64,000 nt of DNA, taken from contig JACRBT010000002.1 in NCBI GenBank assembly GCA_016234445.1, positions 186,001 through 250,000 of the forward strand, read 5' to 3'. How positions within the stretch are numbered: position 1 is the first letter of the stretch; every line of letters begins with the position of its first letter. The notes beneath the pieces are model-generated. The model searched no databases, was not told the DNA's origin, and saw only the letters and a program-made list of their open reading frames with translations. This document shows, in pieces, positions 1 to 64,000 of the stretch. Made by a program: the position numbers and the translations under genes. This stretch comes from Chloroflexota bacterium. Lineage in GTDB: Bacteria > Chloroflexota > Dehalococcoidia > Tepidiformales > Tepidiformaceae.

Positions 1-144
1 GCGAACCGTGGGCCGCTCTTCGCGATGGCGTCGGCGGCCGGGGTCCTGCTCGTCCCGCTCGTGGTCTTCACCGGCATCGACCGGGGCTGGTTCGGGAACG
101 ACGATCAGTCGTCACAACAGGAGGACCACGGCGGTCATCAGTAG
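1..144 (+). CDS. C-terminal fragment of a membrane protein (partial)
   Basis: An open frame enters from the left edge and stops at TAG 142-144, giving 47 residues. It holds one strongly hydrophobic stretch (about residues 7-26, containing AAGVLLVPLVVF), a short GIDRGWFG segment, then a polar tail rich in Asp, Gln and His. This looks like the last transmembrane helix and cytoplasmic or extracellular tail of a membrane protein. The family cannot be named from this fragment. The gene is convergent with the MBL hydrolase that follows, 36 bases away. Confidence 0.5.
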   Translation, partial: ANRGPLFAMASAAGVLLVPLVVFTGIDRGWFGNDDQSSQQEDHGGHQ

Positions 145-180
145 GCGGGGCGGGGGCGTCAGGCCTGCGTTACATAACAG

Positions 181-1191
181 TCAGAACAGGTACGTGGTCC
201 CGACGGCGTTGTGGACATATGCCTCGGGGAAGGCCGCTGCCAGCGCCATCTGGGCCTTGTAGCCCGTGCAGTGCGCCGGCACGACGACGGCGGGGGCGAA
301 CCCGCGGAGGGCGTCGATCGTCGGACCGATGATCGGTTCGAAGAAGGCGCCGGAGAGGTGGAAGCCGCCGAGGACACCGTGGACGCGGTCGACCCCTGTG
401 AGCGCCTGTGCCCTGCGGACGATGTTGACGATGCCGGAATGCCCGCAGCCCGTGAGCACGACGAGCCCCTTGCCCCGGACGTTGACGATCACGCCCTGGT
501 CGTCGGCGAGGTGGGGTTCCGGCTCCCAGCCCCGCGGCGTTTCCGCCTGGAAGAACGGGAAGCCCTGCTCGAAGGTGGTCAGGCGCGGCACCTCGCCGGT
601 GACCAGCACGCACTCCGCCAGGAGCAGCGAGGGGTCTTCGGAGTCAAGCAGCAGGAAGCCAGCGCCTTCCAGCGCGGAACGCGACGGCGGCGGCAACGGC
701 ACCGGCAGTCCGCCCGGGGGCGCGGAACGGCGGTTCCGGTAGGCGGCGGGGTGGACGACCATCGGCATCCCGGATCTGCCGAGGCGATCGGCGAGACCGG
801 CGAGGCCGCCCGTGTGGTCGAAGTGGCCGTGGGAGAGGACCACCGCCTCCAGCTCCCAGGGGCTAATCTCCAGGCGGTCCATGTTCGCGACGAGGCCGTC
901 GGCCGACACCCCGGCATCAAAGAGCAGCGTGTGACGCTCGTCGCCCCGGGTGACGGTCACGAGGGCGGAGAAGCCGTGCTCGGCGTGGAGGGTCGCCCGC
1001 ACCTCCGGCGCGTCTATCAGCGGATTGTGGACTCCTGGCGCCCAGGGGCGGCGCCGGACCTGTTCGTCGCCGGGGAGGAGCGCGTCGATCTGGTTGTCGA
1101 CGAGCGTGGTGATCTCGAGGGCGTCGGCTTCGAGGAGGCGGAGAGCGGGCATGGCGGCGAAGACTCCCTGCGGGCAGCGTTCGGCAGCCAT
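181..1191 (-). CDS. MBL-fold metallo-hydrolase (COG1237-like)
   Basis: 336 aa. The metal-binding motif HGHFDH at residues 121-126, preceded by LLFDAG and followed by TGG, is the metallo-beta-lactamase signature. Late motifs LTGCGHSG and VVPAHCTG, and the overall length, fit the COG1237 group named after dihydropterin-ribofuranosyl-aminobenzene-phosphate synthase, most members of which are uncharacterised hydrolases. Expected to bind two metal ions in the cytoplasm; no signal peptide is visible. An internal Met at residue 14 (start 1152) is an alternative start and begins nearer the conserved region. Divergent from the beta-propeller gene; the 48-base gap contains TATAGT-like -10 sequence on this strand. 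Confidence 0.8.
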   Translation of the reverse strand: MAAERCPQGVFAAMPALRLLEADALEITTLVDNQIDALLPGDEQVRRRPWAPGVHNPLIDAPEVRATLHAEHGFSALVTVTRGDERHTLLFDAGVSADGLVANMDRLEISPWELEAVVLSHGHFDHTGGLAGLADRLGRSGMPMVVHPAAYRNRRSAPPGGLPVPLPPPSRSALEGAGFLLLDSEDPSLLLAECVLVTGEVPRLTTFEQGFPFFQAETPRGWEPEPHLADDQGVIVNVRGKGLVVLTGCGHSGIVNIVRRAQALTGVDRVHGVLGGFHLSGAFFEPIIGPTIDALRGFAPAVVVPAHCTGYKAQMALAAAFPEAYVHNAVGTTYLF

Positions 1192-1239
1192 CTTAGGACG
1201 TGCGGTCAGATAAGAGTCTAACTTCGCACTATATCAGTT

Positions 1240-2487
1240 ATGTGTTCATCACAGGCTGAAACCGGCCTGTTCCGGTACGCTCGCCCCGGAGGAGGCAACG
1301 CCCGAACTTTGGACGCCCATTCGATCATCATCGTTGACCGCGAGGCACAGGTTGCGTTGCACACGCCACACGACAGCGGCTGGATTCGCCGGGACCTCCG
1401 CGTGGCCGGGCGCTGGCCAGCCTGGAACCCCGTTCACGACCTGGTCGCCGTCTCCGTCGTCGAACCGCGTGGCGATGCCGTCCGTTCCGCCATCGAGCTG
1501 GTGGACCTCGACGGCCAGGTGGTACGCACTGCTCACGAGACCGCGCCGGGGGTGGCCCCGGTCATCGCCCCGCGCGTGCCCCACTATGCTCTCTGGTCGC
1601 CCGGAGGCGATATTCTCAGTTATGTCTCCCAGTCGACGTTCGGACTTGGCCTCTTCCTCACCCACGCCGACGGCAGTTTCGTCTCCGACCCGATCATCAC
1701 CGGCGCGCCACTCTTCCAGGCGTGGTGCCCGGACAACAACTTCCTCGCGGTCCACGCCGGCCCCGAGCTTTCGGTAGTGGAAGTGGATGGCAGCCGGAGC
1801 ACGGCGTCCGTGGCCGAACGGGCGGCCGGCTTCCGTGCGCCGGCCTACAGCGACGACGCCGAAGTCCTCGCCTATGCCGTCCCCATCGAGGGAGGCACGG
1901 CCGTGATGCGTGCGCTCTTCCAGGGCACCGGCAGCCGCGAGGCTCACCGGTTCGCCGGGGGCGTCGCCCTCGGCTTCCGCCCGGGAACGGACGACCTCTC
2001 TGTGGCGGTCACCGGGGACCCGGAGTCCGGGAGCTTCGACGAACTCTGGACGCTACCGCCCGAGGAAGGCGTGGCGCCCCATCGCATCTGGCACGGCCCT
2101 TTCGTCTCGTTCATCTGGGCGCCGGACGGGAGCCGGGTTGCCGTCGTCGTCCCCACCCAGTCGGGCGACGGGCGGTACGCGATCCAGCTCGTCACGCCCG
2201 ACGGCCACTACGCCGGGGCGACGGAGGGTTTCGTCCCCTCGGGCGACATGCGCATCTACTTCGGCTTCTTCGACCAGTACAGCCAGTCGCATTCGCTCTG
2301 GTCGGCCGACAGCACGCGGATGGTCCTGGCGGGACGGCTGGTGAGCGACACAGTCCACACGTCGTTCGGCGACGCCGCCGGAGACTACGTTATGACGTGG
2401 GAAGCCGAACGCGGAGGGCGGCTGGAACGGGTCGCGCCCGGGGAACTCGGCTTCTACCGGCCGAAGGCGAAAACAGTCATCAGGTAG
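1240..2487 (+). CDS. TolB/WD40-like beta-propeller protein, function unknown
   Basis: 415 aa with no signal peptide or membrane segment. Repeated blocks of the form WSPGGDILSYVSQ, WCPDNNFLAV, WAPDGSRVAVV and WSADSTRMVLAG recur every 45-60 residues, the pattern of TolB/PD40-type propeller blades (W-S-P-D-G-x-x-[IL]-[AV]). Such domains usually mediate protein contacts or accompany peptidases; no enzymatic domain is seen here. The ATG at 1240 is the first in frame and lies only 48 bases from the divergent MBL gene. The specific role is unknown. Confidence 0.65.
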   Translation: MCSSQAETGLFRYARPGGGNARTLDAHSIIIVDREAQVALHTPHDSGWIRRDLRVAGRWPAWNPVHDLVAVSVVEPRGDAVRSAIELVDLDGQVVRTAHETAPGVAPVIAPRVPHYALWSPGGDILSYVSQSTFGLGLFLTHADGSFVSDPIITGAPLFQAWCPDNNFLAVHAGPELSVVEVDGSRSTASVAERAAGFRAPAYSDDAEVLAYAVPIEGGTAVMRALFQGTGSREAHRFAGGVALGFRPGTDDLSVAVTGDPESGSFDELWTLPPEEGVAPHRIWHGPFVSFIWAPDGSRVAVVVPTQSGDGRYAIQLVTPDGHYAGATEGFVPSGDMRIYFGFFDQYSQSHSLWSADSTRMVLAGRLVSDTVHTSFGDAAGDYVMTWEAERGGRLERVAPGELGFYRPKAKTVIR

Positions 2488-2602
2488 GGCCGGGAGCCGC
2501 CCGGCGGACCGGCGACGTAAACGGCGGGTAAGTCTCGAAATTGAAGGCGGCGATCCCCGGGGGTTACACTCGCACTGAGTACCGGGCGGCGAGTCCGGAA
2601 AG

Positions 2603-3943
2603 GTGGCCCCCCACTCGATGGAATCCCCCCGTCCCATGATTGCACCGCCGACAGCGGCCGAGCGCATCGCGCGCGCGGCGATGCTCGTCTTCCTCCTCCT
2701 CGCGATCACCAGCCTCGCCTTCGCGCTGGGCTACCTTGTCCGCGACTCTTCCAGTGACAGTTCCACCTCGTCGACGACCCCGTCGGGGAGCGCGGCAGTC
2801 GCGGGAGGGAACGACCCCGTGGGCGCCGCGATCATCTCCGAGATCTACTCGCTCCTGAAAGCGAACCACGTCGATGGCGCCATCATCGACGCCGCGAGTA
2901 TCCGCGACGCAGCGATCAACGGGATCATCGCCTCGCTGAACGACCCTCACACGCAATACATCTCGCCGCAGGACGTCGAATCCGTGTCGTCGGACCTCAG
3001 TTCGACCTACCAGGGCATCGGCGCAAGCGTTTCCGACAACAGCGGCGAGATCCAGATCATCGCTCCCTTCCGGGGCTCCCCGGCCGAGGAAGCGGGCATC
3101 CGCGCGGGCGACGTGGTCCTTGAGGTCGATGGCGAAAAGACCGACGGCTGGACCGACCAGCAGGCCGTCAAGCGCATCCGCGGACTCAAGGGCACGACGG
3201 TGACCCTGACGGTGCGCCACGTCGACGACTCGGTCGAGACCATCACCATCACCCGCGGCGACATCGACATCGAGAGTGTGTTCGTTGAACCGAACCTGGA
3301 AGTCATCCCCGGCGAAAGCGGTAAGAAGGTCGTCGACCGCGATGGGAAGGAAGCGACCGACATCGGGTTCGTCGCCATCGCCGGCTTCCACGACAAGACG
3401 CTCAGCGAGCTCAGGACGAAGCTGGCCGGGGTCGAAAGCAAAGGCTACAAGGGGCTCATCGTCGACCTTCGCGGCAACCCGGGCGGGCAGCTTCTCGCCG
3501 TCCTCCAGGTGGCCGACGAATTCCTGAACAGCGGCATCATCATGAGCGAGGTCGACTCCGCCGGAAAGAAGACGTCGCAATCGGCCAGGCAGGGCGGAAT
3601 GGTGACGAAGATCCCCGTGGTCATCCTGATGGACCGCTCCAGCGCGAGCGCCTCCGAAGTCCTGGCCGCGGCCCTTCGTGACAACGGCCGGGCGACCATC
3701 GTCGGGACGCGCAGCTTCGGCAAGGGCACGGTGAACCAGCTCCAACCGCTGAAGAACTGCGGCGACCCGGCCGGCTGCGGCGCGCTCTACATCTCCGTCG
3801 GCCGCTGGCTGACGCCCAAGGGCGAACAGATTGAGGGCATCGGGGTGCAGCCCGACGTGGAGATCCCGATGACCTCCGAGGAATACATCGACCAGGGCGA
3901 CATCCAGATGTTCAAGGCCATTGAGATCCTGCGCGGCAAGTAA
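2603..3943 (+). CDS. S41-family C-terminal processing (tail-specific) protease
   Basis: 446 aa. Domains in order: short cytoplasmic N-terminus, one membrane anchor (about residues 25-47), a Ser/Thr-rich linker, an N-terminal helical region, a PDZ domain (about 125-200; GSPAEEAGIRAGDVVLEVDG), and the S41 core. The nucleophile region is DRSSASASEVLAAAL and the general base lies in FGKGTVNQLQ, so the Ser-Lys dyad is intact. CtpA/Prc enzymes cleave proteins from their C-termini outside the membrane. A TACACT -10 candidate lies at 2565-2570. The start is GTG 2603; ATG 2618 is an alternative. It lies directly upstream of smpB and ssrA. Confidence 0.88.
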   Translation: MAPHSMESPRPMIAPPTAAERIARAAMLVFLLLAITSLAFALGYLVRDSSSDSSTSSTTPSGSAAVAGGNDPVGAAIISEIYSLLKANHVDGAIIDAASIRDAAINGIIASLNDPHTQYISPQDVESVSSDLSSTYQGIGASVSDNSGEIQIIAPFRGSPAEEAGIRAGDVVLEVDGEKTDGWTDQQAVKRIRGLKGTTVTLTVRHVDDSVETITITRGDIDIESVFVEPNLEVIPGESGKKVVDRDGKEATDIGFVAIAGFHDKTLSELRTKLAGVESKGYKGLIVDLRGNPGGQLLAVLQVADEFLNSGIIMSEVDSAGKKTSQSARQGGMVTKIPVVILMDRSSASASEVLAAALRDNGRATIVGTRSFGKGTVNQLQPLKNCGDPAGCGALYISVGRWLTPKGEQIEGIGVQPDVEIPMTSEEYIDQGDIQMFKAIEILRGK

Positions 3944-3976
3944 AGGCGCGCTACACTCGAAGGACGAAGGAACGAG

Positions 3977-4011
3977 CGGCCCCGCACCCGCCACCGCGGA
4001 CGGGGCCGTTT
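3977..4011 (+). terminator. Hairpin with short T run after the S41 protease gene
   Basis: The arms CGGCCCCG (3977-3984) and CGGGGCCG (4001-4008) are perfectly complementary around a 16-base loop and are followed by TTT. The T run is short, so termination may be partial; smpB starts 10 bases later. A TACACT -10 candidate at 3952-3957 could serve smpB, in which case the hairpin lies in its leader. Confidence 0.45.
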
Positions 4012-4020
4012 CGATGTCAG

Positions 4021-4485
4021 ATGGCCACCACGAAATCCGACGCCCGCATCGCGGAGAATCGCCGCGCCCGCCACGACTACGAGATCCTCGGCCGCTATGA
4101 GGCAGGCGTCGCCCTGACCGGCTCCGAGATCAAGTCCGTGCGCGACCACAAAGTCCAGCTCCAGGGGGCCTACGCGCGCGTCAAGGACGGCGAAATCTGG
4201 CTGATCGACGTCCACATCGCCCCCTACGCCAACGCCGGCTACGCGGGCCACAATCCCACCCGCGACCGCAAGCTGCTTCTCCATCGCAAGGAGATCACCC
4301 GGATCGCCCAGCTGATGGGAGAGCAGGCGCTGACGCTGATCCCGCTGGCGATGTACTTCAAGCACGGCCGCGCGAAGGTGGAGATAGGCCTCTGCCGTGG
4401 GCTCAAGCGTTATGACAAACGTGAACGCATCGCCGAACGCGACGTCCACCGCGATATCGCCCGGGCCGTCCGCCGGAACGCCTGA
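4021..4485 (+). CDS. smpB: SsrA-binding protein SmpB
   Basis: 154 aa, the usual length. It binds tmRNA and carries it into stalled ribosomes for trans-translation. Recognisable family blocks are IAENRRARHDYEI near the N-terminus, RYEAGVALTGSEIKSVR, the RKLLLHRKEI segment, LIPLAMYFKHGRAKVEIGL, and a basic tail KRYDKRERIAERD that enters the ribosomal decoding region. The ATG at 4021 gives the conserved N-terminus. Its partner RNA, ssrA, begins 65 bases downstream on the same strand. Confidence 0.96.
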   Translation: MATTKSDARIAENRRARHDYEILGRYEAGVALTGSEIKSVRDHKVQLQGAYARVKDGEIWLIDVHIAPYANAGYAGHNPTRDRKLLLHRKEITRIAQLMGEQALTLIPLAMYFKHGRAKVEIGLCRGLKRYDKRERIAERDVHRDIARAVRRNA

Positions 4486-4506
4486 CGCTGCCCCGAACAG
4501 GTGTGC

Positions 4507-4512
4507 TATACT
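4507..4512 (+). promoter_or_regulatory. -10 element of ssrA
   Basis: TATACT within GTGCTATACTGG, 37 bases before the mature tmRNA 5' end. No good -35 is visible (CTGACG at 4482-4487 has 19-base spacing). Between -10 and the mature RNA, GGCGCC at 4521-4526 and again at 4537-4542 can form a hairpin in the 5' precursor, which RNase P would remove. Confidence 0.5.
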
Positions 4513-4549
4513 GGTGTCACGGCGCCGCATCCGTGGGGCGCCAACCTGT

Positions 4550-4907
4550 GGGGACGAAAGGATTCGACAGGAGGCCAGGTAGCCGGATAGCAGGCCGAGG
4601 TTGGTTGTCACCCTCGTTAATCAGGCGACCAAAAACAGTTGGCAATCGTCAACTCGCACTCGCCGCCTAAGTAGCGACGACGTCCTTCCTGACTCTCGGC
4701 CCGGTGGGGTTGGGAAAGGGCGCTGCAATGCCGGGATGCCGCCAGGGGACGCCGATGCGCCTGGCGAAAGACTCATCGGCTGGCCGGACCGCGTGGGGAC
4801 CACCATCGCAGCGGTACGGTGAGATCCCAATCGGTGGGAAAGCCTGTAGGACAATCCGGAGCCGCACTTCTCTGGACCGGGGGTTCAACTCCCCCGCGTC
4901 TCCACCA
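4550..4907 (+). ncRNA. ssrA: Transfer-messenger RNA (tmRNA)
   Basis: One-piece tmRNA of 358 bases. The 5' end GGGGACG pairs over seven positions with CGTCTCC just before the encoded ACCA at the 3' end. GAAAGGATTCGACAGG is the universal tmRNA 5' signature, and the T arm GGACCGGGGGTTCAACTCC is clear. PK1 can be drawn with CGAGG/CCTCG and GGTTGTC/GGCGACC, followed by the tag reading frame. It rescues ribosomes on broken mRNAs with SmpB, encoded just upstream. A strong terminator follows. Confidence 0.96.
4641..4670 (+). other. tmRNA tag-peptide reading frame (GNRQLALAA)
   Basis: GGC at 4641 is the likely resume codon: it sits ten bases after the 3' arm of PK1 and is preceded by ACAGTT, resembling the ATAGTC before the E. 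coli resume codon. The frame reads GNRQLALAA then TAA (4668-4670). The LALAA ending is the classic degradation signal. A Gly first residue is less common than Ala but is known among tmRNA tags. Confidence 0.8.
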
Positions 4908-4920
4908 ACGCTCCCAGCCA

Positions 4921-4951
4921 GGCCCGGCGAACTTGTGTCGCCGGGCCTTTT
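4921..4951 (+). terminator. Intrinsic terminator of ssrA
   Basis: Perfect ten-base-pair stem GGCCCGGCGA (4921-4930) with TCGCCGGGCC (4938-4947), a seven-base loop, then TTTT. It lies 13 bases after the tmRNA 3' end. Confidence 0.88.
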
Positions 4952-4983
4952 CCGTGTGCGGAGGGCTGGGGGCGCGGGCAGGG

Positions 4984-5152
4984 GGTGTGCCATCGGGGGA
5001 GAAGCCGCTCCTTCGCAGTCGCGGTACGGATGGATGGTGTGCCGGCCGTGGAGACGCCGCTCCTTCCCAGTCGCGGTACGGAAGTCGCGGTACGGATGGG
5101 TGGGGTGCCGTGGGGGGACGCCGCAGCGTGCCGGTGGCGGTACGGAAATGGG
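4984..5152 (+). repeat. Degenerate tandem repeats with AGTCGCGGTACGGA core
   Basis: This fills most of the gap between ssrA and the PhzF gene. The core AGTCGCGGTACGGA occurs exactly at 5017-5030, 5069-5082 and 5083-5096, with a fourth variant (GTGGCGGTACGGA) at 5134-5146. Cores one and two are preceded by GCCGCTCCTTCGC or GCCGCTCCTTCCC; core one and core three are followed by TGGATGG or TGGGTGG. Unit spacing is about 50 bases with one truncated 14-base unit. Open frames across it on both strands are low-complexity and are not taken as genes. A related copy lies at 50298-50321. Confidence 0.7.
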
Positions 5153-5163
5153 CCGCGCTCTGC

Positions 5164-5169
5164 TATCCT
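5164..5169 (+). promoter_or_regulatory. -10 candidate giving a leaderless PhzF mRNA
   Basis: TATCCT lies seven bases before the ATG at 5177, so a start about seven bases downstream would begin at or next to the A of the start codon. No ribosome binding site precedes the ATG, consistent with a leaderless transcript. Confidence 0.4.
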
Positions 5170-5176
5170 GCTGGCC

Positions 5177-6073
5177 ATGCCGGACTACCAGGTCAAGATC
5201 ATCGATGCCTTCACGACGCGGCGCTACGCCGGGAACCCCTGCGGGGTCATCACCCGGGCTGATGGGCTAACCGAAGCACAAATGCAGTCCATCGCGCGCG
5301 AGCTCAACGCCAGCGAAACGGCGTTCGTCTTCCCCTCGCAGCGCGCCAGCTTCCGGGTCCGCTTCTTCACTCCCGCGAAGGAAATCCCGCTTGCCGGCCA
5401 CCCCACGATCGCGACGATGCACGCCCTCGTCGAAGAAGGCCGCATCGACCTCTCCGGAGGCCCCAGGCGCGTCATCCAGGAACTCAACATCGGCATCCTC
5501 CCCGTCGACATCGCCCTCGACGCCGACCGGAACGTCCGCGTGGTGATGACCCAGGCGAAGCCCGAGTTCGGGCGGCGCCTCGACCGGAACGTCTTCGCCC
5601 AGGCACTCGGGATCAAGCCCTCCGACATCGTCGACAACGTGCCGGTCCAGGTGGTGAGCACAGGGACGCCCCAGGCGATGGTGCCCGTCCGGTCGATCGA
5701 GGTGCTCAAGCGCCTCCGGCCCGACGTCCAGCACCTCAGCGACCTCGAACAGGTGGGCCACTACTTCAGCGTCCACGTTTTCGCGCTGGAGGCCTTCGAA
5801 GCGGGCCACCGCGCCCACGCCCGCCACTTCGCCGCGAGCGCCGGCGTCTCGGAGGACCCTGTCACCGGCAGCGCCACGGGCGGGATGGCGGCTTACCTCT
5901 GGAAGTACGGCCTCGTCCGCGACCGGTCCTACACGGTGGAGCAGGGCCACATCATGGGCCGGCCGGGCGTCGTCGAGGTCGAAGTGGACCCTGATGGGGA
6001 CGGCGAAGAGCCCGCGGCGGTGCGAATCGCCGGGACCGCGGTGACCGTGCTGAAGGGCACCATTACCGTCTGA
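5177..6073 (+). CDS. PhzF-family isomerase/epimerase-like protein
   Basis: 298 aa, typical length. Family blocks: YQVKIIDAFTTRRYAGNPCGV at the N-terminus, ELNASETAFVFPS with the conserved Glu used as catalytic base in PhzF, FFTPAKEIPLAGHPTIAT, and SEDPVTGSATGGMAAYLW in the second half. These are two DAP-epimerase-like barrels. PhzF enzymes isomerise small metabolites; the substrate here is unknown and there are no phenazine genes nearby. A longer frame reaches upstream to 4985 but runs through repeats; 5177 starts exactly at the conserved N-terminus. Confidence 0.9.
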   Translation: MPDYQVKIIDAFTTRRYAGNPCGVITRADGLTEAQMQSIARELNASETAFVFPSQRASFRVRFFTPAKEIPLAGHPTIATMHALVEEGRIDLSGGPRRVIQELNIGILPVDIALDADRNVRVVMTQAKPEFGRRLDRNVFAQALGIKPSDIVDNVPVQVVSTGTPQAMVPVRSIEVLKRLRPDVQHLSDLEQVGHYFSVHVFALEAFEAGHRAHARHFAASAGVSEDPVTGSATGGMAAYLWKYGLVRDRSYTVEQGHIMGRPGVVEVEVDPDGDGEEPAAVRIAGTAVTVLKGTITV

Positions 6074-6101
6074 ACCCCCGGGGCTCTGGTAAGCTCAGCG
6101 C

Positions 6102-6833
6102 GTGAGCGAGGCAGCCGGGTTCCAGGAAGCGGAGGAATTGCTCCTCCAGGGCGAATTCCAGGACTGCCGCTCGCTCTGGTACTCGTCGAATTACGTCTAC
6201 CTGGCGACCCTTTGCGCGGACACGCGGCAGTTCGCCGCGGTCTACAAGCCCCTGCGCGGCGAAAACCCGCTCTGGGACTTTCCCGACGGCACCCTCTACC
6301 GGCGCGAGGTGGCCGCATACCGGTTGTCCCGGCTGCTCGGCTGGGAGTTCATCCCGCCGACTGTCGTCCGCGACGGGCCGCAGGGCGTTGGCGCCGTCCA
6401 GCTCTTCGTCCAGCACGACAGCCAGCTGCACTACTTCGAACAGCGCGAAGTCCCCGAACTGGTGCCGCAGCTGCAGCGCATGGCCGTCTTCGATTATGTC
6501 GCGAACAACGCCGACCGGAAGGGTGGTCACTGCTTGCTCGACCAGCACGGCCGGGTCTGGGGCATCGACCACGGCCTCTGCTTCCACGCGCAGTACAAGA
6601 TGCGCACGGTCATCTGGGATTGGGCGGAGGAGGCAATCCCCGGCGAATGGCTCGACGACGTCGCCCGGGCGGCAGCCGCGATCGAGGCCCATGACCCTAC
6701 CGCCGCCGCCTTCGTTTCTTTGCTCGAACCTGGCGAGGCGCTGGCGCTGGTGGGGCGGGCACGACAGCTGATCGAAAGCGGGCACTTCCCCACACCCGGC
6801 CCCCATCGCAGCTACCCCTGGCCGCTCGTGTAA
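6102..6833 (+). CDS. SCO1664-family protein (lipid-kinase-like fold)
   Basis: 243 aa. The blocks AVYKPLRGENPLWDFPDGTLY, REVAAYRLSRLLGWEFIPPTV, FDYVANNADRKGGHCLLD and WGIDHGLCFH match the SCO1664 family of actinobacterial and chloroflexal proteins related to PI3/4-kinase and HipA-like folds. The VANNADRKGGH segment resembles a kinase catalytic loop and IDHGLCF a metal-binding DFG-like loop. Substrate unknown. GTG 6102 follows TAAGCT (6090-6095) by six bases with no ribosome binding site, so this gene too may be leaderless. It starts 28 bases after the PhzF gene. Confidence 0.8.
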   Translation: MSEAAGFQEAEELLLQGEFQDCRSLWYSSNYVYLATLCADTRQFAAVYKPLRGENPLWDFPDGTLYRREVAAYRLSRLLGWEFIPPTVVRDGPQGVGAVQLFVQHDSQLHYFEQREVPELVPQLQRMAVFDYVANNADRKGGHCLLDQHGRVWGIDHGLCFHAQYKMRTVIWDWAEEAIPGEWLDDVARAAAAIEAHDPTAAAFVSLLEPGEALALVGRARQLIESGHFPTPGPHRSYPWPLV

Positions 6834-6886
6834 CCCCGCACAGGTCGCTGGCGTCCCGTAGAATGCCCGGCACTGGAGGTCCTCCC

Positions 6887-7726
6887 ATGCCGCTCAAGAC
6901 CGTCACCGTCGGCAACGTCCAGGTCACGCCCCTGCTCGACACGCCGGTGCTCATGAATCCGCAGCACTTCATGCCCCAGCACGCGGACCAGTTCCTCACC
7001 GACTACGGCCACATGGCCGACTCGCGCGGCCTCTTCACCATGAGCATCACCACGTTCCTGGTGCGCTCCGCCGGCAAGACGATCCTGATCGACACCGGGC
7101 TTGGCAACCGCCGCCGGCCCAACTTCCCGCCGGGGCGCCTCGACGAGCGCATGGCTGAGGCCGGGGTGTCGCCCGAGGAGATAGACCTCGTGGTCCACAC
7201 CCACCTCCACATCGACCACGTCGGCTGGAACACCGTCGACGACGAAGCGGGCATCCGGCGGATCTTCTTCCCGAACGCACAGTTCTGCATCCAGCAGCCC
7301 GAATGGGACTACTGGATGCAGCCGGAGCGGCTTGCCGAGCCGGGCAACGCTCACCTGGTCGAGTGCGTGGAGCCGCTCAAGGACACGGGGCGAATTCGCT
7401 TCTTCGGCGGCGAAGGGGCGCTCGACGAGAACCTGACCTTCATCGCCACGCCGGGCCACACCCCCGGCCACGTCGCCGTCGGCATCTTCTCCGCGGGCGA
7501 CAAGGCGGTCATCATCGGCGATGCCAGCCACCACCCGGTGCAGCTCGACCACCCGGACTGGTCGCCGGCCTTCGACACCGACCCGGTGCAGTCGGCGAAG
7601 ACCCGGGACCGGTTGTTCGACGACGCGGCTGCCGACGGCCGCACGTGGATCGCCGGGCACTGGGAATACCCGGGCATGGGCCGGATCGTCCGCATCGACG
7701 GGAAACGCGTCTTCCGGGCGCTCTGA
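6887..7726 (+). CDS. MBL-fold metallo-hydrolase (lactonase-like)
   Basis: 279 aa. HTHLHIDHVGW is the metal-binding HxHxDH motif; later ligands are in ATPGHTPGHVAV (His), IGDASHHP (bridging Asp) and AGHWEYPGMG (His). The arrangement resembles lactonase-like MBL proteins of COG0491, which hydrolyse lactones or small esters; the substrate is not predictable. ATG 6887 is preceded by GGAGGT seven bases upstream and starts directly in beta-strand sequence, so it is preferred over the ATG at 6863. TAGAAT at 6859-6864 is a -10 candidate. Confidence 0.85.
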   Translation: MPLKTVTVGNVQVTPLLDTPVLMNPQHFMPQHADQFLTDYGHMADSRGLFTMSITTFLVRSAGKTILIDTGLGNRRRPNFPPGRLDERMAEAGVSPEEIDLVVHTHLHIDHVGWNTVDDEAGIRRIFFPNAQFCIQQPEWDYWMQPERLAEPGNAHLVECVEPLKDTGRIRFFGGEGALDENLTFIATPGHTPGHVAVGIFSAGDKAVIIGDASHHPVQLDHPDWSPAFDTDPVQSAKTRDRLFDDAAADGRTWIAGHWEYPGMGRIVRIDGKRVFRAL

Positions 7727-7787
7727 TCCCCGCCCCTGCCCTCCCGCCGTTTGCCCGGAGGCACGGGCACGGGGGAAGCTAGGGGCG

Positions 7788-9848
7788 ATGTTGGCCCACG
7801 GCCCACTGTCCCGGCTCGTGCTGCTCCTCGCCTGGGCTGGTGTCTTTGCGCTTGCGGGGAAGGGCGACGCGCCTGCGTTTGCCGCCGACCCGCCGCTTTC
7901 GGTGACCGTGACCAGCGCCGGCGACAGTGTCGAGGCGGGCGAATCCGTCTGCCCCGACGTTTCCAAGTGCACCCTCCGGCGTGCCATCGAACTGGTGAAC
8001 GCCGACGAGACGGTCGCCCGCTACACGATCAGCTTCAACCAGGCGGTTTTCCCCGCCGGCGAACCGGCAACCATCACCGTCCTCGAGACGCCGCTGCCCG
8101 AGGTCACGCGCGCCCTCGTCACCATCGACGCGTCCGGCGCCGGGGTCGTCATCGACGGGAGCGAACTTCCCCTCGAGGACGTCCCACCGCCAGACGGGCT
8201 TCGAATGTCGGGCACTTCGGCCGTCGTCCGCGGCCTGGCGGTGCGCCATTTCACCGGCGCCTGCATCTGGATGGGCGGCGCGGGCGCGGCCGTCGGGGGG
8301 GACCGGGGTGAATCCGAGGGGAACACCGCTGGGGACTGCGGCCAGGGCATCGAGGTCGCGGGGGCGTCGGCCGTCGTCCAGGGCAACGACATCGGGTTCG
8401 CGGCCGGCGGCGCGGAGGCGCCCGTCACCACTGCGCTCGTGCTCTCCGGCGCCTCCGGCGAGGCCGGGGCGACCAGCGCAGCCCGCCGCAACATCATCGG
8501 CAACGCCACGACGGCGGTGCGGGTCACAGGGCCCAACTCCGCGGTGGCGGGGAACGACATCGGCGTATCGCCAGGAGGCCTCGCCGCACCGGTTGGCACC
8601 GGCGTGCACGTTCTCGCCCAGGGGGTCACGGCCGGCGGTTCGACCTCGCCCGCGGGCAACTTCATCACGAATGCACAGGTGGCCGTGGTCGTGGGCGGCA
8701 CGGGCGTCGACCCGTTCGCAGCGGTCCTCATCTCCCGGAACGTCATCGGGCGCGGACGAGGCGGCGACCCGGGACCCGCCGGATCCGGCATCTACCTGCG
8801 CCAGCCATCGAGCGGGACCCGGGTGCAGGACAACACGTTCGCGGCGGTCGACGGCGCGGCGGTCCGCATCGCGGCCACGACCGGCGGGAAGTCCGTCACT
8901 CTGAACCAGGTGCGCGGCAACCGCTTCGAGTCCGTGGGCGGCATGGCCCTGGACCTGAACGACGACGGCATCGCCAACCCCAACGACCCCGGGGACGCCG
9001 ACGCCGGCGCCAACGGGTTGCTCAATCACCCGGTGATCACCAAAGCGACGCAGGCGAAGGTTGCCGGGACCGCTGGCGCTTCGTGCCCCGGGTGCACGGT
9101 GGACCTCTACATGGTGGCGCACACAGCCGGCGGCGAAGCTGACCGGCCGACGTTTCCCGTCCTCGCCGGCTCGGTGCTCACGGACAGCCAGGGGCTCTGG
9201 GCGATCGACAGCCCGCCACTGGTGCCGGGCAACTGGGTGGCCGCGATCGTCACCGACCCTGCCGGCAACACGAGTGAGTTCGGCCCCGCGGCACGGGTCG
9301 GGTCCGGGGTCGTGCAGTGTGGGAACGTGACGCTCGCGCCGGGCTGGAACCACAGCGGCTTCTTTGGCGCGGTCCCGCTTTCGCTGGGCGCGGCCTACCC
9401 CGCGGAACTCGGCCTCCCCAGCCGTGTCACCGCCATCTACCGTCTCGAAGACGGCACGGCCAGCTTCAGCCGCTGGCTGAGCAACGGTGGCCCGACAACC
9501 CTCGCCGGGCTCGAACCGGGCGGCGCCTACTGGTTCCTCGCCGGTTCCCAGATCGAGGTGCCCGGCGGGTTTGCGCTCAGTTTCCCGCTGCCGGTCGAAC
9601 TGAAAGCCGGCTGGAACGACTTCGTCTACATCGGCGCGACCGCCGACGTGCGCGATGCGCTCGCGAGCATCGCGGGCAAGTACCGCGAGGTCTACCGCTT
9701 CGCGAATGTCGGCGGCGAGGCTCACTGGTCCGGGTGGGGCACCCCGGAAGCGCCGGACTGGGCGCGGGAGTTCAGTGAGATGCAGGCCTGCGGCGCCTAC
9801 CAGGTCTTCGTCACCGAGGACGTCACGCTCATCCCGCTCCAGCCCTGA
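7788..9848 (+). CDS. Secreted CSLREA-domain, parallel beta-helix protein
   Basis: 686 aa. A signal peptide covers about residues 1-33 (hydrophobic LVLLLAWAGVFALAG, cleavage likely after AFA). The CSLREA-type motif CTLRRAIELVNADE follows near residue 60; it is found at the N-terminus of secreted beta-helix proteins. Residues about 80-410 contain irregular repeats of the type GNxI/GNDIG with Asn-, Gly- and Val-rich rungs of a right-handed beta-helix. The C-terminal third has Ig-like or carbohydrate-binding-like segments and paired Cys (CPGC). No catalytic residues were identified. A longer upstream frame overlaps the MBL gene; ATG 7788 begins the signal peptide. Confidence 0.75.
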   Translation: MLAHGPLSRLVLLLAWAGVFALAGKGDAPAFAADPPLSVTVTSAGDSVEAGESVCPDVSKCTLRRAIELVNADETVARYTISFNQAVFPAGEPATITVLETPLPEVTRALVTIDASGAGVVIDGSELPLEDVPPPDGLRMSGTSAVVRGLAVRHFTGACIWMGGAGAAVGGDRGESEGNTAGDCGQGIEVAGASAVVQGNDIGFAAGGAEAPVTTALVLSGASGEAGATSAARRNIIGNATTAVRVTGPNSAVAGNDIGVSPGGLAAPVGTGVHVLAQGVTAGGSTSPAGNFITNAQVAVVVGGTGVDPFAAVLISRNVIGRGRGGDPGPAGSGIYLRQPSSGTRVQDNTFAAVDGAAVRIAATTGGKSVTLNQVRGNRFESVGGMALDLNDDGIANPNDPGDADAGANGLLNHPVITKATQAKVAGTAGASCPGCTVDLYMVAHTAGGEADRPTFPVLAGSVLTDSQGLWAIDSPPLVPGNWVAAIVTDPAGNTSEFGPAARVGSGVVQCGNVTLAPGWNHSGFFGAVPLSLGAAYPAELGLPSRVTAIYRLEDGTASFSRWLSNGGPTTLAGLEPGGAYWFLAGSQIEVPGGFALSFPLPVELKAGWNDFVYIGATADVRDALASIAGKYREVYRFANVGGEAHWSGWGTPEAPDWAREFSEMQACGAYQVFVTEDVTLIPLQP

Positions 9849-9901
9849 CGCGGGGCGCGACGCTGCTATACTCGCTCCCTCAACCGAGCGGAGGAGTGAG
9901 C

Positions 9902-11131
9902 ATGACCATCGAAATTCGCCCATGTGCGGACCGCGACGAACTCAAGCGCTACGGCGAGATCGTCCGCTACGTGTTCGCGTCCAACGACCAGGAGGTGGTC
10001 GACGACGAACTAGCGAGCACACAGCCGGAGTGGACTACCTGTGCGTTCGTCGACGGCCAGATGGCGACGACCCTCGGCGCCTTCCCCTTCACCGTCCGGC
10101 TGAACGGCGCCCCGGTGCCGATGGCGGGCGTCACGGCGGTCGGGACCCTTCCCCACTACCGCCGCCAGGGCCTCCTCCGCAAGGTGATGGACTCCGCCTT
10201 CGACCGCATGCAGGAGCGGGGGCAGCCCCTCGCGATCCTCTGGGCCAGCATGGGCGCCATCTACCAGCGCTTCGGCTACGGGCTCGCGACCCAGCAGGCC
10301 TGGTACACGTTCGACCCCCGCTTCGCACGCTTCGAAACCGAAACCGAATCGCGCGGTTCGATCACGCTGGAGAACCGCGACGACGCCTTCCCGACCCTGA
10401 AGCGCAACTACATCGAGTACGCCACCCCGCGGAACTTGATGATCCACCGCTCCGTGCCGCTCTGGGAGCAGGCGGTCTTTCGCCCTGCCCAGAAGGGCCA
10501 CCCGGTCTACATCGCTATCTATCGCAACGAACACGGCGAATCGCGCGGCCACGTGGTCTACCGGACGGCGGAGCGCCACGGCGACAGCTTTGATCCCGGG
10601 CCGAACCAGGTGCTGGACGTCGCCGACTTCATCGCCCTCGACATCGAGGCCTACCGGGCGCTGTGGAATTATGTGAAGGGCCACGACCTCGCGGGCACCG
10701 TCCGGATGTGGAACGCGCTCCCGGAGGACGATCCCGCACCCGACCTCTTGCTCGAACCGCGAATGCTCCGGCGTCAGACGACCGACGGCATCTGGATGCG
10801 GGTGGTGAACGTCGAAGGGGCGATGCCGGCTCGGCCCTATGGCGCGCGGGGCGAACTCACCTTCGCCATCGCCGGGGACACGATGTGCGAGTGGAACAAC
10901 GGCACCTACCTCCTCGAAACGGATGGCCCCACCGCGAGCGTGACCCGCACCAGCCGCGAACCCGACCTCGTCATGCCAGTGAACTCGCTGGCGACGCTGC
11001 TGTCGGGGCTGAGGACGGCCACCCACCTGGCCCGGGCCGGGCGCATCGAGGTGCGAGACGCCCGGGCGCTCCCGGTGGCCGACGCCCTCTTCCGGACGGA
11101 GTACGCGCCGCACTGCCCGGACGGTTTCTAG
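9902..11131 (+). CDS. Eis-like GNAT N-acetyltransferase
   Basis: 409 aa. The N-terminal GNAT half has the acetyl-CoA loop VTAVGTLPHYRRQGLLRKVM (residues about 77-96). The second half has a second degenerate GNAT fold and a C-terminal SCP2-like domain ending with a Phe-terminated tail, the layout of Eis (enhanced intracellular survival) proteins that acetylate amines such as aminoglycosides. The natural substrate is unknown. ATG 9902 follows GGAGG with good spacing; GTG 9896 is less likely. TATACT near 9867-9872 is a probable -10. Nine bases separate it from the convergent LLM gene. Confidence 0.85.
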   Translation: MTIEIRPCADRDELKRYGEIVRYVFASNDQEVVDDELASTQPEWTTCAFVDGQMATTLGAFPFTVRLNGAPVPMAGVTAVGTLPHYRRQGLLRKVMDSAFDRMQERGQPLAILWASMGAIYQRFGYGLATQQAWYTFDPRFARFETETESRGSITLENRDDAFPTLKRNYIEYATPRNLMIHRSVPLWEQAVFRPAQKGHPVYIAIYRNEHGESRGHVVYRTAERHGDSFDPGPNQVLDVADFIALDIEAYRALWNYVKGHDLAGTVRMWNALPEDDPAPDLLLEPRMLRRQTTDGIWMRVVNVEGAMPARPYGARGELTFAIAGDTMCEWNNGTYLLETDGPTASVTRTSREPDLVMPVNSLATLLSGLRTATHLARAGRIEVRDARALPVADALFRTEYAPHCPDGF

Positions 11132-11140
11132 GCGCGTAAG

Positions 11141-12070
11141 TTAGCCCTGCAACGCTTCCAGGGCTGGCGCCACCTCGTCGAGAAGGCGGGCCGTCTGCTC
11201 CATCATCTCGGCGTCGGTATCGGCGATGGGGCGGGCAACGAACTTCGAGACGCCCGCGTCAACGTACTCGCGGATGCGGCGGAGGATGTCGTCTTTTCCA
11301 CCGACGGCGGCATAGTCGGCCATCTCGACCCCGGGAGCGATCCTCCCGAAGCCGCGAGCGGCCCGCTCGACCGCGGGTTCGTCCCGGTTCCCGAAGCGAA
11401 ACGAGAAGCCAGCGCCGTAGTGGTCGGCATCGATGGTGCGCCCGGCTTCCGCGGCGGCTGCCCTGATGGCGGCGACGACGGGCTGGACCTGGGCGGGTGT
11501 CTGGAGACCGGCCAGCCAGCCAGTGCCGAGCCGCGCGGTCCGGCGGATGGCTGCCGGGCTGCTGCCGCCGATCCAGACCGGCAGCGGTTTCTGCACGGGG
11601 AGCGGGCTGATGACGGCGCCATCGTAGCGGTAGTGCTCGCCCTGATAGCTCACCGGGCCGCCCTCCCAGAGGCGAGCCATGACCTCCAGGATCTCGTCAC
11701 TGCGGGCACCGCGACCGCGCGGGTCCTGCCCGGTCGCCCGGAACTCGGGCGCATTTTCGCTGCCCACCCCAAAGACCGGCAGGAGCCGCCCGGCGCTGAG
11801 GTAGTCGATGGTCGCGCACTCCTTCGCCAGCACGAGCGGGTCGCGGAAGGGCAGGACCACCGCGTTCATCCCAAACTTCACCCGTGACGTCCGGCCAGCG
11901 ACCGCGGCGATGGCGGTCATCGGTTCGAGCGCGAGCGCGGACGACACCAGCCGTTCGCTGAACCAGAGGGAGTCGGCCCCGCGCTCTTCACAGAGGTCGA
12001 CCCAGTCGAAGAACGCCCCGGGCCCGCTGAAAGGGAACCCGGCGATGCCAATGCCGATGCGGATGCTCAC
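11141..12070 (-). CDS. LLM-class flavin-dependent oxidoreductase
   Basis: 309 aa. Luciferase-like monooxygenase fold: N-terminal GIGIAGFPF strand, SLWFSERL, VLPFRDPLVLAKECATIDYLSAGRLLPVFGVG (the commonest family block), and LPVWIGGSSPAAIRRTARLGTGWL. Such enzymes use FMN or F420 to oxidise organic substrates or aldehydes. The cofactor cannot be fixed from sequence reading. It is the last gene of a minus-strand set with the CysQ-like phosphatase (22-base gap) and a second LLM gene. Confidence 0.87.
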   Translation of the reverse strand: MSIRIGIGIAGFPFSGPGAFFDWVDLCEERGADSLWFSERLVSSALALEPMTAIAAVAGRTSRVKFGMNAVVLPFRDPLVLAKECATIDYLSAGRLLPVFGVGSENAPEFRATGQDPRGRGARSDEILEVMARLWEGGPVSYQGEHYRYDGAVISPLPVQKPLPVWIGGSSPAAIRRTARLGTGWLAGLQTPAQVQPVVAAIRAAAAEAGRTIDADHYGAGFSFRFGNRDEPAVERAARGFGRIAPGVEMADYAAVGGKDDILRRIREYVDAGVSKFVARPIADTDAEMMEQTARLLDEVAPALEALQG

Positions 12071-12092
12071 GTCTGGTCCTCCCCGGGCAGGT

Positions 12093-12881
12093 CTAGTAGT
12101 GGCGGTCGAAGTGGTCGCGCAGGTGGCGATGAAGGGCCGGCGCGGCTACGAGCAGTCCGCGCACGTGGGGGTCTGGCTGGTTGAGCCGAATCTCGCCGCC
12201 GAGGACGTCGGTGGTCCGTAGCCCGGCGGCGAGGCAGAGGGCGGCCCCGGCGGCGACGTCCCACTCCGCCCGCCCGTAACCCGTGACAACCGCGTGTGCC
12301 TCACCGTCGGCGAGCCGGGCAAGGCGATAGGCCACGCTGCCGACGCCGCGCGTCCGGGCCCCGCGTGGCAGGGACGGGATCTCGTCCATCCGTTTCTCGC
12401 CGCGGCCGACCAGGACGTCGAACTTCCCGGGGAGCAACCGCGACTCGCGTTCGATGGCGTCCACGCAGACGGCCGCGTGCATCTCGCCCCGGGCCGGGTT
12501 GTAGACCACACCGAGCGCGGGCCGGCCTTCGACCGCGAGCGCGACCGAGACCGCGTACTCGGGGATGCCCTGGAGGTACTCCCGGGTGCCGTCGATGGGG
12601 TCGACGATCCAGACGCGCTCACGCTGGACGCGGTCCGAGTCATCCTCGTGCTCCTCGCTCAGCCAGCCCGTCTCCGGGAAGGGCCCCGTGAGGGCGGCGT
12701 GGAGCATCTCGGCGGCAACCAGGTCGGCCTCGGAGACGAGTTCCCAGCCATCCTTGCGGCCGTAGCGGAGGCCCTCCTGGCGCATCTGGAGGACCCGATC
12801 GCCCGCGGCCTTCGCAGCTTCGACGGCCGCGCGGAGTTCGGTTTCGAGCAGGGCCCGCCCGGAGGTCGATAGCTGTGTCAT
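12093..12881 (-). CDS. Inositol-monophosphatase-family protein, CysQ-like
   Basis: 262 aa. The three metal sites are visible: WLSEEHEDD, VDPIDGTREYLQGIPEY, and AEWDVAAGAALCLAAG. The TREYLQGIPEYAVSVAL run after DPIDGT is closer to CysQ (3'-phosphoadenosine 5'-phosphate phosphatase) than to inositol monophosphatase proper. CysQ removes the by-product of sulfate activation, but no sulfate-assimilation genes are close. Its start overlaps the stop of the upstream LLM gene by four bases (ATGA), so the two are translationally coupled. Confidence 0.8.
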   Translation of the reverse strand: MTQLSTSGRALLETELRAAVEAAKAAGDRVLQMRQEGLRYGRKDGWELVSEADLVAAEMLHAALTGPFPETGWLSEEHEDDSDRVQRERVWIVDPIDGTREYLQGIPEYAVSVALAVEGRPALGVVYNPARGEMHAAVCVDAIERESRLLPGKFDVLVGRGEKRMDEIPSLPRGARTRGVGSVAYRLARLADGEAHAVVTGYGRAEWDVAAGAALCLAAGLRTTDVLGGEIRLNQPDPHVRGLLVAAPALHRHLRDHFDRHY

Positions 12882-13783
12882 GCGAACGCCGCGAGCATCT
12901 CCTCGAATGCTTTCATCTGGCCGCCCTTCGTCGACGAGGGCACGAGGATGGGGGTGGTGACGCCGGCCGCGAACCAGGCTTCGACGCCGTCGCGGACCTC
13001 CTTCACGCTGCCCCAGAGGGTGCTGTCGGCCAGCCAGCGGTCGGACATGAGGCTGGGGAGCTGATCGCGCTGGCCGGCCGCCAGGGCCTTCTCCACGGCC
13101 TCCATCTCCTCGACGTAGCCGGCTTCCTTCCAGTAGTTCCGGTAGTTGGGGAGCATCAGGTAGCCGGTCAGGGTGCGGCGGTTCACGGCGGCGGCCGCGT
13201 CGCGGTCGTCGTCGATGCAGGTGGGGATCATGTTGCCGACGAAGAACCCGGCCGCCAGGCGCTCCTTCGGGACAGCCGCGAGCGAATCGGCCATGTGGGA
13301 GCGCGAGGCGTTCGCCCAGACGGCGCCGTCGCCGAGTTCGACCGCCAGGTTCACCATCTTCTTGCGGAGGGTGGCGAGGATGATCGGCGGGAGCTCGCCG
13401 AAGGAGTTGTTCGTCCCCCGGATCGTCTCGACGTAGTGGCGCATGTCGCCGAGGGGCTTGCCCGTCTGGACGCCGAGGCGGGCGTTGCTGGGCGCGTGGC
13501 TGACGCCGAGGCCGAGGTCGAATCGGCCGCCGCTGATCTCGTGGATGTAGGACGCCGTCTGGGCCATGTCGAGCGGGTTGCGCGCGTAGATGTTGGCGAT
13601 GGAGGTGCCGATGCGCATCGTCTTCGTCTCGTGGGCCATCGAAAGGCAGAGCCCGAGGCCGTCGCCGAAGCTGGCGCAGTACACGCCCTTGAACCCGCGG
13701 CGTTCGATCTCCTTCGCGAGGTCAATGGTGGCGCGGCGGCGGCCGGGGACGGCGGCGAGGGAAAGGGCAGGCATCTGGGTCAA
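12878..13783 (-). CDS. LLM-class flavin-dependent oxidoreductase
   Basis: 301 aa. It shows a luciferase-like barrel with RRGFKGVYCASFGDG, TMRIGTSIANIYARNPLDMAQTASYI and GGRFDLGLGVSHAPSNAR, resembling F420-dependent members such as Mer- and FGD-like proteins, although cofactor choice is inference. About 27 percent or less of positions look shared with the other LLM gene at 11141-12070 by eye, so it is not a recent duplicate. It heads a three-gene minus-strand set with the CysQ-like and second LLM genes. Confidence 0.83.
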   Translation of the reverse strand: MTQMPALSLAAVPGRRRATIDLAKEIERRGFKGVYCASFGDGLGLCLSMAHETKTMRIGTSIANIYARNPLDMAQTASYIHEISGGRFDLGLGVSHAPSNARLGVQTGKPLGDMRHYVETIRGTNNSFGELPPIILATLRKKMVNLAVELGDGAVWANASRSHMADSLAAVPKERLAAGFFVGNMIPTCIDDDRDAAAAVNRRTLTGYLMLPNYRNYWKEAGYVEEMEAVEKALAAGQRDQLPSLMSDRWLADSTLWGSVKEVRDGVEAWFAAGVTTPILVPSSTKGGQMKAFEEMLAAFA

Positions 13784-13871
13784 GCGGGTACTCCAAAGTC
13801 GAAATGGGTGTGCGATCGACTATACGGGGAGCGGGCCGCCGGGGTCGAAGCCAGGACTCGGGACGGCTTGC

Positions 13872-15335
13872 CTACCGTTCGAGCCGCAACATCCGGCCGC
13901 TGCCGGCATCGGTGTGGCGGCCGTCCTCGTAGGCAACCTCGCCGTTCACGACGACCATGCGGATGCCCTCCGGCTCCTGCTTCGGCTCCTCGTAGGTGGC
14001 GCGGTCGATGACAGTTTCGGGGTCGAAGAGGACGAGGTCCGCCCACTGGCCCTCGCGGATGTAGCCGCGGCCAGCCAGCCCGAAGCGCTCGCAGGAGAGG
14101 CTGGTCATCCGGCGGACGGCTTCTTCGAGCGAGAGCACGCCCCGCTTGCGGACGTATTCGCCGAGCACCCGCGGGAACGTCCCGAAGAGCCGCGGGTGGG
14201 GCGAACCCCGGAGGTCCGGGATGCCGTCGGAGCCGATCATCATCAGCGGGTGGCGGAGGTTCGTCTCGATGTCTGCCTCGTCGATGATGAAGTGGCTGCA
14301 GACGACCTCCTTGCCGCGGGGGCTGGTGACGATCTGGCGGACCGCCTCCTCCAGCGTCCAGCCGCGCTCCTCGGCGATGGCCGGGACCATGCGGCCTTCG
14401 AACTCCCGGAAGTCGGGGCAACTGGCGATCATCACGATCGCCGCCCACTCCGCGTCGATGTGGTCCAGGTTCACGTACTGCCACATCGGGCCGCTGCCTG
14501 CGGTGTAGGGGTAGACGTCGAGGGTGATGTCGGCGCCGGCGGCGTTGGCGCTGTCGACCAGCGCGAGCGAGGCCTTCACCCGGCCCCAGTTCCGCTTCCC
14601 GGCCGACTTGTGGTGAGAGATGTGGAGGCCAACACCGGCCTCGCGGGCGATGTCGATCGACTCCTGCACGGCGCCGAGGAGGCCGTCGCCCTCGTTCCGC
14701 ATGTGGGTGGCGTAGAGCCCGCCGTAGGGGCGGCACTCCGAGGCGAGGGCGGCGACTTCGGCCGTGTCGCTGTAACGGCCGGGCTGGTAGATGAGGCCCG
14801 TCGAAAAGCCGACCGCGCCCTGCTCCATCGCGAGGGCGACGTGGGCCCGCATCGTCGCCAGTTCCGCGGCGGTCGCCCGCCGGTTTTCCGAGCCCATTAC
14901 CAGGAACCGGATGCGGTTATGGCCGACGAGCATGGCATTGTTGATTGCGGGCTTTCTCTCCATGCAGGCGGCGAAGTAGCCGGCCATGTCGGTCCAGGTG
15001 GCGCCGCCGCCGGCGATGTCGCCCGGCATCTGCTCTCCCGCGGGGTCGAACGGGGCGGCGCTGAAGCCACAGTTGCCGCTGATCTCGGTGGTAACGCCCT
15101 GGGCGAGCTTGAACCCCATCCCGGGATAGCGGATGAAGGCGCCGTCGTCGTGGGAGTGGGTGTCGACAAACCCGGGCGAGAGCGCCATGCCCCGGGCGTC
15201 GACCTCGCACTTTGCGCCCGCGCCTTCACCGACGCGGGTGACACGCCCGCCCTCGACGCTGACGTCGCCCATGAACGAAGGCCCGCCCGAGCCGTCGATG
15301 ATGCGGGCGTTGCGGAAGGTGATGTCGGCGGTCAT
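13872..15335 (-). CDS. D-aminoacylase-like amidohydrolase
   Basis: 487 aa, the standard length for N-acyl-D-amino-acid deacylases. It has the N-terminal beta-domain, DTHSHDDGAF (metal His pair), the metal-ligand Cys in SGNCGFSAAP, HMRNEGDGL, GLHISHHKSAGKRNWG and the late MIGSDGIPD with the catalytic Asp, then a C-terminal return to the beta-domain (QWADLVLFDPETV). Such enzymes release D-amino acids from N-acyl forms; members of this branch may instead hydrolyse other amides. It sits upstream of the LLM/CysQ set with an 88-base gap. Confidence 0.85.
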   Translation of the reverse strand: MTADITFRNARIIDGSGGPSFMGDVSVEGGRVTRVGEGAGAKCEVDARGMALSPGFVDTHSHDDGAFIRYPGMGFKLAQGVTTEISGNCGFSAAPFDPAGEQMPGDIAGGGATWTDMAGYFAACMERKPAINNAMLVGHNRIRFLVMGSENRRATAAELATMRAHVALAMEQGAVGFSTGLIYQPGRYSDTAEVAALASECRPYGGLYATHMRNEGDGLLGAVQESIDIAREAGVGLHISHHKSAGKRNWGRVKASLALVDSANAAGADITLDVYPYTAGSGPMWQYVNLDHIDAEWAAIVMIASCPDFREFEGRMVPAIAEERGWTLEEAVRQIVTSPRGKEVVCSHFIIDEADIETNLRHPLMMIGSDGIPDLRGSPHPRLFGTFPRVLGEYVRKRGVLSLEEAVRRMTSLSCERFGLAGRGYIREGQWADLVLFDPETVIDRATYEEPKQEPEGIRMVVVNGEVAYEDGRHTDAGSGRMLRLER

Positions 15336-15413
15336 GGCGTCCTCGCTGCGTCGGTCGTGAGCGAAGCCTACAGGATGGAGGCGGTTCCGGGTCGCACGCG
15401 CCAGGCACGCCCG

Positions 15414-15938
15414 CTATCCGCTGGTGTCTACCGCGAACTCTTCCCGGCGGCTGACGAAGAAGCGGTAGTCGAAGATGTAGCTGCGGATGCCGAGCTGGTG
15501 GAAGAGGGTGTTGAGGTCGCCGTGATGGCCGCGTTCGTGCAGCAGGAGATTGGCGAGGATGTCGGCGCGACTCAAGAGCTCGGGGGAATCGTCGCCGAAG
15601 TCCATGGCGCGCTTCTGGTAGAGGACGGCGTCATCCACGGACAGCGCCCCGTGGAAAGCCTCGCGGCAATGCCGCTGGTACTCTCGCATGACCGTCCAGG
15701 AGGAGAGGGCTTCCTCGCCGGGATAGGCCAGCGCACCTAGGCGCAGTCCCCACTCGCCGTTTATCCAGCCGTCGTAGGCCGAGACGACGTGGCTGAGACA
15801 CGCGCTCAGGCTCGGCCAGCCGGAACCGGCCACCGGCTCCGCGAACTGGTCCGGGGGGAGTTCTTCGATCACCCGCGCGAGCCGCTCCCAGGCCCAGCCG
15901 GTGTAGTCGAAAAGTTCCTCAATTGCGTCTCGTTTCAT
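15414..15938 (-). CDS. DinB-family protein
   Basis: 174 aa. DinB-like four-helix bundle with the putative metal triad: His in [13 protein letters not shown] and two His in [20 protein letters not shown]. The family was named from a damage-inducible Bacillus gene; many members are metal-dependent thiol transferases or of unknown function. The start is ATG 15938 with a GGAGG site eight bases upstream. TAGAGT on the minus strand (15957-15962) is a likely -10, and an SOS-box-like sequence lies directly upstream of it, fitting LexA control. Confidence 0.85.
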
Positions 15939-15962
15939 GGCTCGCCTCCAGCCGATACTCTA

Positions 15963-15976
15963 CGAACAAACGTTCT
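15963..15976 (-). promoter_or_regulatory. LexA/SOS-box-like operator
   Basis: CGAACAAACGTTCT matches 13 of 14 positions of the Gram-positive SOS box CGAACRNRYGTTYC. It abuts the likely -10 (TAGAGT at 15957-15962, minus strand) of the DinB-family gene and ends 25 bases from its start codon. It is also 73 bases upstream of the divergent DUF255 gene, so either could be the target. Confidence 0.6.
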
Positions 15977-16048
15977 GGGTGGCAATGCGGTCGCGCGCGG
16001 CGGACGCGCCCGGTAGGGTGGATCGAAGACCCTTCGGAGCCACCCCAC

Positions 16049-18119
<2,071 letters not shown>

Positions 18120-18148
<29 letters not shown>

Positions 18149-20879
18149 TTCGGACCGATTCGGGACGGAGGCCCAGCTTCCGCGAGCCGATCACCCGGTC
18201 CTCGGCCAGCAGGTCCTCGGGCTTCGCGGCGTCGTAGCGGATGGTCGAGGGCGCGTCGGCGAGGAGCTGGTCGCGAAGTCCCTCGGCGTCCTTGGTGATG
18301 ATGACCACCGAGAGGTCCCTCGCCGAGAGGTGGCGGCGGATGGCGGCGTTCACGCCCTCCCGCGTCAGGGCGGCGAGCCGCTCCCGGATGGTCGTCACGA
18401 AGTCGCCCATGCCATACCAGCGGCTGTCGAGCGCGTAGCCCAACTGCTGCTCCTGGGTCTTGGTCATGATGAAGACGTTCTTCGCCAGGTAGTTCCGGGT
18501 GTCCTCGAAGTCCTGCTCGGAGATGCCGTCCTCGATCAGCCGTTCCAGTTCGTGGACCGCGATCCGCAACGCCAGCTGGGCGTTTTCCGGCACGACCGGG
18601 CGAATCCAGATCTCGAACAGCTGCGCGCGCCGGGCGATGTTCGTGTCGGGGAAGAACTGGTACATGCCCCGCGGGAAGGCCTCGACGTAGGCGTAGTTGC
18701 CGTAGTTCATCCCTCGCACTTCGCGGATGCGCTGGAAGAGGCGCCCGTTCGAGGCCCGGTGCTCCCCCAGCCACGACCGCGCCAGCCAGAGCGCGGCAAA
18801 GTCCGGGTGAGCGCGCGTGACGTCGATCGGATGGCCGAGGGAGATCGCCGTCGCGCGGGTTTCCTTGGCGATGATCTCGACCTCCATCCCCGAGGGCTTA
18901 TGGCCATCCACGACCGGCGCGGCCGCAGGCTCCCCGGCCGGGAGCGCGCTGAGTTCCTTGTTCAACCGCTCCACGAAGGCTCCCGGCACGTCACCGGCGG
19001 CGCCGATCGTGAGGTTCGCGCGGGTGAACCGGCGGGCAACCCACTCCCGCACATCGGCGAGAGTGATGGCGCCGATCCCGGCGACGGTGCCCTCGACCGG
19101 GTGACCATACGGGGTTCCCGCGAAGACGTTCGCCTGGAGCCGCTCCTTGCCCAGTTCTTCTTCGTTGTTCGCGCGCAGGTCCTGGACCAGGGCGTTGAGC
19201 TGTTGCGCCTGGAGGCGGCTGAAGTCTTCGTCGCGGAAGCCGGGACGCGTCAGCTGCGGCAGGGCGATGTCGGCGAAGCGATCGAGGTTGTCGCGGTGGA
19301 CGACGGCCGTGAAGGTGGTCATCTCGCGGTCAACGCGGGCGTCGAAGCTGCCGGCAATGGGGAAGAGTGCGCGCGTGATCTCGTCGAAGCGGCGGGTTTC
19401 GCTGCCTGCTTCCGCGATCATCGCTGCGGCGAGGGCGGCGAGCCCTTCCTTCCCCGCGGGTTCGTGGGCCGAGCCAACGCTGAAGAGGACCTTGATGGTG
19501 AGCTGGCCCGAGGCCGTGGACTGCAGCACCAGCGGCGCCGCCAAGCCTGCTTCCCTGGTGGTCGCGGGGAGCGCAGGCGGGGCTTCGAACCCCACGGGCA
19601 GTGGTTCGTGCGAGAGCGTCGTCACCACCATCCGTCCGCCCGCGAGGTAGCTCTGCGCGACCGCGTGGAGGTCGCCGGGGGTCAACGCGGCGTATGTGCG
19701 GAAGAGGGCGTTCAGGGTGTCGTAGTTCCGCTCGAAGCGGACGAACCGGGCGAGTGTCCCCGCGACGGACTCGGAGTTGTCGAGGGTCCGGGCGAAGCCG
19801 TAGCGGGCATGCGACTTCGCTTCCTCCAGCCGCTCCAGGGACGGCGGGGCCTGGCGCGCGCCGGCAACGGCCTCCAACAGGACATCGCGGACGTGGGCCA
19901 GGTCTTCCATCCGCTTCACCCGCGCGAGGACCGTGGCGAGCCCCGGGTCCTGGTGGGATGGGAAGTAAGGGAACAGGTGGTCGACCACCTGTTCCTCCTC
20001 CACGAGACGCCGGTAGACGTCCGAGGTGTCGCCGAACGTGAGGTCGAGGAGCACGTCCATGGCAGCGAAATCCGGCGCCGTCGTCGAAAAGGCGGGACCG
20101 TGGAAGCCCACGGAGAACCACGGGAGGGTCGCGCTCTCCCAGGGCACATGAGTCGCCACCGCGGCGGAGGGCGCCGGTTCCGGCGGGATCGCCACCGCGA
20201 AGGAGCCAGGCTTCCAGCCGCCCCAGTACCGTTCGACCAGCGCCGTCGCGGCCGCCGGTTCGACGTCCCCGGCGATGATGATGGTTGTGTATTCGGGGCG
20301 GTACCAGCGGTCGAAGAAGAGGCGCGAGTACTCGAACTGGTTGGGCATGTCCTCGATGTCGCGGAGGAAGCCCATGGTCGTGTGCTTGTAGGTATGGACC
20401 CCGTAGGCGTGGTCGCGCTGGACCTCGATGAGCTTGTTGAGGGGGTCGGCGCTGTTCTTGTTGTATTCCCCGAGCACCGCGCGGGCCTCGGTCTTGAAGT
20501 CTTCCTCCGAATAGGCGAGGTTCATGAACCGGTCGGCTTCGAGGTCGAGGATCGCTTCGAGGTCTTCCTTCGCGAAGGTGATGTGGTAGTTCGTGTAGTC
20601 GTCGGTGGTGTAGGCGTTCTGGCGGGCGCCCGCGCGGGTGATGACGTCCTGGTAGGCGTGCGAGGGGAACCGAGGCGTCCCCCGGAACATCATGTGTTCG
20701 AAGAAGTGCGCGAAGCCCGACCGCCCCGGCTCGACCTCGTTCCGGGAGCCTGTCTGGACGGGGATCTGCAGGGAAACCAGGTTGGGGAACCCGGTGGGCA
20801 CGACGATCACGCGGAGGCCGTTGGCGAGCGTGGTCTCGGTGGCGGCGAAGGGGAGAATGTCGGCTGGCGGCTGGCTCAA
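18120..20879 (-). CDS. M16-family zinc metallopeptidase, two-domain
   Basis: 919 aa, so both halves of the M16 clamshell are in one chain. The inverted zinc motif HFFEH is at residues 58-62, with the third ligand Glu expected in the [12 protein letters not shown] helix. The second half (from about residue 470) lacks the zinc motif, as usual. No signal peptide is seen, so a cytoplasmic peptide-degrading role is likely. Its 3' end overlaps the DUF255 gene by 29 bases on the other strand. Confidence 0.9.
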
Positions 20880-20946
20880 GAGCGGTCTCCGGCGGGGGGT
20901 CAGTCGAGTCTACGGTGGCGCCGGGTTGGCCTCCACAGCGACGCCT

Positions 20947-22287
20947 TTACCCCGCCGGGAGCCGCTCGGCGCGAATCCAGAGCACGTCGCCGGCCAGAGT
21001 GGGCGAATCGAGGCCGATGATGGCGTGGACGCGGCCGGCGTCGGCGATCGCGAGGAGGCCGGGCCGTTCCCACGCCGGGACCTTCGCGTTCACCAGCAGG
21101 TCTGACACCTTGCGGACGATGCCGTGCCATTCGATCCGGTCCCCGGGAGCGAGGGGCCGGGCCCGGAGCGCGCCCCGCAGCGAGTCCCTTCCGACCGCGG
21201 CGACAGCGACCCCGGCCGCGGCGGCAGGCGGCGTGTCGCTTGTGCTGACCTGGACCCGCCACGGCCCGGCCAGGGCGACGCCCGGGACCTCGAGGACCTT
21301 CGCCGGCCACGAGTCGGGCGCAGACCGCGGCGGACCGATCCGGACCTGCCCGCAACTCACCTCGACCTCGGCCTCGCCAAATCGGACACGCCCGGTGCCT
21401 GACTCCAGCGCGTGCCGGAGGTTCTCAACGCGGGTGCGGTTCACTTCGGGGACGAGCTTGAAGAAGCCCGCCTCGCGCTCGACGACCAGGGTGAGGGCTT
21501 CGGCCGGGAGCGCCGCCAACGCGCCCCTGGCGAAGATCGAGCCATGCGCGGGCCGCGCCGAGGGTTGAGTCCCCAGGGCCTCGCGCTCGACCCCGGCGAA
21601 CACCTCCCGGGCGCTGGCGGCAAGGCCGATGAGAGCGTCGTCGACCGATGGGTTCACGCTCCGGAGGCCCGGCAGGACCTCGTTGCGGATGCGGTTGCGG
21701 AGGTGGACGGGGCTGACGTTGGCCGGGTCCTCGAGCGGCACGATCCCGACTTCCCGGCAGACCGCGACGGTGTCCGCCCGGCGCAGTCCCAGGAGCGGCC
21801 GGACCAGGCGCTGGGCAGACGCGCCCGGGACTTCGCTCACGGGGAGCATGCCCCGGATGCCCCGGACGCCGGAGCCGCGGACGACGCGCATCAGGACGGT
21901 CTCGGCCTGGTCGTCGGCAGTGTGCCCGGTCGCGAGGACGTCGGCCGCTTCCTTCCCTGCCAGGAAGGCGAGGAACTGGTAGCGCATCGTCCGCGCGGCC
22001 GCTTCGATGCTGAGTTTCTGTTCGCTGGCCAGCCGGGCCACGTCGCCTTCGCCCGTCAGGCAGCGGACACCAAGCCCGGCGCAGAGTTCGCGGACGAAAA
22101 CAGCGTCGGCGCCGGAGCCGGGACGGAGCTTGTGGTCGAAGTGGGCGGCGACGACTTCGAACCCGGCGGACTGCGCCAGTTCCCGCAGGAGCAGCAGGCA
22201 GGCCAGGGAGTCAGGGCCCCCGGAGACTGCCACGAGCACGCGTTTGACCCGCCGGAAGATGCGTTCCTCGGCGGCGAAGCGGGACAC
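20947..22287 (-). CDS. tilS: tRNA(Ile)-lysidine synthase
   Basis: 446 aa from GTG 22287. TilS converts the wobble C of tRNA-Ile(CAU) to lysidine with ATP. The PP-loop SGGPDSLACLLLL is near the N-terminus, followed by ATGHTADDQAETVLMRVVRGSG and RPLLGLRRADTVAVC; the C-terminal domains are diverged. The frame runs on to 22422, but that would overlap the DivIC gene by about 100 bases with low-complexity Ser/Pro sequence. GTG 22287 places a normal 18-residue lead before VLVAVSGGPDS and leaves a 34-base gap, so it is preferred. Essential gene in bacteria with one tRNA-Ile2. Confidence 0.92.
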   Translation of the reverse strand: MSRFAAEERIFRRVKRVLVAVSGGPDSLACLLLLRELAQSAGFEVVAAHFDHKLRPGSGADAVFVRELCAGLGVRCLTGEGDVARLASEQKLSIEAAARTMRYQFLAFLAGKEAADVLATGHTADDQAETVLMRVVRGSGVRGIRGMLPVSEVPGASAQRLVRPLLGLRRADTVAVCREVGIVPLEDPANVSPVHLRNRIRNEVLPGLRSVNPSVDDALIGLAASAREVFAGVEREALGTQPSARPAHGSIFARGALAALPAEALTLVVEREAGFFKLVPEVNRTRVENLRHALESGTGRVRFGEAEVEVSCGQVRIGPPRSAPDSWPAKVLEVPGVALAGPWRVQVSTSDTPPAAAAGVAVAAVGRDSLRGALRARPLAPGDRIEWHGIVRKVSDLLVNAKVPAWERPGLLAIADAGRVHAIIGLDSPTLAGDVLWIRAERLPAG

Positions 22288-22321
22288 AGAGGCAACGACG
22301 CGCGTGGTTGCGGGATGCTGG

Positions 22322-22666
22322 TCAGCGGGGGAAGAGGCGCTGCCACCAGTCGCCGGCGGGCTGCTCCTCTTGCTGGAGCGCGGGGCTGATGACGACGAAG
22401 GGGACTTCTCCACTGCGCACATATCCGAATTGGCGCCGGGCCTGCTGTTCGACGTAGGCGTCAGAGGCTACGTAGTCGCGGACGGCTTCGAGGTAGGCTT
22501 TCTTGTCTTCGAGCTGGGCCACTTCGCGGGCCGCCTGGTCACGTTCGTCGCCGAGTTGTTTGCTGCGGAAGGCGTCGATGCCGGCGGAGTAGACGAAGTA
22601 GCCCGTGATCAGGAGGCACGCGCAAAACACGAGGCGGCTTCGACCGAGACGGAACAAGCCCATCAC
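22322..22666 (-). CDS. Septum formation initiator protein (FtsB/DivIC family)
   Basis: 114 aa. One membrane helix (residues about 11-28), then a coiled coil (about 38-62, with QLGDERDQAAREVAQLEDKK) and a small extracytoplasmic C-terminal region with the family YVEQQARRQFGYVRSGEVPF block. FtsB/DivIC forms the divisome complex with FtsL and FtsQ. It follows the histidine phosphatase gene after 12 bases and precedes tilS, a neighbour pair also common in Gram-positive genomes. Confidence 0.88.
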   Translation of the reverse strand: MMGLFRLGRSRLVFCACLLITGYFVYSAGIDAFRSKQLGDERDQAAREVAQLEDKKAYLEAVRDYVASDAYVEQQARRQFGYVRSGEVPFVVISPALQQEEQPAGDWWQRLFPR

Positions 22667-22678
22667 TGTTTCGCCACG

Positions 22679-23308
22679 CTACGCCCCATAACGCGAAGGT
22701 TCAAGATGTGCGAGATGGCAGCAATCGTTGAGGAAGCGGACATTGAGCCGTCCCCGGTCGAACGAAATGGCGGAGACCGATGCGAGGTCGACCCCGAAGG
22801 ACCGGAATGACGACGACGGCAGCCCCAGCAATTCACAGAGCATTACCCGGATGACGAAGTTGTGGGAGACGAGCGCGACCGCCTGTTCGCTGCTGGTGCG
22901 AAGACCGGCGAGCAGCGGCAGGATGCGATCCCGCACGTCGTCGAGGCTCTCGCCGCCGGGCATGGGGGTGGCCGCGGCCGCGGGGCCGGTCCACCGGGAG
23001 AGAAACTCGGGGAAGCGGGCGCGCATCTCGGCGAAGGCGAGACCCTCGGTCTCCCCGATGTCCATCTCAGCCAGTTCGTCCCTCAACTCGACCTCGACCC
23101 CGCGCGCCTGCCCAATTGCTGCTGCGACTGTGGCCGCGCGCTGCAGCGGGCTGGAGAGGATGCGGGAGACGGGTTCGGAGGCGAGCCGCCGCGCCACCGC
23201 CTCCGACTGCGCGAGTCCGTGCGGCGTGAGGGGGACGTCGGCACGCCCGAGCCCGAGGCCGTCGCGGTTGTGGTCTGTCTCCCCGTGGCGGATGAGGTAG
23301 AGCAGCAT
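22679..23308 (-). CDS. Histidine phosphatase family protein
   Basis: 209 aa. LIRHGETDHNRDG at the N-terminus is the phosphohistidine RHG motif; SSPLQRAATVAAAI, the acid/base Glu in LAEMDIGETEGL, and VSHNFVIRVML with the second catalytic His complete the active site. It resembles cobalamin-pathway or broad-specificity phosphatases (phosphoglycerate-mutase fold). Given the B12-dependent genes upstream in the same run, a CobC-like role is possible but not shown. Three bases separate it from the GNAT gene. Confidence 0.88.
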   Translation of the reverse strand: MLLYLIRHGETDHNRDGLGLGRADVPLTPHGLAQSEAVARRLASEPVSRILSSPLQRAATVAAAIGQARGVEVELRDELAEMDIGETEGLAFAEMRARFPEFLSRWTGPAAAATPMPGGESLDDVRDRILPLLAGLRTSSEQAVALVSHNFVIRVMLCELLGLPSSSFRSFGVDLASVSAISFDRGRLNVRFLNDCCHLAHLEPSRYGA

Positions 23309-23311
23309 TCG

Positions 23312-23794
23312 TCAGGCGTCCGCGAGCGGCGCCCAGAGTCGTTCGATGAACGGCGAGAACCCGATGGAACGCCAGAAGCCGGCGGCCTCTTCGTCGGCGG
23401 CGAGCACGGGCATCTCGAAGTGGGAAACGTCGCCGCGATCCTGCGCCCAGCGCTTCACCGCCTCGAACAGCCCCTGGCCCACTCCCGCCCGCCGCATCCG
23501 GGGGTCGACGTACACATAGCCGATGGTCGCGTGGCTGCCGCCGCCGCGGTCCGGCTGGGTCGCTTCGAGGGCGGCGCTGATGAACCCCACCAGTTCTCCC
23601 TTGTCGACGGCGACGAAGGCTGCGGCGGCGGGGCGCTGGAGCGACGCTTCGAGCCCGGCCAGGAATTCGGCGCGGGACACCGCTTCGGGCACGATCCGGG
23701 GGTCGATGCGGGCGTTGTGGTGGCGCACGGCCTCCCAGATCCCGTGGAGGCTGGCTCCGTCGGAGGGACGGCATGGCCGAATCTCGATCGTCAT
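23312..23794 (-). CDS. GNAT-family N-acetyltransferase
   Basis: 160 aa, a single GNAT domain. The acetyl-CoA binding block is YVYVDPRMRRAGVGQGLFEAV (about residues 93-113), followed by AADEEAAGFWRSIGF typical of strand beta6-helix. The substrate is unknown. It starts four bases inside the DUF2344 gene (ATGA overlap), so translation is coupled. Confidence 0.87.
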   Translation of the reverse strand: MTIEIRPCRPSDGASLHGIWEAVRHHNARIDPRIVPEAVSRAEFLAGLEASLQRPAAAAFVAVDKGELVGFISAALEATQPDRGGGSHATIGYVYVDPRMRRAGVGQGLFEAVKRWAQDRGDVSHFEMPVLAADEEAAGFWRSIGFSPFIERLWAPLADA

Positions 23795-24483
23795 CCTTCG
23801 TACTGCCCCTTTCGGCGCCAGGCGTCCCGCGCGGCGGAAGTCTCATCGAGCACCAGGCCCGTGCGGACGATATCTGCCGCGACCGCGCCGGGAAAGAGCG
23901 CCTCGACGACGTGTTCCGGGCGGGCAGTCATGTCCTGGTGCGCCGAGACGCGCATCTTCAGGACGGTGCCCGTCTCACCCGCAGACGCGCTCAGCGTCGC
24001 CACCGCGGGGCGGAGGTCGTAGGTCTTCGTCCGGTCGCCCTTCTCCACCGTGCAGGGGAACGAATCGCGGGCGAGGAACTCCCGGACGGCCACTGCGGCT
24101 TCCCCCGGATCAACATCCGGCAGGGTCACCCGGTAGTCAGCCCAGATAACGACGGACTGCGGCGAGGGGGCGGCCAGTGCGACCTCGGAGACGCCGGTGA
24201 GCGCCAGGTCCGCGGAGGTTTCGCGGGTGAGCCGCTCCCGGAACTCGGCCGGATCCACGCGTTCGTCGAGCGTGATGTCCATCAGTTCTGCCTCGCTCGT
24301 GAACCCGAGCGGCAACGGCCCCGCGAAGGCGATCTTCGGGTGGGGCGTGAAGCCCTGTGAGTAGGCGAGGGGCAGTTCAGCCCGGCGGATGGCGCGCTCC
24401 CAATAGCGGAGGACGTCGAGGTGGGAGATGTAGCGGACGCGGTCGCCCTTGGTGAACCAGACCCTCAGCCGCTGTGCGCTCAT
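23791..24483 (-). CDS. DUF2344 / TIGR03936 radical-SAM-associated protein
   Basis: 230 aa. RLRVWFTKGDRVRYISHLD at the N-terminus and RAELPLAYSQGFTPHPKIAFAGPLPLG are the hallmark blocks of TIGR03936 (DUF2344). In other bacteria this domain is fused to or encoded beside a radical-SAM protein (TIGR03960 type) and ribosomal L21/L27 genes. Here neither partner is adjacent; it lies 40 bases after meaB in the same minus-strand run. Function unknown, perhaps RNA-related. Confidence 0.88.
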   Translation of the reverse strand: MSAQRLRVWFTKGDRVRYISHLDVLRYWERAIRRAELPLAYSQGFTPHPKIAFAGPLPLGFTSEAELMDITLDERVDPAEFRERLTRETSADLALTGVSEVALAAPSPQSVVIWADYRVTLPDVDPGEAAVAVREFLARDSFPCTVEKGDRTKTYDLRPAVATLSASAGETGTVLKMRVSAHQDMTARPEHVVEALFPGAVAADIVRTGLVLDETSAARDAWRRKGQYEG

Positions 24484-24523
24484 GCCCTCGATGGTATCAC
24501 GCGACCGGCTGCCGTCCGGGGGA

Positions 24524-25459
24524 CTATCGCCGTACAGCAGCCGCCAGCAGTTCCGCGGCCGAGTGGGGGTCCAACTCGCGGGATGCGACCCTGAGGACGA
24601 GCGCTTCGAGTTCTTCGGCAGGCGTGGCGGCGCGGATCTGTTCGAGGAGGATGGCGCGGGCTATGGAAAGCACCTGGTGGCGGGCGTCCTGGGCGCGCTG
24701 CTCCGCCAACCCGCCCGAGCTTTCGAGGTAGGCGCGATGCTCCGCGACGGCGTCGGCCAGCGCCCCAAACCCTTCGCCCCGGATGGCCGTCGTTTTGAGG
24801 ATCGGCGGCCGGCGGCTGCCCGCGGGGGCGAGCGCGAGCAACGCCTGGAGCTGGCTCACGAGCACGTCCGCGCCGGGATGGTCTGCCTTGTTCACCACAA
24901 GGATGTCGGCGATCTCGATGATCCCGGCCTTCATCGCCTGGATGTCGTCGCCGGTGCCGGGGTTGTTGACGAGGATGGTTGTCAGGGCCGTGCCGGCGAT
25001 CTCGACCTCGTCCTGGCCCGCGCCCACCGTCTCGATGAGGACGTAGTCGAAGCCGAAGGCGTCCATCACCGCAACCACGTCGTCGATGGTGGGGGCGAGG
25101 CCGCCGAGAGCGCCGCGGCTGGCCATACTCCGGACGTACACCCCCTCGTCGAGGGCGAGGTCCTGCATGCGGATGCGGTCGCCGAGGATGGCTCCCTGGG
25201 TGAAGGGGCTCGAAGGGTCGACGGCGACAATGCCCACCGTCCTCCCGCGACGGCGGTACTCGGCTGCGAGCGCGCCGGTGAGGGTGCTCTTGCCGGAGCC
25301 GGCGCCACCCGTGACCCCGATCGTGTGCGCCCTGCCGGAGCGCGGGAAGAGCGCCCGCACGTACTCGCGGCCTTCCGGCGTCTGGTTTTCGACGCGGCTG
25401 ATGACGCGCGCCAACGCCCGCCGTTCGCCGCGAAGGAATCGCTCGAGGATGTCGTCCAC
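24524..25459 (-). CDS. meaB: Methylmalonyl-CoA mutase-associated GTPase MeaB
   Basis: 311 aa. The P-loop is GVTGGAGSGKSTLTGAL, followed by GIVAVDPSSPFTQGAILGDRIRM, the switch segment VLIETVGAGQDEVEIA, and the base-recognition motif VNKADHPGAD. MeaB protects and reactivates B12-dependent acyl-CoA mutases. The B12-binding subunit gene lies four bases upstream and the large subunit is at the head of the same run, which fixes the partner. Confidence 0.95.
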   Translation of the reverse strand: MDDILERFLRGERRALARVISRVENQTPEGREYVRALFPRSGRAHTIGVTGGAGSGKSTLTGALAAEYRRRGRTVGIVAVDPSSPFTQGAILGDRIRMQDLALDEGVYVRSMASRGALGGLAPTIDDVVAVMDAFGFDYVLIETVGAGQDEVEIAGTALTTILVNNPGTGDDIQAMKAGIIEIADILVVNKADHPGADVLVSQLQALLALAPAGSRRPPILKTTAIRGEGFGALADAVAEHRAYLESSGGLAEQRAQDARHQVLSIARAILLEQIRAATPAEELEALVLRVASRELDPHSAAELLAAAVRR

Positions 25460-25463
25460 CGGG

Positions 25464-25871
25464 TTAGTTGGAGACGTGTTCGTAGACGAACTTCACGATG
25501 TCCTGGGTGTTGGTGCCCGGGCGGAAGATCGCCGTGAAGCCGAGGGCCTCCAGCTTCGCCGTGTCGTCCTCGGGGATGATCCCGCCGCAGAAGAGGAGGA
25601 CGTCGTCCACGCCACGCTTCTTCAGTTCGTCGACCACCCGCGGGAAGAGTTCGAGGTGGGCGCCGGAAAGGATGCTCAGGCCGACGACGTCGACGTCTTC
25701 CTGGAGCGCAGCCTCGGCGATCATCTCGGGGGTCTGGCGGATGCCCGTGTAGATGACCTCGCAGCCGCCGTCGCGGAGGGCGCGAGCGACGACCTTGGCG
25801 CCGCGGTCGTGGCCGTCGAGGCCGGGCTTGGCGATGAGGACACGGATCTTCTTGGTGGCAGGAGCAGTCAT
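25464..25871 (-). CDS. B12-binding small subunit of acyl-CoA mutase
   Basis: 135 aa, only the cobalamin-binding domain. The DGHDRG sequence (residues 19-24) is the DxHxxG motif whose His ligates cobalt; [16 protein letters not shown] and CGGIIPEDD complete the nucleotide-loop site. The free-standing size matches the split mutases of archaea, Chloroflexota and Actinobacteria, working with the 551-aa large subunit encoded at the start of the run. Four VOC/DinB genes separate the two subunits, which is unusual. Confidence 0.94.
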
Positions 25872-25944
25872 TGTTGGCGGTGTTCCCTGGTGAAGGTCTG
25901 AGCGGCCGGTTGCCCTTGCCGCGGAATGGGTCCCGGGTGCGCGG

Positions 25945-26334
25945 CTATCCGCGCTGTATGAGTTGCAAGTTTACCCCATGCGTCGACTTCATTGAGACGA
26001 AGGCGACGCCGCCGTTCGGGTTGCCCACGCGGGCTCCGCGGGCGCGGAGCGATTCAACGGCCGCGGCGAGGTCGTCGACTTCGACCGAGAGCATGAACAT
26101 GCCTTCGCCGCGCTCCTTCGCGAAGCCGGCAACGGGGCCTTCTTCGCCCAGCGGCTGGATGAATTCGAGGTCGGAAGCGCCCACCGGGACGAACGCGTTC
26201 TTGATCCCCAGGGCCGCCACTTCGCCGCCCTTCGCGGAGTCCGGAGTGAAGCCGAAGTTGTGTTCGAACGTGCCCAGCGCCGTCGCAAGGTCCTTCACGA
26301 CGATGCCGATGTGGTCGATGCGCTTTACCTTCAT
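25945..26334 (-). CDS. VOC-family protein, epimerase paralogue lacking metal ligands
   Basis: 129 aa. It aligns end to end with methylmalonyl-CoA epimerase ([46 protein letters not shown]). The first His is kept, but the His pair of the true epimerase (GMHH) reads GMFM and the last Glu ligand (VLVEF) reads NLQLI. It therefore probably does not bind metal in the epimerase way. It may bind an acyl-CoA without catalysis or catalyse something else. The mutase small-subunit gene follows after 73 bases. Confidence 0.8.
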
Positions 26335-26356
26335 GGGATGCCTCTTTGGGTGTTGG

Positions 26357-26770
26357 TTAGCCCTTCGTCTCGATCGGCAGGGCGTTGTACTGGATGAGCG
26401 CGAAGGGCACGCCGTGCGTCCCCGTCTTCACCGCGGAGATAACGGCCCCGGGCTGGACGGCCGCGCGCGGCTCGGTCGTTTCGAAGCCGGCGGCCCGCAG
26501 CGCCGCGACCGCACTGCCCATGTCCGTCACCGCGAGCACGAACCCGGAGAGCTTCGCCTTCACCTCGTCGTAGGGCTGGACAGTGCCCGGCCCCGCGAAT
26601 TCGAGGACGACCTCCTTCAGCTTCGCGAACTCCAGGTGGGCGCCGGTGCCGGGCCGGGACATGGTCCGCTTGATCTCCAGGCCAAGGTTCTCGGAGAACA
26701 GCGCCGCCGTCGCCGCGCTGTCGTTCGACGAGATGACGATGTGGTCGATGTGCGTCGCGCCGATGCCCAT
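26357..26770 (-). CDS. VOC-family protein, second diverged paralogue
   Basis: 137 aa. The VOC fold is seen from IDHIVISSNDSAATAALFSE at the start and the GTHGVPFALIQYN ending. Like its neighbour it keeps an N-terminal His but lacks the internal His (LSGFVLAVTD) and has Ala where the epimerase has its last Glu. It shares the LIQ ending with the gene downstream, suggesting both arose from one diverged copy. It lies between the true epimerase (three-base gap) and the other paralogue (22-base gap). Confidence 0.78.
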   Translation of the reverse strand: MGIGATHIDHIVISSNDSAATAALFSENLGLEIKRTMSRPGTGAHLEFAKLKEVVLEFAGPGTVQPYDEVKAKLSGFVLAVTDMGSAVAALRAAGFETTEPRAAVQPGAVISAVKTGTHGVPFALIQYNALPIETKG

Positions 26771-26773
26771 GGC

Positions 26774-27187
26774 TCAGTGGTGCCCTTCGGCGAGCGGGGT
26801 GGCGAACTCGACGAGGACGCCGTGGTTCGACTTCGGGTGGAGGAAGCAGATCATCCCGGCGAGCCCAAGCCGCGGCTTCTCGTCGATCAACTGGATGCCC
26901 TTCGCGCGGGCGGCGTCGAGCTCCTTGTCGACGTCGTCGGATTCGAAGCAGACGTGGTGCATCCCCTCGCCCCGGGTTTCGAGGAAGCGGGCGACGCCGG
27001 TGCCTTCGCGGACGGGCTCCAGCAGCTCGATCTCGGATTCGCCGATCTGGAGGAGGACGCCCCGCACGCCCTGGTCTTCGATGACCCGGTCGGCCGTGAC
27101 GGGGAGGCCGAGGGCGTCGCGATAGAAGTTGAGCGCCTCGTCGGCGCTCTTCACAACGATGCCGACGTGATGGACTTTGCTGAGCAT
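26774..27187 (-). CDS. mce: Methylmalonyl-CoA epimerase
   Basis: 137 aa. All expected metal ligands are present: His near residue 7 (KVHHVGIVV), His in GEGMHHVCFE, and Glu in GVLVEFATPL. The blocks SEIELLEPV and LDEKPRLGLAG-like IDEKPRLGLAGM are also diagnostic. It interconverts the S and R isomers of methylmalonyl-CoA, feeding the mutase encoded upstream. It starts 11 bases after the DinB-fold gene. Confidence 0.92.
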   Translation of the reverse strand: MLSKVHHVGIVVKSADEALNFYRDALGLPVTADRVIEDQGVRGVLLQIGESEIELLEPVREGTGVARFLETRGEGMHHVCFESDDVDKELDAARAKGIQLIDEKPRLGLAGMICFLHPKSNHGVLVEFATPLAEGHH

Positions 27188-27198
27188 GGGCGTTCCTT

Positions 27199-27735
27199 TC
27201 AGGAGCTCGTGTGAGTCTCTTCCGGTATCGAAACGGGGCCGGTGTGGCGGGCGCTTTCCATCCCCGCCAGCCGCGCGGCGATCTGGTGCCAGTGTTCGCG
27301 GTCGTGGTCGATCACGGAGTGGAGCATGCGGTAGTGGACGCCGGGCTCGTCCGTCAGGTCTTCGTCGCTGACCTGCTCGACCTCTTCGAGGAGGCGATGG
27401 CGCCCGCCCCGGAGCTGTTCGAGGATGCTCCAGAAGTTGAGGTCGCGCTTCCGCTCCACATGGTCCTGGTTCCAGAGGTCGAGTTCGCCTTCGTCGAAGT
27501 CGAGCAGCTTGGGGTGGCGGTGTTCGCGCAGATCGCGGAAGCCGGTCGTTACCTCCGCTTCCCAGGAGGCAACGTGCCCAACCACGTCCTTCAGCGACCA
27601 GTCGCCGATGAAGGTGCGCTCGATGTCCCGGATGCGGCAGGTCTCGATGTTGCGGATGAGCTGCTTGCGCTCGACCTCCAGCTCGTGGAGGAGCCGCCGC
27701 CGTTCGTCCGCAAGGCCTTTCGTGTCGTCGTCCAT
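27199..27735 (-). CDS. DinB-fold protein inside the mutase operon
   Basis: 178 aa. DinB/DfsB-like helical bundle: DWSLKDVVGHVASWEAEV near residue 50 with the first metal His, and HSVIDHDREHWHQIAARL near the C-terminus with the remaining His. A charged N-terminal helix precedes. Function unknown. The ATG shares one base with the stop of the mutase large-subunit gene (TGATG), so it should be made in step with the mutase; a role in handling the enzyme, its cofactor or a thiol product is an inference. The same frame is open far upstream but only as antisense shadow. Confidence 0.85.
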   Translation of the reverse strand: MDDDTKGLADERRRLLHELEVERKQLIRNIETCRIRDIERTFIGDWSLKDVVGHVASWEAEVTTGFRDLREHRHPKLLDFDEGELDLWNQDHVERKRDLNFWSILEQLRGGRHRLLEEVEQVSDEDLTDEPGVHYRMLHSVIDHDREHWHQIAARLAGMESARHTGPVSIPEETHTSS

Positions 27736-29390
27736 CAGATCACCACGGTTTCGCGCTGTTCGCCCCAGACGCGGCGGAGGCGATGCGAGATCTCGCCGAG
27801 CGTCACCCTCGCCTCGACGCACTCGACCATGACAGGGACAAGGTTGCCCGTGCCTTCGGCGGTGTGCTGCAACCGCGTGAGCAGGGCTTCGACGGCGGCG
27901 TTGTCGCGGTTCGCGCGAAGTGCTCGCAGCTTCTCGGCCTGGCGCTGGCCGATCGCGGGGTCGATCCGGAGGAGGTCGGCGCCGCCGCCGTCGCCGGAGA
28001 TGAAGTCGTTGACGCCGACGATGACCCGCTCCTTGTCCTCGATCTGGCGCTGGAAGCGGTAGGCGGCCTCCTGGATCTCCTTCTGCTGGAAGCCCTTCTC
28101 GATGCCGGCGAGGGCGCCGCCGAGGCCGTCGATCGTCTGGATGTACTCGCGGGCTTCGGCTTCGAGGCGGTTGGTGAGGTCCTCTACCAGGTAGGAGCCG
28201 CCGAGGGGGTCGGCCACGTCGCCGACGCCGCTCTCGTAGGCCAGGACCTGCTGGGTGCGAAGGGCGATCTGGACTGCCTTCTCCGATGGGAGCGCCAGCG
28301 CTTCGTCCATCGAGTTCGTGTGCAGCGACTGGGTGCCGCCGAGGACCGCCGCCAGCGCCTGCACGGTCGTCCGGACGATGTTGTTCTCGGGCTGCTGGGC
28401 CGTCAGGGTGGCGCCGCCGGTCTGGGTGTGGAAGCGCAGCATCTGGGAACGCGGGCTCTTCGCTTCGAAGCGCTCCTTCATGATCCGCGCCCACAGGCGG
28501 CGAGCTGCGCGGAACTTCGCGACCTCTTCGAGGAAGTTGTTATGGCAAGCGAAGAAGAAGCTCAGCCGCCCCGCGAAGTCGTCGATGTCCTGCCCTGCCC
28601 GGAGCGCGGCTTCGACGTATTCAATCCCGTCCGCGAGGGTGAAGGCAATCTCCTGGGCGGCTGTGCACCCGGCCTCGCGCATGTGGTAGCCGGAGATGGA
28701 GATGGTGTTCCACTGGGGCACCTGTTCGCCGCAGTAGCTGAAGACGTCGGTGATCAGCCGCATGCTCGGCTTCGGCGGGTAGATGTACGTCCCGCGGGCG
28801 ATGTATTCCTTGAGGATGTCGTTCTGGACGGTGCCGCCGAGTTTCGCCGGCGCGACGCCCTGTTGCTTCCCAACGGCGACATAGAGCGCGAGGAGAATCG
28901 CCGCCGTCGCGTTGATCGTCATCGAAGTGGTGACCTTGTCCAGCGGGATGCCGTTGAACAACGTCTGCATGTCCTCGATCGAGTCGATCGCGACGCCGAC
29001 CTTGCCGACTTCGCCCCGGGCCATCGGGTCGTCGGAGTCGTAGCCGATCTGGGTCGGGAGGTCGAAGGCGACAGAGAGTCCGGTCTGGCCCTGGTCGAGG
29101 AGGTAGCGATAGCGCTGGTTCGACTCCTCGGCGGTGCCGAAGCCGGCATACTGGCGCATGGTCCAGAAGCGGCCGCGATACATGGTCGGCTGGATGCCCC
29201 TGGTGAAGGGGTATTCGCCCGGAAAGCCGAGTTCGCGGGCGGGGTCGAAGCCGTTCAGGTCGTCCGGGGCATAGACGGCGTCGAGCGGCATCTTGCCAGT
29301 GGTCTCGAAGACTTTGGCGCGCTCCGGGGCACGTTCGACGGCCTTGCCGTAGGTGCCCTGCAGCCAGTCGCGCTTGGAGGTACTGGGCAT
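27735..29390 (-). CDS. Methylmalonyl-CoA mutase large subunit (split type)
   Basis: 551 aa, substrate-binding barrel only. [18 protein letters not shown] then Y81 and A108 (in [16 protein letters not shown]) match methylmalonyl-CoA mutase; the 2-hydroxyisobutyryl-CoA mutase has Ile and Asp at these two places. The later [16 protein letters not shown] and [18 protein letters not shown] blocks are fully conserved. With the separate B12 subunit it converts methylmalonyl-CoA to succinyl-CoA. First gene of the run; its promoter should be in 29391-29515. Confidence 0.94.
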
Positions 29391-29515
29391 AGGGGGATTT
29401 CTCCGGGAGACAACGGTTCTCCGCGGGGGAGCAACCGGTTCGCTTTGCCCGAAGTATAGGTGACGCTCCGAAGGCCCGGCAAACCGCGCGGCTCGCCGAG
29501 GCGCCGGGTCCGAGG

Positions 29516-29662
29516 CTAGGGGTCGCGGGTGTCGCGGACTTCTTCCTGGAGCCGCTTCAGCCGCTCAGCCTGGAAGTCGACAGGTTCGCGGACCACAGCC
29601 AGGTGACGCCGCCGTTCGTGGAGTTCGTCGTCATAGTTGCGCGTGCGAGCGGCCTGGTTCAT
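29516..29662 (-). CDS. Small charged hypothetical protein
   Basis: 48 aa from ATG 29662, sequence starting [16 protein letters not shown] and rich in Arg, Glu and Asp; a longer frame to 29758 has an unlikely Arg-rich start. It is predicted helical with no Cys and no membrane segment. It sits between the mutase operon (125 bases) and the response-regulator gene, which diverges from it. Codon-position GC bias looks normal, but the gene is short and could be spurious. Confidence 0.4.
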
Positions 29663-29770
29663 AGATTCATCATCGACGGCGGCCCCGCGTTTCGACACTC
29701 GGGGAACTCCCCAAGAGCGCCGTCGGGCAACCCGCGGCCGGCAACGTTCGCCTCGCAACTAAATACCGAC

Positions 29771-29798
29771 TGGACAGTATTGACACGCATCGTATACT
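29771..29798 (+). promoter_or_regulatory. Promoter of the response-regulator gene
   Basis: TGGACA (29771-29776) and TATACT (29793-29798) with 16-base spacing. A perfect TTGACA at 29780-29785 is too close to this -10 to serve it. The leader to ATG 29844 is about 40 bases with only a weak ribosome binding site. Confidence 0.55.
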
Positions 29799-29843
29799 CC
29801 CTCGTGCTGGGGCTGCGGGGTCCCGGAGCAAGGTTGTCTGCTT

Positions 29844-30602
29844 ATGGCGCCCAACGAGATGCGCCCTTTCCGGAGCGTCCTGCTCCTCGCACCACACAAC
29901 GCTGACACGCTCGGGTTTGTGCGCGCGCTCCACGGCGGCAGCTTCGCCGTCCTCGAACGCGACCTCAACGACGCCTCCCTGCGCATGGCCGATTCCGGCG
30001 AGTTCGACCTCGTCGCCGTCTACTGCCCGGCCGGCGAACCCGTGCCCGGCGCCGTCGCGACCCTCGCCGCCAGGCGCATCCCGCTCCTCGCGGTCGTCCC
30101 CGAAGCCACCGCGCGCGTCGCCGCGGGCTGCCTCTCAGCTGGCGCCGACGCCTGCCTCGCCGCCAGCGCCGACGACCTCCTCGTCGTCGCCCAGGCGAAC
30201 GCCGTCCTCCGCCGCCACGGCGTCATGGACGAAGCGGGAATCCCCGGCATCCTTCAGGTGGGGGATCTGACCGTCGATGTTAACCGGTGCGAGGTCGAAC
30301 GCGATGGAGCATTCGTACCGCTGACCGCGTCGGAATTCCGCATCATCGAGTACATGGCCCGCAACGCCGGCCGCGTCCTCCGCCCGCACGAAATCCTGAA
30401 CGCGACCTCAGACGAATACGAATACCTCCCGCGGGACGCGCAGGAAGTCTTCAAGGTCTACGTCCGCCGGATCCGGCGCAAGCTGGAAGATTCGGTCGAC
30501 GAACCGCGGTATCTCGTCACGGTCCGGGGCTTCGGCTACCGGCTCGAAGGCGGGCGCCAGCGGGCGATGCCGGCGCCAAAGGTTGGCTCGCAGACTGCTT
30601 GA
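29844..30602 (+). CDS. OmpR/PhoB-type regulator with degenerate receiver
   Basis: 252 aa. Residues about 10-125 have the alternating pattern of a receiver fold but lack its chemistry: no acidic pair after the first strand (LLLAPHNAD), Tyr/Cys at 60-61 where the phosphorylated Asp should be, and no Lys in the GADACLAASADD region. Residues 137-236 are an intact winged helix (LTASEFRIIEYMARNAGRVL, DAQEVFKVYVRRIRRKLE, VRGFGYRLEG). It is therefore probably a phosphorylation-independent activator or repressor. No histidine kinase is adjacent. A possible two-gene unit with the coiled-coil gene 42 bases downstream. Confidence 0.85.
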   Translation: MAPNEMRPFRSVLLLAPHNADTLGFVRALHGGSFAVLERDLNDASLRMADSGEFDLVAVYCPAGEPVPGAVATLAARRIPLLAVVPEATARVAAGCLSAGADACLAASADDLLVVAQANAVLRRHGVMDEAGIPGILQVGDLTVDVNRCEVERDGAFVPLTASEFRIIEYMARNAGRVLRPHEILNATSDEYEYLPRDAQEVFKVYVRRIRRKLEDSVDEPRYLVTVRGFGYRLEGGRQRAMPAPKVGSQTA

Positions 30603-30644
30603 TTCCCCCTGCACTCCCGCGTACGTTCGGCCGTGGGGAGCTAG

Positions 30645-31193
30645 ATGCCGAACGACCGCCCCGGGGACGACGACTTTCTCTATGACCGCCTCCAGGAGGC
30701 GACGTCGGGTGACGCCGCGGTGCGGCAGCTGCGGCGGCGCTACAACACCCTTCGCGAAGACTACGAACGGCTCCTCGACCGGCTGGGCGAACTCGAAGAG
30801 CGCGTAGCCCCGGCGACGGCGGCGGCGGCGCCCCCTTCAGCCGCGACGTCCCTGACAGATTCGATCTACGCCCCGCTAACGCGCCTCCGGGACGAGTACG
30901 TGGCCGCGCTTGCGAGCATGCAGGGCATCGTCAGCGGCCTCGAGAGCCTCTCCCACGGGGCCTTCAAGGGTCAGCGGCGGGGGACCCCCGAACCCCGGCC
31001 CGCGGAGACCGCAAGCAGCCCCCCGCCGGAAGCCCCGAATGCCCGCACGGTGCAGGTCGACGTGAAGGGCCGGGGCTTCGGCGCCCTCCTCGAATTCCAG
31101 GAGCGCCTGGCTTCGCTGCCCGGGGTGGCTCGCGTCGCCATCCACGCGATCGACAACGAACGCGCGAGCCTGATCGTGGAACTCTCGCCGTAG
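30645..31193 (+). CDS. Coiled-coil protein with C-terminal alpha/beta domain, unknown
   Basis: 182 aa. Residues about 22-52 form a coiled coil (LRRRYNTLREDYERLLDRLG), followed by an Ala/Pro linker, a second helix (about 70-105), a Pro-rich linker, and residues 134-180 with a strand-helix-strand pattern (VQVDVKGRGFGALLEF, LPGVARVAIHAID, ASLIVELS) like small ferredoxin-like or ACT-like folds. No family recognised. Its position behind the atypical regulator suggests they may act together; that is inference. Confidence 0.6.
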   Translation: MPNDRPGDDDFLYDRLQEATSGDAAVRQLRRRYNTLREDYERLLDRLGELEERVAPATAAAAPPSAATSLTDSIYAPLTRLRDEYVAALASMQGIVSGLESLSHGAFKGQRRGTPEPRPAETASSPPPEAPNARTVQVDVKGRGFGALLEFQERLASLPGVARVAIHAIDNERASLIVELSP

Positions 31194-31279
31194 CAGCTCC
31201 CTCCGCCCAGCGCGGTTGCATCGCGCCGCAGGGGAAGGCAGGATAGCCCCGCCCGGCGCGCCGCCGGGGGAGGGACCGT

Positions 31280-32131
31280 ATGCGCACCGGCAGCTTCCGC
31301 GGCTTCGACGTCGCGATGCACGACCCCGGCATCGCCGTTATCACCTTCAACCGCCCCGAACGCCTCAACGGGCTCAACCAGCCGATCAAACGCGACCTGA
31401 TCGAAGCCCTGACCCAGGCCCAGATGGACGACGACGTCCGCGTGGTCGTCTTCGCCGGGTCCGGGCGCGCCTTCTGCGCCGGCGACGACATCAGCGGCCG
31501 CCCGATGGAGGGCACCGGTGAGGCGCTCGTCCCGGACATCCATCCCGGCCACCACAATGCCATCGGCACGTACGAGGGCCTGCGGGTGCTCTCCCAGCCG
31601 CTGAACTCGGCGATTCGCGGCCTCGACAAGCTGACCATCGCGGCACTCAACGGCGTCGCCATCCAGACGGGCCTCTCGCTCGCGCTCGCCTGCGACTTCC
31701 GGATCGCCTCCACGGAGGCCCGGCTTGGCAGCGCGACCCTTCGCTTCGGGCTGCTCCCGGACGAAGGCGGGCAGTTCCTCCTGGTCCAGCTCATGGGCGT
31801 GGCGAAGACGATGGACTTCCTCATGCGGAAGCGGATCGTCGGCGCCGCGGAAGCGCTCGACCTCGGCCTCGTGCACGAAGTCGTCGAGCCCGCCGAGCTC
31901 CAGGGCCGGGCGATGGCGCTGGCGAAGGAGCTGGCCGAAGGGCCGCAGGTTTCGATGCGCCTCCTGAAACGGACGCTCTACAACGCGGCGGAGATGACCT
32001 GGGCCCACGCCCTCGACGACATCGCCGGAAAGACCGCGATCAGCGACCACCACCCTGACGCTCGCGAGGGCGTCCGCGCCTTCCAGGAGAAGCGCGCCCC
32101 GAAGTTCAACGCCTGGCTGGAAGGCCGCTAA
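31280..32131 (+). CDS. Enoyl-CoA hydratase/isomerase family protein
   Basis: 283 aa. Crotonase fold: ITFNRPERLNGLNQ, AFCAGDDISG (first oxyanion-hole segment), and GVAIQTGLSLALACDFRIAS, ARLGSATLRFGLLPDEGG (second). Glu of the usual hydratase pair is only partly matched, so the reaction may be hydration, isomerisation or C-C cleavage of an acyl-CoA. GGGGGAGGG-type ribosome binding sequence precedes ATG 31280. It is followed after 14 bases by the SnoaL-like gene. Confidence 0.87.
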   Translation: MRTGSFRGFDVAMHDPGIAVITFNRPERLNGLNQPIKRDLIEALTQAQMDDDVRVVVFAGSGRAFCAGDDISGRPMEGTGEALVPDIHPGHHNAIGTYEGLRVLSQPLNSAIRGLDKLTIAALNGVAIQTGLSLALACDFRIASTEARLGSATLRFGLLPDEGGQFLLVQLMGVAKTMDFLMRKRIVGAAEALDLGLVHEVVEPAELQGRAMALAKELAEGPQVSMRLLKRTLYNAAEMTWAHALDDIAGKTAISDHHPDAREGVRAFQEKRAPKFNAWLEGR

Positions 32132-32145
32132 GGGAGACGACCACC

Positions 32146-32505
32146 GTGGACATGGAGAAGTACAACGCCGCTTGGCTCAAGGCCTGGAGCGACAAGGACG
32201 TCGACGCCCTGGTCGACCGCTACTACGCGCCGGATGTGGTCTACAAGGATTCACAGACCGCCGCCGGGCTCCACGGGAGCGCCGCGCTCCGGCAGTACCT
32301 GGCAGGGCTCTTCGCGGCGATGCCGCCCACCCGCTACGACCCGGAAGAGACGTGGCCGCACGCCGACGGCAAGGGCTACAGCGGCCGCTGGATCGCCACC
32401 ATGGACCTCCCCGACGGGAGCAAGCGCCACATGCGCGGTTTCGACCTCGTCATCCTCGACGGCGACCGCATCACCCTGAACGAGGTCTACACCCACCAGT
32501 TGTAG
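32146..32505 (+). CDS. SnoaL-like / NTF2-family protein
   Basis: 119 aa, a single cone-shaped NTF2-like domain: AAWLKAWSDKDVDALVDRYYAPDVVYKD at the N-terminus and RHMRGFDLVILDGDRITLNEVY at the end are typical of SnoaL-type polyketide cyclase relatives and small dehydratases/isomerases. GTG 32146 has GGGAGA upstream; ATG 32152 is an alternative start two codons on. Probably co-transcribed with the crotonase gene. The substrate is unknown. Confidence 0.8.
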   Translation: MDMEKYNAAWLKAWSDKDVDALVDRYYAPDVVYKDSQTAAGLHGSAALRQYLAGLFAAMPPTRYDPEETWPHADGKGYSGRWIATMDLPDGSKRHMRGFDLVILDGDRITLNEVYTHQL

Positions 32506-32512
32506 TGCTGAC

Positions 32513-33658
32513 CTACCGGACCGTCCGGAAGAACGCCCGAACGTCCTCGAGCAGGGCCTGGGGCTGTTCCATCGCGGCGAAGTGCCCCCCGTCCGGGAAC
32601 TCGGTCCAGCGCTGGATGTTGAACCGTGGCTCGACCCACGACCGTCGCGGCTGCCATGGCTCCTTCGCGAACAGGGCCACACCGACCGGCGGTGTCACCT
32701 TTGTCCACGCGAAGGCGGCCGGGTCGCGGCGAGCTTCGAAGTACATCCGGGCCGGCCCGGCGACGCTGTTGGGCGCCCAGTAGAACATGATGTTCGTGAG
32801 CAACTGGTCCTTCGTGTAGACGCGCTCGACGTCGCCGCCGCAGTCGCTCCAGGTGCGGAACTTCTCGACGATCCAGGCCGCGATCCCGGCGGGCGAATCA
32901 GCCTGGGCGATGGCGAGCGACATGGGCTTGGTGCCCTGGACGTTGCTGTAGCCGGTCTCCGCCGCCTGGAACGCCAGCGCCGCGGCGGCTGCCGCCTTCG
33001 TCTCCTCGGAGTCGTCACCGGCAGGCGGCTGGCCGATGATGAAGTTCAGGTGGACGCCGGCGATGTGCTCGGGGTAGGCGGCGCCCATCCGCGCGGTGAT
33101 GATTCCGCCCCAGTCGCCGCCCTGCGTGCCATAGCGCGCGTAACCCAACTCCTCGGTCATCAGTCGGTCGAAAGCCGCGCCGCTGCGTGACGGTCCCCAG
33201 CCGCGCTCCGTCGGCTTGCCGCCGAACCCGTAGCCGGGCAGCGCCGGGATGACGACGTCGAACGAATCGGCGGGGTCGCCGCCGAAGGCCGCGGGGTCCG
33301 TGAGCGGGCCGATCAGGTGGTGGAATTCGTAGATCGACCCCGGCCAGCCGTGGACCAGCAACAGCGGAAACGGGTTCGGCCCCCTCCCGCGGACGTGCCA
33401 GTAGTGGAGATCGACGCCGTCGACGGTTGAGAGAAACTGGGGGTACTGGTTGAGCGCGGTTTCGTGCTTGCGCCAGTTATAGCCGGTGCGCCAGTACTCA
33501 CAGAGCTCCTGGATGTAGCCGACGTCGGCGCCGTAGTCCCAGCCGGTGTCCGGGATGGGGTCTGGCCAGCGCGTGCGGGCAAGGCGGTCGCGAAGGTCGG
33601 CGAGGACGGCGTCGGGGACGTGGATGGAGAAGGGTCGAGGAGGCATGGGCCGCATCAT
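32513..33658 (-). CDS. Epoxide hydrolase (alpha/beta hydrolase with EHN domain)
   Basis: 381 aa. The N-terminal EHN helical domain (DLRDRLARTRWPDPIPDTGWDYG; WRTGYNWRKHETALNQYPQF) is diagnostic for microsomal-type epoxide hydrolases. The alpha/beta core has LLLVHGWPGSIYEF (oxyanion HGWP), the nucleophile Asp in QGGDWGGII and the late His in PDGGHFAAMEQP. It opens epoxides to diols. Start 33658; ATG 33646 (MPPRPFSI) is equally possible. Convergent with the SnoaL-like gene, seven bases apart. Confidence 0.9.
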   Translation of the reverse strand: MMRPMPPRPFSIHVPDAVLADLRDRLARTRWPDPIPDTGWDYGADVGYIQELCEYWRTGYNWRKHETALNQYPQFLSTVDGVDLHYWHVRGRGPNPFPLLLVHGWPGSIYEFHHLIGPLTDPAAFGGDPADSFDVVIPALPGYGFGGKPTERGWGPSRSGAAFDRLMTEELGYARYGTQGGDWGGIITARMGAAYPEHIAGVHLNFIIGQPPAGDDSEETKAAAAAALAFQAAETGYSNVQGTKPMSLAIAQADSPAGIAAWIVEKFRTWSDCGGDVERVYTKDQLLTNIMFYWAPNSVAGPARMYFEARRDPAAFAWTKVTPPVGVALFAKEPWQPRRSWVEPRFNIQRWTEFPDGGHFAAMEQPQALLEDVRAFFRTVR

Positions 33659-33677
33659 ACAGCCCGTGGGCGGGCAT

Positions 33678-33707
33678 TTGACCCTCTGAGCCGGGCGTCC
33701 CTACGAT
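33678..33707 (+). promoter_or_regulatory. Promoter of tRNA-Phe
   Basis: TTGACC (33678-33683) and TACGAT (33702-33707), 18 bases apart, ending 12 bases before the mature tRNA. It lies within the short gap next to the divergent epoxide hydrolase start. Confidence 0.5.
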
Positions 33708-33719
33708 AGGGGTTCGGAA

Positions 33720-33795
33720 GCCGAGGTAGCTCAGCCGGTAGAGCACTGCACTGAAAATGCAGGTGTCCCCAGTTCAAGTCTGGGCCTCGGCACCA
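33720..33795 (+). tRNA. tRNA-Phe (GAA), CCA encoded
   Basis: Acceptor arms GCCGAGG (33720-33726) and CCTCGGC (33785-33791) pair fully; discriminator A, then CCA at 33793-33795. The anticodon arm CTGCA-CTGAAAA-TGCAG gives anticodon GAA. The T loop GTTCAAG and D-arm GCTCAGCCGGTAGAGC are standard. Confidence 0.97.
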
Positions 33796-33924
33796 TCTTT
33801 TCGAATCTGAAGGCGACGATAACGGCTGGGGCCGGGACGTCGCCTTTTGCGTCTCCCGGGTGCGCGCGGCCACCCCGGGGACGGCGGTTTTGCGCGTGAG
33901 GGCGGGGCCTGCGATGCTCCCGCG

Positions 33925-35625
33925 ATGCCTGTCATCCAACGGAAAATCGGTGAGTCCGCCCGCGCGATGGCGGCGGTCTTCAGGAACCCCGACCTCCGTC
34001 GCATCCAACTTGCCTGGTGCGGCTCGATCATCGGCACCTGGGCCTACTCGGTCGCCCTCGCCGTCTACGCCTACGGCCAGGGCGGGGCGACGGCGGTGGG
34101 ACTCGTCGGCATCCTCCGTTTCGCCACTTCCGGCATCGCGGCGCCGCTCCTCGGGCCGCTGAGCGACCGCTTCCCCCGCCGCGACGTCATGCTCGCGGCC
34201 GACGTCGTGCGCGCAGCGGCGATGGCCGCCGCGGCGGTCGTCATCACCGTCGACGGCCCGGCCGGTTTCGTCTATGCCTTCGCCACCCTGACCTCGGCCT
34301 CCGGGATGCCGTTCCGCCCGGCGGAAAAGGCGCTCCTCCCCGCACTTGCGAAGACACCAGAAGAGCTCGTGTCATCGAACATCGCCTCTTCCACCATCGA
34401 GAGTCTTGGCTTCCTGGTTGGGCCGGCTCTCGGGGCGGCGCTCCTTGCCGCCTGGAATGCGGAGGTCGTGTTCGCGGTCAACGGCCTGTCGTTTGTCCTG
34501 TCGGCGCTGTTGCTAATACCCCTGCCGAGGCTGCACCCCGAAAAGACTCCGAGCCCCGAAGCCGAAGCCGAAGCACTGCCGCGTGGGTCGAGGGTCGCTG
34601 GCGCCGTCCACCACTTGTCCGGCGGGTTCAGGGCGCTGCTGGGCCACCCTGACCTCCGGACGTTGACGGCGCTCTACTGCGCCCAGACGCTCGTTGCCGG
34701 CGCGGAGACGGTGCTGCTCGTCTCCATTGGGCTCGACCTCCTGGACATCGGCGAGTCCGGCGTGGGTGCGCTTGCCGCGGCCACAGGCGTGGGAGGGTTG
34801 ATGGGGGCGTTCGCAACGCTCGCGCTCACCGGCAACCGGCGCCTCGCCTCGATCTTCGGCGTGGGAGTGCTCCTCTGGGGGCTGCCGTTCGTCCTTGTCG
34901 CGGCGTTCCCCAGCGTCGCGACGGCGGTGCTTGCGCTCGTCATCATCGGGCTGGCGAACACGGTCGTTGACGTGGCGGCGCTCACGGTGATGCAGCGGAT
35001 CGTGCCCGACCATGTGCTCGGCCGGGCATTCGGGGTCATGGACGGAATGCTCTATGGGTCGATCGGCATCGGCGCCGCGATCACGCCACTGCTCATCAAC
35101 GGCCCCGGCACCCGGGCGGCACTGCTGGTCTGGGGAATCTTCCCGACCGTTGCCGTCGCGCTCGCCTGGCCGAAGCTGCGCTCAATGGATGCCCGGGAGG
35201 GGGCGCCGACGCCGCTGCGGCTCTTCGAACGCGTGCCCTTCCTGGCGCCACTTCCGGCCCGGGTGCTCGAATCGCTGGCGGCGAACGCGGGCGAGCGCAG
35301 AGCGGACGCCGGCGAGGTCCTGATGACCAGCGGCGACCCCGGCGACCTCTTCTACGCCATCGAAAGCGGCGAAGTCGACGTGCTGACCGCGAGCGGCGAC
35401 GAGGTCCGGCTCGGCCCCGGCGGGTTCTTCGGGGAAATCGCCCTCATCCATGATGTGCCCCGCAACGCGACCGTCCGCGCCCGCACCGACGCCGTCCTCC
35501 GCACCCTCGAGCGCGACGAGTTCGTCAGTGCCGTGACGGGCCACCCGGCAAGCGCCGAAGCCGCCGCCCACGTCATGAGCGAACGGAGCATGGCTGGGGG
35601 CGGCTCGCTCTCGCTGGCGTCCTGA
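33925..35625 (+). CDS. MFS transporter fused to a cyclic-nucleotide-binding domain
   Basis: 566 aa. Residues about 10-415 have twelve hydrophobic segments of a major-facilitator exporter (MFS_3/enterobactin-exporter-like; GPLSDRFPRRDVMLAADVVR is the loop 2-3 motif). Residues about 430-545 are a cNMP-binding domain: LMTSGDPGDLFYAIESGEVDVL, LGPGGFFGEIALIHDVPRNATVRA, the last being the phosphate-binding cassette with FGE and RNATV. The soluble domain faces the cytoplasm. The gating ligand is unknown. ATG 33925 gives a normal N-terminus; upstream frame overlaps tRNA-proximal sequence. Confidence 0.9.
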   Translation: MPVIQRKIGESARAMAAVFRNPDLRRIQLAWCGSIIGTWAYSVALAVYAYGQGGATAVGLVGILRFATSGIAAPLLGPLSDRFPRRDVMLAADVVRAAAMAAAAVVITVDGPAGFVYAFATLTSASGMPFRPAEKALLPALAKTPEELVSSNIASSTIESLGFLVGPALGAALLAAWNAEVVFAVNGLSFVLSALLLIPLPRLHPEKTPSPEAEAEALPRGSRVAGAVHHLSGGFRALLGHPDLRTLTALYCAQTLVAGAETVLLVSIGLDLLDIGESGVGALAAATGVGGLMGAFATLALTGNRRLASIFGVGVLLWGLPFVLVAAFPSVATAVLALVIIGLANTVVDVAALTVMQRIVPDHVLGRAFGVMDGMLYGSIGIGAAITPLLINGPGTRAALLVWGIFPTVAVALAWPKLRSMDAREGAPTPLRLFERVPFLAPLPARVLESLAANAGERRADAGEVLMTSGDPGDLFYAIESGEVDVLTASGDEVRLGPGGFFGEIALIHDVPRNATVRARTDAVLRTLERDEFVSAVTGHPASAEAAAHVMSERSMAGGGSLSLAS

Positions 35626-35695
35626 CGGGCACCGCCGACGCCGGAGCCTCTCATCGCGTATCCTCGCAGCCACACTTCCGCCGCGGGAGGGCGCG

Positions 35696-36106
35696 TTGGG
35701 CTTTCAACTCACCAAGGACTCGATCGACATCGGCATCGTCATCAGTGACAGCGAGAAGGCGTTGCGGTTCTATCGCGACACGCTCGGCTTCGAACACGTC
35801 GCCGACACCCCCATGGGACTCGGCGGCGGCGTCATGCACCGGCTGATGTGCGGCACCACGATGGTCAAGCTCGTCAAGCAGGAGACGAACCCGCCCGCGG
35901 CCATCCCCGGCGGGATCCAGGGCGCTCTCGGCGTCCGCTACTGGACCGTCTCCGTCGCGGACGTGCAGCAGGTTGCGGACACGTGCTCGGCCGCCGGCTA
36001 CAAGATCGCCATCCCCGTGAGACGCATCCGCCCGGACCTGAGCATCTGTATGGTCGAAGACCCGGACGGAAACTGGGTCGAATTCATCCAGCACCACGAC
36101 GCCTGA
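35696..36106 (+). CDS. VOC-family (glyoxalase-like) protein
   Basis: 136 aa. Pattern DIGIVISDSEKALRFYRDTLGFEHV followed by CGTTMVKLVKQE and the C-terminal CMVEDPDGNWVEFIQHHDA, where Glu in WVEFIQ is the usual last metal ligand. The first-strand His is replaced (DSIDIGIV), so the metal site may be incomplete. Substrate unknown. Start is TTG 35696 with GGGAGG five bases upstream; TATCCT at about 35659 is a -10 candidate. Convergent with the EamA gene, three bases apart. Confidence 0.8.
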   Translation: MGFQLTKDSIDIGIVISDSEKALRFYRDTLGFEHVADTPMGLGGGVMHRLMCGTTMVKLVKQETNPPAAIPGGIQGALGVRYWTVSVADVQQVADTCSAAGYKIAIPVRRIRPDLSICMVEDPDGNWVEFIQHHDA

Positions 36107-36109
36107 GGC

Positions 36110-37066
36110 TCAGGCGACGACGAGCACGATCCCGGCGACGCAGAGGGCCGTGCCCGCCCCCACGCGGCGAGTGAACGGTTCCTTCAGCAGGAAGATCGAA
36201 AGCGGCAGCGCCATCAACGGCGAAGTCGCGTTGAGGATCACCGTGCGCCCGGCGCCGGCCGTGAGGATTGCGTAGACGTAGAGGAGTGAGCCGAACGCCG
36301 TCCCGACGACGCCGGCCGCGGCGATGGCGCCGATGTGCCGCCGGTCGCGGAAGGGCAGGATCATGTTCTGGCGCTGGGTGGCGAACCCGAAGGCGAGCAG
36401 GGACGCTGCCCCGGCAGGTGTGCGCATCGCCCCCGTGGGGAGCGCGCCGAGGTCGCCCCGCCCGCCCGCCAGCCAGAGAGTCGCCGCTGCCCAGAAGACC
36501 GCGACCGCCGCGATAAGGACGTACCCCTCGGCGGCGCCCAACCGGCCGGGAGCCACGCGAGCGGTTGGCGGCGGCGACCCGGCAGTCTCAGCTTCGTCGG
36601 GCGCGAAGACGGGTATCCGGTCGCGAGACGGGAGGCGCCGGACGACGATCAGGTAGGTGCCGAGACCGATGAGCATGCCCCCGGTGAGCAGCCCCCAGCC
36701 GAACGGTTCGTCCAGCCAGACAATCCCGCCGACGACCGTGAGGACGATGAATGCCGACATCGAGATGGGGAAGGTCCGCTGCATGCCGAGGAGCGACAGC
36801 GCGCGGATGTAGAACGTGTCGCCGAGGCCGTAGCCAATGAACCCGCTGCCGACGATGGCAAGGTAGTTCGAGGCCGACGCCCCCCCGAGGTCGGCCCACT
36901 GCCCGGTGAGCAGCAGCAGGACGCCGAGGACAATGGCCCCCGCGGAGAGCCGGAAGGCGCTGAGGGCGACGGGGGACGTGCGCGCGCTGAGCGAAGTGAG
37001 CGCTACTGACGTCCCGGACCAGGTGAATGCCGCTATCAGTGCCGCCAGTTCGCCCATCGACCCCAT
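36110..37066 (-). CDS. EamA-family (DMT) transporter
   Basis: 318 aa with ten predicted membrane helices in two five-helix EamA repeats separated by a Pro/Ala-rich loop (about residues 150-185). The block ATSPLMALPLSIFLLKEPFTRRVGAGTALCVAGIVLVV is typical of the family. Likely an exporter of metabolites or amino acids. The frame continues to 37153, but Met at 37066 (or 37057, MGELAALIAAFTWSG) begins directly at the first helix and avoids the divergent promoter. Confidence 0.85.
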   Translation of the reverse strand: MGSMGELAALIAAFTWSGTSVALTSLSARTSPVALSAFRLSAGAIVLGVLLLLTGQWADLGGASASNYLAIVGSGFIGYGLGDTFYIRALSLLGMQRTFPISMSAFIVLTVVGGIVWLDEPFGWGLLTGGMLIGLGTYLIVVRRLPSRDRIPVFAPDEAETAGSPPPTARVAPGRLGAAEGYVLIAAVAVFWAAATLWLAGGRGDLGALPTGAMRTPAGAASLLAFGFATQRQNMILPFRDRRHIGAIAAAGVVGTAFGSLLYVYAILTAGAGRTVILNATSPLMALPLSIFLLKEPFTRRVGAGTALCVAGIVLVVA

Positions 37067-37170
37067 CGTACGCGGGGGGCGCGGCACGGGCTTGCCGGCC
37101 GTGGGTGCCGAGGCGCGCCGCCTCTGGTAGAGTGCCGCAACCACGCCATACAACTCCCGGAGGGATACCC

Positions 37171-37581
37171 ATGGCCGCGACGAGCCTGCCCGTCGAGTAC
37201 CTGTTCACCATGACCGCCACCCTCAGCGACCCGGACGTGATCCGCGACGGCCCCCAGGGCGGCCGGATGATCTTCAACGTCACCGGGGGCAGCTTCGAAG
37301 GCCCGAAAATGAAGGGCAAGGTTGCCGCGAGCGGCGGCGACTGGCTCCACCTGCGGGCCGACAACTCCGGCAAGCTCGACGTCCGGGCCACGCTCCTCAC
37401 CGACGACGGGGCCACCATCTACGTCAGCTACAACGGGATCGTGAAGGACGGCCAGATCAGGACGGCGCCGCTCTTCGAAACGGGTGACGAACGCTACGCC
37501 TGGCTGAACCACGTCCAGGCCGTCGGCACCGGTACGGGCGGCGGCGGCTCTGTCACCTACGACATCTACCGGCTTCTTTAG
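37171..37581 (+). CDS. DUF3237 family protein
   Basis: 136 aa. PVEYLFTMTATLSDPDVIRDGPQGGRMIFNVTGGSFEGP and GGDWLHLRADNSGKLDVRATLLTDDGATIYVSYNGI are the conserved DUF3237 blocks, a small beta-barrel of unknown function often encoded beside CoA-transferase and acyl-CoA genes, as here. CCGGAGGG lies seven bases before ATG 37171. Followed after 30 bases by the first CaiB-type gene. Confidence 0.85.
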   Translation: MAATSLPVEYLFTMTATLSDPDVIRDGPQGGRMIFNVTGGSFEGPKMKGKVAASGGDWLHLRADNSGKLDVRATLLTDDGATIYVSYNGIVKDGQIRTAPLFETGDERYAWLNHVQAVGTGTGGGGSVTYDIYRLL

Positions 37582-37611
37582 ACAGCGCCGCCGGCAACGG
37601 GAGGGACTGGA

Positions 37612-38817
37612 TTGCAGGCACTCGACAACGTCGTCGTCCTTGACCTGACGCATCACATCGCCGGGCCATACGCGACCAAGCTGCTGGCCGACTTCGGCGC
37701 CGACGTCGTCAAGGTCGAACGCCCCGGGGGCGACGTCGCCCGGCGGCTCGGCCCGTTCCAGGGCGACGAACCCCACATCGAAAAGAGCGGGCTCTTCTTC
37801 TTCCTCAACACGAACAAGCGGTCGGCCGTGATCGACCTGAAGACCCCGGCCGGGAAGGAAGCGTTCACCGCGCTGGCGCGCCGGGCCGACCTCATCGTCG
37901 AAAGCTTCCGTCCGGGGACCATGGACCGTCTCGGCATCGGCTGGGAGTACATCCGGTCGGTCAACCCGAAAGCCTCGCTCATTTCGATTTCGAACTTCGG
38001 CAAGGACGGGCCCTACCGAGACTACAACCTGACCGAACTCGTGCTCTACGGGTTCGCGGGCGAGATGTATTCGATGGGCATGACGGACCGCGAGCCCGTG
38101 AAGATGGCGGGCACGGCGGCGCTGTTCGAATCCGGGGCTGCGTCCTCGGTCGCGATCATGGGCGCGCTCTGGGGGGCGAAGCGCAACGGCAGCGGCCAGC
38201 ACGTCGACATCGCCCTCGCCGAGACCCAGGCGGGGGGCGTCGACCGGCGCCACGCGACGGCCATTGCCTCGCAGTTCAGTGGGCGGAAGACGCTGAGGGC
38301 GGCGGGCGCCGCGTCCGGCATGCCCGGCGGCATCTATCCCTGCGCCGACGGCTACGTGGACTTCACGAACGCCGGCCTCCGCCCCGATCGCGTCCTCGAC
38401 ATGATCGGGGCGCCGGAGTGGGCCCTCGACCCGATGTACAGCGACCCGATCCAGCGCTTGCAGCCGGCGACCATCGAGGAGTGGAACGCGAACTTCCTCG
38501 GGTGGTGTGTCGAACGGACGAAGCGCGAGATCTGGACCGAAGCCCGCCGCGCCAGGGTGATGTGCGGGCCCCTGTTCACGATGCAGGACCTCTTCGAAGA
38601 CGACCACTTCCGCGGGCGCGGATTCTGGGCGAAGGCGGAGCACCCGGTCATGGGCGAAGTCGAGTTCCCCGGGCGGCCACTGATCATGGCGCAGGCCGGA
38701 TGGGCCGTCCGCCGGACCGCGCCACTCCTCGGGCAGCACACGCGCGAGGTCCTGGAAGAAACCGGGCTCAGCGCGGCAACCATCGCCACCGTCATCGCCG
38801 AAGGAGGCCGCTCGTGA
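37612..38817 (+). CDS. CaiB/BaiF-type CoA transferase (first of pair)
   Basis: 401 aa, family III CoA transferase. DLTHHIAGPYATKLLADFGADVVKVERPGGDVARR is the N-terminal fold; the catalytic Asp lies in the QHVDIALAETQAGG region (family consensus VDVSLLE). LDLTHHIAG and LINTNKRSAVIDLKTPAGKEAF-like FLNTNKRSAVIDLK confirm. It moves CoA between carboxylic acids. TTG start at 37612 with GGGAGGG upstream. Overlaps the next CoA-transferase gene by four bases (GTGA). Confidence 0.9.
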   Translation: MQALDNVVVLDLTHHIAGPYATKLLADFGADVVKVERPGGDVARRLGPFQGDEPHIEKSGLFFFLNTNKRSAVIDLKTPAGKEAFTALARRADLIVESFRPGTMDRLGIGWEYIRSVNPKASLISISNFGKDGPYRDYNLTELVLYGFAGEMYSMGMTDREPVKMAGTAALFESGAASSVAIMGALWGAKRNGSGQHVDIALAETQAGGVDRRHATAIASQFSGRKTLRAAGAASGMPGGIYPCADGYVDFTNAGLRPDRVLDMIGAPEWALDPMYSDPIQRLQPATIEEWNANFLGWCVERTKREIWTEARRARVMCGPLFTMQDLFEDDHFRGRGFWAKAEHPVMGEVEFPGRPLIMAQAGWAVRRTAPLLGQHTREVLEETGLSAATIATVIAEGGRS

Positions 38818-40139
38818 CGAAGAAGCCGCTCGAAGGGGTCCGCGTCATCGACCTCTGCGTGGTCTGGGCGGGGCCGTTTGCGACCATGCTTATGGGTGAC
38901 CTCGGCGCCGAGGTGATCAAGCCCGAGAACCCGTTCGTCTTCCAGCCGATGACGCGCGGGGCAATCGCTCGTCCGCCGAAGCCGATGCTCGCGCTCGCCG
39001 CCGCCTGGGCGGGGGGTCTTCCCGGCAACGAACCCGGCGCCCGGCCGTGGAACTACAACCCCACCTTCGTCAGCCTCTACCGCAACAAGAAGAGCTTCAC
39101 GGTGGACCTCCGCCGCCCGGAGGGGCTGGAGGTCTTCCGCAAGCTCGTCGCCGTCTCGGACGTGGTCTACGAGAACAACGCCACGGGCACGATGGAGAAG
39201 CTGGGCATCACCTACGACTTCCTGAAGGCGGCGAACCCGAAGATCATCTTCGTCCGGGTGCCCGCCTACGGGAGCACGGGGCCCTACCAGGACGCGCGCG
39301 CCCTCGGGGTCCACCTCGAAGCCGTGATGGGGCACACCCTCCTCCGCGGTTATGACGACTCCGATCCCTCGACGACGACCGCCATCTACTCGGGCGACTA
39401 CCTCGCCGGGGCGCAGGGCGCCTTCGCCGTCATGACGGCGCTCTGGCACCGCGAGCGCACTGGCGAGGGCCAGCTGATCGAGATCGGCCAGGCCGAGAAC
39501 GCCTCCGCGATGTTCACCCAGGCGATCATGGACTACAGCCTCAACGGCCATATCCAAGAGACCATCGGCAACCGCGACGTCAACGGCCGCTTCCCCTGCG
39601 GCGTCTACCCGGCGAAGTCGCCCGGCACGGCGGCTACCCAGGATGACCGCTGGATCTCGATCCACGTCGAGACCGACGAGCAGTGGGCAGCGTTCGGCAG
39701 GGCGATCGGCGGCCCGGCGTGGGCCTCAGACCCGCGGTTCGCCACCAACGACGGCCGGGCCGCGCACTTCCGGGAGATCGACGCCAACATCGCCGCCTAT
39801 ACGGCCGGGCAGGAAGACTACGACCTGATGCACCGGCTCCAGGCCGCCGGCGTTGCCGCGGCGCCGGTCCTCGAATCCTCGCGGATGTTCGACGACCCCC
39901 AGTTCCGCAGCCGGGGCTTCTTCCGGAAGCAGACGCAGTCGGACGCCGGCACGCACGAGTACGTAGGGCCGCTCTGGAAGATGGAGGGCACGCCGGTCGA
40001 GTTCGCCCAACCCCCGGTGACCTTCGGCGAGCACAACGACTACGTCTACCGCGACGTGCTGAAGATGTCCCCGGAGGAGATCGACGCCCTCCGCGCCGGG
40101 GGCCACATCGCGACCGAATACGACCCGAGCGTGCCCTGA
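38814..40139 (+). CDS. CaiB/BaiF-type CoA transferase (second of pair)
   Basis: 441 aa. GVRVIDLCVVWAGPFATMLMGDLGAEVIKPEN, LYRNKKSFTVDLRRPEGLEVF and QLIEIGQAENASAM (active-site region, where the usual Asp of VDVS is Glu in IEIGQ) mark family III. The Glu-for-Asp reading should be checked by alignment. About 40 residues longer than its neighbour, with an insertion near residues 50-80. GTG 38814 overlaps the upstream stop and has AAGGAGG before it. The pair may form a heteromer, as in some arylsuccinate CoA transferases. Confidence 0.88.
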   Translation: MTKKPLEGVRVIDLCVVWAGPFATMLMGDLGAEVIKPENPFVFQPMTRGAIARPPKPMLALAAAWAGGLPGNEPGARPWNYNPTFVSLYRNKKSFTVDLRRPEGLEVFRKLVAVSDVVYENNATGTMEKLGITYDFLKAANPKIIFVRVPAYGSTGPYQDARALGVHLEAVMGHTLLRGYDDSDPSTTTAIYSGDYLAGAQGAFAVMTALWHRERTGEGQLIEIGQAENASAMFTQAIMDYSLNGHIQETIGNRDVNGRFPCGVYPAKSPGTAATQDDRWISIHVETDEQWAAFGRAIGGPAWASDPRFATNDGRAAHFREIDANIAAYTAGQEDYDLMHRLQAAGVAAAPVLESSRMFDDPQFRSRGFFRKQTQSDAGTHEYVGPLWKMEGTPVEFAQPPVTFGEHNDYVYRDVLKMSPEEIDALRAGGHIATEYDPSVP

Positions 40140-40161
40140 GGCCCGCCGGCAGGAGCAAGTG

Positions 40162-41475
40162 GTGACCGATCCGGCGCCTGATTGGGACGCGCTCTTCGAC
40201 GAAGCGGTGGACACGCTTTGCCAGTTCATCCGCATCGACACCTCGAACCCTCCCGGGCGGGAGCGGGCCGCCTGCGACTTCCTCGGGGCCATCCTGAAGC
40301 GGGAGGGCATCCCCTACCAGCTCTTCGACGCCGGCGACGACCGGGTCTCGCTCCGGGCGGTCTTGCCCGGCGATGGCTCGCGGCGGCCGTTCATGCTGCT
40401 GAACCACACCGACGTCGTGCCCGTCCAGCGCGAGTACTGGGACGACGAGCCCTTCAGCGGCCACATCCGTGACGGCTACATCTGGGGGCGCGGCGCCCTC
40501 GACATGAAGGGCCTCGGCGTCGCCCAGCTGATGACGTTCCTCACCCTCAAGCGGCTGGGAGTGCCGCTCCACCGCGACCTGGTCTTCTTCGCGATGGCAG
40601 ACGAAGAGGCGGGGAGCGAATTCGGCATGCGCTGGATTGAGCGAAACCACCCGGAGTCGCTGGAGGCGGAGTACGTCATCAACGAGGGCGGCGGCGGGAC
40701 GACCGAAGTCTTCGGCGTCGAGCGGCCCGTGTTCAACGTCGCCGTGACGGAGAAGGGGCCGCTCTGGCTGCGCCTGGTGGCGGAAGGCCGGCCGGGCCAC
40801 GGCTCGATGCCCCACGACGACAACGCCCTCGACCGCCTCGTGCGCGCGCTCCACAAGGTGCAGAGCTGGGAGCGGCCATTCACGGTCTCGCCCGTGCTCG
40901 GCGAGTACTTCACGCGGCTCGCGCGCGCCGGGATCTACAAGGGCGAAGCGACCGTGGCCGCGCTGACGAAGGCCGCCGAAGACGACATCCGCGTCCGCGC
41001 CCTGCTGATGGACACGATCAGCGCGACGACCGCCACCGCCGGGATCAAGCACAACGTCATCCCGGGCCGGGCCGAGGCAACGCTCGACTGCCGTCTCCTC
41101 CCGGGGGTGGACCCGGACGAATTCCAGCGCGCCGTCGAAGGGGTGATCGACGACCCGAAAGTCCGGGTGGAGCGCGTGCACGTGGGCTGGTCGGACACCA
41201 ACCCATTCGACACCGAGCTCTTCCGGGTCATCGAAGACGTCGTCCACGACCACATCGAGGAAGCCGTCGTCGTCCCGGGGATGACCGTCGGCTTCACGGA
41301 CAGCAGCGTCCTTCGCAACCGGGGCCAGCTTTCCTACGGTTTCTCGGGCGGGCTGACGACGCCGGAGGTCGCGAAGGGGGTCCACGGCCACAACGAGCGC
41401 GTCTCCCTGGAAAGCTTCCGGCTGAACTGCCAGATGGTCTACGAAGTAACGCGCAGGATGTGCGCGGAGGGCTGA
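40162..41475 (+). CDS. M20-family metallopeptidase / deacylase
   Basis: 437 aa. ArgE/DapE-type: FMLLNHTDVVPV (metal His, Asp), WGRGALDMKGLGVAQL (bridging Asp), ADEEAGSEFGM (catalytic and metal Glu), and HGHNERVSLES (last His). The dimerisation domain is the central 190-320. It hydrolyses an N-acyl amino acid or dipeptide; the neighbours suggest amide breakdown. GTG 40162 is six bases after AGGAG; GTG 40159 immediately before is an alternative. Overlaps the methyltransferase gene by one base. Confidence 0.9.
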   Translation: MTDPAPDWDALFDEAVDTLCQFIRIDTSNPPGRERAACDFLGAILKREGIPYQLFDAGDDRVSLRAVLPGDGSRRPFMLLNHTDVVPVQREYWDDEPFSGHIRDGYIWGRGALDMKGLGVAQLMTFLTLKRLGVPLHRDLVFFAMADEEAGSEFGMRWIERNHPESLEAEYVINEGGGGTTEVFGVERPVFNVAVTEKGPLWLRLVAEGRPGHGSMPHDDNALDRLVRALHKVQSWERPFTVSPVLGEYFTRLARAGIYKGEATVAALTKAAEDDIRVRALLMDTISATTATAGIKHNVIPGRAEATLDCRLLPGVDPDEFQRAVEGVIDDPKVRVERVHVGWSDTNPFDTELFRVIEDVVHDHIEEAVVVPGMTVGFTDSSVLRNRGQLSYGFSGGLTTPEVAKGVHGHNERVSLESFRLNCQMVYEVTRRMCAEG

Positions 41476-42203
41476 TGCAACCGCGTCTCTACACCGAATT
41501 CGCCGAGTGGTTCCACCTCCTGACGGCCCCGGTCGACTACGCCCCCGAGGCTGCCGCCTACCACCGGATGTTCGACACGGCCAGCGGCGGGACGGCGCGA
41601 ACCCTGCTCGAACTCGGGAGTGGCGGCGGGAACACGGCCTCGCACCTGAAGGCGTGGTACACATGCACCCTCGTGGACCTCTCCCCCCAGATGCTGGCGC
41701 TGAGCCGCACGATCAACCCTGACTGCGAACACCTTCAGGGCGACATGCGCGACGTCCGCCTCGGGCGCGAGTTCGACTGCGTCTTCGTCCACGACGCGGT
41801 GGAGTACATGACCACCGAGGCCGACCTCCGGGCGGCGATGGCGACCGCGCGAGCCCATTGCCGCCCCGGCGGTGTCGCGCTCTTCGTGCCCGACTGCGTC
41901 CGCGAGACCTTCGCGCCCAGCACCGACCACGGCGGGCACGACGGTCCGGACGGGCGAGGGCTCCGCTACCTGGAGTGGACCACGGATCCGGGGCCCGGCG
42001 ACACCACGTACACGGTCGACTTCGCCTACCTGTTACGAGATTCCGATGGGGCTGTACACGTGGAGCACGATCGCCACATTTTCGGTGTTTTCCCCCGGGG
42101 CGACTGGGTGCGGTGGATGGAGGGGGCGGGCTTCGCGGTCCGGGTCGAGGTGATGACTGACGAGGGCGACACGCGGGATGTGTTCATCGGCGTGGCGGTG
42201 TAG
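41475..42203 (+). CDS. Class I SAM-dependent methyltransferase
   Basis: 242 aa. The SAM motif is TLLELGSGGGNTASHL (residues about 41-56), then CTLVDLSPQMLALSR and the post-motif FDCVFVHDAVEYMTTEADL. No substrate-specific domain is recognisable. The ATG overlaps the M20 stop (TGATG) with GGAGG upstream, so it is the last gene of the 37.2-42.2 kb plus-strand set. After it, 42204-42326 is non-coding and holds two copies of CGGGGGGCCGCGG. Confidence 0.85.
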   Translation: MQPRLYTEFAEWFHLLTAPVDYAPEAAAYHRMFDTASGGTARTLLELGSGGGNTASHLKAWYTCTLVDLSPQMLALSRTINPDCEHLQGDMRDVRLGREFDCVFVHDAVEYMTTEADLRAAMATARAHCRPGGVALFVPDCVRETFAPSTDHGGHDGPDGRGLRYLEWTTDPGPGDTTYTVDFAYLLRDSDGAVHVEHDRHIFGVFPRGDWVRWMEGAGFAVRVEVMTDEGDTRDVFIGVAV

Positions 42204-42326
42204 CGGGGGCGGTGCCGGGGTCGAGAGACGGATGGAGGCTGACGCTGATCGGTGGTTGCCGGCGATGCGGCTACGGGGGGCCGCGGCTACCCATTGGGCG
42301 GGCGACGTGGTTTCGGGGGGCCGCGG

Positions 42327-43694
42327 TTAGGACTGGGCGCGGCGCGCCGCTTCGACCAGGCCTTCAGCCATGCTTGGGTGCCAGTAGGTCATCGCCGCGA
42401 GGTCGGCGAGGGTCACTTCTGCCTGCATAAGCGTGGCCGCGATGTTGACGATCTCCGCCGCGCCCGGCCCGGCGACGTGGACGCCCAGGATTTCGCCCAG
42501 ATCCCTGTCGGCGACCACCTTGACCAGTCCCTCGCGGGCGCCGAGGGCGATGGCCCGGGCGTTGTAGGAGAGGTCGAACACCCCCGCAGCGACGTTCTTT
42601 CCTGCTGTTTTCGCCTGCGCCTCGGTGAGACCGATCCAGCCGATCTCGGGCAGGGTGTGGAGGAGGTGGGGGATGCGGTCGAGGCGGGTACGCGCGGTCC
42701 CGCCGGCGGCGTTCGCGCCCGCGACTTCGCCCATGTGGTTGGCGCTGCTGCTGAGCATCACCTGCCCGGTCACGTCGCCGGCGGCGAAGACGGCCGGGTT
42801 GCTGGTCCGGCAGCCGCGGTCGACCGTGATGCCCGTCGCCGTCGCTTCGACGCGGGCCGCGGCAAGGTTGAGCGTCTCGAAGTAGGGGCGCCGCACGTCT
42901 GCCGCCACGATGATCTCCGCTGGCACCGAGTCCGTCCCGGTTGCATGGGTCACGATTGCGCGGTCACCTTCGCCGCGGACCTGTGCCGAATCGAACAGCC
43001 GGATACCGGCTGCCGAGAGCATCCCGAGCGCCACCTGGGAGACCGCCTCGTCGAGGCCGGGGAGCAGCCGGGAGCCCGGGGTCGCAATCGCCACCTCGGA
43101 CCCCGCGACACTCAGGAGGAACGCGTACTCGAGCGCGAACGCAGTGTCCGCGGGGCCGCCGCCGAGGATGAGCGCCGACGCCGGCGCCACCGCGAGCGAC
43201 TGGACCGCGTCGGCGGTGAGCACCCGGTCCGGGGGGACGCCCTCGATCGCCGGCGGTTCCCAGCGTGTCCCGGTGGCGACGACGAACGCCTGGGCCGTCA
43301 TTTCTTCCGCGCCGCCGTCGCCGGTCACCGTCACGGACGATGGCCCGCTGAAGGCTGCCCTCCCGGCGATGACCTTCACCTTACGCATGCGGAGGGCGGC
43401 GCTGACCCCTTGCGCCATCTTCGCCACGAGGGCGTCCTTGCGGGCCGCGGCGCGGGCGAAGTTGAAGGCTTCGCCGGCTTCGAAGACACCCATCACGCGC
43501 TGTTCCTGGGCTTCGACAAAGCTGTGAGCCGAGCTGAGAAAGATGTTCGTCGGGATACAGGAGTGGTGGACGCAGGCGCCTCCCGGGCGCTCGGCTTCGA
43601 TCAGGGCGACACCGGCCCCGAGCTCGGCCGCCTTCAGCGCTGCCGCGTAGCCGGCCGGCCCGCCACCGATCACGACGACATCGTAGCCCGGCAT
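42327..43694 (-). CDS. Dihydrolipoyl dehydrogenase-like (E3) flavoprotein
   Basis: 455 aa. FAD motif VVVIGGGPAGYAAALKAAELG; redox pair in GGACVHHSCIPTN (Cys-x4-Cys); second nucleotide fold ALILGGGPADTAFALEYAF, in which the usual GxGxxG reads GGGPAD; FAD motif TSNPAVFAAGDV; and the catalytic HPSMAE near the C-terminus. It reoxidises the lipoyl arm of the E2 encoded directly upstream (one-base overlap) with NAD. Last gene of the dehydrogenase operon. Confidence 0.88.
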   Translation of the reverse strand: MPGYDVVVIGGGPAGYAAALKAAELGAGVALIEAERPGGACVHHSCIPTNIFLSSAHSFVEAQEQRVMGVFEAGEAFNFARAAARKDALVAKMAQGVSAALRMRKVKVIAGRAAFSGPSSVTVTGDGGAEEMTAQAFVVATGTRWEPPAIEGVPPDRVLTADAVQSLAVAPASALILGGGPADTAFALEYAFLLSVAGSEVAIATPGSRLLPGLDEAVSQVALGMLSAAGIRLFDSAQVRGEGDRAIVTHATGTDSVPAEIIVAADVRRPYFETLNLAAARVEATATGITVDRGCRTSNPAVFAAGDVTGQVMLSSSANHMGEVAGANAAGGTARTRLDRIPHLLHTLPEIGWIGLTEAQAKTAGKNVAAGVFDLSYNARAIALGAREGLVKVVADRDLGEILGVHVAGPGAAEIVNIAATLMQAEVTLADLAAMTYWHPSMAEGLVEAARRAQS

Positions 43695-45046
43695 CAGACG
43701 AGCAGCCGGTAGGGTGCTTCGAGCAGGTCCCGCACGGTCCCGAGGAAGGCCGCCCCGGGGGCGCCGTCCACCGCCCGGTGGTCGATCGTCAGGCTGAGGG
43801 TCATGGTCTGTGCCCGGACCGGCCGGTCGCCCTCCCAGCGGACGGTGTCGTGGATGCGCCCAACCCCGAGGATGGCGACGTTCGGCGGGTTCACGATCGG
43901 CGTGAAGAAGTCAACGCCGGCCATGCCGAGGGCAGTCACGGAGAACGTGCCCCCGGCCATCTCGTCGAGACCCAGCTTGCCTGAACGGGCGGCGGTGGCG
44001 AGGCGGGTGCTCTCGGCCGCGATCTCCTTCAGCGGCAGCGCGTCCGCGTTGCGGATGACCGGGACGACGAGGCCGTCGTCGAGCGCCACGGCCATGCCGA
44101 CGTGGACTTCGCCGAGCAGCTCGATCTCCTTGTCGCCGAAGCGGGCGTTGAGCAACGGGTGCTGCCGCAGGGCCTTCGCCACGGCGCGAATGACGAGGTC
44201 CGTGTACGACGGCCGCACGCCCTCGGGCTCCCACTCGGCGACGAGTTGGGTGCGGAGCTTCACGGCGTCGTCCATGGCGACGTCCATTCCCATGGTGAGC
44301 TGGGCCATCTCCTGGAGGCTGGCGTGCATCCGCTCGGCGATGACCTTGCGCATTCCCCGGACCGGCACGCTGCCGCCGGCCGCTGGCCCCACGGGGCGGG
44401 GAGGGGCCGGCTTCGGTGCCGCCGCCGCCGCTTCGACATCCTCCTTCGTGATCCGGCCGCCGGGGCCGGTACCGCTGACGGTCGAGAGGTCGATGCGAAG
44501 TTCCTCCGCCAGCTTGCGGGCCACCGGGGACGCGATGACCTCGCGGGCAGGACCGCCGGGTGATGCCGCGGGAGGTGGCGCTGCCTTCGCCGCGAGTACG
44601 TCCGCTTCCGTGACCCGGCCGCCGGGGCCGCTGCCGCGCACGCTGGCGATGTCGATCCCGGCTTCGCGAGCCAGCCGCCGGGCGAGGGGAGATGAAAGCG
44701 CTGGACCACCGGCCGGAGCCGCGGTCGCCGCGACGGGGGCGCCAGAGGGGCTCGCAGTGGCTGGTTTGGGGGCGGCGGGGGCTGCAGGGACGCCCGCCGG
44801 CATCGCTTCTCCCGCCGCGAGGATGTACGCGACCACCGACCCGGGCGGCAGCGTCGTCCCCGCGGCGACCAGGTGCCGCACCGTCCCCGCTGTCTCGGCT
44901 TCGACTTCAAACTCTATCTTCTCGGTCTCGAGGCGGTAGACCATCTCGCCGGCCTTCACTTCGCCGCCATCGGGGATGTGCCATTCGGCGACGGTGCCCT
45001 CGGTCATGGTCATGCCGAGCTTCGGGATCAGGACGTCAGTTGGCAT
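43694..45046 (-). CDS. 2-oxoacid/acetoin dehydrogenase E2 with two binding domains
   Basis: 450 aa. Lipoyl domain residues 1-78 with lipoyl-Lys 43 in ETEKIEFEV. Residues 118-153 (SSPLARRLAREAGID...GPGGRVTEADV) and 171-206 (ASPVARKLAEELRID...GPGGRITKEDV) are two full peripheral-subunit-binding domains; most E2 chains have one. The catalytic domain is 222-450 with DHRAVDG (His 423, Asp 427). It transfers the acyl group from E1 to CoA. The N-terminus overlaps the 3' end of the AcoX-like gene by 11 bases. Confidence 0.93.
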   Translation of the reverse strand: MPTDVLIPKLGMTMTEGTVAEWHIPDGGEVKAGEMVYRLETEKIEFEVEAETAGTVRHLVAAGTTLPPGSVVAYILAAGEAMPAGVPAAPAAPKPATASPSGAPVAATAAPAGGPALSSPLARRLAREAGIDIASVRGSGPGGRVTEADVLAAKAAPPPAASPGGPAREVIASPVARKLAEELRIDLSTVSGTGPGGRITKEDVEAAAAAPKPAPPRPVGPAAGGSVPVRGMRKVIAERMHASLQEMAQLTMGMDVAMDDAVKLRTQLVAEWEPEGVRPSYTDLVIRAVAKALRQHPLLNARFGDKEIELLGEVHVGMAVALDDGLVVPVIRNADALPLKEIAAESTRLATAARSGKLGLDEMAGGTFSVTALGMAGVDFFTPIVNPPNVAILGVGRIHDTVRWEGDRPVRAQTMTLSLTIDHRAVDGAPGAAFLGTVRDLLEAPYRLLV

Positions 45047-46046
45047 CGTCAACGCCTCCAGCTTCGAATCGGAACAGCCCACGGCAAGCGGCAAGGCGCA
45101 TCGTCCGGGCGACATCGACGACCCACGGCCCGGAGCGTTCGACCCGCAGCCAGGCCCGTTGGCCGCGCAACAAACGCCGTTCGCGTTCGCCGTCGAGGGC
45201 GAGGATGCCAGGGCCGGCGACCTCCACCCGCTCGCCCCAGGCCAGCGACCGCACCTCCGCGATAGGGACCGGCTCGAACAGGCCGGGCGCAATTGGCGCG
45301 ACAACCGTCCCTCCCCCCGGCCCAACTTGCACCACCAGCCCGCCGTCGTCGGCATCCGTGAGGGTGTGCAGCAATCCGCCAACCGCCGACATCCCGACGG
45401 CCGCGGGGTCGGCACGGGTGAGCACCATCGTCCGGAGCACTCGAGTGGTCCAGATAGCCCGGGCGCCGACGAATGGCTCGTCCAGCAGTACCGCGTCGAT
45501 GAGGGCGAGGTCGTCGCGCTCGCCTTCGACCTCCACCCTGACCAGCTTGCACTGGCGAGCCGCGTCCGCGAGCGCAAGCTTCCCGCTCGCGACAAGGCCG
45601 GCCGCGGCGCCGGCGACGGTGCCTTCGACCATGCGGGGGAAGACGTTGTTCGTCCCCGTTGAAATCGCGACCAGCGGCGCATCCTCCCAGCCGCGGGCCA
45701 CCGCCCGGTTCGTGCCATCGCCGCCGAGGGTGACGATCACGGCGGCACCTGCTTCCCGCATCCTCGCGGCCGCGCGTTCGGAGTCGAGCGCGCTGGCGGT
45801 GCCGGGCGTCTCCACTTCCGTGAAAGTGGCGTCCGCGTCGAGGCCGTCAATCGCGTTGAGGACGAGCGCATGGCCGTCGTGGAGGTAGAGAAACTCGTCG
45901 CACCCGGCCGCGACCGCGCCGAGCACCGTCCGCCGGATGATGTTCACCTTCTCCTGGTTGTCGAAAACGGAGGCATGCGCGACCAGCCGCCGGATGTCCT
46001 TCCCGGAGGCGGGGTTCGCGATGATGCCGATGGGTCCCCTCGCCAC
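45036..46046 (-). CDS. AcoX-like ATP-NAD-kinase-family protein
   Basis: 336 aa from GTG 46046. GPIGIIANPASGKDIRRL at the N-terminus, TLGGDGTNRAVARG (the GGDG of NAD kinases) and AISTGTNNVFP mark the family. AcoX genes accompany acetoin dehydrogenase operons but their function is unknown. The frame is open to 46271 only in shadow of the E1beta gene; GTG 46046 lies seven bases after the E1beta stop. Its presence is the main reason to favour acetoin as the substrate of this operon. Confidence 0.85.
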   Translation of the reverse strand: MARGPIGIIANPASGKDIRRLVAHASVFDNQEKVNIIRRTVLGAVAAGCDEFLYLHDGHALVLNAIDGLDADATFTEVETPGTASALDSERAAARMREAGAAVIVTLGGDGTNRAVARGWEDAPLVAISTGTNNVFPRMVEGTVAGAAAGLVASGKLALADAARQCKLVRVEVEGERDDLALIDAVLLDEPFVGARAIWTTRVLRTMVLTRADPAAVGMSAVGGLLHTLTDADDGGLVVQVGPGGGTVVAPIAPGLFEPVPIAEVRSLAWGERVEVAGPGILALDGERERRLLRGQRAWLRVERSGPWVVDVARTMRLAACRGLFRFEAGGVDDAN

Positions 46047-46053
46047 CGGCGGC

Positions 46054-47058
46054 TCAGGCCCGGCCGAGGAGGCGGCGGACTTCCGCGACGACCCGGGCGG
46101 CGTCCGGGATGTACTGCTTTTCGAGCACGGGGCTGAACGGCACCGGCGCGAATGGCGCCCCGACCCGGCCGACGGGCATGTCGAGGAAGTCGAACGCCTC
46201 CTCCTGGATCTGGGCGGCGATTTCGGCGCCGATGCCCCCGAAACGCACCGCTTCGTGGGCGATGAGGGCACGATGAGTCTTTCGCACCGAGGCGACGCAG
46301 GTCTCCGTGTCGAACGGCTGCAGCGTCCGGGGGTCGATCACCTCGACGTCAAGGCCGTCCGCCGCCAGTTCCTCGGCCGCCTTGAGGCTTTCGCCGACCA
46401 TGCGCCCGGTGGCGATGATGGTGAAGTTCGAGCCCGGGCGGACGACGTGGGCCTTTCCGAGCGGGATCTCGTACATGTCTTCCGGCACCTCGGCCTGCAT
46501 GCCAAGGAGGGTCTTCGTGTTGACGACGATCACCGGGTTGTCGTCGCGCACGGCGGCGATCATCAGTCCCTTCGCTTCGTAGGGGCCGGAAGGCATGACC
46601 ACCTTCAACCCCGGGACGTGGCAGAACCAGGCTTCGAGCGACTGGCTGTGCTGGGCCGCCATCGCCATACCCCCGCCCGCCATCGTGTGGATGGTGATGG
46701 GCAGGGTCGCCTTGCCGCCGAACATGTACTTCATCTTGGCGATCTGGTTGACGACTTCGTCCATGCAGACGCCGATGAAGTCCATGAACATGATGTCGAT
46801 CACCGGGCGGAGGCCCGTTGCCGCGGCGCCCAGGCCGAGGCCCATGATCCCGGACTCGGCGATCGGCGTGTCGACAACGCGGTTCTCCCCGAACTCCTTC
46901 ATGAGGCCCCGGGTGACGCCGAAGACGCTGCCATAGAGGCCAACGTCCTCGCCGGCGATGAAGATGTTCGGGTCGGAGCGCATCAACTGGGCCAGGGCTT
47001 CGTTGATGGCGGAGACGTAGGCGAGTTTGCGGGTCGCCGGTGCTTCGGTGGTGGTCAT
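46054..47058 (-). CDS. 2-oxoacid/acetoin dehydrogenase E1 beta subunit
   Basis: 334 aa. AINEALAQLMRSDPNIFIAGEDVG, TPIAESGIMGLGLGAAATGLRPVIDIMFMDF and IDPRTLQPFDTETCVASVRKT are conserved transketolase-beta blocks of AcoB/PdhB. It pairs with the E1 alpha chain to decarboxylate or cleave the substrate onto thiamine diphosphate and pass the acyl group to E2. Its start overlaps the E1 alpha stop by four bases (ATGA). Confidence 0.92.
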   Translation of the reverse strand: MTTTEAPATRKLAYVSAINEALAQLMRSDPNIFIAGEDVGLYGSVFGVTRGLMKEFGENRVVDTPIAESGIMGLGLGAAATGLRPVIDIMFMDFIGVCMDEVVNQIAKMKYMFGGKATLPITIHTMAGGGMAMAAQHSQSLEAWFCHVPGLKVVMPSGPYEAKGLMIAAVRDDNPVIVVNTKTLLGMQAEVPEDMYEIPLGKAHVVRPGSNFTIIATGRMVGESLKAAEELAADGLDVEVIDPRTLQPFDTETCVASVRKTHRALIAHEAVRFGGIGAEIAAQIQEEAFDFLDMPVGRVGAPFAPVPFSPVLEKQYIPDAARVVAEVRRLLGRA

Positions 47059-48038
47059 CGCGCTGCCCCCCTCACGGTGTAGATGTCTTCCATCAGGGCG
47101 CCTTCGGCCGGGAACGGGCTGGCCTCGGCGAAGGCGATCGCCTCGCGGATTTCGAAGAGGATGCGCTCTCGCACCTGGGCCGCGGCCTCGGTGGTAAGCA
47201 GGCCCATCTCCTCAAGCCGCGATTCGAAGAGCGTGATCGGGTCCCGCTTCCGCCACTCCAGGACCTCGGCGTCCTCGCGATAGACCACGCCCATGCCGCG
47301 GACGCCGACGTGGTCGAAGAACCGGTAGGTCTTGCATTCGAGGAGGCTGGGGCCGGCGCCACGGCGAGCCCGGGCGATGGCCTCGCCGGCGGCCTCGTAG
47401 ACAGCCAGCACGTCCATGCCGTCGGTGATGATCCCGGGCATACCGTAGCCGGCTGCGCGGTCGGCGACGTCCTTGATCGCCTGGTGCCTCGCCTGGCTGG
47501 TGAATTCGCCGAAGCCGTTGTTCTCGCAGACGAAGACCACCGGAAGCTTGAAGAGCGCGGCCATGTTCGCCGCTTCGTGGAAGGTGCCTTCGTTGCTGGC
47601 GCCGTCCCCGAAGAAGCAGATGGTCACCCGATCGGTGCCCCGGTACTTGTTCGAGAAGGCGGCGCCGATGGCGATTGGCGGCCCGGCCCCGACTATCCCG
47701 TTCGCCCCGAGCATCCCGAGGTCGAGGTCGGAGATGTGCATGCTCCCGCCCTTGCCCTTGCAGTAGCCGGTCGAGCGGCCGTAGAGCTCGGCGTACATCT
47801 TGCGAAGGTCGCCGCCCTTTGCGACAAGGTGGCCGTGGCCGCGGTGGGTGCTGGTGATCTGATCCTCTGCCGAGAGGTGGGACATCACCCCCGCGGCGAC
47901 CGCCTCCTCGCCGACGTAGAGGTGGAGCGCGCCGGGGACCTTGCCGGACTCCTGGAGTTTGCCGGCCTCCTCTTCGAAGAGGCGGATGCGGACCATGCGG
48001 TGGTGGAGGTCGAGCAGGGTGTCGTTGGAGATGTCCAT
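47055..48038 (-). CDS. 2-oxoacid/acetoin dehydrogenase E1 alpha subunit
   Basis: 327 aa. The thiamine-diphosphate motif begins GDGASNEGTFHEAANMA (144-160) and ends ENN (172-174). STHRGHGHLVAKGGDLRKMYAELYG and GKGGSMHISD are shared by AcoA and PdhA. ATG 48038 starts the family N-terminus (LHHRMVRIRLFEEEAG); the frame to 48122 adds only basic low-complexity residues. First gene of the five-gene operon, divergent from acsA across 155 bases. Confidence 0.93.
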   Translation of the reverse strand: MDISNDTLLDLHHRMVRIRLFEEEAGKLQESGKVPGALHLYVGEEAVAAGVMSHLSAEDQITSTHRGHGHLVAKGGDLRKMYAELYGRSTGYCKGKGGSMHISDLDLGMLGANGIVGAGPPIAIGAAFSNKYRGTDRVTICFFGDGASNEGTFHEAANMAALFKLPVVFVCENNGFGEFTSQARHQAIKDVADRAAGYGMPGIITDGMDVLAVYEAAGEAIARARRGAGPSLLECKTYRFFDHVGVRGMGVVYREDAEVLEWRKRDPITLFESRLEEMGLLTTEAAAQVRERILFEIREAIAFAEASPFPAEGALMEDIYTVRGAAR

Positions 48039-48138
48039 CGCGTGCCTCGAAAGCGGAGCTACGGCGGAATCTACCACGTTGGGGCGGGGTCGTGGGATTG
48101 GGCGCGCCGTGGCCCGCGCCAAGCAGCGGCGAAGCGCT

Positions 48139-48144
48139 TAGAAT
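48139..48144 (+). promoter_or_regulatory. -10 candidate for the acetyl-CoA synthetase gene
   Basis: TAGAAT within GCTTAGAATAGG, 50 bases before the TTG start. No clear -35. The predicted transcript would have the 48181-48194 palindrome at about position +31. Confidence 0.4.
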
Positions 48145-48180
48145 AGGCCAACCTGCCCGCCTCGCGGAGTAATGACATCG

Positions 48181-48194
48181 AGGTTATGTAACCT
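48181..48194. promoter_or_regulatory. Perfect palindrome at the acsA start codon
   Basis: AGGTTA-TG-TAACCT: six-base arms with a two-base centre, the last base being the first of the TTG start codon. It contains a start-stop pair, ATGTAA. It could be a repressor operator or an RNA hairpin that hides the start. No other copy was seen in the window. Confidence 0.5.
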
Positions 48195-50161
48195 TGTCGA
48201 CCGAGATCGGCCTCCCCGTGCACGAGTCCTACGCCCCTCCCGCGCGCGTCCGTGAAGGCGCCCTCGTCGCCTCCCGCGCCGCCTACGACGACCTCTACCG
48301 CCGCAGCGTGGAGGAGCCCGACGCCTTCTGGACTGGCATGGCGAACGAGTTCATCGACTGGATCGCGCCCTTTTCGAAGGTGAAGGAAGAAGACTTCCAC
48401 ACGGGCAAGATCGGCTGGTTTCTCGGCGGCAAGCTCAACGTCTCGGCCAACTGCCTCGACCGCCACCTCGCGACCCGCGGGGACCAGGCCGCACTCGTCT
48501 GGGAAGGCGACGAACCGGGCGAGAACCGGTCGCTGACCTATCGCCAGGTCTACGAAGAGACCTGCCGCCTGGCGAACGTCCTCAAGTCCCGCGGCGTCCG
48601 CAAGGGCGACCGCGTTGCCATCTACATGGGCATGGTGCCCGAACTCGCCGTGGCGATGCTCGCCTGCGCCCGGATTGGCGCCATCCATTCGGTCATCTTC
48701 GGCGGCTTCAGCCCGCGCTCCATCCGCGACCGCGTGGACGACTCGACCTGCAAGGCGATCATCACCCAGGACGAAGGCCACCGCGCGGGGCGGGCGGTGC
48801 CGCTCAAGCGCAACGTCGACGAGTCGCTGGCAGAACCCGGGCACACGGTGGAGTTCACGGTCGTCTTCAAGCGCAGCGGCGCCGACGTCCCGATGACGCC
48901 CGGCCGCGACCTCTGGTGGCACGAAGCGCTCGCCGCCCAGCCGGCCGAATGCCCTCCCGAGGCCATGGATTCAGAAGACCCGCTCTTCATCCTCTACACG
49001 TCGGGATCGACCGGGAAGCCGAAGGGCGTGCTCCACACCCAGGCCGGCTACCTGCTCCACACGATGGTCAGCCACAAGTACGTGTTCGACTACCGCGAAG
49101 GCGACGTCTACTGCTGCGCCGCCGACATCGGCTGGGTGACCGGCCACAGCTACATCGTCTACGGCCCCCTTGGGAACGGCGCCACAAGCGTGGTCTTCGA
49201 ATCCATCCCCACCTACCCCGACGCCGGGCGCTACTGGGACATGGTCGACCGCCTCGGGATCAACATCCTCTACACCGCACCGACCGCGATCCGGGCCATC
49301 GCCCGCGAAGGCGACGAGCACGTCACCAGGCACAGCCGGAAGTCGCTCCGCGTCCTCGGCACCGTCGGCGAACCGATCAACCCCGAAGCCTGGCGCTGGT
49401 ACTACAACGTCGTCGGGGAGCAGCGCTGTGCGGTCGTTGACACCTACTGGCAGACCGAGACCGGCGGCCACATGATCACCGGCCTCGCCGGGGCGACAGA
49501 CATGAAGCCCGGCTCCGGTTCGCTGCCGTTCTTCGGCGTCGAGCCCTGCGTGGTGGACGAAGCCGGCACGGAGCTCACCGGCAACGGCGTCACCGGACGT
49601 CTCTGCATGAAGGCGTCCTGGCCGGGGATGATGCGCACCGTCTACGGCGACCACGACCGCTTCGTCCAGACCTACCTCACCACCTATCCCGGCAAGTATT
49701 TCACCGGCGATGGCTGCCACCGCGACCAGGACGGCTACTACTGGATTACGGGGCGCGTCGACGACGTGCTCAACGTCGCCGGGCACCGGCTGGGGACGGC
49801 CGAGATCGAGGGGGCGCTGGTCGGCCACGAAGCCTGCGCCGAGGCGGCGGTCGTCGGCTATCCCCACGACGTGAAGGGCACCGGGATTTATGCCTTCGTC
49901 TTCCTGAAGACCGGCTTCACCGGCTCCCCGGACCTCGCCCGGCAGCTCCGTGACGCCGTCCGCAAGGACATCAGCGCCATCGCCACGCCGGACAAGATCC
50001 AGTTCGTCGAGGGCCTGCCGAAGACGCGCTCAGGGAAGATCATGCGGCGCATCCTCCGCAAGATCGCCGAGGGCGAGCCGGAGAACGTCGGCGACGTGAC
50101 AACGCTCGCCGACCCGGCGGTGGTCCGCGACATCATCACGGGGGCGGCGAACACGCACTGA
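48194..50161 (+). CDS. acsA: Acetyl-CoA synthetase (acetate-CoA ligase)
   Basis: 655 aa, the length of AMP-forming Acs. [16 protein letters not shown] (phosphate loop), [30 protein letters not shown] (with the Trp that limits substrate to acetate), and the C-terminal acetylatable Lys in [15 protein letters not shown] are all present. It makes acetyl-CoA from acetate, and would use acetate formed from acetaldehyde by an acetoin pathway. TTG start at 48194 is the first start giving the conserved N-terminal region; GAGG lies ten bases upstream. Confidence 0.95.
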
Positions 50162-50476
50162 GCGCGGCGGGCAGCGGCGCCGGTCATCTCATCCCCCTCG
50201 TAGCCGTGCCGCGCCCGTGAGGAAGCGGTTGGTCGGTTGCCGAGGATCGTGAGGCTTGAGGTGCCGATCCCCGGTGGGTGGCCGGCACGCCCAAAACCAC
50301 TCCTTTACAGTCGTGGTACGGCAACGTTCGGCGGCACCTGCGTGAGAAGGGACCGAAGGGGACAGGAACCGCGGCCATTCGGCCACCCTCGGCCCTTTCG
50401 CCAGGGTGTAAGGTGCTAACAGGGCCGGCGGCGCCGACACCGCCGACCGGCCACACGACGGGAGGAAGCCGCTCAC
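50162..50476. other. Intergenic region with repeat copy and hairpin
   Basis: 315 bases between acsA and the BCAM0308-family gene. It holds a single copy of the ssrA-side repeat (50298-50321), a TAAGGT-like -10 near 50410, and an interrupted hairpin GGCCGGCGGCG...CGCCGACCGGCC at about 50422-50451 just before the next gene. GGGAGG precedes ATG 50477. No credible gene was found. Confidence 0.55.
50298..50321 (+). repeat. Dispersed copy of the ssrA-side repeat
   Basis: CACTCCTTTACAGTCGTGGT plus ACGG corresponds to CGCTCCTTCCCAGTCGCGGT plus ACGG at 5058-5081, with five differences in 24 bases and the same strand. The flanks diverge, so a short element near 25-30 bases seems to be the conserved unit. 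Confidence 0.55.
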
Positions 50477-51004
50477 ATGGGTCGCTCGTCCAACCAGAAC
50501 CAGAACCCCTCGGGGGTGAACCAACAGCCGTGGGAGCCCCGGCGCGACAACATCGTCCCGGAAGCCGGGCACGACGCCTACCGCAACCGTAAACAGCCGG
50601 CCGAACCCGCCCAGTGCCCGTCCTGCAGCGCCGTCCTGCACAACGGCCACTGGGCGTGGATGGACACGGTCCCGGCGGGCGCGCAGAAGGCGAAGTGCCC
50701 CGCCTGTGTGCGGATCGAAGACAAGTACCCCGCCGGGTTCCTCACCCTCGGGGGCGCGTTCTTCCAACAGCACCGCACGGAGATCCTGAACCTGGTCCAG
50801 AACGAGTCGCGCGCCGAGACGGCCGAGCATCCGCTCCATCGCCTGATGGCCACCGAGGAGGCGGGCGATGGCGTGCTGATCACGACCACCGACATCCACC
50901 TGCCGCGGCGCATCGGCGAGGCGGTCCGCCACGCCTACCACGGCACCTTCGACTACCACTACCTGGAGGACGACACCATCCTCCGGGCGTCCTGGAACCG
51001 TTGA
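50477..51004 (+). CDS. BCAM0308-family zinc-ribbon-containing protein
   Basis: 175 aa. CPSCSAVLHNGHWAW and CPACVRIEDKYPAGFLTLGGAFF give two Cys pairs of a treble-clef or zinc ribbon; HRTEILNLVQNESRAETAEHPLHRLM and VLITTTDIHLPRRIGEAVRHAYHG are the diagnostic conserved blocks. The family is named from a Burkholderia gene within a low-oxygen-induced locus; its function is unknown. It lies 25 bases before the RaiA-cold-shock fusion gene and is probably co-transcribed with it. Confidence 0.82.
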   Translation: MGRSSNQNQNPSGVNQQPWEPRRDNIVPEAGHDAYRNRKQPAEPAQCPSCSAVLHNGHWAWMDTVPAGAQKAKCPACVRIEDKYPAGFLTLGGAFFQQHRTEILNLVQNESRAETAEHPLHRLMATEEAGDGVLITTTDIHLPRRIGEAVRHAYHGTFDYHYLEDDTILRASWNR

Positions 51005-51029
51005 ATCCAACACAATGGAGAACGCTCAA

Positions 51030-51563
51030 ATGCTCCAGCTGCAAGTGAAGCCGGGCCCGGTCGCGCTCACCCCTGAAGTCAACGAGTACATCCGCGAACG
51101 GGCCGCCCGCCTGGATTCGTTTTACGACACGATCCTGACCTGCCGGGTCATCCTCGACGCGCCGACGGGCCACCACCGCCAGGGCGGGCCCTTCGAAGTC
51201 CGCATCGACCTGGATGTCCCGGGGAGCGTCCTCGCGGTGACGAAGCAGCGCGCGGACAACCTCCACGTCGCTGTGCGGCAGGCATTCGCCGCCGCCGAAC
51301 GGCGCCTCGAAGACTACGCCCGGAAGCAGCGTGGCGACGTGAAGACGCCGGAGACGCCGCCGCGCGGCAAGATCTCCCGGATCTTCCCGCAGGATGGATA
51401 CGGCTTCATCGCCACCCCTGACGGCCGGGAGGTGTACTTCCACCGCAACAGCGTCCTCGCCGACGGCTTCGACCGCCTCGCCGCCGGCACCGAGGTGCGT
51501 TTCGCCGAGGAAGAGGGAGACAAGGGCCCGCAGGCGAGCACGGTGGCGCCGGCGGGGGACTGA
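51030..51563 (+). CDS. RaiA/HPF-like domain fused to a cold-shock domain
   Basis: 177 aa from ATG 51030 (GGAG nine bases upstream; ATG 51015 lacks a site). Residues about 1-95 match the ribosome hibernation (RaiA/HPF, sigma-54 modulation) fold: LTPEVNEYIRERAARLDSFYDTILTCRVIL and HVAVRQAFAAAERRLEDYARKQ. Residues about 105-170 are a cold-shock domain with the RNP-like GYGFIATPDGREVYFHRNSV. It probably sits on inactive ribosomes and binds single-stranded RNA during stress. Confidence 0.88.
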   Translation: MLQLQVKPGPVALTPEVNEYIRERAARLDSFYDTILTCRVILDAPTGHHRQGGPFEVRIDLDVPGSVLAVTKQRADNLHVAVRQAFAAAERRLEDYARKQRGDVKTPETPPRGKISRIFPQDGYGFIATPDGREVYFHRNSVLADGFDRLAAGTEVRFAEEEGDKGPQASTVAPAGD

Positions 51564-51757
51564 GCAGCGACGCGGTTGCCGCGCTAGCGGCCAGCCCGGG
51601 CTGGCGACGCCACCCCAAGAAACGAACGTTAGGGGCGCTCGTTCCGGGTCGCATGGCCGTCCCCGCGGGCCTCGCCGCGGCGCCATATTGACCACAACAC
51701 GCACCGGGATTCACCCGCCTCCGCGGACACCCGGTGGACAGGGCGGGCGCTCGTGCC

Positions 51758-52945
51758 ATGGATGCCCCTGTAGCCACTGCCTCCCCCCGCGCCGCAGGTC
51801 AGTTCTCATGGCGCCGAGTTGGGGTCGGAGTTGCCATCGTGGCGGCTATCGTCGCAGCGATCCTCGCTGGTGTTGGCTGGTACTACTCCAATTCGTTCGA
51901 GGACCAGGCCCTTGCCGTCCACCACAACTCTCCCAACTACAACCTGCGGGCCTCGATCGCCGGGGAAGGCCGCATCCGGCTCGAAACGACCGGTTCCGGG
52001 AACTCGCACGGTCTCTGGCAAACGCCGGGGACATTCGGCCTCGAATGGGAGGGCGGCTACGGGCAGATCGGGCCGATCATCGAAGTTTCCGCCAGAGCGG
52101 CGACGCGCGACTTCGTGCTCCTCAAGGGCACGCTGGCGGACGGGACCGCGGCCCGCGTCGACACCTACGCGTTCCCGGATGACCCGCGGACGGCACTGGG
52201 AATCGCCTACGAGGACGTGACGGTCCCGGGGCCACTGGGACCGCAGCCCGCCTGGTTCGTGGACGGGCCTTCGAACACCTGGGCCATCCTCGTCCACGGC
52301 CAGGGCGCGAAACGCCAGGAGATGCTCCGCCCGCTCGAATCCATCCATGCCGCCGGGTTGAAGGCGCTCGTGATCGCCTATCGCAACGACGAGGGCGTGG
52401 CGAGCGAGGAAGACGGCCGCTACCACTTCGGTGACACCGAGTGGGCGGACCTGGACGCGGCCGCGGCTTACGCCAAGGCTCACGGTGCGACCGGCCTGAT
52501 GCTGGTCGGGCACAGCATGGGCGGCGGCATCGTCATGAGCTTCCTCTACCGCTCTCCGATCGCCTCGATGGTGCGGGCGGTGATCCTTGACGCGCCGATG
52601 CTCAACTTCCGGGAGACGATCGAATTTCGCGGGCGGCAGATAACCTCCGGCCCGGTCGTCGGCTACGGGATGTGGGTGTCGGGCATCCGCTTCGGGGTCG
52701 ACTGGGCGGTCATGGACTACCTGGCGCCGTCGGGGACGCTCACGGCGCCGATGCTGGTCTTCCACGGCGGCGACGATAAGAAGGTGCCGCTGGCCACGAG
52801 TGAGGAACTCCAGCGCCGCCGGCCGGACCTGGTGGAACTGATCACCTGGCCCGGCGTCGGCCACGTCCAGTCGTGGAATCACGACCCCGCAGCCTACCGG
52901 GCGGCGGTCGCGGCGTTCCTCGCGCGGGTTGGCGTCGCGCATTGA
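51758..52945 (+). CDS. Membrane-anchored alpha/beta hydrolase
   Basis: 395 aa. An N-terminal helix (residues about 22-44) anchors the protein; residues 45-175 are an unassigned beta-rich region. The hydrolase core has AILVHGQGAKRQEM, nucleophile Ser in LVGHSMGGGIVMSF, acid Asp in VFHGGDDKKVPL and His in GVGHVQSW. It resembles bacterial membrane-associated esterase/lysophospholipase-like proteins. ATG 51758 is chosen over GTG 51734. The 194 bases upstream contain a GC-rich palindrome GCCAGCCCGGGCTGGC at about 51590-51605 and a CATATT -10 candidate. Confidence 0.8.
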   Translation: MDAPVATASPRAAGQFSWRRVGVGVAIVAAIVAAILAGVGWYYSNSFEDQALAVHHNSPNYNLRASIAGEGRIRLETTGSGNSHGLWQTPGTFGLEWEGGYGQIGPIIEVSARAATRDFVLLKGTLADGTAARVDTYAFPDDPRTALGIAYEDVTVPGPLGPQPAWFVDGPSNTWAILVHGQGAKRQEMLRPLESIHAAGLKALVIAYRNDEGVASEEDGRYHFGDTEWADLDAAAAYAKAHGATGLMLVGHSMGGGIVMSFLYRSPIASMVRAVILDAPMLNFRETIEFRGRQITSGPVVGYGMWVSGIRFGVDWAVMDYLAPSGTLTAPMLVFHGGDDKKVPLATSEELQRRRPDLVELITWPGVGHVQSWNHDPAAYRAAVAAFLARVGVAH

Positions 52946-52980
52946 GGACGGGCGAGAGGCAGGGGATGTTGTCAGTCTGA

Positions 52981-53058
<78 letters not shown>

Positions 53059-53160
53059 CCGGGCGCCGCTCCGGCCACCACGGGCGGAGGGCATCGCCTA
53101 TCTTGCCCCATTCGGCGGATAGAAGGAATCGCGGCCCCGGCCCGTGGAGCGCCGCCAGCC

Positions 53161-53187
53161 TTAGCAGTGTTGACAGGCGAGTGCTAA
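53161..53187 (+). promoter_or_regulatory. CIRCE element (HrcA operator) over a promoter
   Basis: TTAGCAGTG-N9-GAGTGCTAA. The right arm is the perfect consensus and the left arm matches seven of nine positions of TTAGCACTC; spacing is exactly nine. The spacer contains TTGACA (53170-53175), which with TAGAAT (53195-53200) forms a promoter of 19-base spacing, so HrcA binding would block it. The next gene on this strand is the FmdB-type gene at 53248. Confidence 0.85.
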
Positions 53188-53247
53188 ACCAACCTAGAAT
53201 TGGGTAACGCGACAAACGGCCACCCGCGGCCGCCTTTCCGAGGCCAG

Positions 53248-53550
53248 ATGCCCACGTACGAATACAGCTGCCCCTCCTGCAAGAAGTCCTACGAGCTCCG
53301 CGAGAGCTTTTCGGCCGAGTCGACCCACAAGTGCCACCACTGCGGCAAGGGCACGGCGAAGCGCGTCCTCCACGCGCCGCGGGTCGTTTTTAAGGGAAGC
53401 GGCTTCTACGTGACCGACAGCCGGGGGAAGAATTCGGCCATGGCTGACAACGCCAGCCCCGCCGAGTCAACCCCGGAGGCCAAACCGGCCGCGACGCCCC
53501 CGCCGGCCCCGAGCGGCGGTTCGAAGCCCGAGGCGGCCGCTGCTTCTTAG
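53248..53550 (+). CDS. FmdB-family zinc-ribbon protein under CIRCE control
   Basis: 100 aa. MPTYEYSCPSCKKSYELRES and HKCHHCGKGTAKRVLHAPRVVFKGSGFYVTDSRG give the two CxxC pairs and the GSGFYxTD ending of FmdB/CxxC_CxxC_SSSS regulators. Residues 68-100 are a disordered Pro/Ala tail. The molecular role is unknown; the CIRCE element suggests a part in protein-folding stress. ATG 53248 is the conserved family start; a longer frame begins at 53200 inside the promoter. Confidence 0.88.
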   Translation: MPTYEYSCPSCKKSYELRESFSAESTHKCHHCGKGTAKRVLHAPRVVFKGSGFYVTDSRGKNSAMADNASPAESTPEAKPAATPPPAPSGGSKPEAAAAS

Positions 53551-53614
53551 TCCCAGGCGCCCGGTTTCAAGGCATAGAGTGATCTGCCTCACCCTCGGTC
53601 CGTTTGTACCACTG

Positions 53615-53642
53615 TTCACGGGCGAACCGGGTTCGCTATATT
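53615..53642 (+). promoter_or_regulatory. Promoter giving a leaderless TetR-TetR mRNA
   Basis: TTCACG (53615-53620) and TATATT (53637-53642), 16 bases apart. The -10 ends seven bases before ATG 53650, so transcription should begin on or next to the start codon; no ribosome binding site is seen. Confidence 0.5.
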
Positions 53643-53649
53643 CGATCAG

Positions 53650-54897
53650 ATGGAAACGGCAACCAGTTACGGAACCACCGGCGCAGCCACCCGGTCCCTG
53701 ATCCTCAGCACCGCACGCGACCTTTTCGCCGAACGTGGGTACAAGGGCACCACGGTCCGCGAAATCGCCAGGCGGTGCCGGATAACGGATCCGGCCCTCT
53801 ATTACCATTTCCGCTCGAAGCAGGACCTCATGCAGGCGGTCCTCGAAGATGCACAGCCCCCGGCAATCGCGTTGGACTTCCGCGCCGCGGGCACTCACCA
53901 GGCAGTCGCCACTTACTTCAACCGGACCTTCCGGTACTGGTCGGACAACCTCGCGACGGGGCGGGCGCTGCTCTTGCGCTCGCTCGACGGCGACCACAAC
54001 GCCACCGGCCAGATCACCCAGATCCGCCAGGGCCTCGATACCTCCGCGCCTGCCCAGCTGGAGGGAGTGTATGGCGCGAACAGCAACCTGGTGGGCCTCG
54101 GGATGCTGGTCCTTGGGGCCGGTCTCTTCATCGGAGAGACGATCCGGGCCACCCGCATCACCGGCCGCAGGGACGACTCCACGGTAACCCGCAGCCGCGT
54201 CTCGGCCGCCGTCGAGATAGGATGCCCGGCCCCGGAGGTCGCGCAGTGGGCGGCGACGGTGCCGCTACCCCCGCGCCATCCCAGGATGGCGCGGCCAATA
54301 CTTCCAACTCCCAGGTCGGGAGCCGAACAGACCAGGCTGAACATCCTGGAGGCTGCGCTCGTGCTCTTTAGCGAGCGCGGTTTCTCAGCGACAACAGTGA
54401 AGTCCATCGCCGCGCGCTGTGGCCTCACCGACGCCGCCCTTTACTACCACTTCCAGTCAAAGGCGGAGATCCTCGAATCGCTCGCCGAACTGCCGCAGTC
54501 CCCGGTGCTGCCGCCAGCCCCCGAGGGGCCCCTGACCCTCGAGTGGTTGGCCCAGCTCATCGACTGCATGCTCGACGCGCTCGAAACCGACCGCGACGCC
54601 ATCCGGCTGGCCCTCCGCCAGATCCTCCAGGGGAACTCGGTGGTGGCTGGCGAACGGTACCTGGTGGCGCGGTCGTGGTGGCAGTCTCTCCTCAGTTCGT
54701 GCGAAGCGACCTACCCGGCGGACCAAGCGCGCGCCCGCGCCGACATTGTCGCGGCCATCCGGATCGGGATCCCCCACACCTTGCTGATCGAGGCCGAGAT
54801 TGGGACACAGACGCTCTCGCTCGATGCCCTGCGCCCCATGCTCCTGCGCGCAGCCGCCGCGCTCCTCCCGGTTGGTGGCGGCCTGAGCGCATCCTGA
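53650..54897 (+). CDS. Tandem TetR-TetR transcription regulator
   Basis: 415 aa. Two complete TetR DNA-binding domains in one chain: residues 16-62 (ILSTARDLFAERGYKGTTVR, ALYYHFRSKQDLM) and 229-277 (ILEAALVLFSERGFSATTVK, ALYYHFQSKAEIL). Each is followed by a helical ligand/dimer region (about 65-185 and 280-410). There is no stop between them; a Met at 213 could start a second product. TetR proteins are normally 190-220 aa dimers, so this chain could act as a pseudo-dimer. Directly followed by dtd. Confidence 0.9.
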   Translation: METATSYGTTGAATRSLILSTARDLFAERGYKGTTVREIARRCRITDPALYYHFRSKQDLMQAVLEDAQPPAIALDFRAAGTHQAVATYFNRTFRYWSDNLATGRALLLRSLDGDHNATGQITQIRQGLDTSAPAQLEGVYGANSNLVGLGMLVLGAGLFIGETIRATRITGRRDDSTVTRSRVSAAVEIGCPAPEVAQWAATVPLPPRHPRMARPILPTPRSGAEQTRLNILEAALVLFSERGFSATTVKSIAARCGLTDAALYYHFQSKAEILESLAELPQSPVLPPAPEGPLTLEWLAQLIDCMLDALETDRDAIRLALRQILQGNSVVAGERYLVARSWWQSLLSSCEATYPADQARARADIVAAIRIGIPHTLLIEAEIGTQTLSLDALRPMLLRAAAALLPVGGGLSAS

Positions 54898-55362
54898 GTG
54901 AGGGTGCTCGTCCAGCGCGTTGCGGTGGCGTCGGTCACGGTTGACGGCGTCATTCGCGGCAGCATCGGCCCGGGCTTCCTCGTCTTCCTCGGCGCCGGCC
55001 AGGGCGACACCTTCGAAACGGCGGCGAAGTGCGCCGCGAAGGTTGCCGGGCTGCGAGTATTCGAAGACGCCGGCGGCAAGATGAACCTCTCTCTGGCCGA
55101 AACCGGCGGCGCGGTGCTCTCCATCAGCCAGTTCACGCTCTACGGCGACCTCCGGCGAGGACGGCGGCCGTCATTCGATGCGGCGGCAGCTCCAGAGGTT
55201 GCCGAGCCGCTCTACGAGGCATTCTGCGCGGGGATCGAGGCAGCCGGAATTCGCTGCGAGCGCGGCGTCTTCGGCGCTCACATGGAGGTCGCGCTCGTGA
55301 ACGACGGGCCGGTCACCATCTGGCTCGACTCGGAAGACCTGGAACACCCTCGCCGCGCTTGA
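54898..55362 (+). CDS. dtd: D-aminoacyl-tRNA deacylase
   Basis: 154 aa. LSISQFTLYGDLRRGRRPSF holds the SQFTL motif and VNDGPVTIWLDS the Gly-cisPro motif of DTD proofreading enzymes. It frees tRNAs wrongly charged with D-amino acids or Gly. GTG 54898 directly follows the TetR stop codon (TGA-GTG), so translation is coupled. ProRS follows. Confidence 0.94.
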   Translation: MRVLVQRVAVASVTVDGVIRGSIGPGFLVFLGAGQGDTFETAAKCAAKVAGLRVFEDAGGKMNLSLAETGGAVLSISQFTLYGDLRRGRRPSFDAAAAPEVAEPLYEAFCAGIEAAGIRCERGVFGAHMEVALVNDGPVTIWLDSEDLEHPRRA

Positions 55363-55420
55363 CCGGAACCGGCCGCCCACCGCAACGTTCCTTCATCACC
55401 CGGTTCGAGGACGGCGCCCC

Positions 55421-57118
55421 ATGCGGATGAGCAAACTGCTGCTGAAGACCCTGCGCGAAGCGCCGGCCGAGGCAGAGCTGCCCAGCCACAGGCTCCTCCT
55501 CCGGGCTGGCCTCGCGACGCCGCTGGCGGCGGGGCTCTACTGCTTCTCGCCGGTCGGCTGGCGCGTGATCCGCCGGATCGAAACCATCATCCGGGAAGAG
55601 ATGGACCGCAGCGGCGCCCAGGAAGTGCACCTCCCCGCCCTCCACCCGATCGAGCTCTGGGAACAGACGGGCCGCGCGGAGGCGATGGGCCAGACCCTCT
55701 TCCGGCTCGCCGACCGCAAGGAGCGCGGCTTCGCGCTCGGCCCGACGCACGAAGAGGTGATGAGCTTCCTCGCCTCCCGGAGCATCCAGAGCTACCGCGA
55801 CCTGCCGGTCACCCTCTACCAGATCCAGACCAAGTTCCGGGACGAGGCGCGGCCGCGCGGCGGGCTCATCCGCCTCCGCGAATTCACGATGAAGGACGCC
55901 TACAGCTTCGACACCGGCTGGGACACGCTCGATGCGTCCTACGACGCCGCCTTCGCCGCCTACCAGCGCATCTTCGCCCGGGCCGGCGTCCCGGTGATCC
56001 CGGTCGCGGCGGACTCCGGCGCCATCGGCGGCAAGGACAGCCAGGAGTTCATCTTCCTGACCGAAGTCGGCGAAGACGAGATCCTCCTTTGCCCGGGCTG
56101 CGGGTACGCCGCGAACGCGGAGAAAGCCGAATTCCGTGTCCCGCCGCCAGTGGCCGCAGACCCGGCGCCGCTGGAGAAGGTGTCGACTCCCGGTCAGAAG
56201 ACGATTGCCGACCTCGCCTCCTTCCTCGCGATCGAACCCCGCCAGACGTGCAAGGCCGTCTTCTACCGTGTCGACGGAAAGCCCGTCTTCGTCGCCATCC
56301 GCGGCGACCTCGACGTGAACGAAGTGAAGCTGAAGAACGCGCTCAAGGCGAAGGACCTGGAGCCGATGGACGATGCGATGGTCCGCGCCGCCGGGCTCGT
56401 CGCCGGTTCCGCCTCGGCCGTCGGGCTGCGGGGAATGACGATTGTCGCCGACCCAAGCGCCGTCGAGGCCGCGAACCTCGTCGCCGGGGCGAACGAACCG
56501 GACATGCACTATCGGAACACGAACCATGGCCGCGACTGGAAGGCGGACCTGGTCGCGAACATCGCGCTCGCCCGCGGCGGTGACGAGTGCGCGAACTGCG
56601 GCGCCCCGCTCGAGACCCGCCGGGGCATGGAAATGGGCCACGTCTTCAAGCTCGGGACCGTGTATTCCGAGACCATCGGCGTCCAGTACCTGGACGAGGC
56701 CGGCGAGCGCCACCCGGTGGTGATGGGCTGCTACGGGATCGGCGTCGAACGGATGCTGGCGGCCATCATCGAAGCGAACCACGACGAGAACGGCATCACC
56801 TGGCCCGCGGAAGTCTCGCCCTACGATGTCCACATCGTCGCCTTGAACCTGGAACAGGAGCCGGTCACGGCCGCCGTGGCGGAACTCGAAAAGGCGGTCG
56901 AGGCGGCGGGCATGAGCGTGCTCGTGGACGACCGGGCCGACTCCGCCGGGATCAAGTTCAAGGACGCCGACCTCCTCGGCATCCCCGTGCGGCTGACCGT
57001 GAGCCCGCGGGCGATGGAGCGCGGCGGCGTCGAGGTCCGTGAGCGCCACAGCGGCGAGACTTCCGTCGTCGCCCTTGCTGAAGCAGTGGCGAAGGCGAAA
57101 GCGATCCTGGGCAGGTAG
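55421..57118 (+). CDS. proS: Proline-tRNA ligase (bacterial, with editing domain)
   Basis: 565 aa. Class II motifs: GLYCFSPVGWRVIRRIE (1), TKFRDEARPRGGLIRLREF (2) and VVMGCYGIGVERMLAAI (3). The YbaK-like editing insertion lies at about residues 240-390, with the GLRG and CKAVFYRVDGK segments. A C-terminal anticodon domain ends the chain. The second set of Cys (CPGCGYAANAE, CANCGAPLE) resembles zinc-like pairs in many bacterial ProRS. ATG 55421 starts 58 bases after dtd. Confidence 0.95.
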   Translation: MRMSKLLLKTLREAPAEAELPSHRLLLRAGLATPLAAGLYCFSPVGWRVIRRIETIIREEMDRSGAQEVHLPALHPIELWEQTGRAEAMGQTLFRLADRKERGFALGPTHEEVMSFLASRSIQSYRDLPVTLYQIQTKFRDEARPRGGLIRLREFTMKDAYSFDTGWDTLDASYDAAFAAYQRIFARAGVPVIPVAADSGAIGGKDSQEFIFLTEVGEDEILLCPGCGYAANAEKAEFRVPPPVAADPAPLEKVSTPGQKTIADLASFLAIEPRQTCKAVFYRVDGKPVFVAIRGDLDVNEVKLKNALKAKDLEPMDDAMVRAAGLVAGSASAVGLRGMTIVADPSAVEAANLVAGANEPDMHYRNTNHGRDWKADLVANIALARGGDECANCGAPLETRRGMEMGHVFKLGTVYSETIGVQYLDEAGERHPVVMGCYGIGVERMLAAIIEANHDENGITWPAEVSPYDVHIVALNLEQEPVTAAVAELEKAVEAAGMSVLVDDRADSAGIKFKDADLLGIPVRLTVSPRAMERGGVEVRERHSGETSVVALAEAVAKAKAILGR

Positions 57119-57182
57119 GACGCCCGGAAAAGGCGCCGAAAACAACCCTCGCACACCCGGTTTCCGGCTTGCGCCGCCGTGC

Positions 57183-57188
57183 TATACT
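57183..57188 (+). promoter_or_regulatory. -10 element of the nusA operon
   Basis: TATACT in GTGCTATACTCGC, the same sequence as before ssrA. The -35 region is weak. The predicted start, about 57195, lies just upstream of the terminator hairpin at 57214-57236. Confidence 0.55.
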
Positions 57189-57213
57189 CGCCTGAGAAGG
57201 CATTCCTGAAGGA

Positions 57214-57236
57214 GTGGGCTCTCGGCCCACTTTTTT
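57214..57236 (+). terminator. Intrinsic terminator/attenuator in the nusA leader
   Basis: GTGGGC (57214-57219) and GCCCAC (57225-57230) form a perfect six-pair stem with loop TCTCG, followed by TTTTTT. It lies between the only visible promoter and ATG 57247, ten bases before the start. It is placed to end transcription unless read through, the arrangement expected of an attenuator in front of a transcription-termination factor gene. Confidence 0.85.
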
Positions 57237-57246
57237 GTTGAGGTCT

Positions 57247-58788
57247 ATGAAGAACGACTTTCTGCTCGCGATCGGCCAGTTGGCAGCCGAGAAGAACCTC
57301 CCCAAGGAGGTCATCTTCGAGGCTGTCGAGGCGGCGCTTACCTCCGCCTACCGCCGCGAGGGCGAAAACCAGCCCAACGTCTACGCGCGCGTCGACCCTG
57401 AGACGGGCGAGATCCACCTCTACATGCAGAAAGTCGTCGTCGAAGAGGTCGAGGAGCCGAACACCGAGATCCCGGTCGCCGAAGCCCGCCGCTACAAGCG
57501 GGACGCGGCCGACGGGGATGTCCTCGACTTCGAAATGAAGATCCCGGAGAACGCCGGCCGGATCGCCGCCCAGACGGCGAAGCAGGTCGTGCTCCAGCGC
57601 CTCCGCGAAGCCGAGCGCGACGCCGTCTTCGACGAATACGCCGGCCGCGAAGGCGAGATCCTTGTCGGCACCGTCCAGCGCATTGAACCTCGCCAGGCGG
57701 TCATCGAGATCGGCAAGGGGACGGAGGCAGTGCTGCCGTTCACCGAACAGGTGCGGAACGAGCATCTCCGGGCCGGCCAGCGCGTCCGCGTCCTCATCCT
57801 CGAAGTGCAGAAGGCCGTGAAGGGCCCCCAGATCGTCGTCAGCCGCGCGCACCGCAACGTGCTGCGCCGCCTCTTCGAAATGGAAGTGCCGGAGATCTCG
57901 GCCGGGACCGTCGAAATCAAGTCCATCGCCCGCGAAGGCGGCCATCGCAGCAAGGTCGCCGTCCATTCCCGCATCGCCAGCATCGACCCCATCGGCGCCT
58001 GCGTCGGGATTCGCGGCAGCCGCATCCAGAACATCGTCAACGAGCTCAGCGGCGAGCGGATCGACGTCATCAAGTGGGACCCGGACCCGGGCAACTTCGT
58101 CTCCAACGCGCTGAGCCCATCGCAGGTCCTCGAAGTCTCAATCGACCAGGACGAACACCGCGCGACGGTGGTGGTCCCGGACAAGATGCTTTCGCTGGCG
58201 ATCGGCAAGGAAGGCCAGAACGCCCGCCTCGCCGCCAAGCTCACGGGCTGGCGCATCGACATCCACAGCCAGTCGGCCGCCGCGCGGATCGAGGAAGGCA
58301 TCGAGGAAGCGCCGACTTCGTTCGAGCCGTTCGCCCCGGGCGAAACCCCGGACATCGACATCATCGAAGAGGCCGAGGAGATCGCGGCCGCTGCCTCCCT
58401 GGAACCGGTCGCGCCAGCCGTCGCCCGCCCGGCCGCGGCCGTCACCGCCGAACCGGCGGTCGCGAGCACCGAGGACGAGGACGTCAACTTCTCCGCCGCC
58501 CTGGCGACGATGCCTGTCCCCGACCGGGACGAGCGCGAGTCCGAAGAGTACGGCGAAGAGACGGAAGAGGACGAAGAAGAGTACGAGATCCCGACGATGG
58601 TGGTGCCGGAGGCGCGGCCTTCCGCCATCCGTTTCGCGGAAGACGTGCTCCCGAAGCGCCCTGAAGAGGTGGAAGAACCCGCGAAGAAGGGCGCCGCCGC
58701 CGCAAAGAAGGCTCGCCGCGCCCCCCGCTTTGTCGAAGAGACCGAAGAGGACATGGAAGAGATCGACTACAGCGGGCGCATCCACTAG
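57247..58788 (+). CDS. nusA: Transcription termination/antitermination protein NusA
   Basis: 513 aa. N-terminal RNA-polymerase-binding domain (1-125), S1 domain (about 135-200, [20 protein letters not shown]), KH1 ([21 protein letters not shown]) and KH2 ([21 protein letters not shown]). Residues about 345-513 are a long acidic, Glu/Ala/Pro-rich disordered tail in place of the AR repeats of E. coli. ATG 57247 has GAGG before it; the upstream frame contains the terminator. No rimP gene precedes it. Confidence 0.95.
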
Positions 58789-58800
58789 GAGAGACGCACG

Positions 58801-59109
58801 ATGAAGCCGGCGAAGGGACCCCGTCCCCGCCACGTCCCCCAGCGCACCTGCATTGGCTGCCGCCAGGAAGAGGGCAAGCGCGAACTCGTCCGCATTGTGC
58901 GCACACCCGACCAGCACGTGACCGTCGACCCCACCGGCAAGGCCCGGGGCCGCGGCGCCTACCTCCACCGCGAAAAATCGTGTTGGGAGAAAGCGCTGAA
59001 AGGCGCTACCATTAGCTACGCACTGAAGATCACCCCGGCGAAAGATGATGTCGAGGCGTTGCGCGCCTTTGGCATGGCGTTGCCGGCCGAAGAAAGCGAA
59101 CCTGTATGA
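58801..59109 (+). CDS. rnpM: RnpM/YlxR (DUF448) RNA-binding protein
   Basis: 102 aa. HVPQRTCIGCRQEEGKRELVRIVRT and ARGRGAYLHREKSCWEKALKG are the conserved YlxR blocks. In Bacillus this protein modulates RNase P. Twelve bases after nusA; its stop overlaps infB (ATGA). Confidence 0.92.
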   Translation: MKPAKGPRPRHVPQRTCIGCRQEEGKRELVRIVRTPDQHVTVDPTGKARGRGAYLHREKSCWEKALKGATISYALKITPAKDDVEALRAFGMALPAEESEPV

Positions 59110-60887
59110 CCGTACAACCCACCTCCCGCCCCCGGCCCGTCGCCATCCCCGCGGCGCTCACCGTCAAGGAACTTGGCGACCTCCTCACCGTCACCCCGGT
59201 TGAAGTCATCAAGCGGCTCATGACCAACGGCGTCATGGCCTCGATGAACCAGACGATCGACTACGACACGGCGGCCATCGTCGCCGTTGACCTGGGCTTC
59301 GACCCGACCGAGGAAGCCGTCGCCGAAGTCGCCGCCGCCGCGCCCATCGTCGAAGAAGAGGAAGCGCCCGACGACCCGGCGACGCTGAAGCCCCGGCCGC
59401 CGGTGGTGACCGTGCTCGGCCACGTTGACCACGGAAAGACCAGCCTCCTCGACTCAATCCGCCACGCCAAGGTCGCCGCCGGCGAGGCAGGGGGCATCAC
59501 CCAGCACATCGGCGCCTACCAGGTGGAGCTCGGCGGCAAGGTCATCACCTTCATCGACACCCCGGGCCATGCCGCCTTCACGGCGATGCGCGCCCGCGGC
59601 GCCCAGGTCACCGACATCGCCATCCTCGTGGTGGCCGCCGACGACGGCGTCATGCCCCAGACCATCGAGGCGATCAACCACGTCCGCGCCGCCGGCGTGC
59701 CGATCATCGTGGCCATCAACAAGATCGACCTGCCCGGGGCCAACCCCGACCGCGTCAAGCAGCAGCTGACCGAACACAACGTCGTGGTCGAAGACTACGG
59801 CGGCGACGTGATCACGGTGCCCGTTTCCGCGACCAAGAAGCTTGGGATCGACGATCTGCTCGAGAACGTCAACCTCGTCGCCGAAGTCGCCGAACTCAAG
59901 GCGAACCCGGACCGCCCGGCGCTCGGCGTCGTCGTGGAAGCCGAACTCGACAGCAGCCGCGGCCCGGTCGCGACCGTCCTCGTCAAGAACGGCACCCTTC
60001 GCCAGGGCGATGCCATCGTCGTCGGCGAGATCAGCGGCAAGGTCAAGGCGATGTTCAACGACCGGGGCGAACGCATCCGCGAAGCCGGCCCGGCCGCGCC
60101 CGCCGTCGTCATGGGCCTGGAACAGGTACCCGAAGCCGGGGACCGCGTCCGCGTGGTGGCCGACGAGCGTGAGGCCCGCCAGATCGTCGACGCTCGCCGC
60201 CGTGGTCGCGAAGCCGAAGAGCAGACCGCCCACGCCCACGTGAACCTCGACACGCTCTTCAACGAGATCAGCGCCGGGAAGCTGAAGGAGCTGATCATCA
60301 TCCTCAAGGCCGACGTCCGCGGCAGCTCGGAAGCGGTCAAGGGCGCGCTTGAACGGCTGAGCACGGCCGAGGTGAAGCTCAAGGTCATCCACGCCGCCAC
60401 CGGGCCGGTGAGCGACTCCGACGTCATGCTCGCGGAAGCCTCGAACGGGATCATCATCGCCTTCAACACGAAGACGGACCCCTCGGCGAGGAAGCGGGCC
60501 GACGCGACCGGCGTCGAAATCCGCACCTACAGCATCATCTACCAGGTCATCGAAGACATCGAAAAGGCGCTGGCGGGCATGTACGAGCCCGTCTACAACC
60601 AGGTCATCGATGGCCACGCGGAAGTCCGGCAGGTGTTCAAGTCGAGCAAGCTCGGCAACATCGCCGGGAGCTTCGTCCTCGACGGCACACTCCGGCGCGG
60701 CTCGAACGTCCGGGTGCTCCGGGGCAAGGAAGAGATCGCCAAGACTCGCTGCGAGGGCCTCAAGCGCTTCCAGGACGATGTCCGCGAAGTCCAGACCGGC
60801 TACGAATGCGGCGTCGTCCTCAGCAACTTCGACAAGTTCGTCGAAGGCGACGTGATCGAGTTCTTCCACGAGGAACGGGCGAACTAG
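59106..60887 (+). CDS. infB: Translation initiation factor IF-2
   Basis: 593 aa, short for IF-2 because the N-terminal region before the G domain is only about 95 residues. G motifs: [14 protein letters not shown] (G1), [10 protein letters not shown] (G2), IDTPGHAAF (G3), [11 protein letters not shown] (G4). Domains II-IV follow, with [13 protein letters not shown] and the fMet-tRNA binding C-terminus. Overlaps rnpM by four bases. Confidence 0.96.
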
Positions 60888-60917
60888 CCCCTCCGCCAGC
60901 CACAGGGAGAACTGACC

Positions 60918-61268
60918 ATGAGCCGGCGAACCAGCCGCGTCAACGACTTGCTGCGCGAAGAACTGAGCGACCTGCTCCTGCGTGAGGTGAAGGACCCCCG
61001 GATCGGGCACGGCCTTCTTTCGATCACGGAGGTCCAGGTGTCGCCCGACCTTCACCGCGCGACCGTCTTCGTCTCCCACCTGGGCGACGTCGACGAGCGG
61101 AAAGAGGTGCTGGAAGGGCTGACCGCTGCCGCCCACTTCCTCCACACCGAGCTCATGCACCGCCTGAAGATGCGGAGCGTGCCAGAACTCGTCTTCCGCT
61201 GGGACCCGTCGATCGAACGCGGCGCCCGCCTCGCCTCGCTCATCGCCGAAGTCCAGCGCGAAGACTGA
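60918..61268 (+). CDS. rbfA: Ribosome-binding factor A
   Basis: 116 aa. RTSRVNDLLREELSDLLLREVKDPRIG and the KH-like TEVQVSPDLHRATVFVSHLG, LKMRSVPELVFRWDPSIERG blocks identify RbfA, a 30S maturation factor. AGGGAGA precedes the ATG. Standard place between infB and truB. Confidence 0.95.
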   Translation: MSRRTSRVNDLLREELSDLLLREVKDPRIGHGLLSITEVQVSPDLHRATVFVSHLGDVDERKEVLEGLTAAAHFLHTELMHRLKMRSVPELVFRWDPSIERGARLASLIAEVQRED

Positions 61269-61278
61269 CGGGGCGAGC

Positions 61279-62184
61279 ATGACCTCCGCGGCCGGGCCGG
61301 AGGGCATCCTCCTCGTCGACAAGCCGGCCGGCTGGACGAGCCACGACGCGGTGGCGAAACTGCGGCGGCTCACCGGGCAGCGCCGGATCGGCCACACGGG
61401 CACCCTCGACCCGATGGCGACGGGGCTGCTGGTCGTCTGCCTCGGCCGCGCCACCCGCCTTGTCGAATACATGGCCGGGCACGACAAGCGCTACACCGGC
61501 GAGATCACCCTCGGCGTTTCGACCGACACAGACGACGCCGAGGGCACGGTGACGGCGGAACGGCCCGTGCCCCAGTTCTCGGACGACGACCTGGCGGACC
61601 TCGCGCGGCCGTTCACCGGCACTATCCTTCAGCGCCCGCCGGCCTACAGCGCCGTGAAGGTGGCGGGGAAGCGCGCCTACGCGGTTGCCCGGGCGGGCGG
61701 CGCGGTCGAACTCGCGGAGCGCCCGGTGTTGGTTCGCGTGCTGCGGCTGAATCACGTCGCGCCGGGGAAACTGGGCGTCGACGTCGACTGCGGCGCGGGC
61801 ACCTACATCCGCAGCCTCGCCCGCGACATCGGGGAGGCGGCCGGCTGCGGCGCCCACCTCTCCGGCCTGCGCCGCGTGCGCGCCGGCTGGTTCACGATCG
61901 ACCGGGCACTCACGCTCGATGACGTCGCCCGCCTGGTGGATTCAGGCGAACTCGGCGAGGCCCTCCTCCCGGCTGACGAAGGGATCGCCGACCTCGACGC
62001 CGCCATCCTGGGTATCGAGCGGGCGGCTCTGCTCGCTCACGGCAACGTCCTCGCGCACGTCGTCGAGCCGCTTCGCGACGCCCCCCGGGCGCGAATCTAC
62101 AGCAGCGATGGCAGCTTCGTCGGGGTGGCGGAAGTGACCCTGGGGGCGGGAATTCGGGCGTTGAAGGTGTTTGCGGGCGCCTAA
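61279..62184 (+). CDS. truB: tRNA pseudouridine(55) synthase TruB
   Basis: 301 aa. LLVDKPAGWTSHDAV, GHTGTLDPMATGLLVVCLG with the catalytic Asp, RPPAYSAVKVAGKRAY and CGAGTYIRSLARDIGEA are diagnostic. The C-terminal part (about 225-301) is a short PUA-like domain. Ten bases after rbfA; last gene of the nusA operon. Confidence 0.95.
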   Translation: MTSAAGPEGILLVDKPAGWTSHDAVAKLRRLTGQRRIGHTGTLDPMATGLLVVCLGRATRLVEYMAGHDKRYTGEITLGVSTDTDDAEGTVTAERPVPQFSDDDLADLARPFTGTILQRPPAYSAVKVAGKRAYAVARAGGAVELAERPVLVRVLRLNHVAPGKLGVDVDCGAGTYIRSLARDIGEAAGCGAHLSGLRRVRAGWFTIDRALTLDDVARLVDSGELGEALLPADEGIADLDAAILGIERAALLAHGNVLAHVVEPLRDAPRARIYSSDGSFVGVAEVTLGAGIRALKVFAGA

Positions 62185-62220
62185 TTCGCAGTTATGTACG
62201 ATCCAGATACAAATCTGGGG

Positions 62221-62248
62221 TTGACATGGGAGAAACCGCGGTTATCAT
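62221..62248 (+). promoter_or_regulatory. Strong promoter of the DUF5679 gene
   Basis: Consensus TTGACA (62221-62226) and TATCAT (62243-62248) with 16-base spacing: the best -35 in the window. The leader to ATG 62342 is about 90 bases. Confidence 0.75.
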
Positions 62249-62341
62249 CGTTCCGTGGCCAGTTGAAAGAGAAAGCGCTTAGTCGCTAGATCAATTCTTC
62301 GGCCCCCCGGAAGCACCGGGACATCAAGGAGGACCTACCAC

Positions 62342-62482
62342 ATGGAAGCCTATTGCCTGAAGTGCCGCACCAAGCGCGAGATGAAGAGCGCCAAGCCCAT
62401 CACCATGAAGAACGGCAAGCCCGCGACCGAAGGCGTCTGCCCGGTCTGCAGCACCAAGATGTTCAAGATCGGGAAAGCCTGA
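62342..62482 (+). CDS. DUF5679 small zinc-ribbon protein
   Basis: 46 aa, too short for most gene finders. It begins MEAYCLKCRTKREMK and ends CPVCSTKMFKIGKA; two CxxC pairs and basic residues between them make a minimal zinc ribbon. AAGGAGG lies nine bases before the ATG. This conserved tiny protein is common in Chloroflexota and Actinobacteria next to diverse genes; function unknown. The strong promoter and terminator suggest a free-standing, highly expressed gene. Confidence 0.9.
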   Translation: MEAYCLKCRTKREMKSAKPITMKNGKPATEGVCPVCSTKMFKIGKA

Positions 62483-62497
62483 GACTTCTCTCCCGCT

Positions 62498-62543
62498 GAA
62501 CCTCGGGCGGCGGGATTCCCGCGTCCCGCCGCCTCGAAGGTTC
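62498..62543. terminator. Bidirectional terminator hairpin
   Basis: Arms GAACCT + GGCGGCGGGA and TCCCGCCGCC + AGGTTC pair over 16 positions with a small internal bulge and an eight-base loop, between two convergent genes. It has only a pyrimidine-rich tail, not a clean T run. Confidence 0.65.
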
Positions 62544-62553
62544 CCCTTCCAGG

Positions 62554-63318
62554 TCAGTCCCGGATCGCTTCGAGGACAGCTTGGTGGAGCGTCCCGTTGG
62601 TCGCCACGGCGCTGTCGCCAATAGCGCGCGACCCGTCCCACGTCGTCAGCCGCCCGCCGGCTTCGGTAAGCACCGGCGAGAGCGCGGCCACGTCCCACAG
62701 GCTCATCACCGGGTCGAGCATCACGTCGGCCCGGCCGGTGGCGACCATCAGGTAGCCGTAGCAGTCGCCCCACGTCCGCAGCAACCCCGCCCGCTCCGTG
62801 AGGTTCGCAAACGCGTTCGCGTGGTAGCGGGGCATGCGCTTGAAGCTAGTCATCAGCACCGTCGCGCCGGCCAGGTCCGCGGTCGTGGAAACGCGCGCCG
62901 GGTGCCCGTCAAGGAACGCCCCGTGTCCCTTCGCCGCGTATGCGGTCTCCCCGGCGGCGTGACAGGCGATGACCCCAACCACCGGCTCGCCGTCGCGTTC
63001 AAGCGCGACCAGCGTGCCGAAGAGCGGGACGTGGTGGATGAACGACTTCGTCCCGTCGATGGGGTCGAGGATCCAGCGGTGGCGGCCGTCGCCGGGGGTT
63101 TCGCCGAACTCTTCGCCGAGGATGCCGTGGCCCGGGCATTCCCGCGCCAGGAACGCCCTGATCGCCTCCTCCGCGCCACGGTCGGCGGCGGTCACGGGCG
63201 TGCGGTCGGCCTTCAGTTCCACCGTCACGCCCCGTTCGTACAGGGGCATGATGACTTCGCCGGCGATGGCCGCCGCGCGCCTCGCGATCGCCAACAGATC
63301 GGCGAGCTCGGAGCTCAC
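62554..63318 (-). CDS. Inositol-monophosphatase-family phosphatase (HisN-like)
   Basis: 254 aa. GEEFGE, LDPIDGTKSFIHHVPLFGTLVAL and VMSLWDVAALSPVLTEAGG are the three metal/substrate motifs. The TKSFIHHVPLFGTL run resembles the HisN-type histidinol-phosphate phosphatases more than the CysQ group. Overlaps the aldo/keto reductase gene by four bases, so the two are coupled. No his genes are adjacent. Confidence 0.85.
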   Translation of the reverse strand: MSSELADLLAIARRAAAIAGEVIMPLYERGVTVELKADRTPVTAADRGAEEAIRAFLARECPGHGILGEEFGETPGDGRHRWILDPIDGTKSFIHHVPLFGTLVALERDGEPVVGVIACHAAGETAYAAKGHGAFLDGHPARVSTTADLAGATVLMTSFKRMPRYHANAFANLTERAGLLRTWGDCYGYLMVATGRADVMLDPVMSLWDVAALSPVLTEAGGRLTTWDGSRAIGDSAVATNGTLHQAVLEAIRD

Positions 63319-64000
63319 CGGGCAGCGTCGCCGCGCCGGTATTCGACGGTCATCTCGTCGAGGCGCAGCTTCAGTTCGGCGGGCAGGGGCGTCGCGGCGG
63401 CGGCGATCGTGTCGTCGAGCTGTTCCGGACGGCTCGCGCCGATGATGGGCGCCGTTACGGCCGGGTTCGCCATCACCCAGGCCACCGCCATCTGGGGCAG
63501 GGTCATCCCGGCCTCGCGGGCGATGGGCCGCAGTTCCTCCACGGTGTCGAACATCCGGTCGTGCCAGTAGCGGTCCTGGTAGCGCTGGGCGGCGGTGCCA
63601 AGGGTGAACCGCGAGCCTTCCTCCGGCCCCGCCTCGCGGTTGTGCTTGCCGCTGAGCAGCCCGCCGGCGATGGGGTTGTAGGGGATGACGCCGACGCCGT
63701 CTTCCTGGCAGAGCGGCAACAGTTCCCGTTCGATTTCGCGGAAGAGGAGGTTGTAGCGGGGCTGGACCGAGTCGAAGCGGACGACTCCCATCGCTTCGCT
63801 TCGGCCGAGGGCGCGCGCCACCTGGTAGGCCAGGAAGTTCGAGCAGCCGACATAGCGCACCTTCCCCGAGCGGACGACGTCTTCGAGCGCGCGGAGAGTC
63901 TCGTCGACGGGCGTGTTCGGGTCGGGGCCGTGGAGCTGGTAGAGGTCGATGTAGTCGGTCTGGAGGCGGCGAAGGGAGCCTTCCACGGCGTCGAGGATGT
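63315..64000 (-). CDS. Aldo/keto reductase (N-terminus beyond window)
   Basis: At least 228 residues, open at the right edge. YIDLYQLHGPDPNTPVDETLRALEDVVRSGKVRYVGCSNF is the AKR block with the His near the active site; YNPIAGGLLSGKH and GASRPEQLDDTI bind NADP. Resembles the perakine/YajO-like AKR group. The catalytic Tyr lies outside the window. Confidence 0.88.
   Translation of the reverse strand, partial: ILDAVEGSLRRLQTDYIDLYQLHGPDPNTPVDETLRALEDVVRSGKVRYVGCSNFLAYQVARALGRSEAMGVVRFDSVQPRYNLLFREIERELLPLCQEDGVGVIPYNPIAGGLLSGKHNREAGPEEGSRFTLGTAAQRYQDRYWHDRMFDTVEELRPIAREAGMTLPQMAVAWVMANPAVTAPIIGASRPEQLDDTIAAAATPLPAELKLRLDEMTVEYRRGDAAR

Follow-up and report, generated by a model that had tools for sequence, protein, structure and literature searches.

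Results and discussion

A double TetR regulator lies between fmdB and dtd-proS

The window, a 64,000-nucleotide stretch of a Tepidiformaceae genome, carries a 415-residue reading frame that runs uninterrupted from ATG to TGA at 53650-54897 and encodes two TetR units. The gene order is fmdB (zinc ribbon, TIGR02605; at 53248), the double TetR, dtd, proS and nusA, where proS and nusA were named from their translations. The GTG start of dtd comes immediately after the TGA that ends the double TetR frame. The features of the locus are as follows:

53622-53636, no strand assigned: perfect 15-bp palindrome GCGAACCGGGTTCGC, a candidate operator only, abutting the -10 box
53637-53642, forward strand: -10 box TATATT of the putative leaderless promoter, 7 nt before the ATG, conserved in relatives
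53650-54897, forward strand: fused double TetR-family regulator, 415 aa (translation, PF00440, AlphaFold, Foldseek)
53701-53841, forward strand: first TetR helix-turn-helix (HTH), the TetR1 half, residues 18-64 (PF00440, genome scan)
54244-54327, forward strand: linker, roughly residues 199-226, unusual in its synonymous codons (codon score, alignment)
54343-54480, forward strand: second TetR HTH, the TetR2 half (PF00440, genome scan)
54898-55362, forward strand: dtd, D-aminoacyl-tRNA deacylase (PF02580, TIGR00256)
55421-57118, forward strand: proS, name inferred from its translation, its place relative to dtd kept in relatives

The initial annotation had placed two TetR HTHs in this one unbroken frame and a TATATT box seven bases before its ATG, and both statements hold. 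The Pfam TetR_N profile (PF00440) matched the protein in two stretches, the best being residues 18-64, with a score of 134 bits against the curated cut-off of 24 above which a protein is counted in the TetR family. Across the whole genome there were 18 TetR_N matches, two of them in this frame. The TetR1 and TetR2 halves are 50% identical over the 60 residues around the HTH, and BLAST gave no alignment between them outside that stretch. Coding signal extends throughout the frame except in the linker. Two complete HTHs in one unbroken chain of about 400 residues, each followed by a helical core domain (helices are predicted along both halves), place the protein with the double TetR-family regulators of the Mce3R kind. 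A second assignment, to the ScbR family autoregulator-binding factors (NF041196), was rejected, as the score of 121.6 bits, summed over two stretches, is below the cut-off of 150.

TetR1 and TetR2 occur together and are usually separate genes

To place the fusion in its family, we mapped the neighbors of fmdB and dtd-proS in 38 genomes, and these flanking genes proved to be conserved. A TetR1-TetR2 pair lies between fmdB and dtd-proS in 21 of them, including G001, where the upstream fmdB match was not found. No family genome has a single TetR at this locus; both genes are present or neither is. In 13 genomes without TetR there, fmdB and dtd are separated by only 3-17 nt, and the rest of the set consists of G004 (dtd at a contig end), G007 and G022 (no dtd match) and G306 (outside the dtd-locus survey).

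At 19 of the 21 pair-bearing loci the two regulators are separate genes. They overlap by 4 nt (n=6), 11 nt (n=6), 28 nt (G023) or 1 nt (G002), or are separated by 4-5 nt (G010, G014 and G015), 36 nt (G001) or 55 nt (G016). In G001, tetR1 and tetR2 share a reading frame and one TGA stands between them. The fused frame was found at two loci only, that of the window (G000) and that of G013, which belongs to another genus. Uniqueness to one assembly, which the initial annotation had named as fatal to its proposal, is therefore not the case, although the fused form is the minority state. A whole-protein scan of genome contigs found no fused relative, only weak and partial matches to TetRs of unrelated bacteria, and a class-wide search with a TetR2 profile matched many single TetRs.

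On a tree of ProS and Dtd, the distribution of the pair needs three changes, and one gain with two losses (G003 and G008) is one reading of these; support is weak for a single origin of the pair. The two fusions fall on separate branches, with modest support for the deeper branches and weak support for the exact position of G013, and so independent fusion in the two lineages is likely.

The fusion junction resembles a former gene start

We examined the region where the two halves meet. Homology to TetR1 extends to about residue 193 and homology to TetR2 begins at about residue 221, and Met213 (54286) aligns with the start of the separate TetR2 genes of relatives. In synonymous codon score, codons 199-226 fall below every other 28-codon stretch compared, and none of 2726 such windows in six neighboring genes scored as low. 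Third-position GC content (GC3) falls to 0.50 in codons 213-226, within the range of separate TetR2 gene starts. This composition fits a recently recruited spacer joined to an old gene start that has turned into a linker. No stop occurs in either alternative frame from residue 193 to Met213, and therefore a single indel would not restore the normal two-gene layout. Loss of the stop in a same-frame pair such as that of G001 would suffice for fusion.

We also considered whether a separate protein starts at Met213. The low GC3 fits a former start; however, the ATG at 54286 lacks a Shine-Dalgarno sequence at the usual spacing and no tetR1 stop lies nearby, and for these reasons independent initiation there seems unlikely.

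A putative leaderless promoter is conserved at the tetR1 loci

At 20 of the 21 loci, an in-frame tetR1 start is preceded by TATACT or TATATT with a gap of 6-10 nt, while a Shine-Dalgarno-like motif precedes tetR1 at one; the start was picked among in-frame candidates, which favors a match in a few genomes (G001, G013 and G023), but most genomes have only one candidate. TATACT is the form at this spacing in 19 of the 20 relatives. Over the 21 homologous segments, 46 kb in total, TATACT, TATAAT and TATATT together occur 20 times on the coding strand, each time at a tetR1 start, and never on the reverse strand. A -10 box at this distance and a missing Shine-Dalgarno sequence are what is expected of a leaderless gene. 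What had been annotated as apparently leaderless is well supported as a conserved feature of the tetR1 loci, because both box and spacing are kept. Bacterial leaderless genes have a known signature, a TANNNT -10 box some 12 bp ahead of the start codon (PMC3160421). With the same box, the same spacing and no Shine-Dalgarno sequence, the tetR1 loci are an ordinary instance of that class and do not differ from it, but conservation across 20 loci is unusual.

TATACT also occurs elsewhere in the window, at 4507, 9867, 29793 and 57183 on the forward strand and at 29458 on the reverse strand, and this genome apparently uses it commonly as a strong -10 sequence. In pair-less genomes, dtd lies directly behind fmdB, with a CIRCE-like site upstream of fmdB, and the short gap between the two genes contains no promoter box. 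Pair-bearing genomes have the TetR pair and its own promoter in that position; therefore, the pair appears to supply dtd-proS with a promoter that came with it.

Operator candidate and recognition helices

The palindrome GCGAACCGGGTTCGC occurs only once in perfect form in the genome, and copies with one mismatch occur at four further places. A search of the 20 upstream regions for a palindromic operator gave none that is conserved, GCGAACCGGGTTCGC is absent in relatives, and the relatives' upstream regions have no common motif other than the promoter. Because GCGAACCGGGTTCGC is symmetric, it argues mildly against a model of asymmetric recognition. In the recognition helix, the residue after the invariant Asp is Pro in 18 of 21 TetR1 sequences and Ala in 20 of 21 TetR2 sequences. 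This residue corresponds to a base-contacting position of TetR. The two different half-site specificities proposed in the initial annotation are only hinted at by this Pro/Ala difference.

TetR1 and TetR2 co-diverge

Pairwise distances among TetR1 proteins correlate with those among TetR2 proteins across 20 genomes (r 0.88). The correlation persists in a partial Mantel test given ProS (r 0.757, p 0.0002), while the controls given ProS were 0.03 for TetR1-Dtd and 0.07 for TetR2-Dtd, Dtd being slow-evolving and hence an imperfect control. A mirror-tree correlation can also stem from shared function without contact. By mean distance, no other TetR1 of the set is as diverged as the N half of the fusion (53650-54264); this half has possibly relaxed or adapted after the fusion, or it might be degenerating.

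The predicted fold matches Mce3R over its full length

AlphaFold models were built from two alignments: A2 paired the N half with TetR1 rows, and A4 paired the C half with TetR2 rows. A read-through row from G001, with its TGA taken as Trp, was included in both, and only three rows cover both halves. The pLDDT and pTM values were 81.6 and 0.77 for A2 and 78.3 and 0.76 for A4. In the better model most blocks have pLDDT above 70, with helices along both halves. When the models were searched against the PDB with Foldseek, the sole match below 1e-3 for both was Mce3R (9b7y_A), over 437 and 448 columns, with E values of 6.7e-7 and 3.9e-6 and TM scores of 0.50-0.56. All further matches listed span one TetR unit. 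Structure prediction of the monomer, the check suggested with the initial annotation, is in line with a pseudo-dimer.

In Mce3R of Mycobacterium tuberculosis, itself a double TetR, a single chain forms the four-helix core bundle, and the site bound by the two HTHs is not palindromic (PMC11667970). The same study describes some 200 predicted double TetRs in actinomycetes, and the architecture itself is already known from this work. Like the protein described here, Mce3R (9b7y) joins two different TetR units with two non-identical HTHs in a single chain of about 400 residues. Mce3R is autoregulated, as is predicted for the 415-residue protein. The two are only 13-15% identical in the structural alignment and differ in neighborhood, as Mce3R belongs with the mce3 lipid-transport operon and the present protein with dtd-proS. 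Unlike Mce3R, the 415-residue protein has a split pair in its relatives and a leaderless promoter. Ordinary repressors of the TetR/AcrR family (AcrR, RutR and FasR) have the same TetR_N HTH and all-helical core as each half, but these are single units of about 200 residues that act as homodimers, whereas here two paralogues share one chain. SAV577/SAV576 are reported to be two adjacent, similar TetR genes that serve one process, and the title and opening of the abstract of that report describe no fusion (PMC4051647). Most of the literature found in searches for TetRs that are fused or form heterodimers was unrelated.

A single-chain heterodimer is the favored interpretation

We consider it probable, with room for doubt, that the frame encodes a TetR heterodimer in a single chain, which regulates its own leaderless promoter and, with it, the downstream dtd-proS. 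According to this model, two paralogous TetR halves of one polypeptide would pack together, as the predicted structure suggests, and thereby present two non-identical HTHs. The double TetR would bind its own promoter and block the leaderless transcript, which would carry dtd and proS along with the regulator's own gene; binding of a small ligand to either core domain, or to both, would release the repressor. The fusion probably arose by loss of the tetR1 stop in an ancestor with same-frame genes, as in G001. The covalent pseudo-dimer of the initial annotation gains support from the fold match to Mce3R, the co-divergence of the adjacent genes and the fusion in two lineages.

We weighed three other explanations. 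In the first, the fusion would tether homodimers, with TetR1-TetR1 and TetR2-TetR2 pairing between chains and binding two sites. Ordinary TetRs are homodimers, the AlphaFold models have a complete HTH and core helices in both halves, and the perfect palindrome GCGAACCGGGTTCGC beside the -10 box suits a symmetric dimer. However, the single-chain pTM is high, the full-length match is to a protein that folds within its chain (PMC11667970), albeit at a TM of only about 0.5, and TetR1 and TetR2 co-diverge; on balance we regard this arrangement as unlikely. Slightly less likely again is a neutral event, in which two functionally separate TetRs of the same operon lost the intervening stop codon with no functional meaning. 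Fusion in two lineages, a pair that is always together or absent, and strong co-divergence weigh against such an accident, while the rarity of the fused state (2 of 21 genomes), linker codons like those of a recently recruited spacer, and a TGG at codon 200 that a single change would turn into a stop, close to the TetR1 ends of relatives, speak for it. Finally, we find it very improbable that an assembly or sequencing error joined two genes, since the two-gene state of 19 of 21 loci and the poor coding score of the linker in the fused frame are countered by the junction, where one indel between residue 193 and Met213 cannot give two genes with a short overlap, by the substitution in the assembled sequence that a stop lost to a base error would require, and by the fusion in G013. 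As far as the assembly data allow, the fusion is real.

Beyond the single-chain heterodimer itself, we speculate that the widespread two-gene form is an obligate TetR heterodimer on an asymmetric operator, that it was fused at least twice, and that it took control of dtd-proS from the fmdB/CIRCE operon. This extended model is possible, though the odds are somewhat against it. If true, the family would offer a natural series from a two-gene heterodimer to an Mce3R-like double repressor.

Double TetR repressors are rare. What is new here is the split-to-fused series, the co-divergence of TetR1 and TetR2 and the rewiring of the operon. One family at one syntenic locus holds the split pair, the same-frame pair with a single stop and two fused forms, and almost all of them share one type of promoter. 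This makes it testable whether double TetRs descended from heterodimers and whether fusion alters operator symmetry. The insertion of a regulator pair in an operon also appears to have given genes for tRNA proofreading and proline-tRNA synthetase their own promoter.

Observations on neighboring genes

Upstream of fmdB, a CIRCE-like inverted repeat, TTAGCAGTG-N9-GAGTGCTAA, surrounds a TTGACA at 53161-53187. Among the 34 relatives' loci scanned, 18 have a perfect TTAGCACTC-N9-GAGTGCTAA and most others retain 15-17 of the 18 positions. Because these repeats recur upstream of fmdB across relatives, the gene probably belongs to the HrcA heat-shock regulon in Tepidiformaceae genomes.

The TATACT at 57183-57188 lies 25 nt ahead of the nusA GTG at 57214, and nusA probably has its own promoter inside the block. 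The proS match of G021 (L045:3231-4872) consists of two pieces in different frames that abut at residue 306, likely a frameshift or assembly error. Further upstream in the window, a single 182-residue frame at 51015-51563 on the forward strand combines a ribosome-hibernation domain (PF02482) with a cold-shock domain (PF00313).
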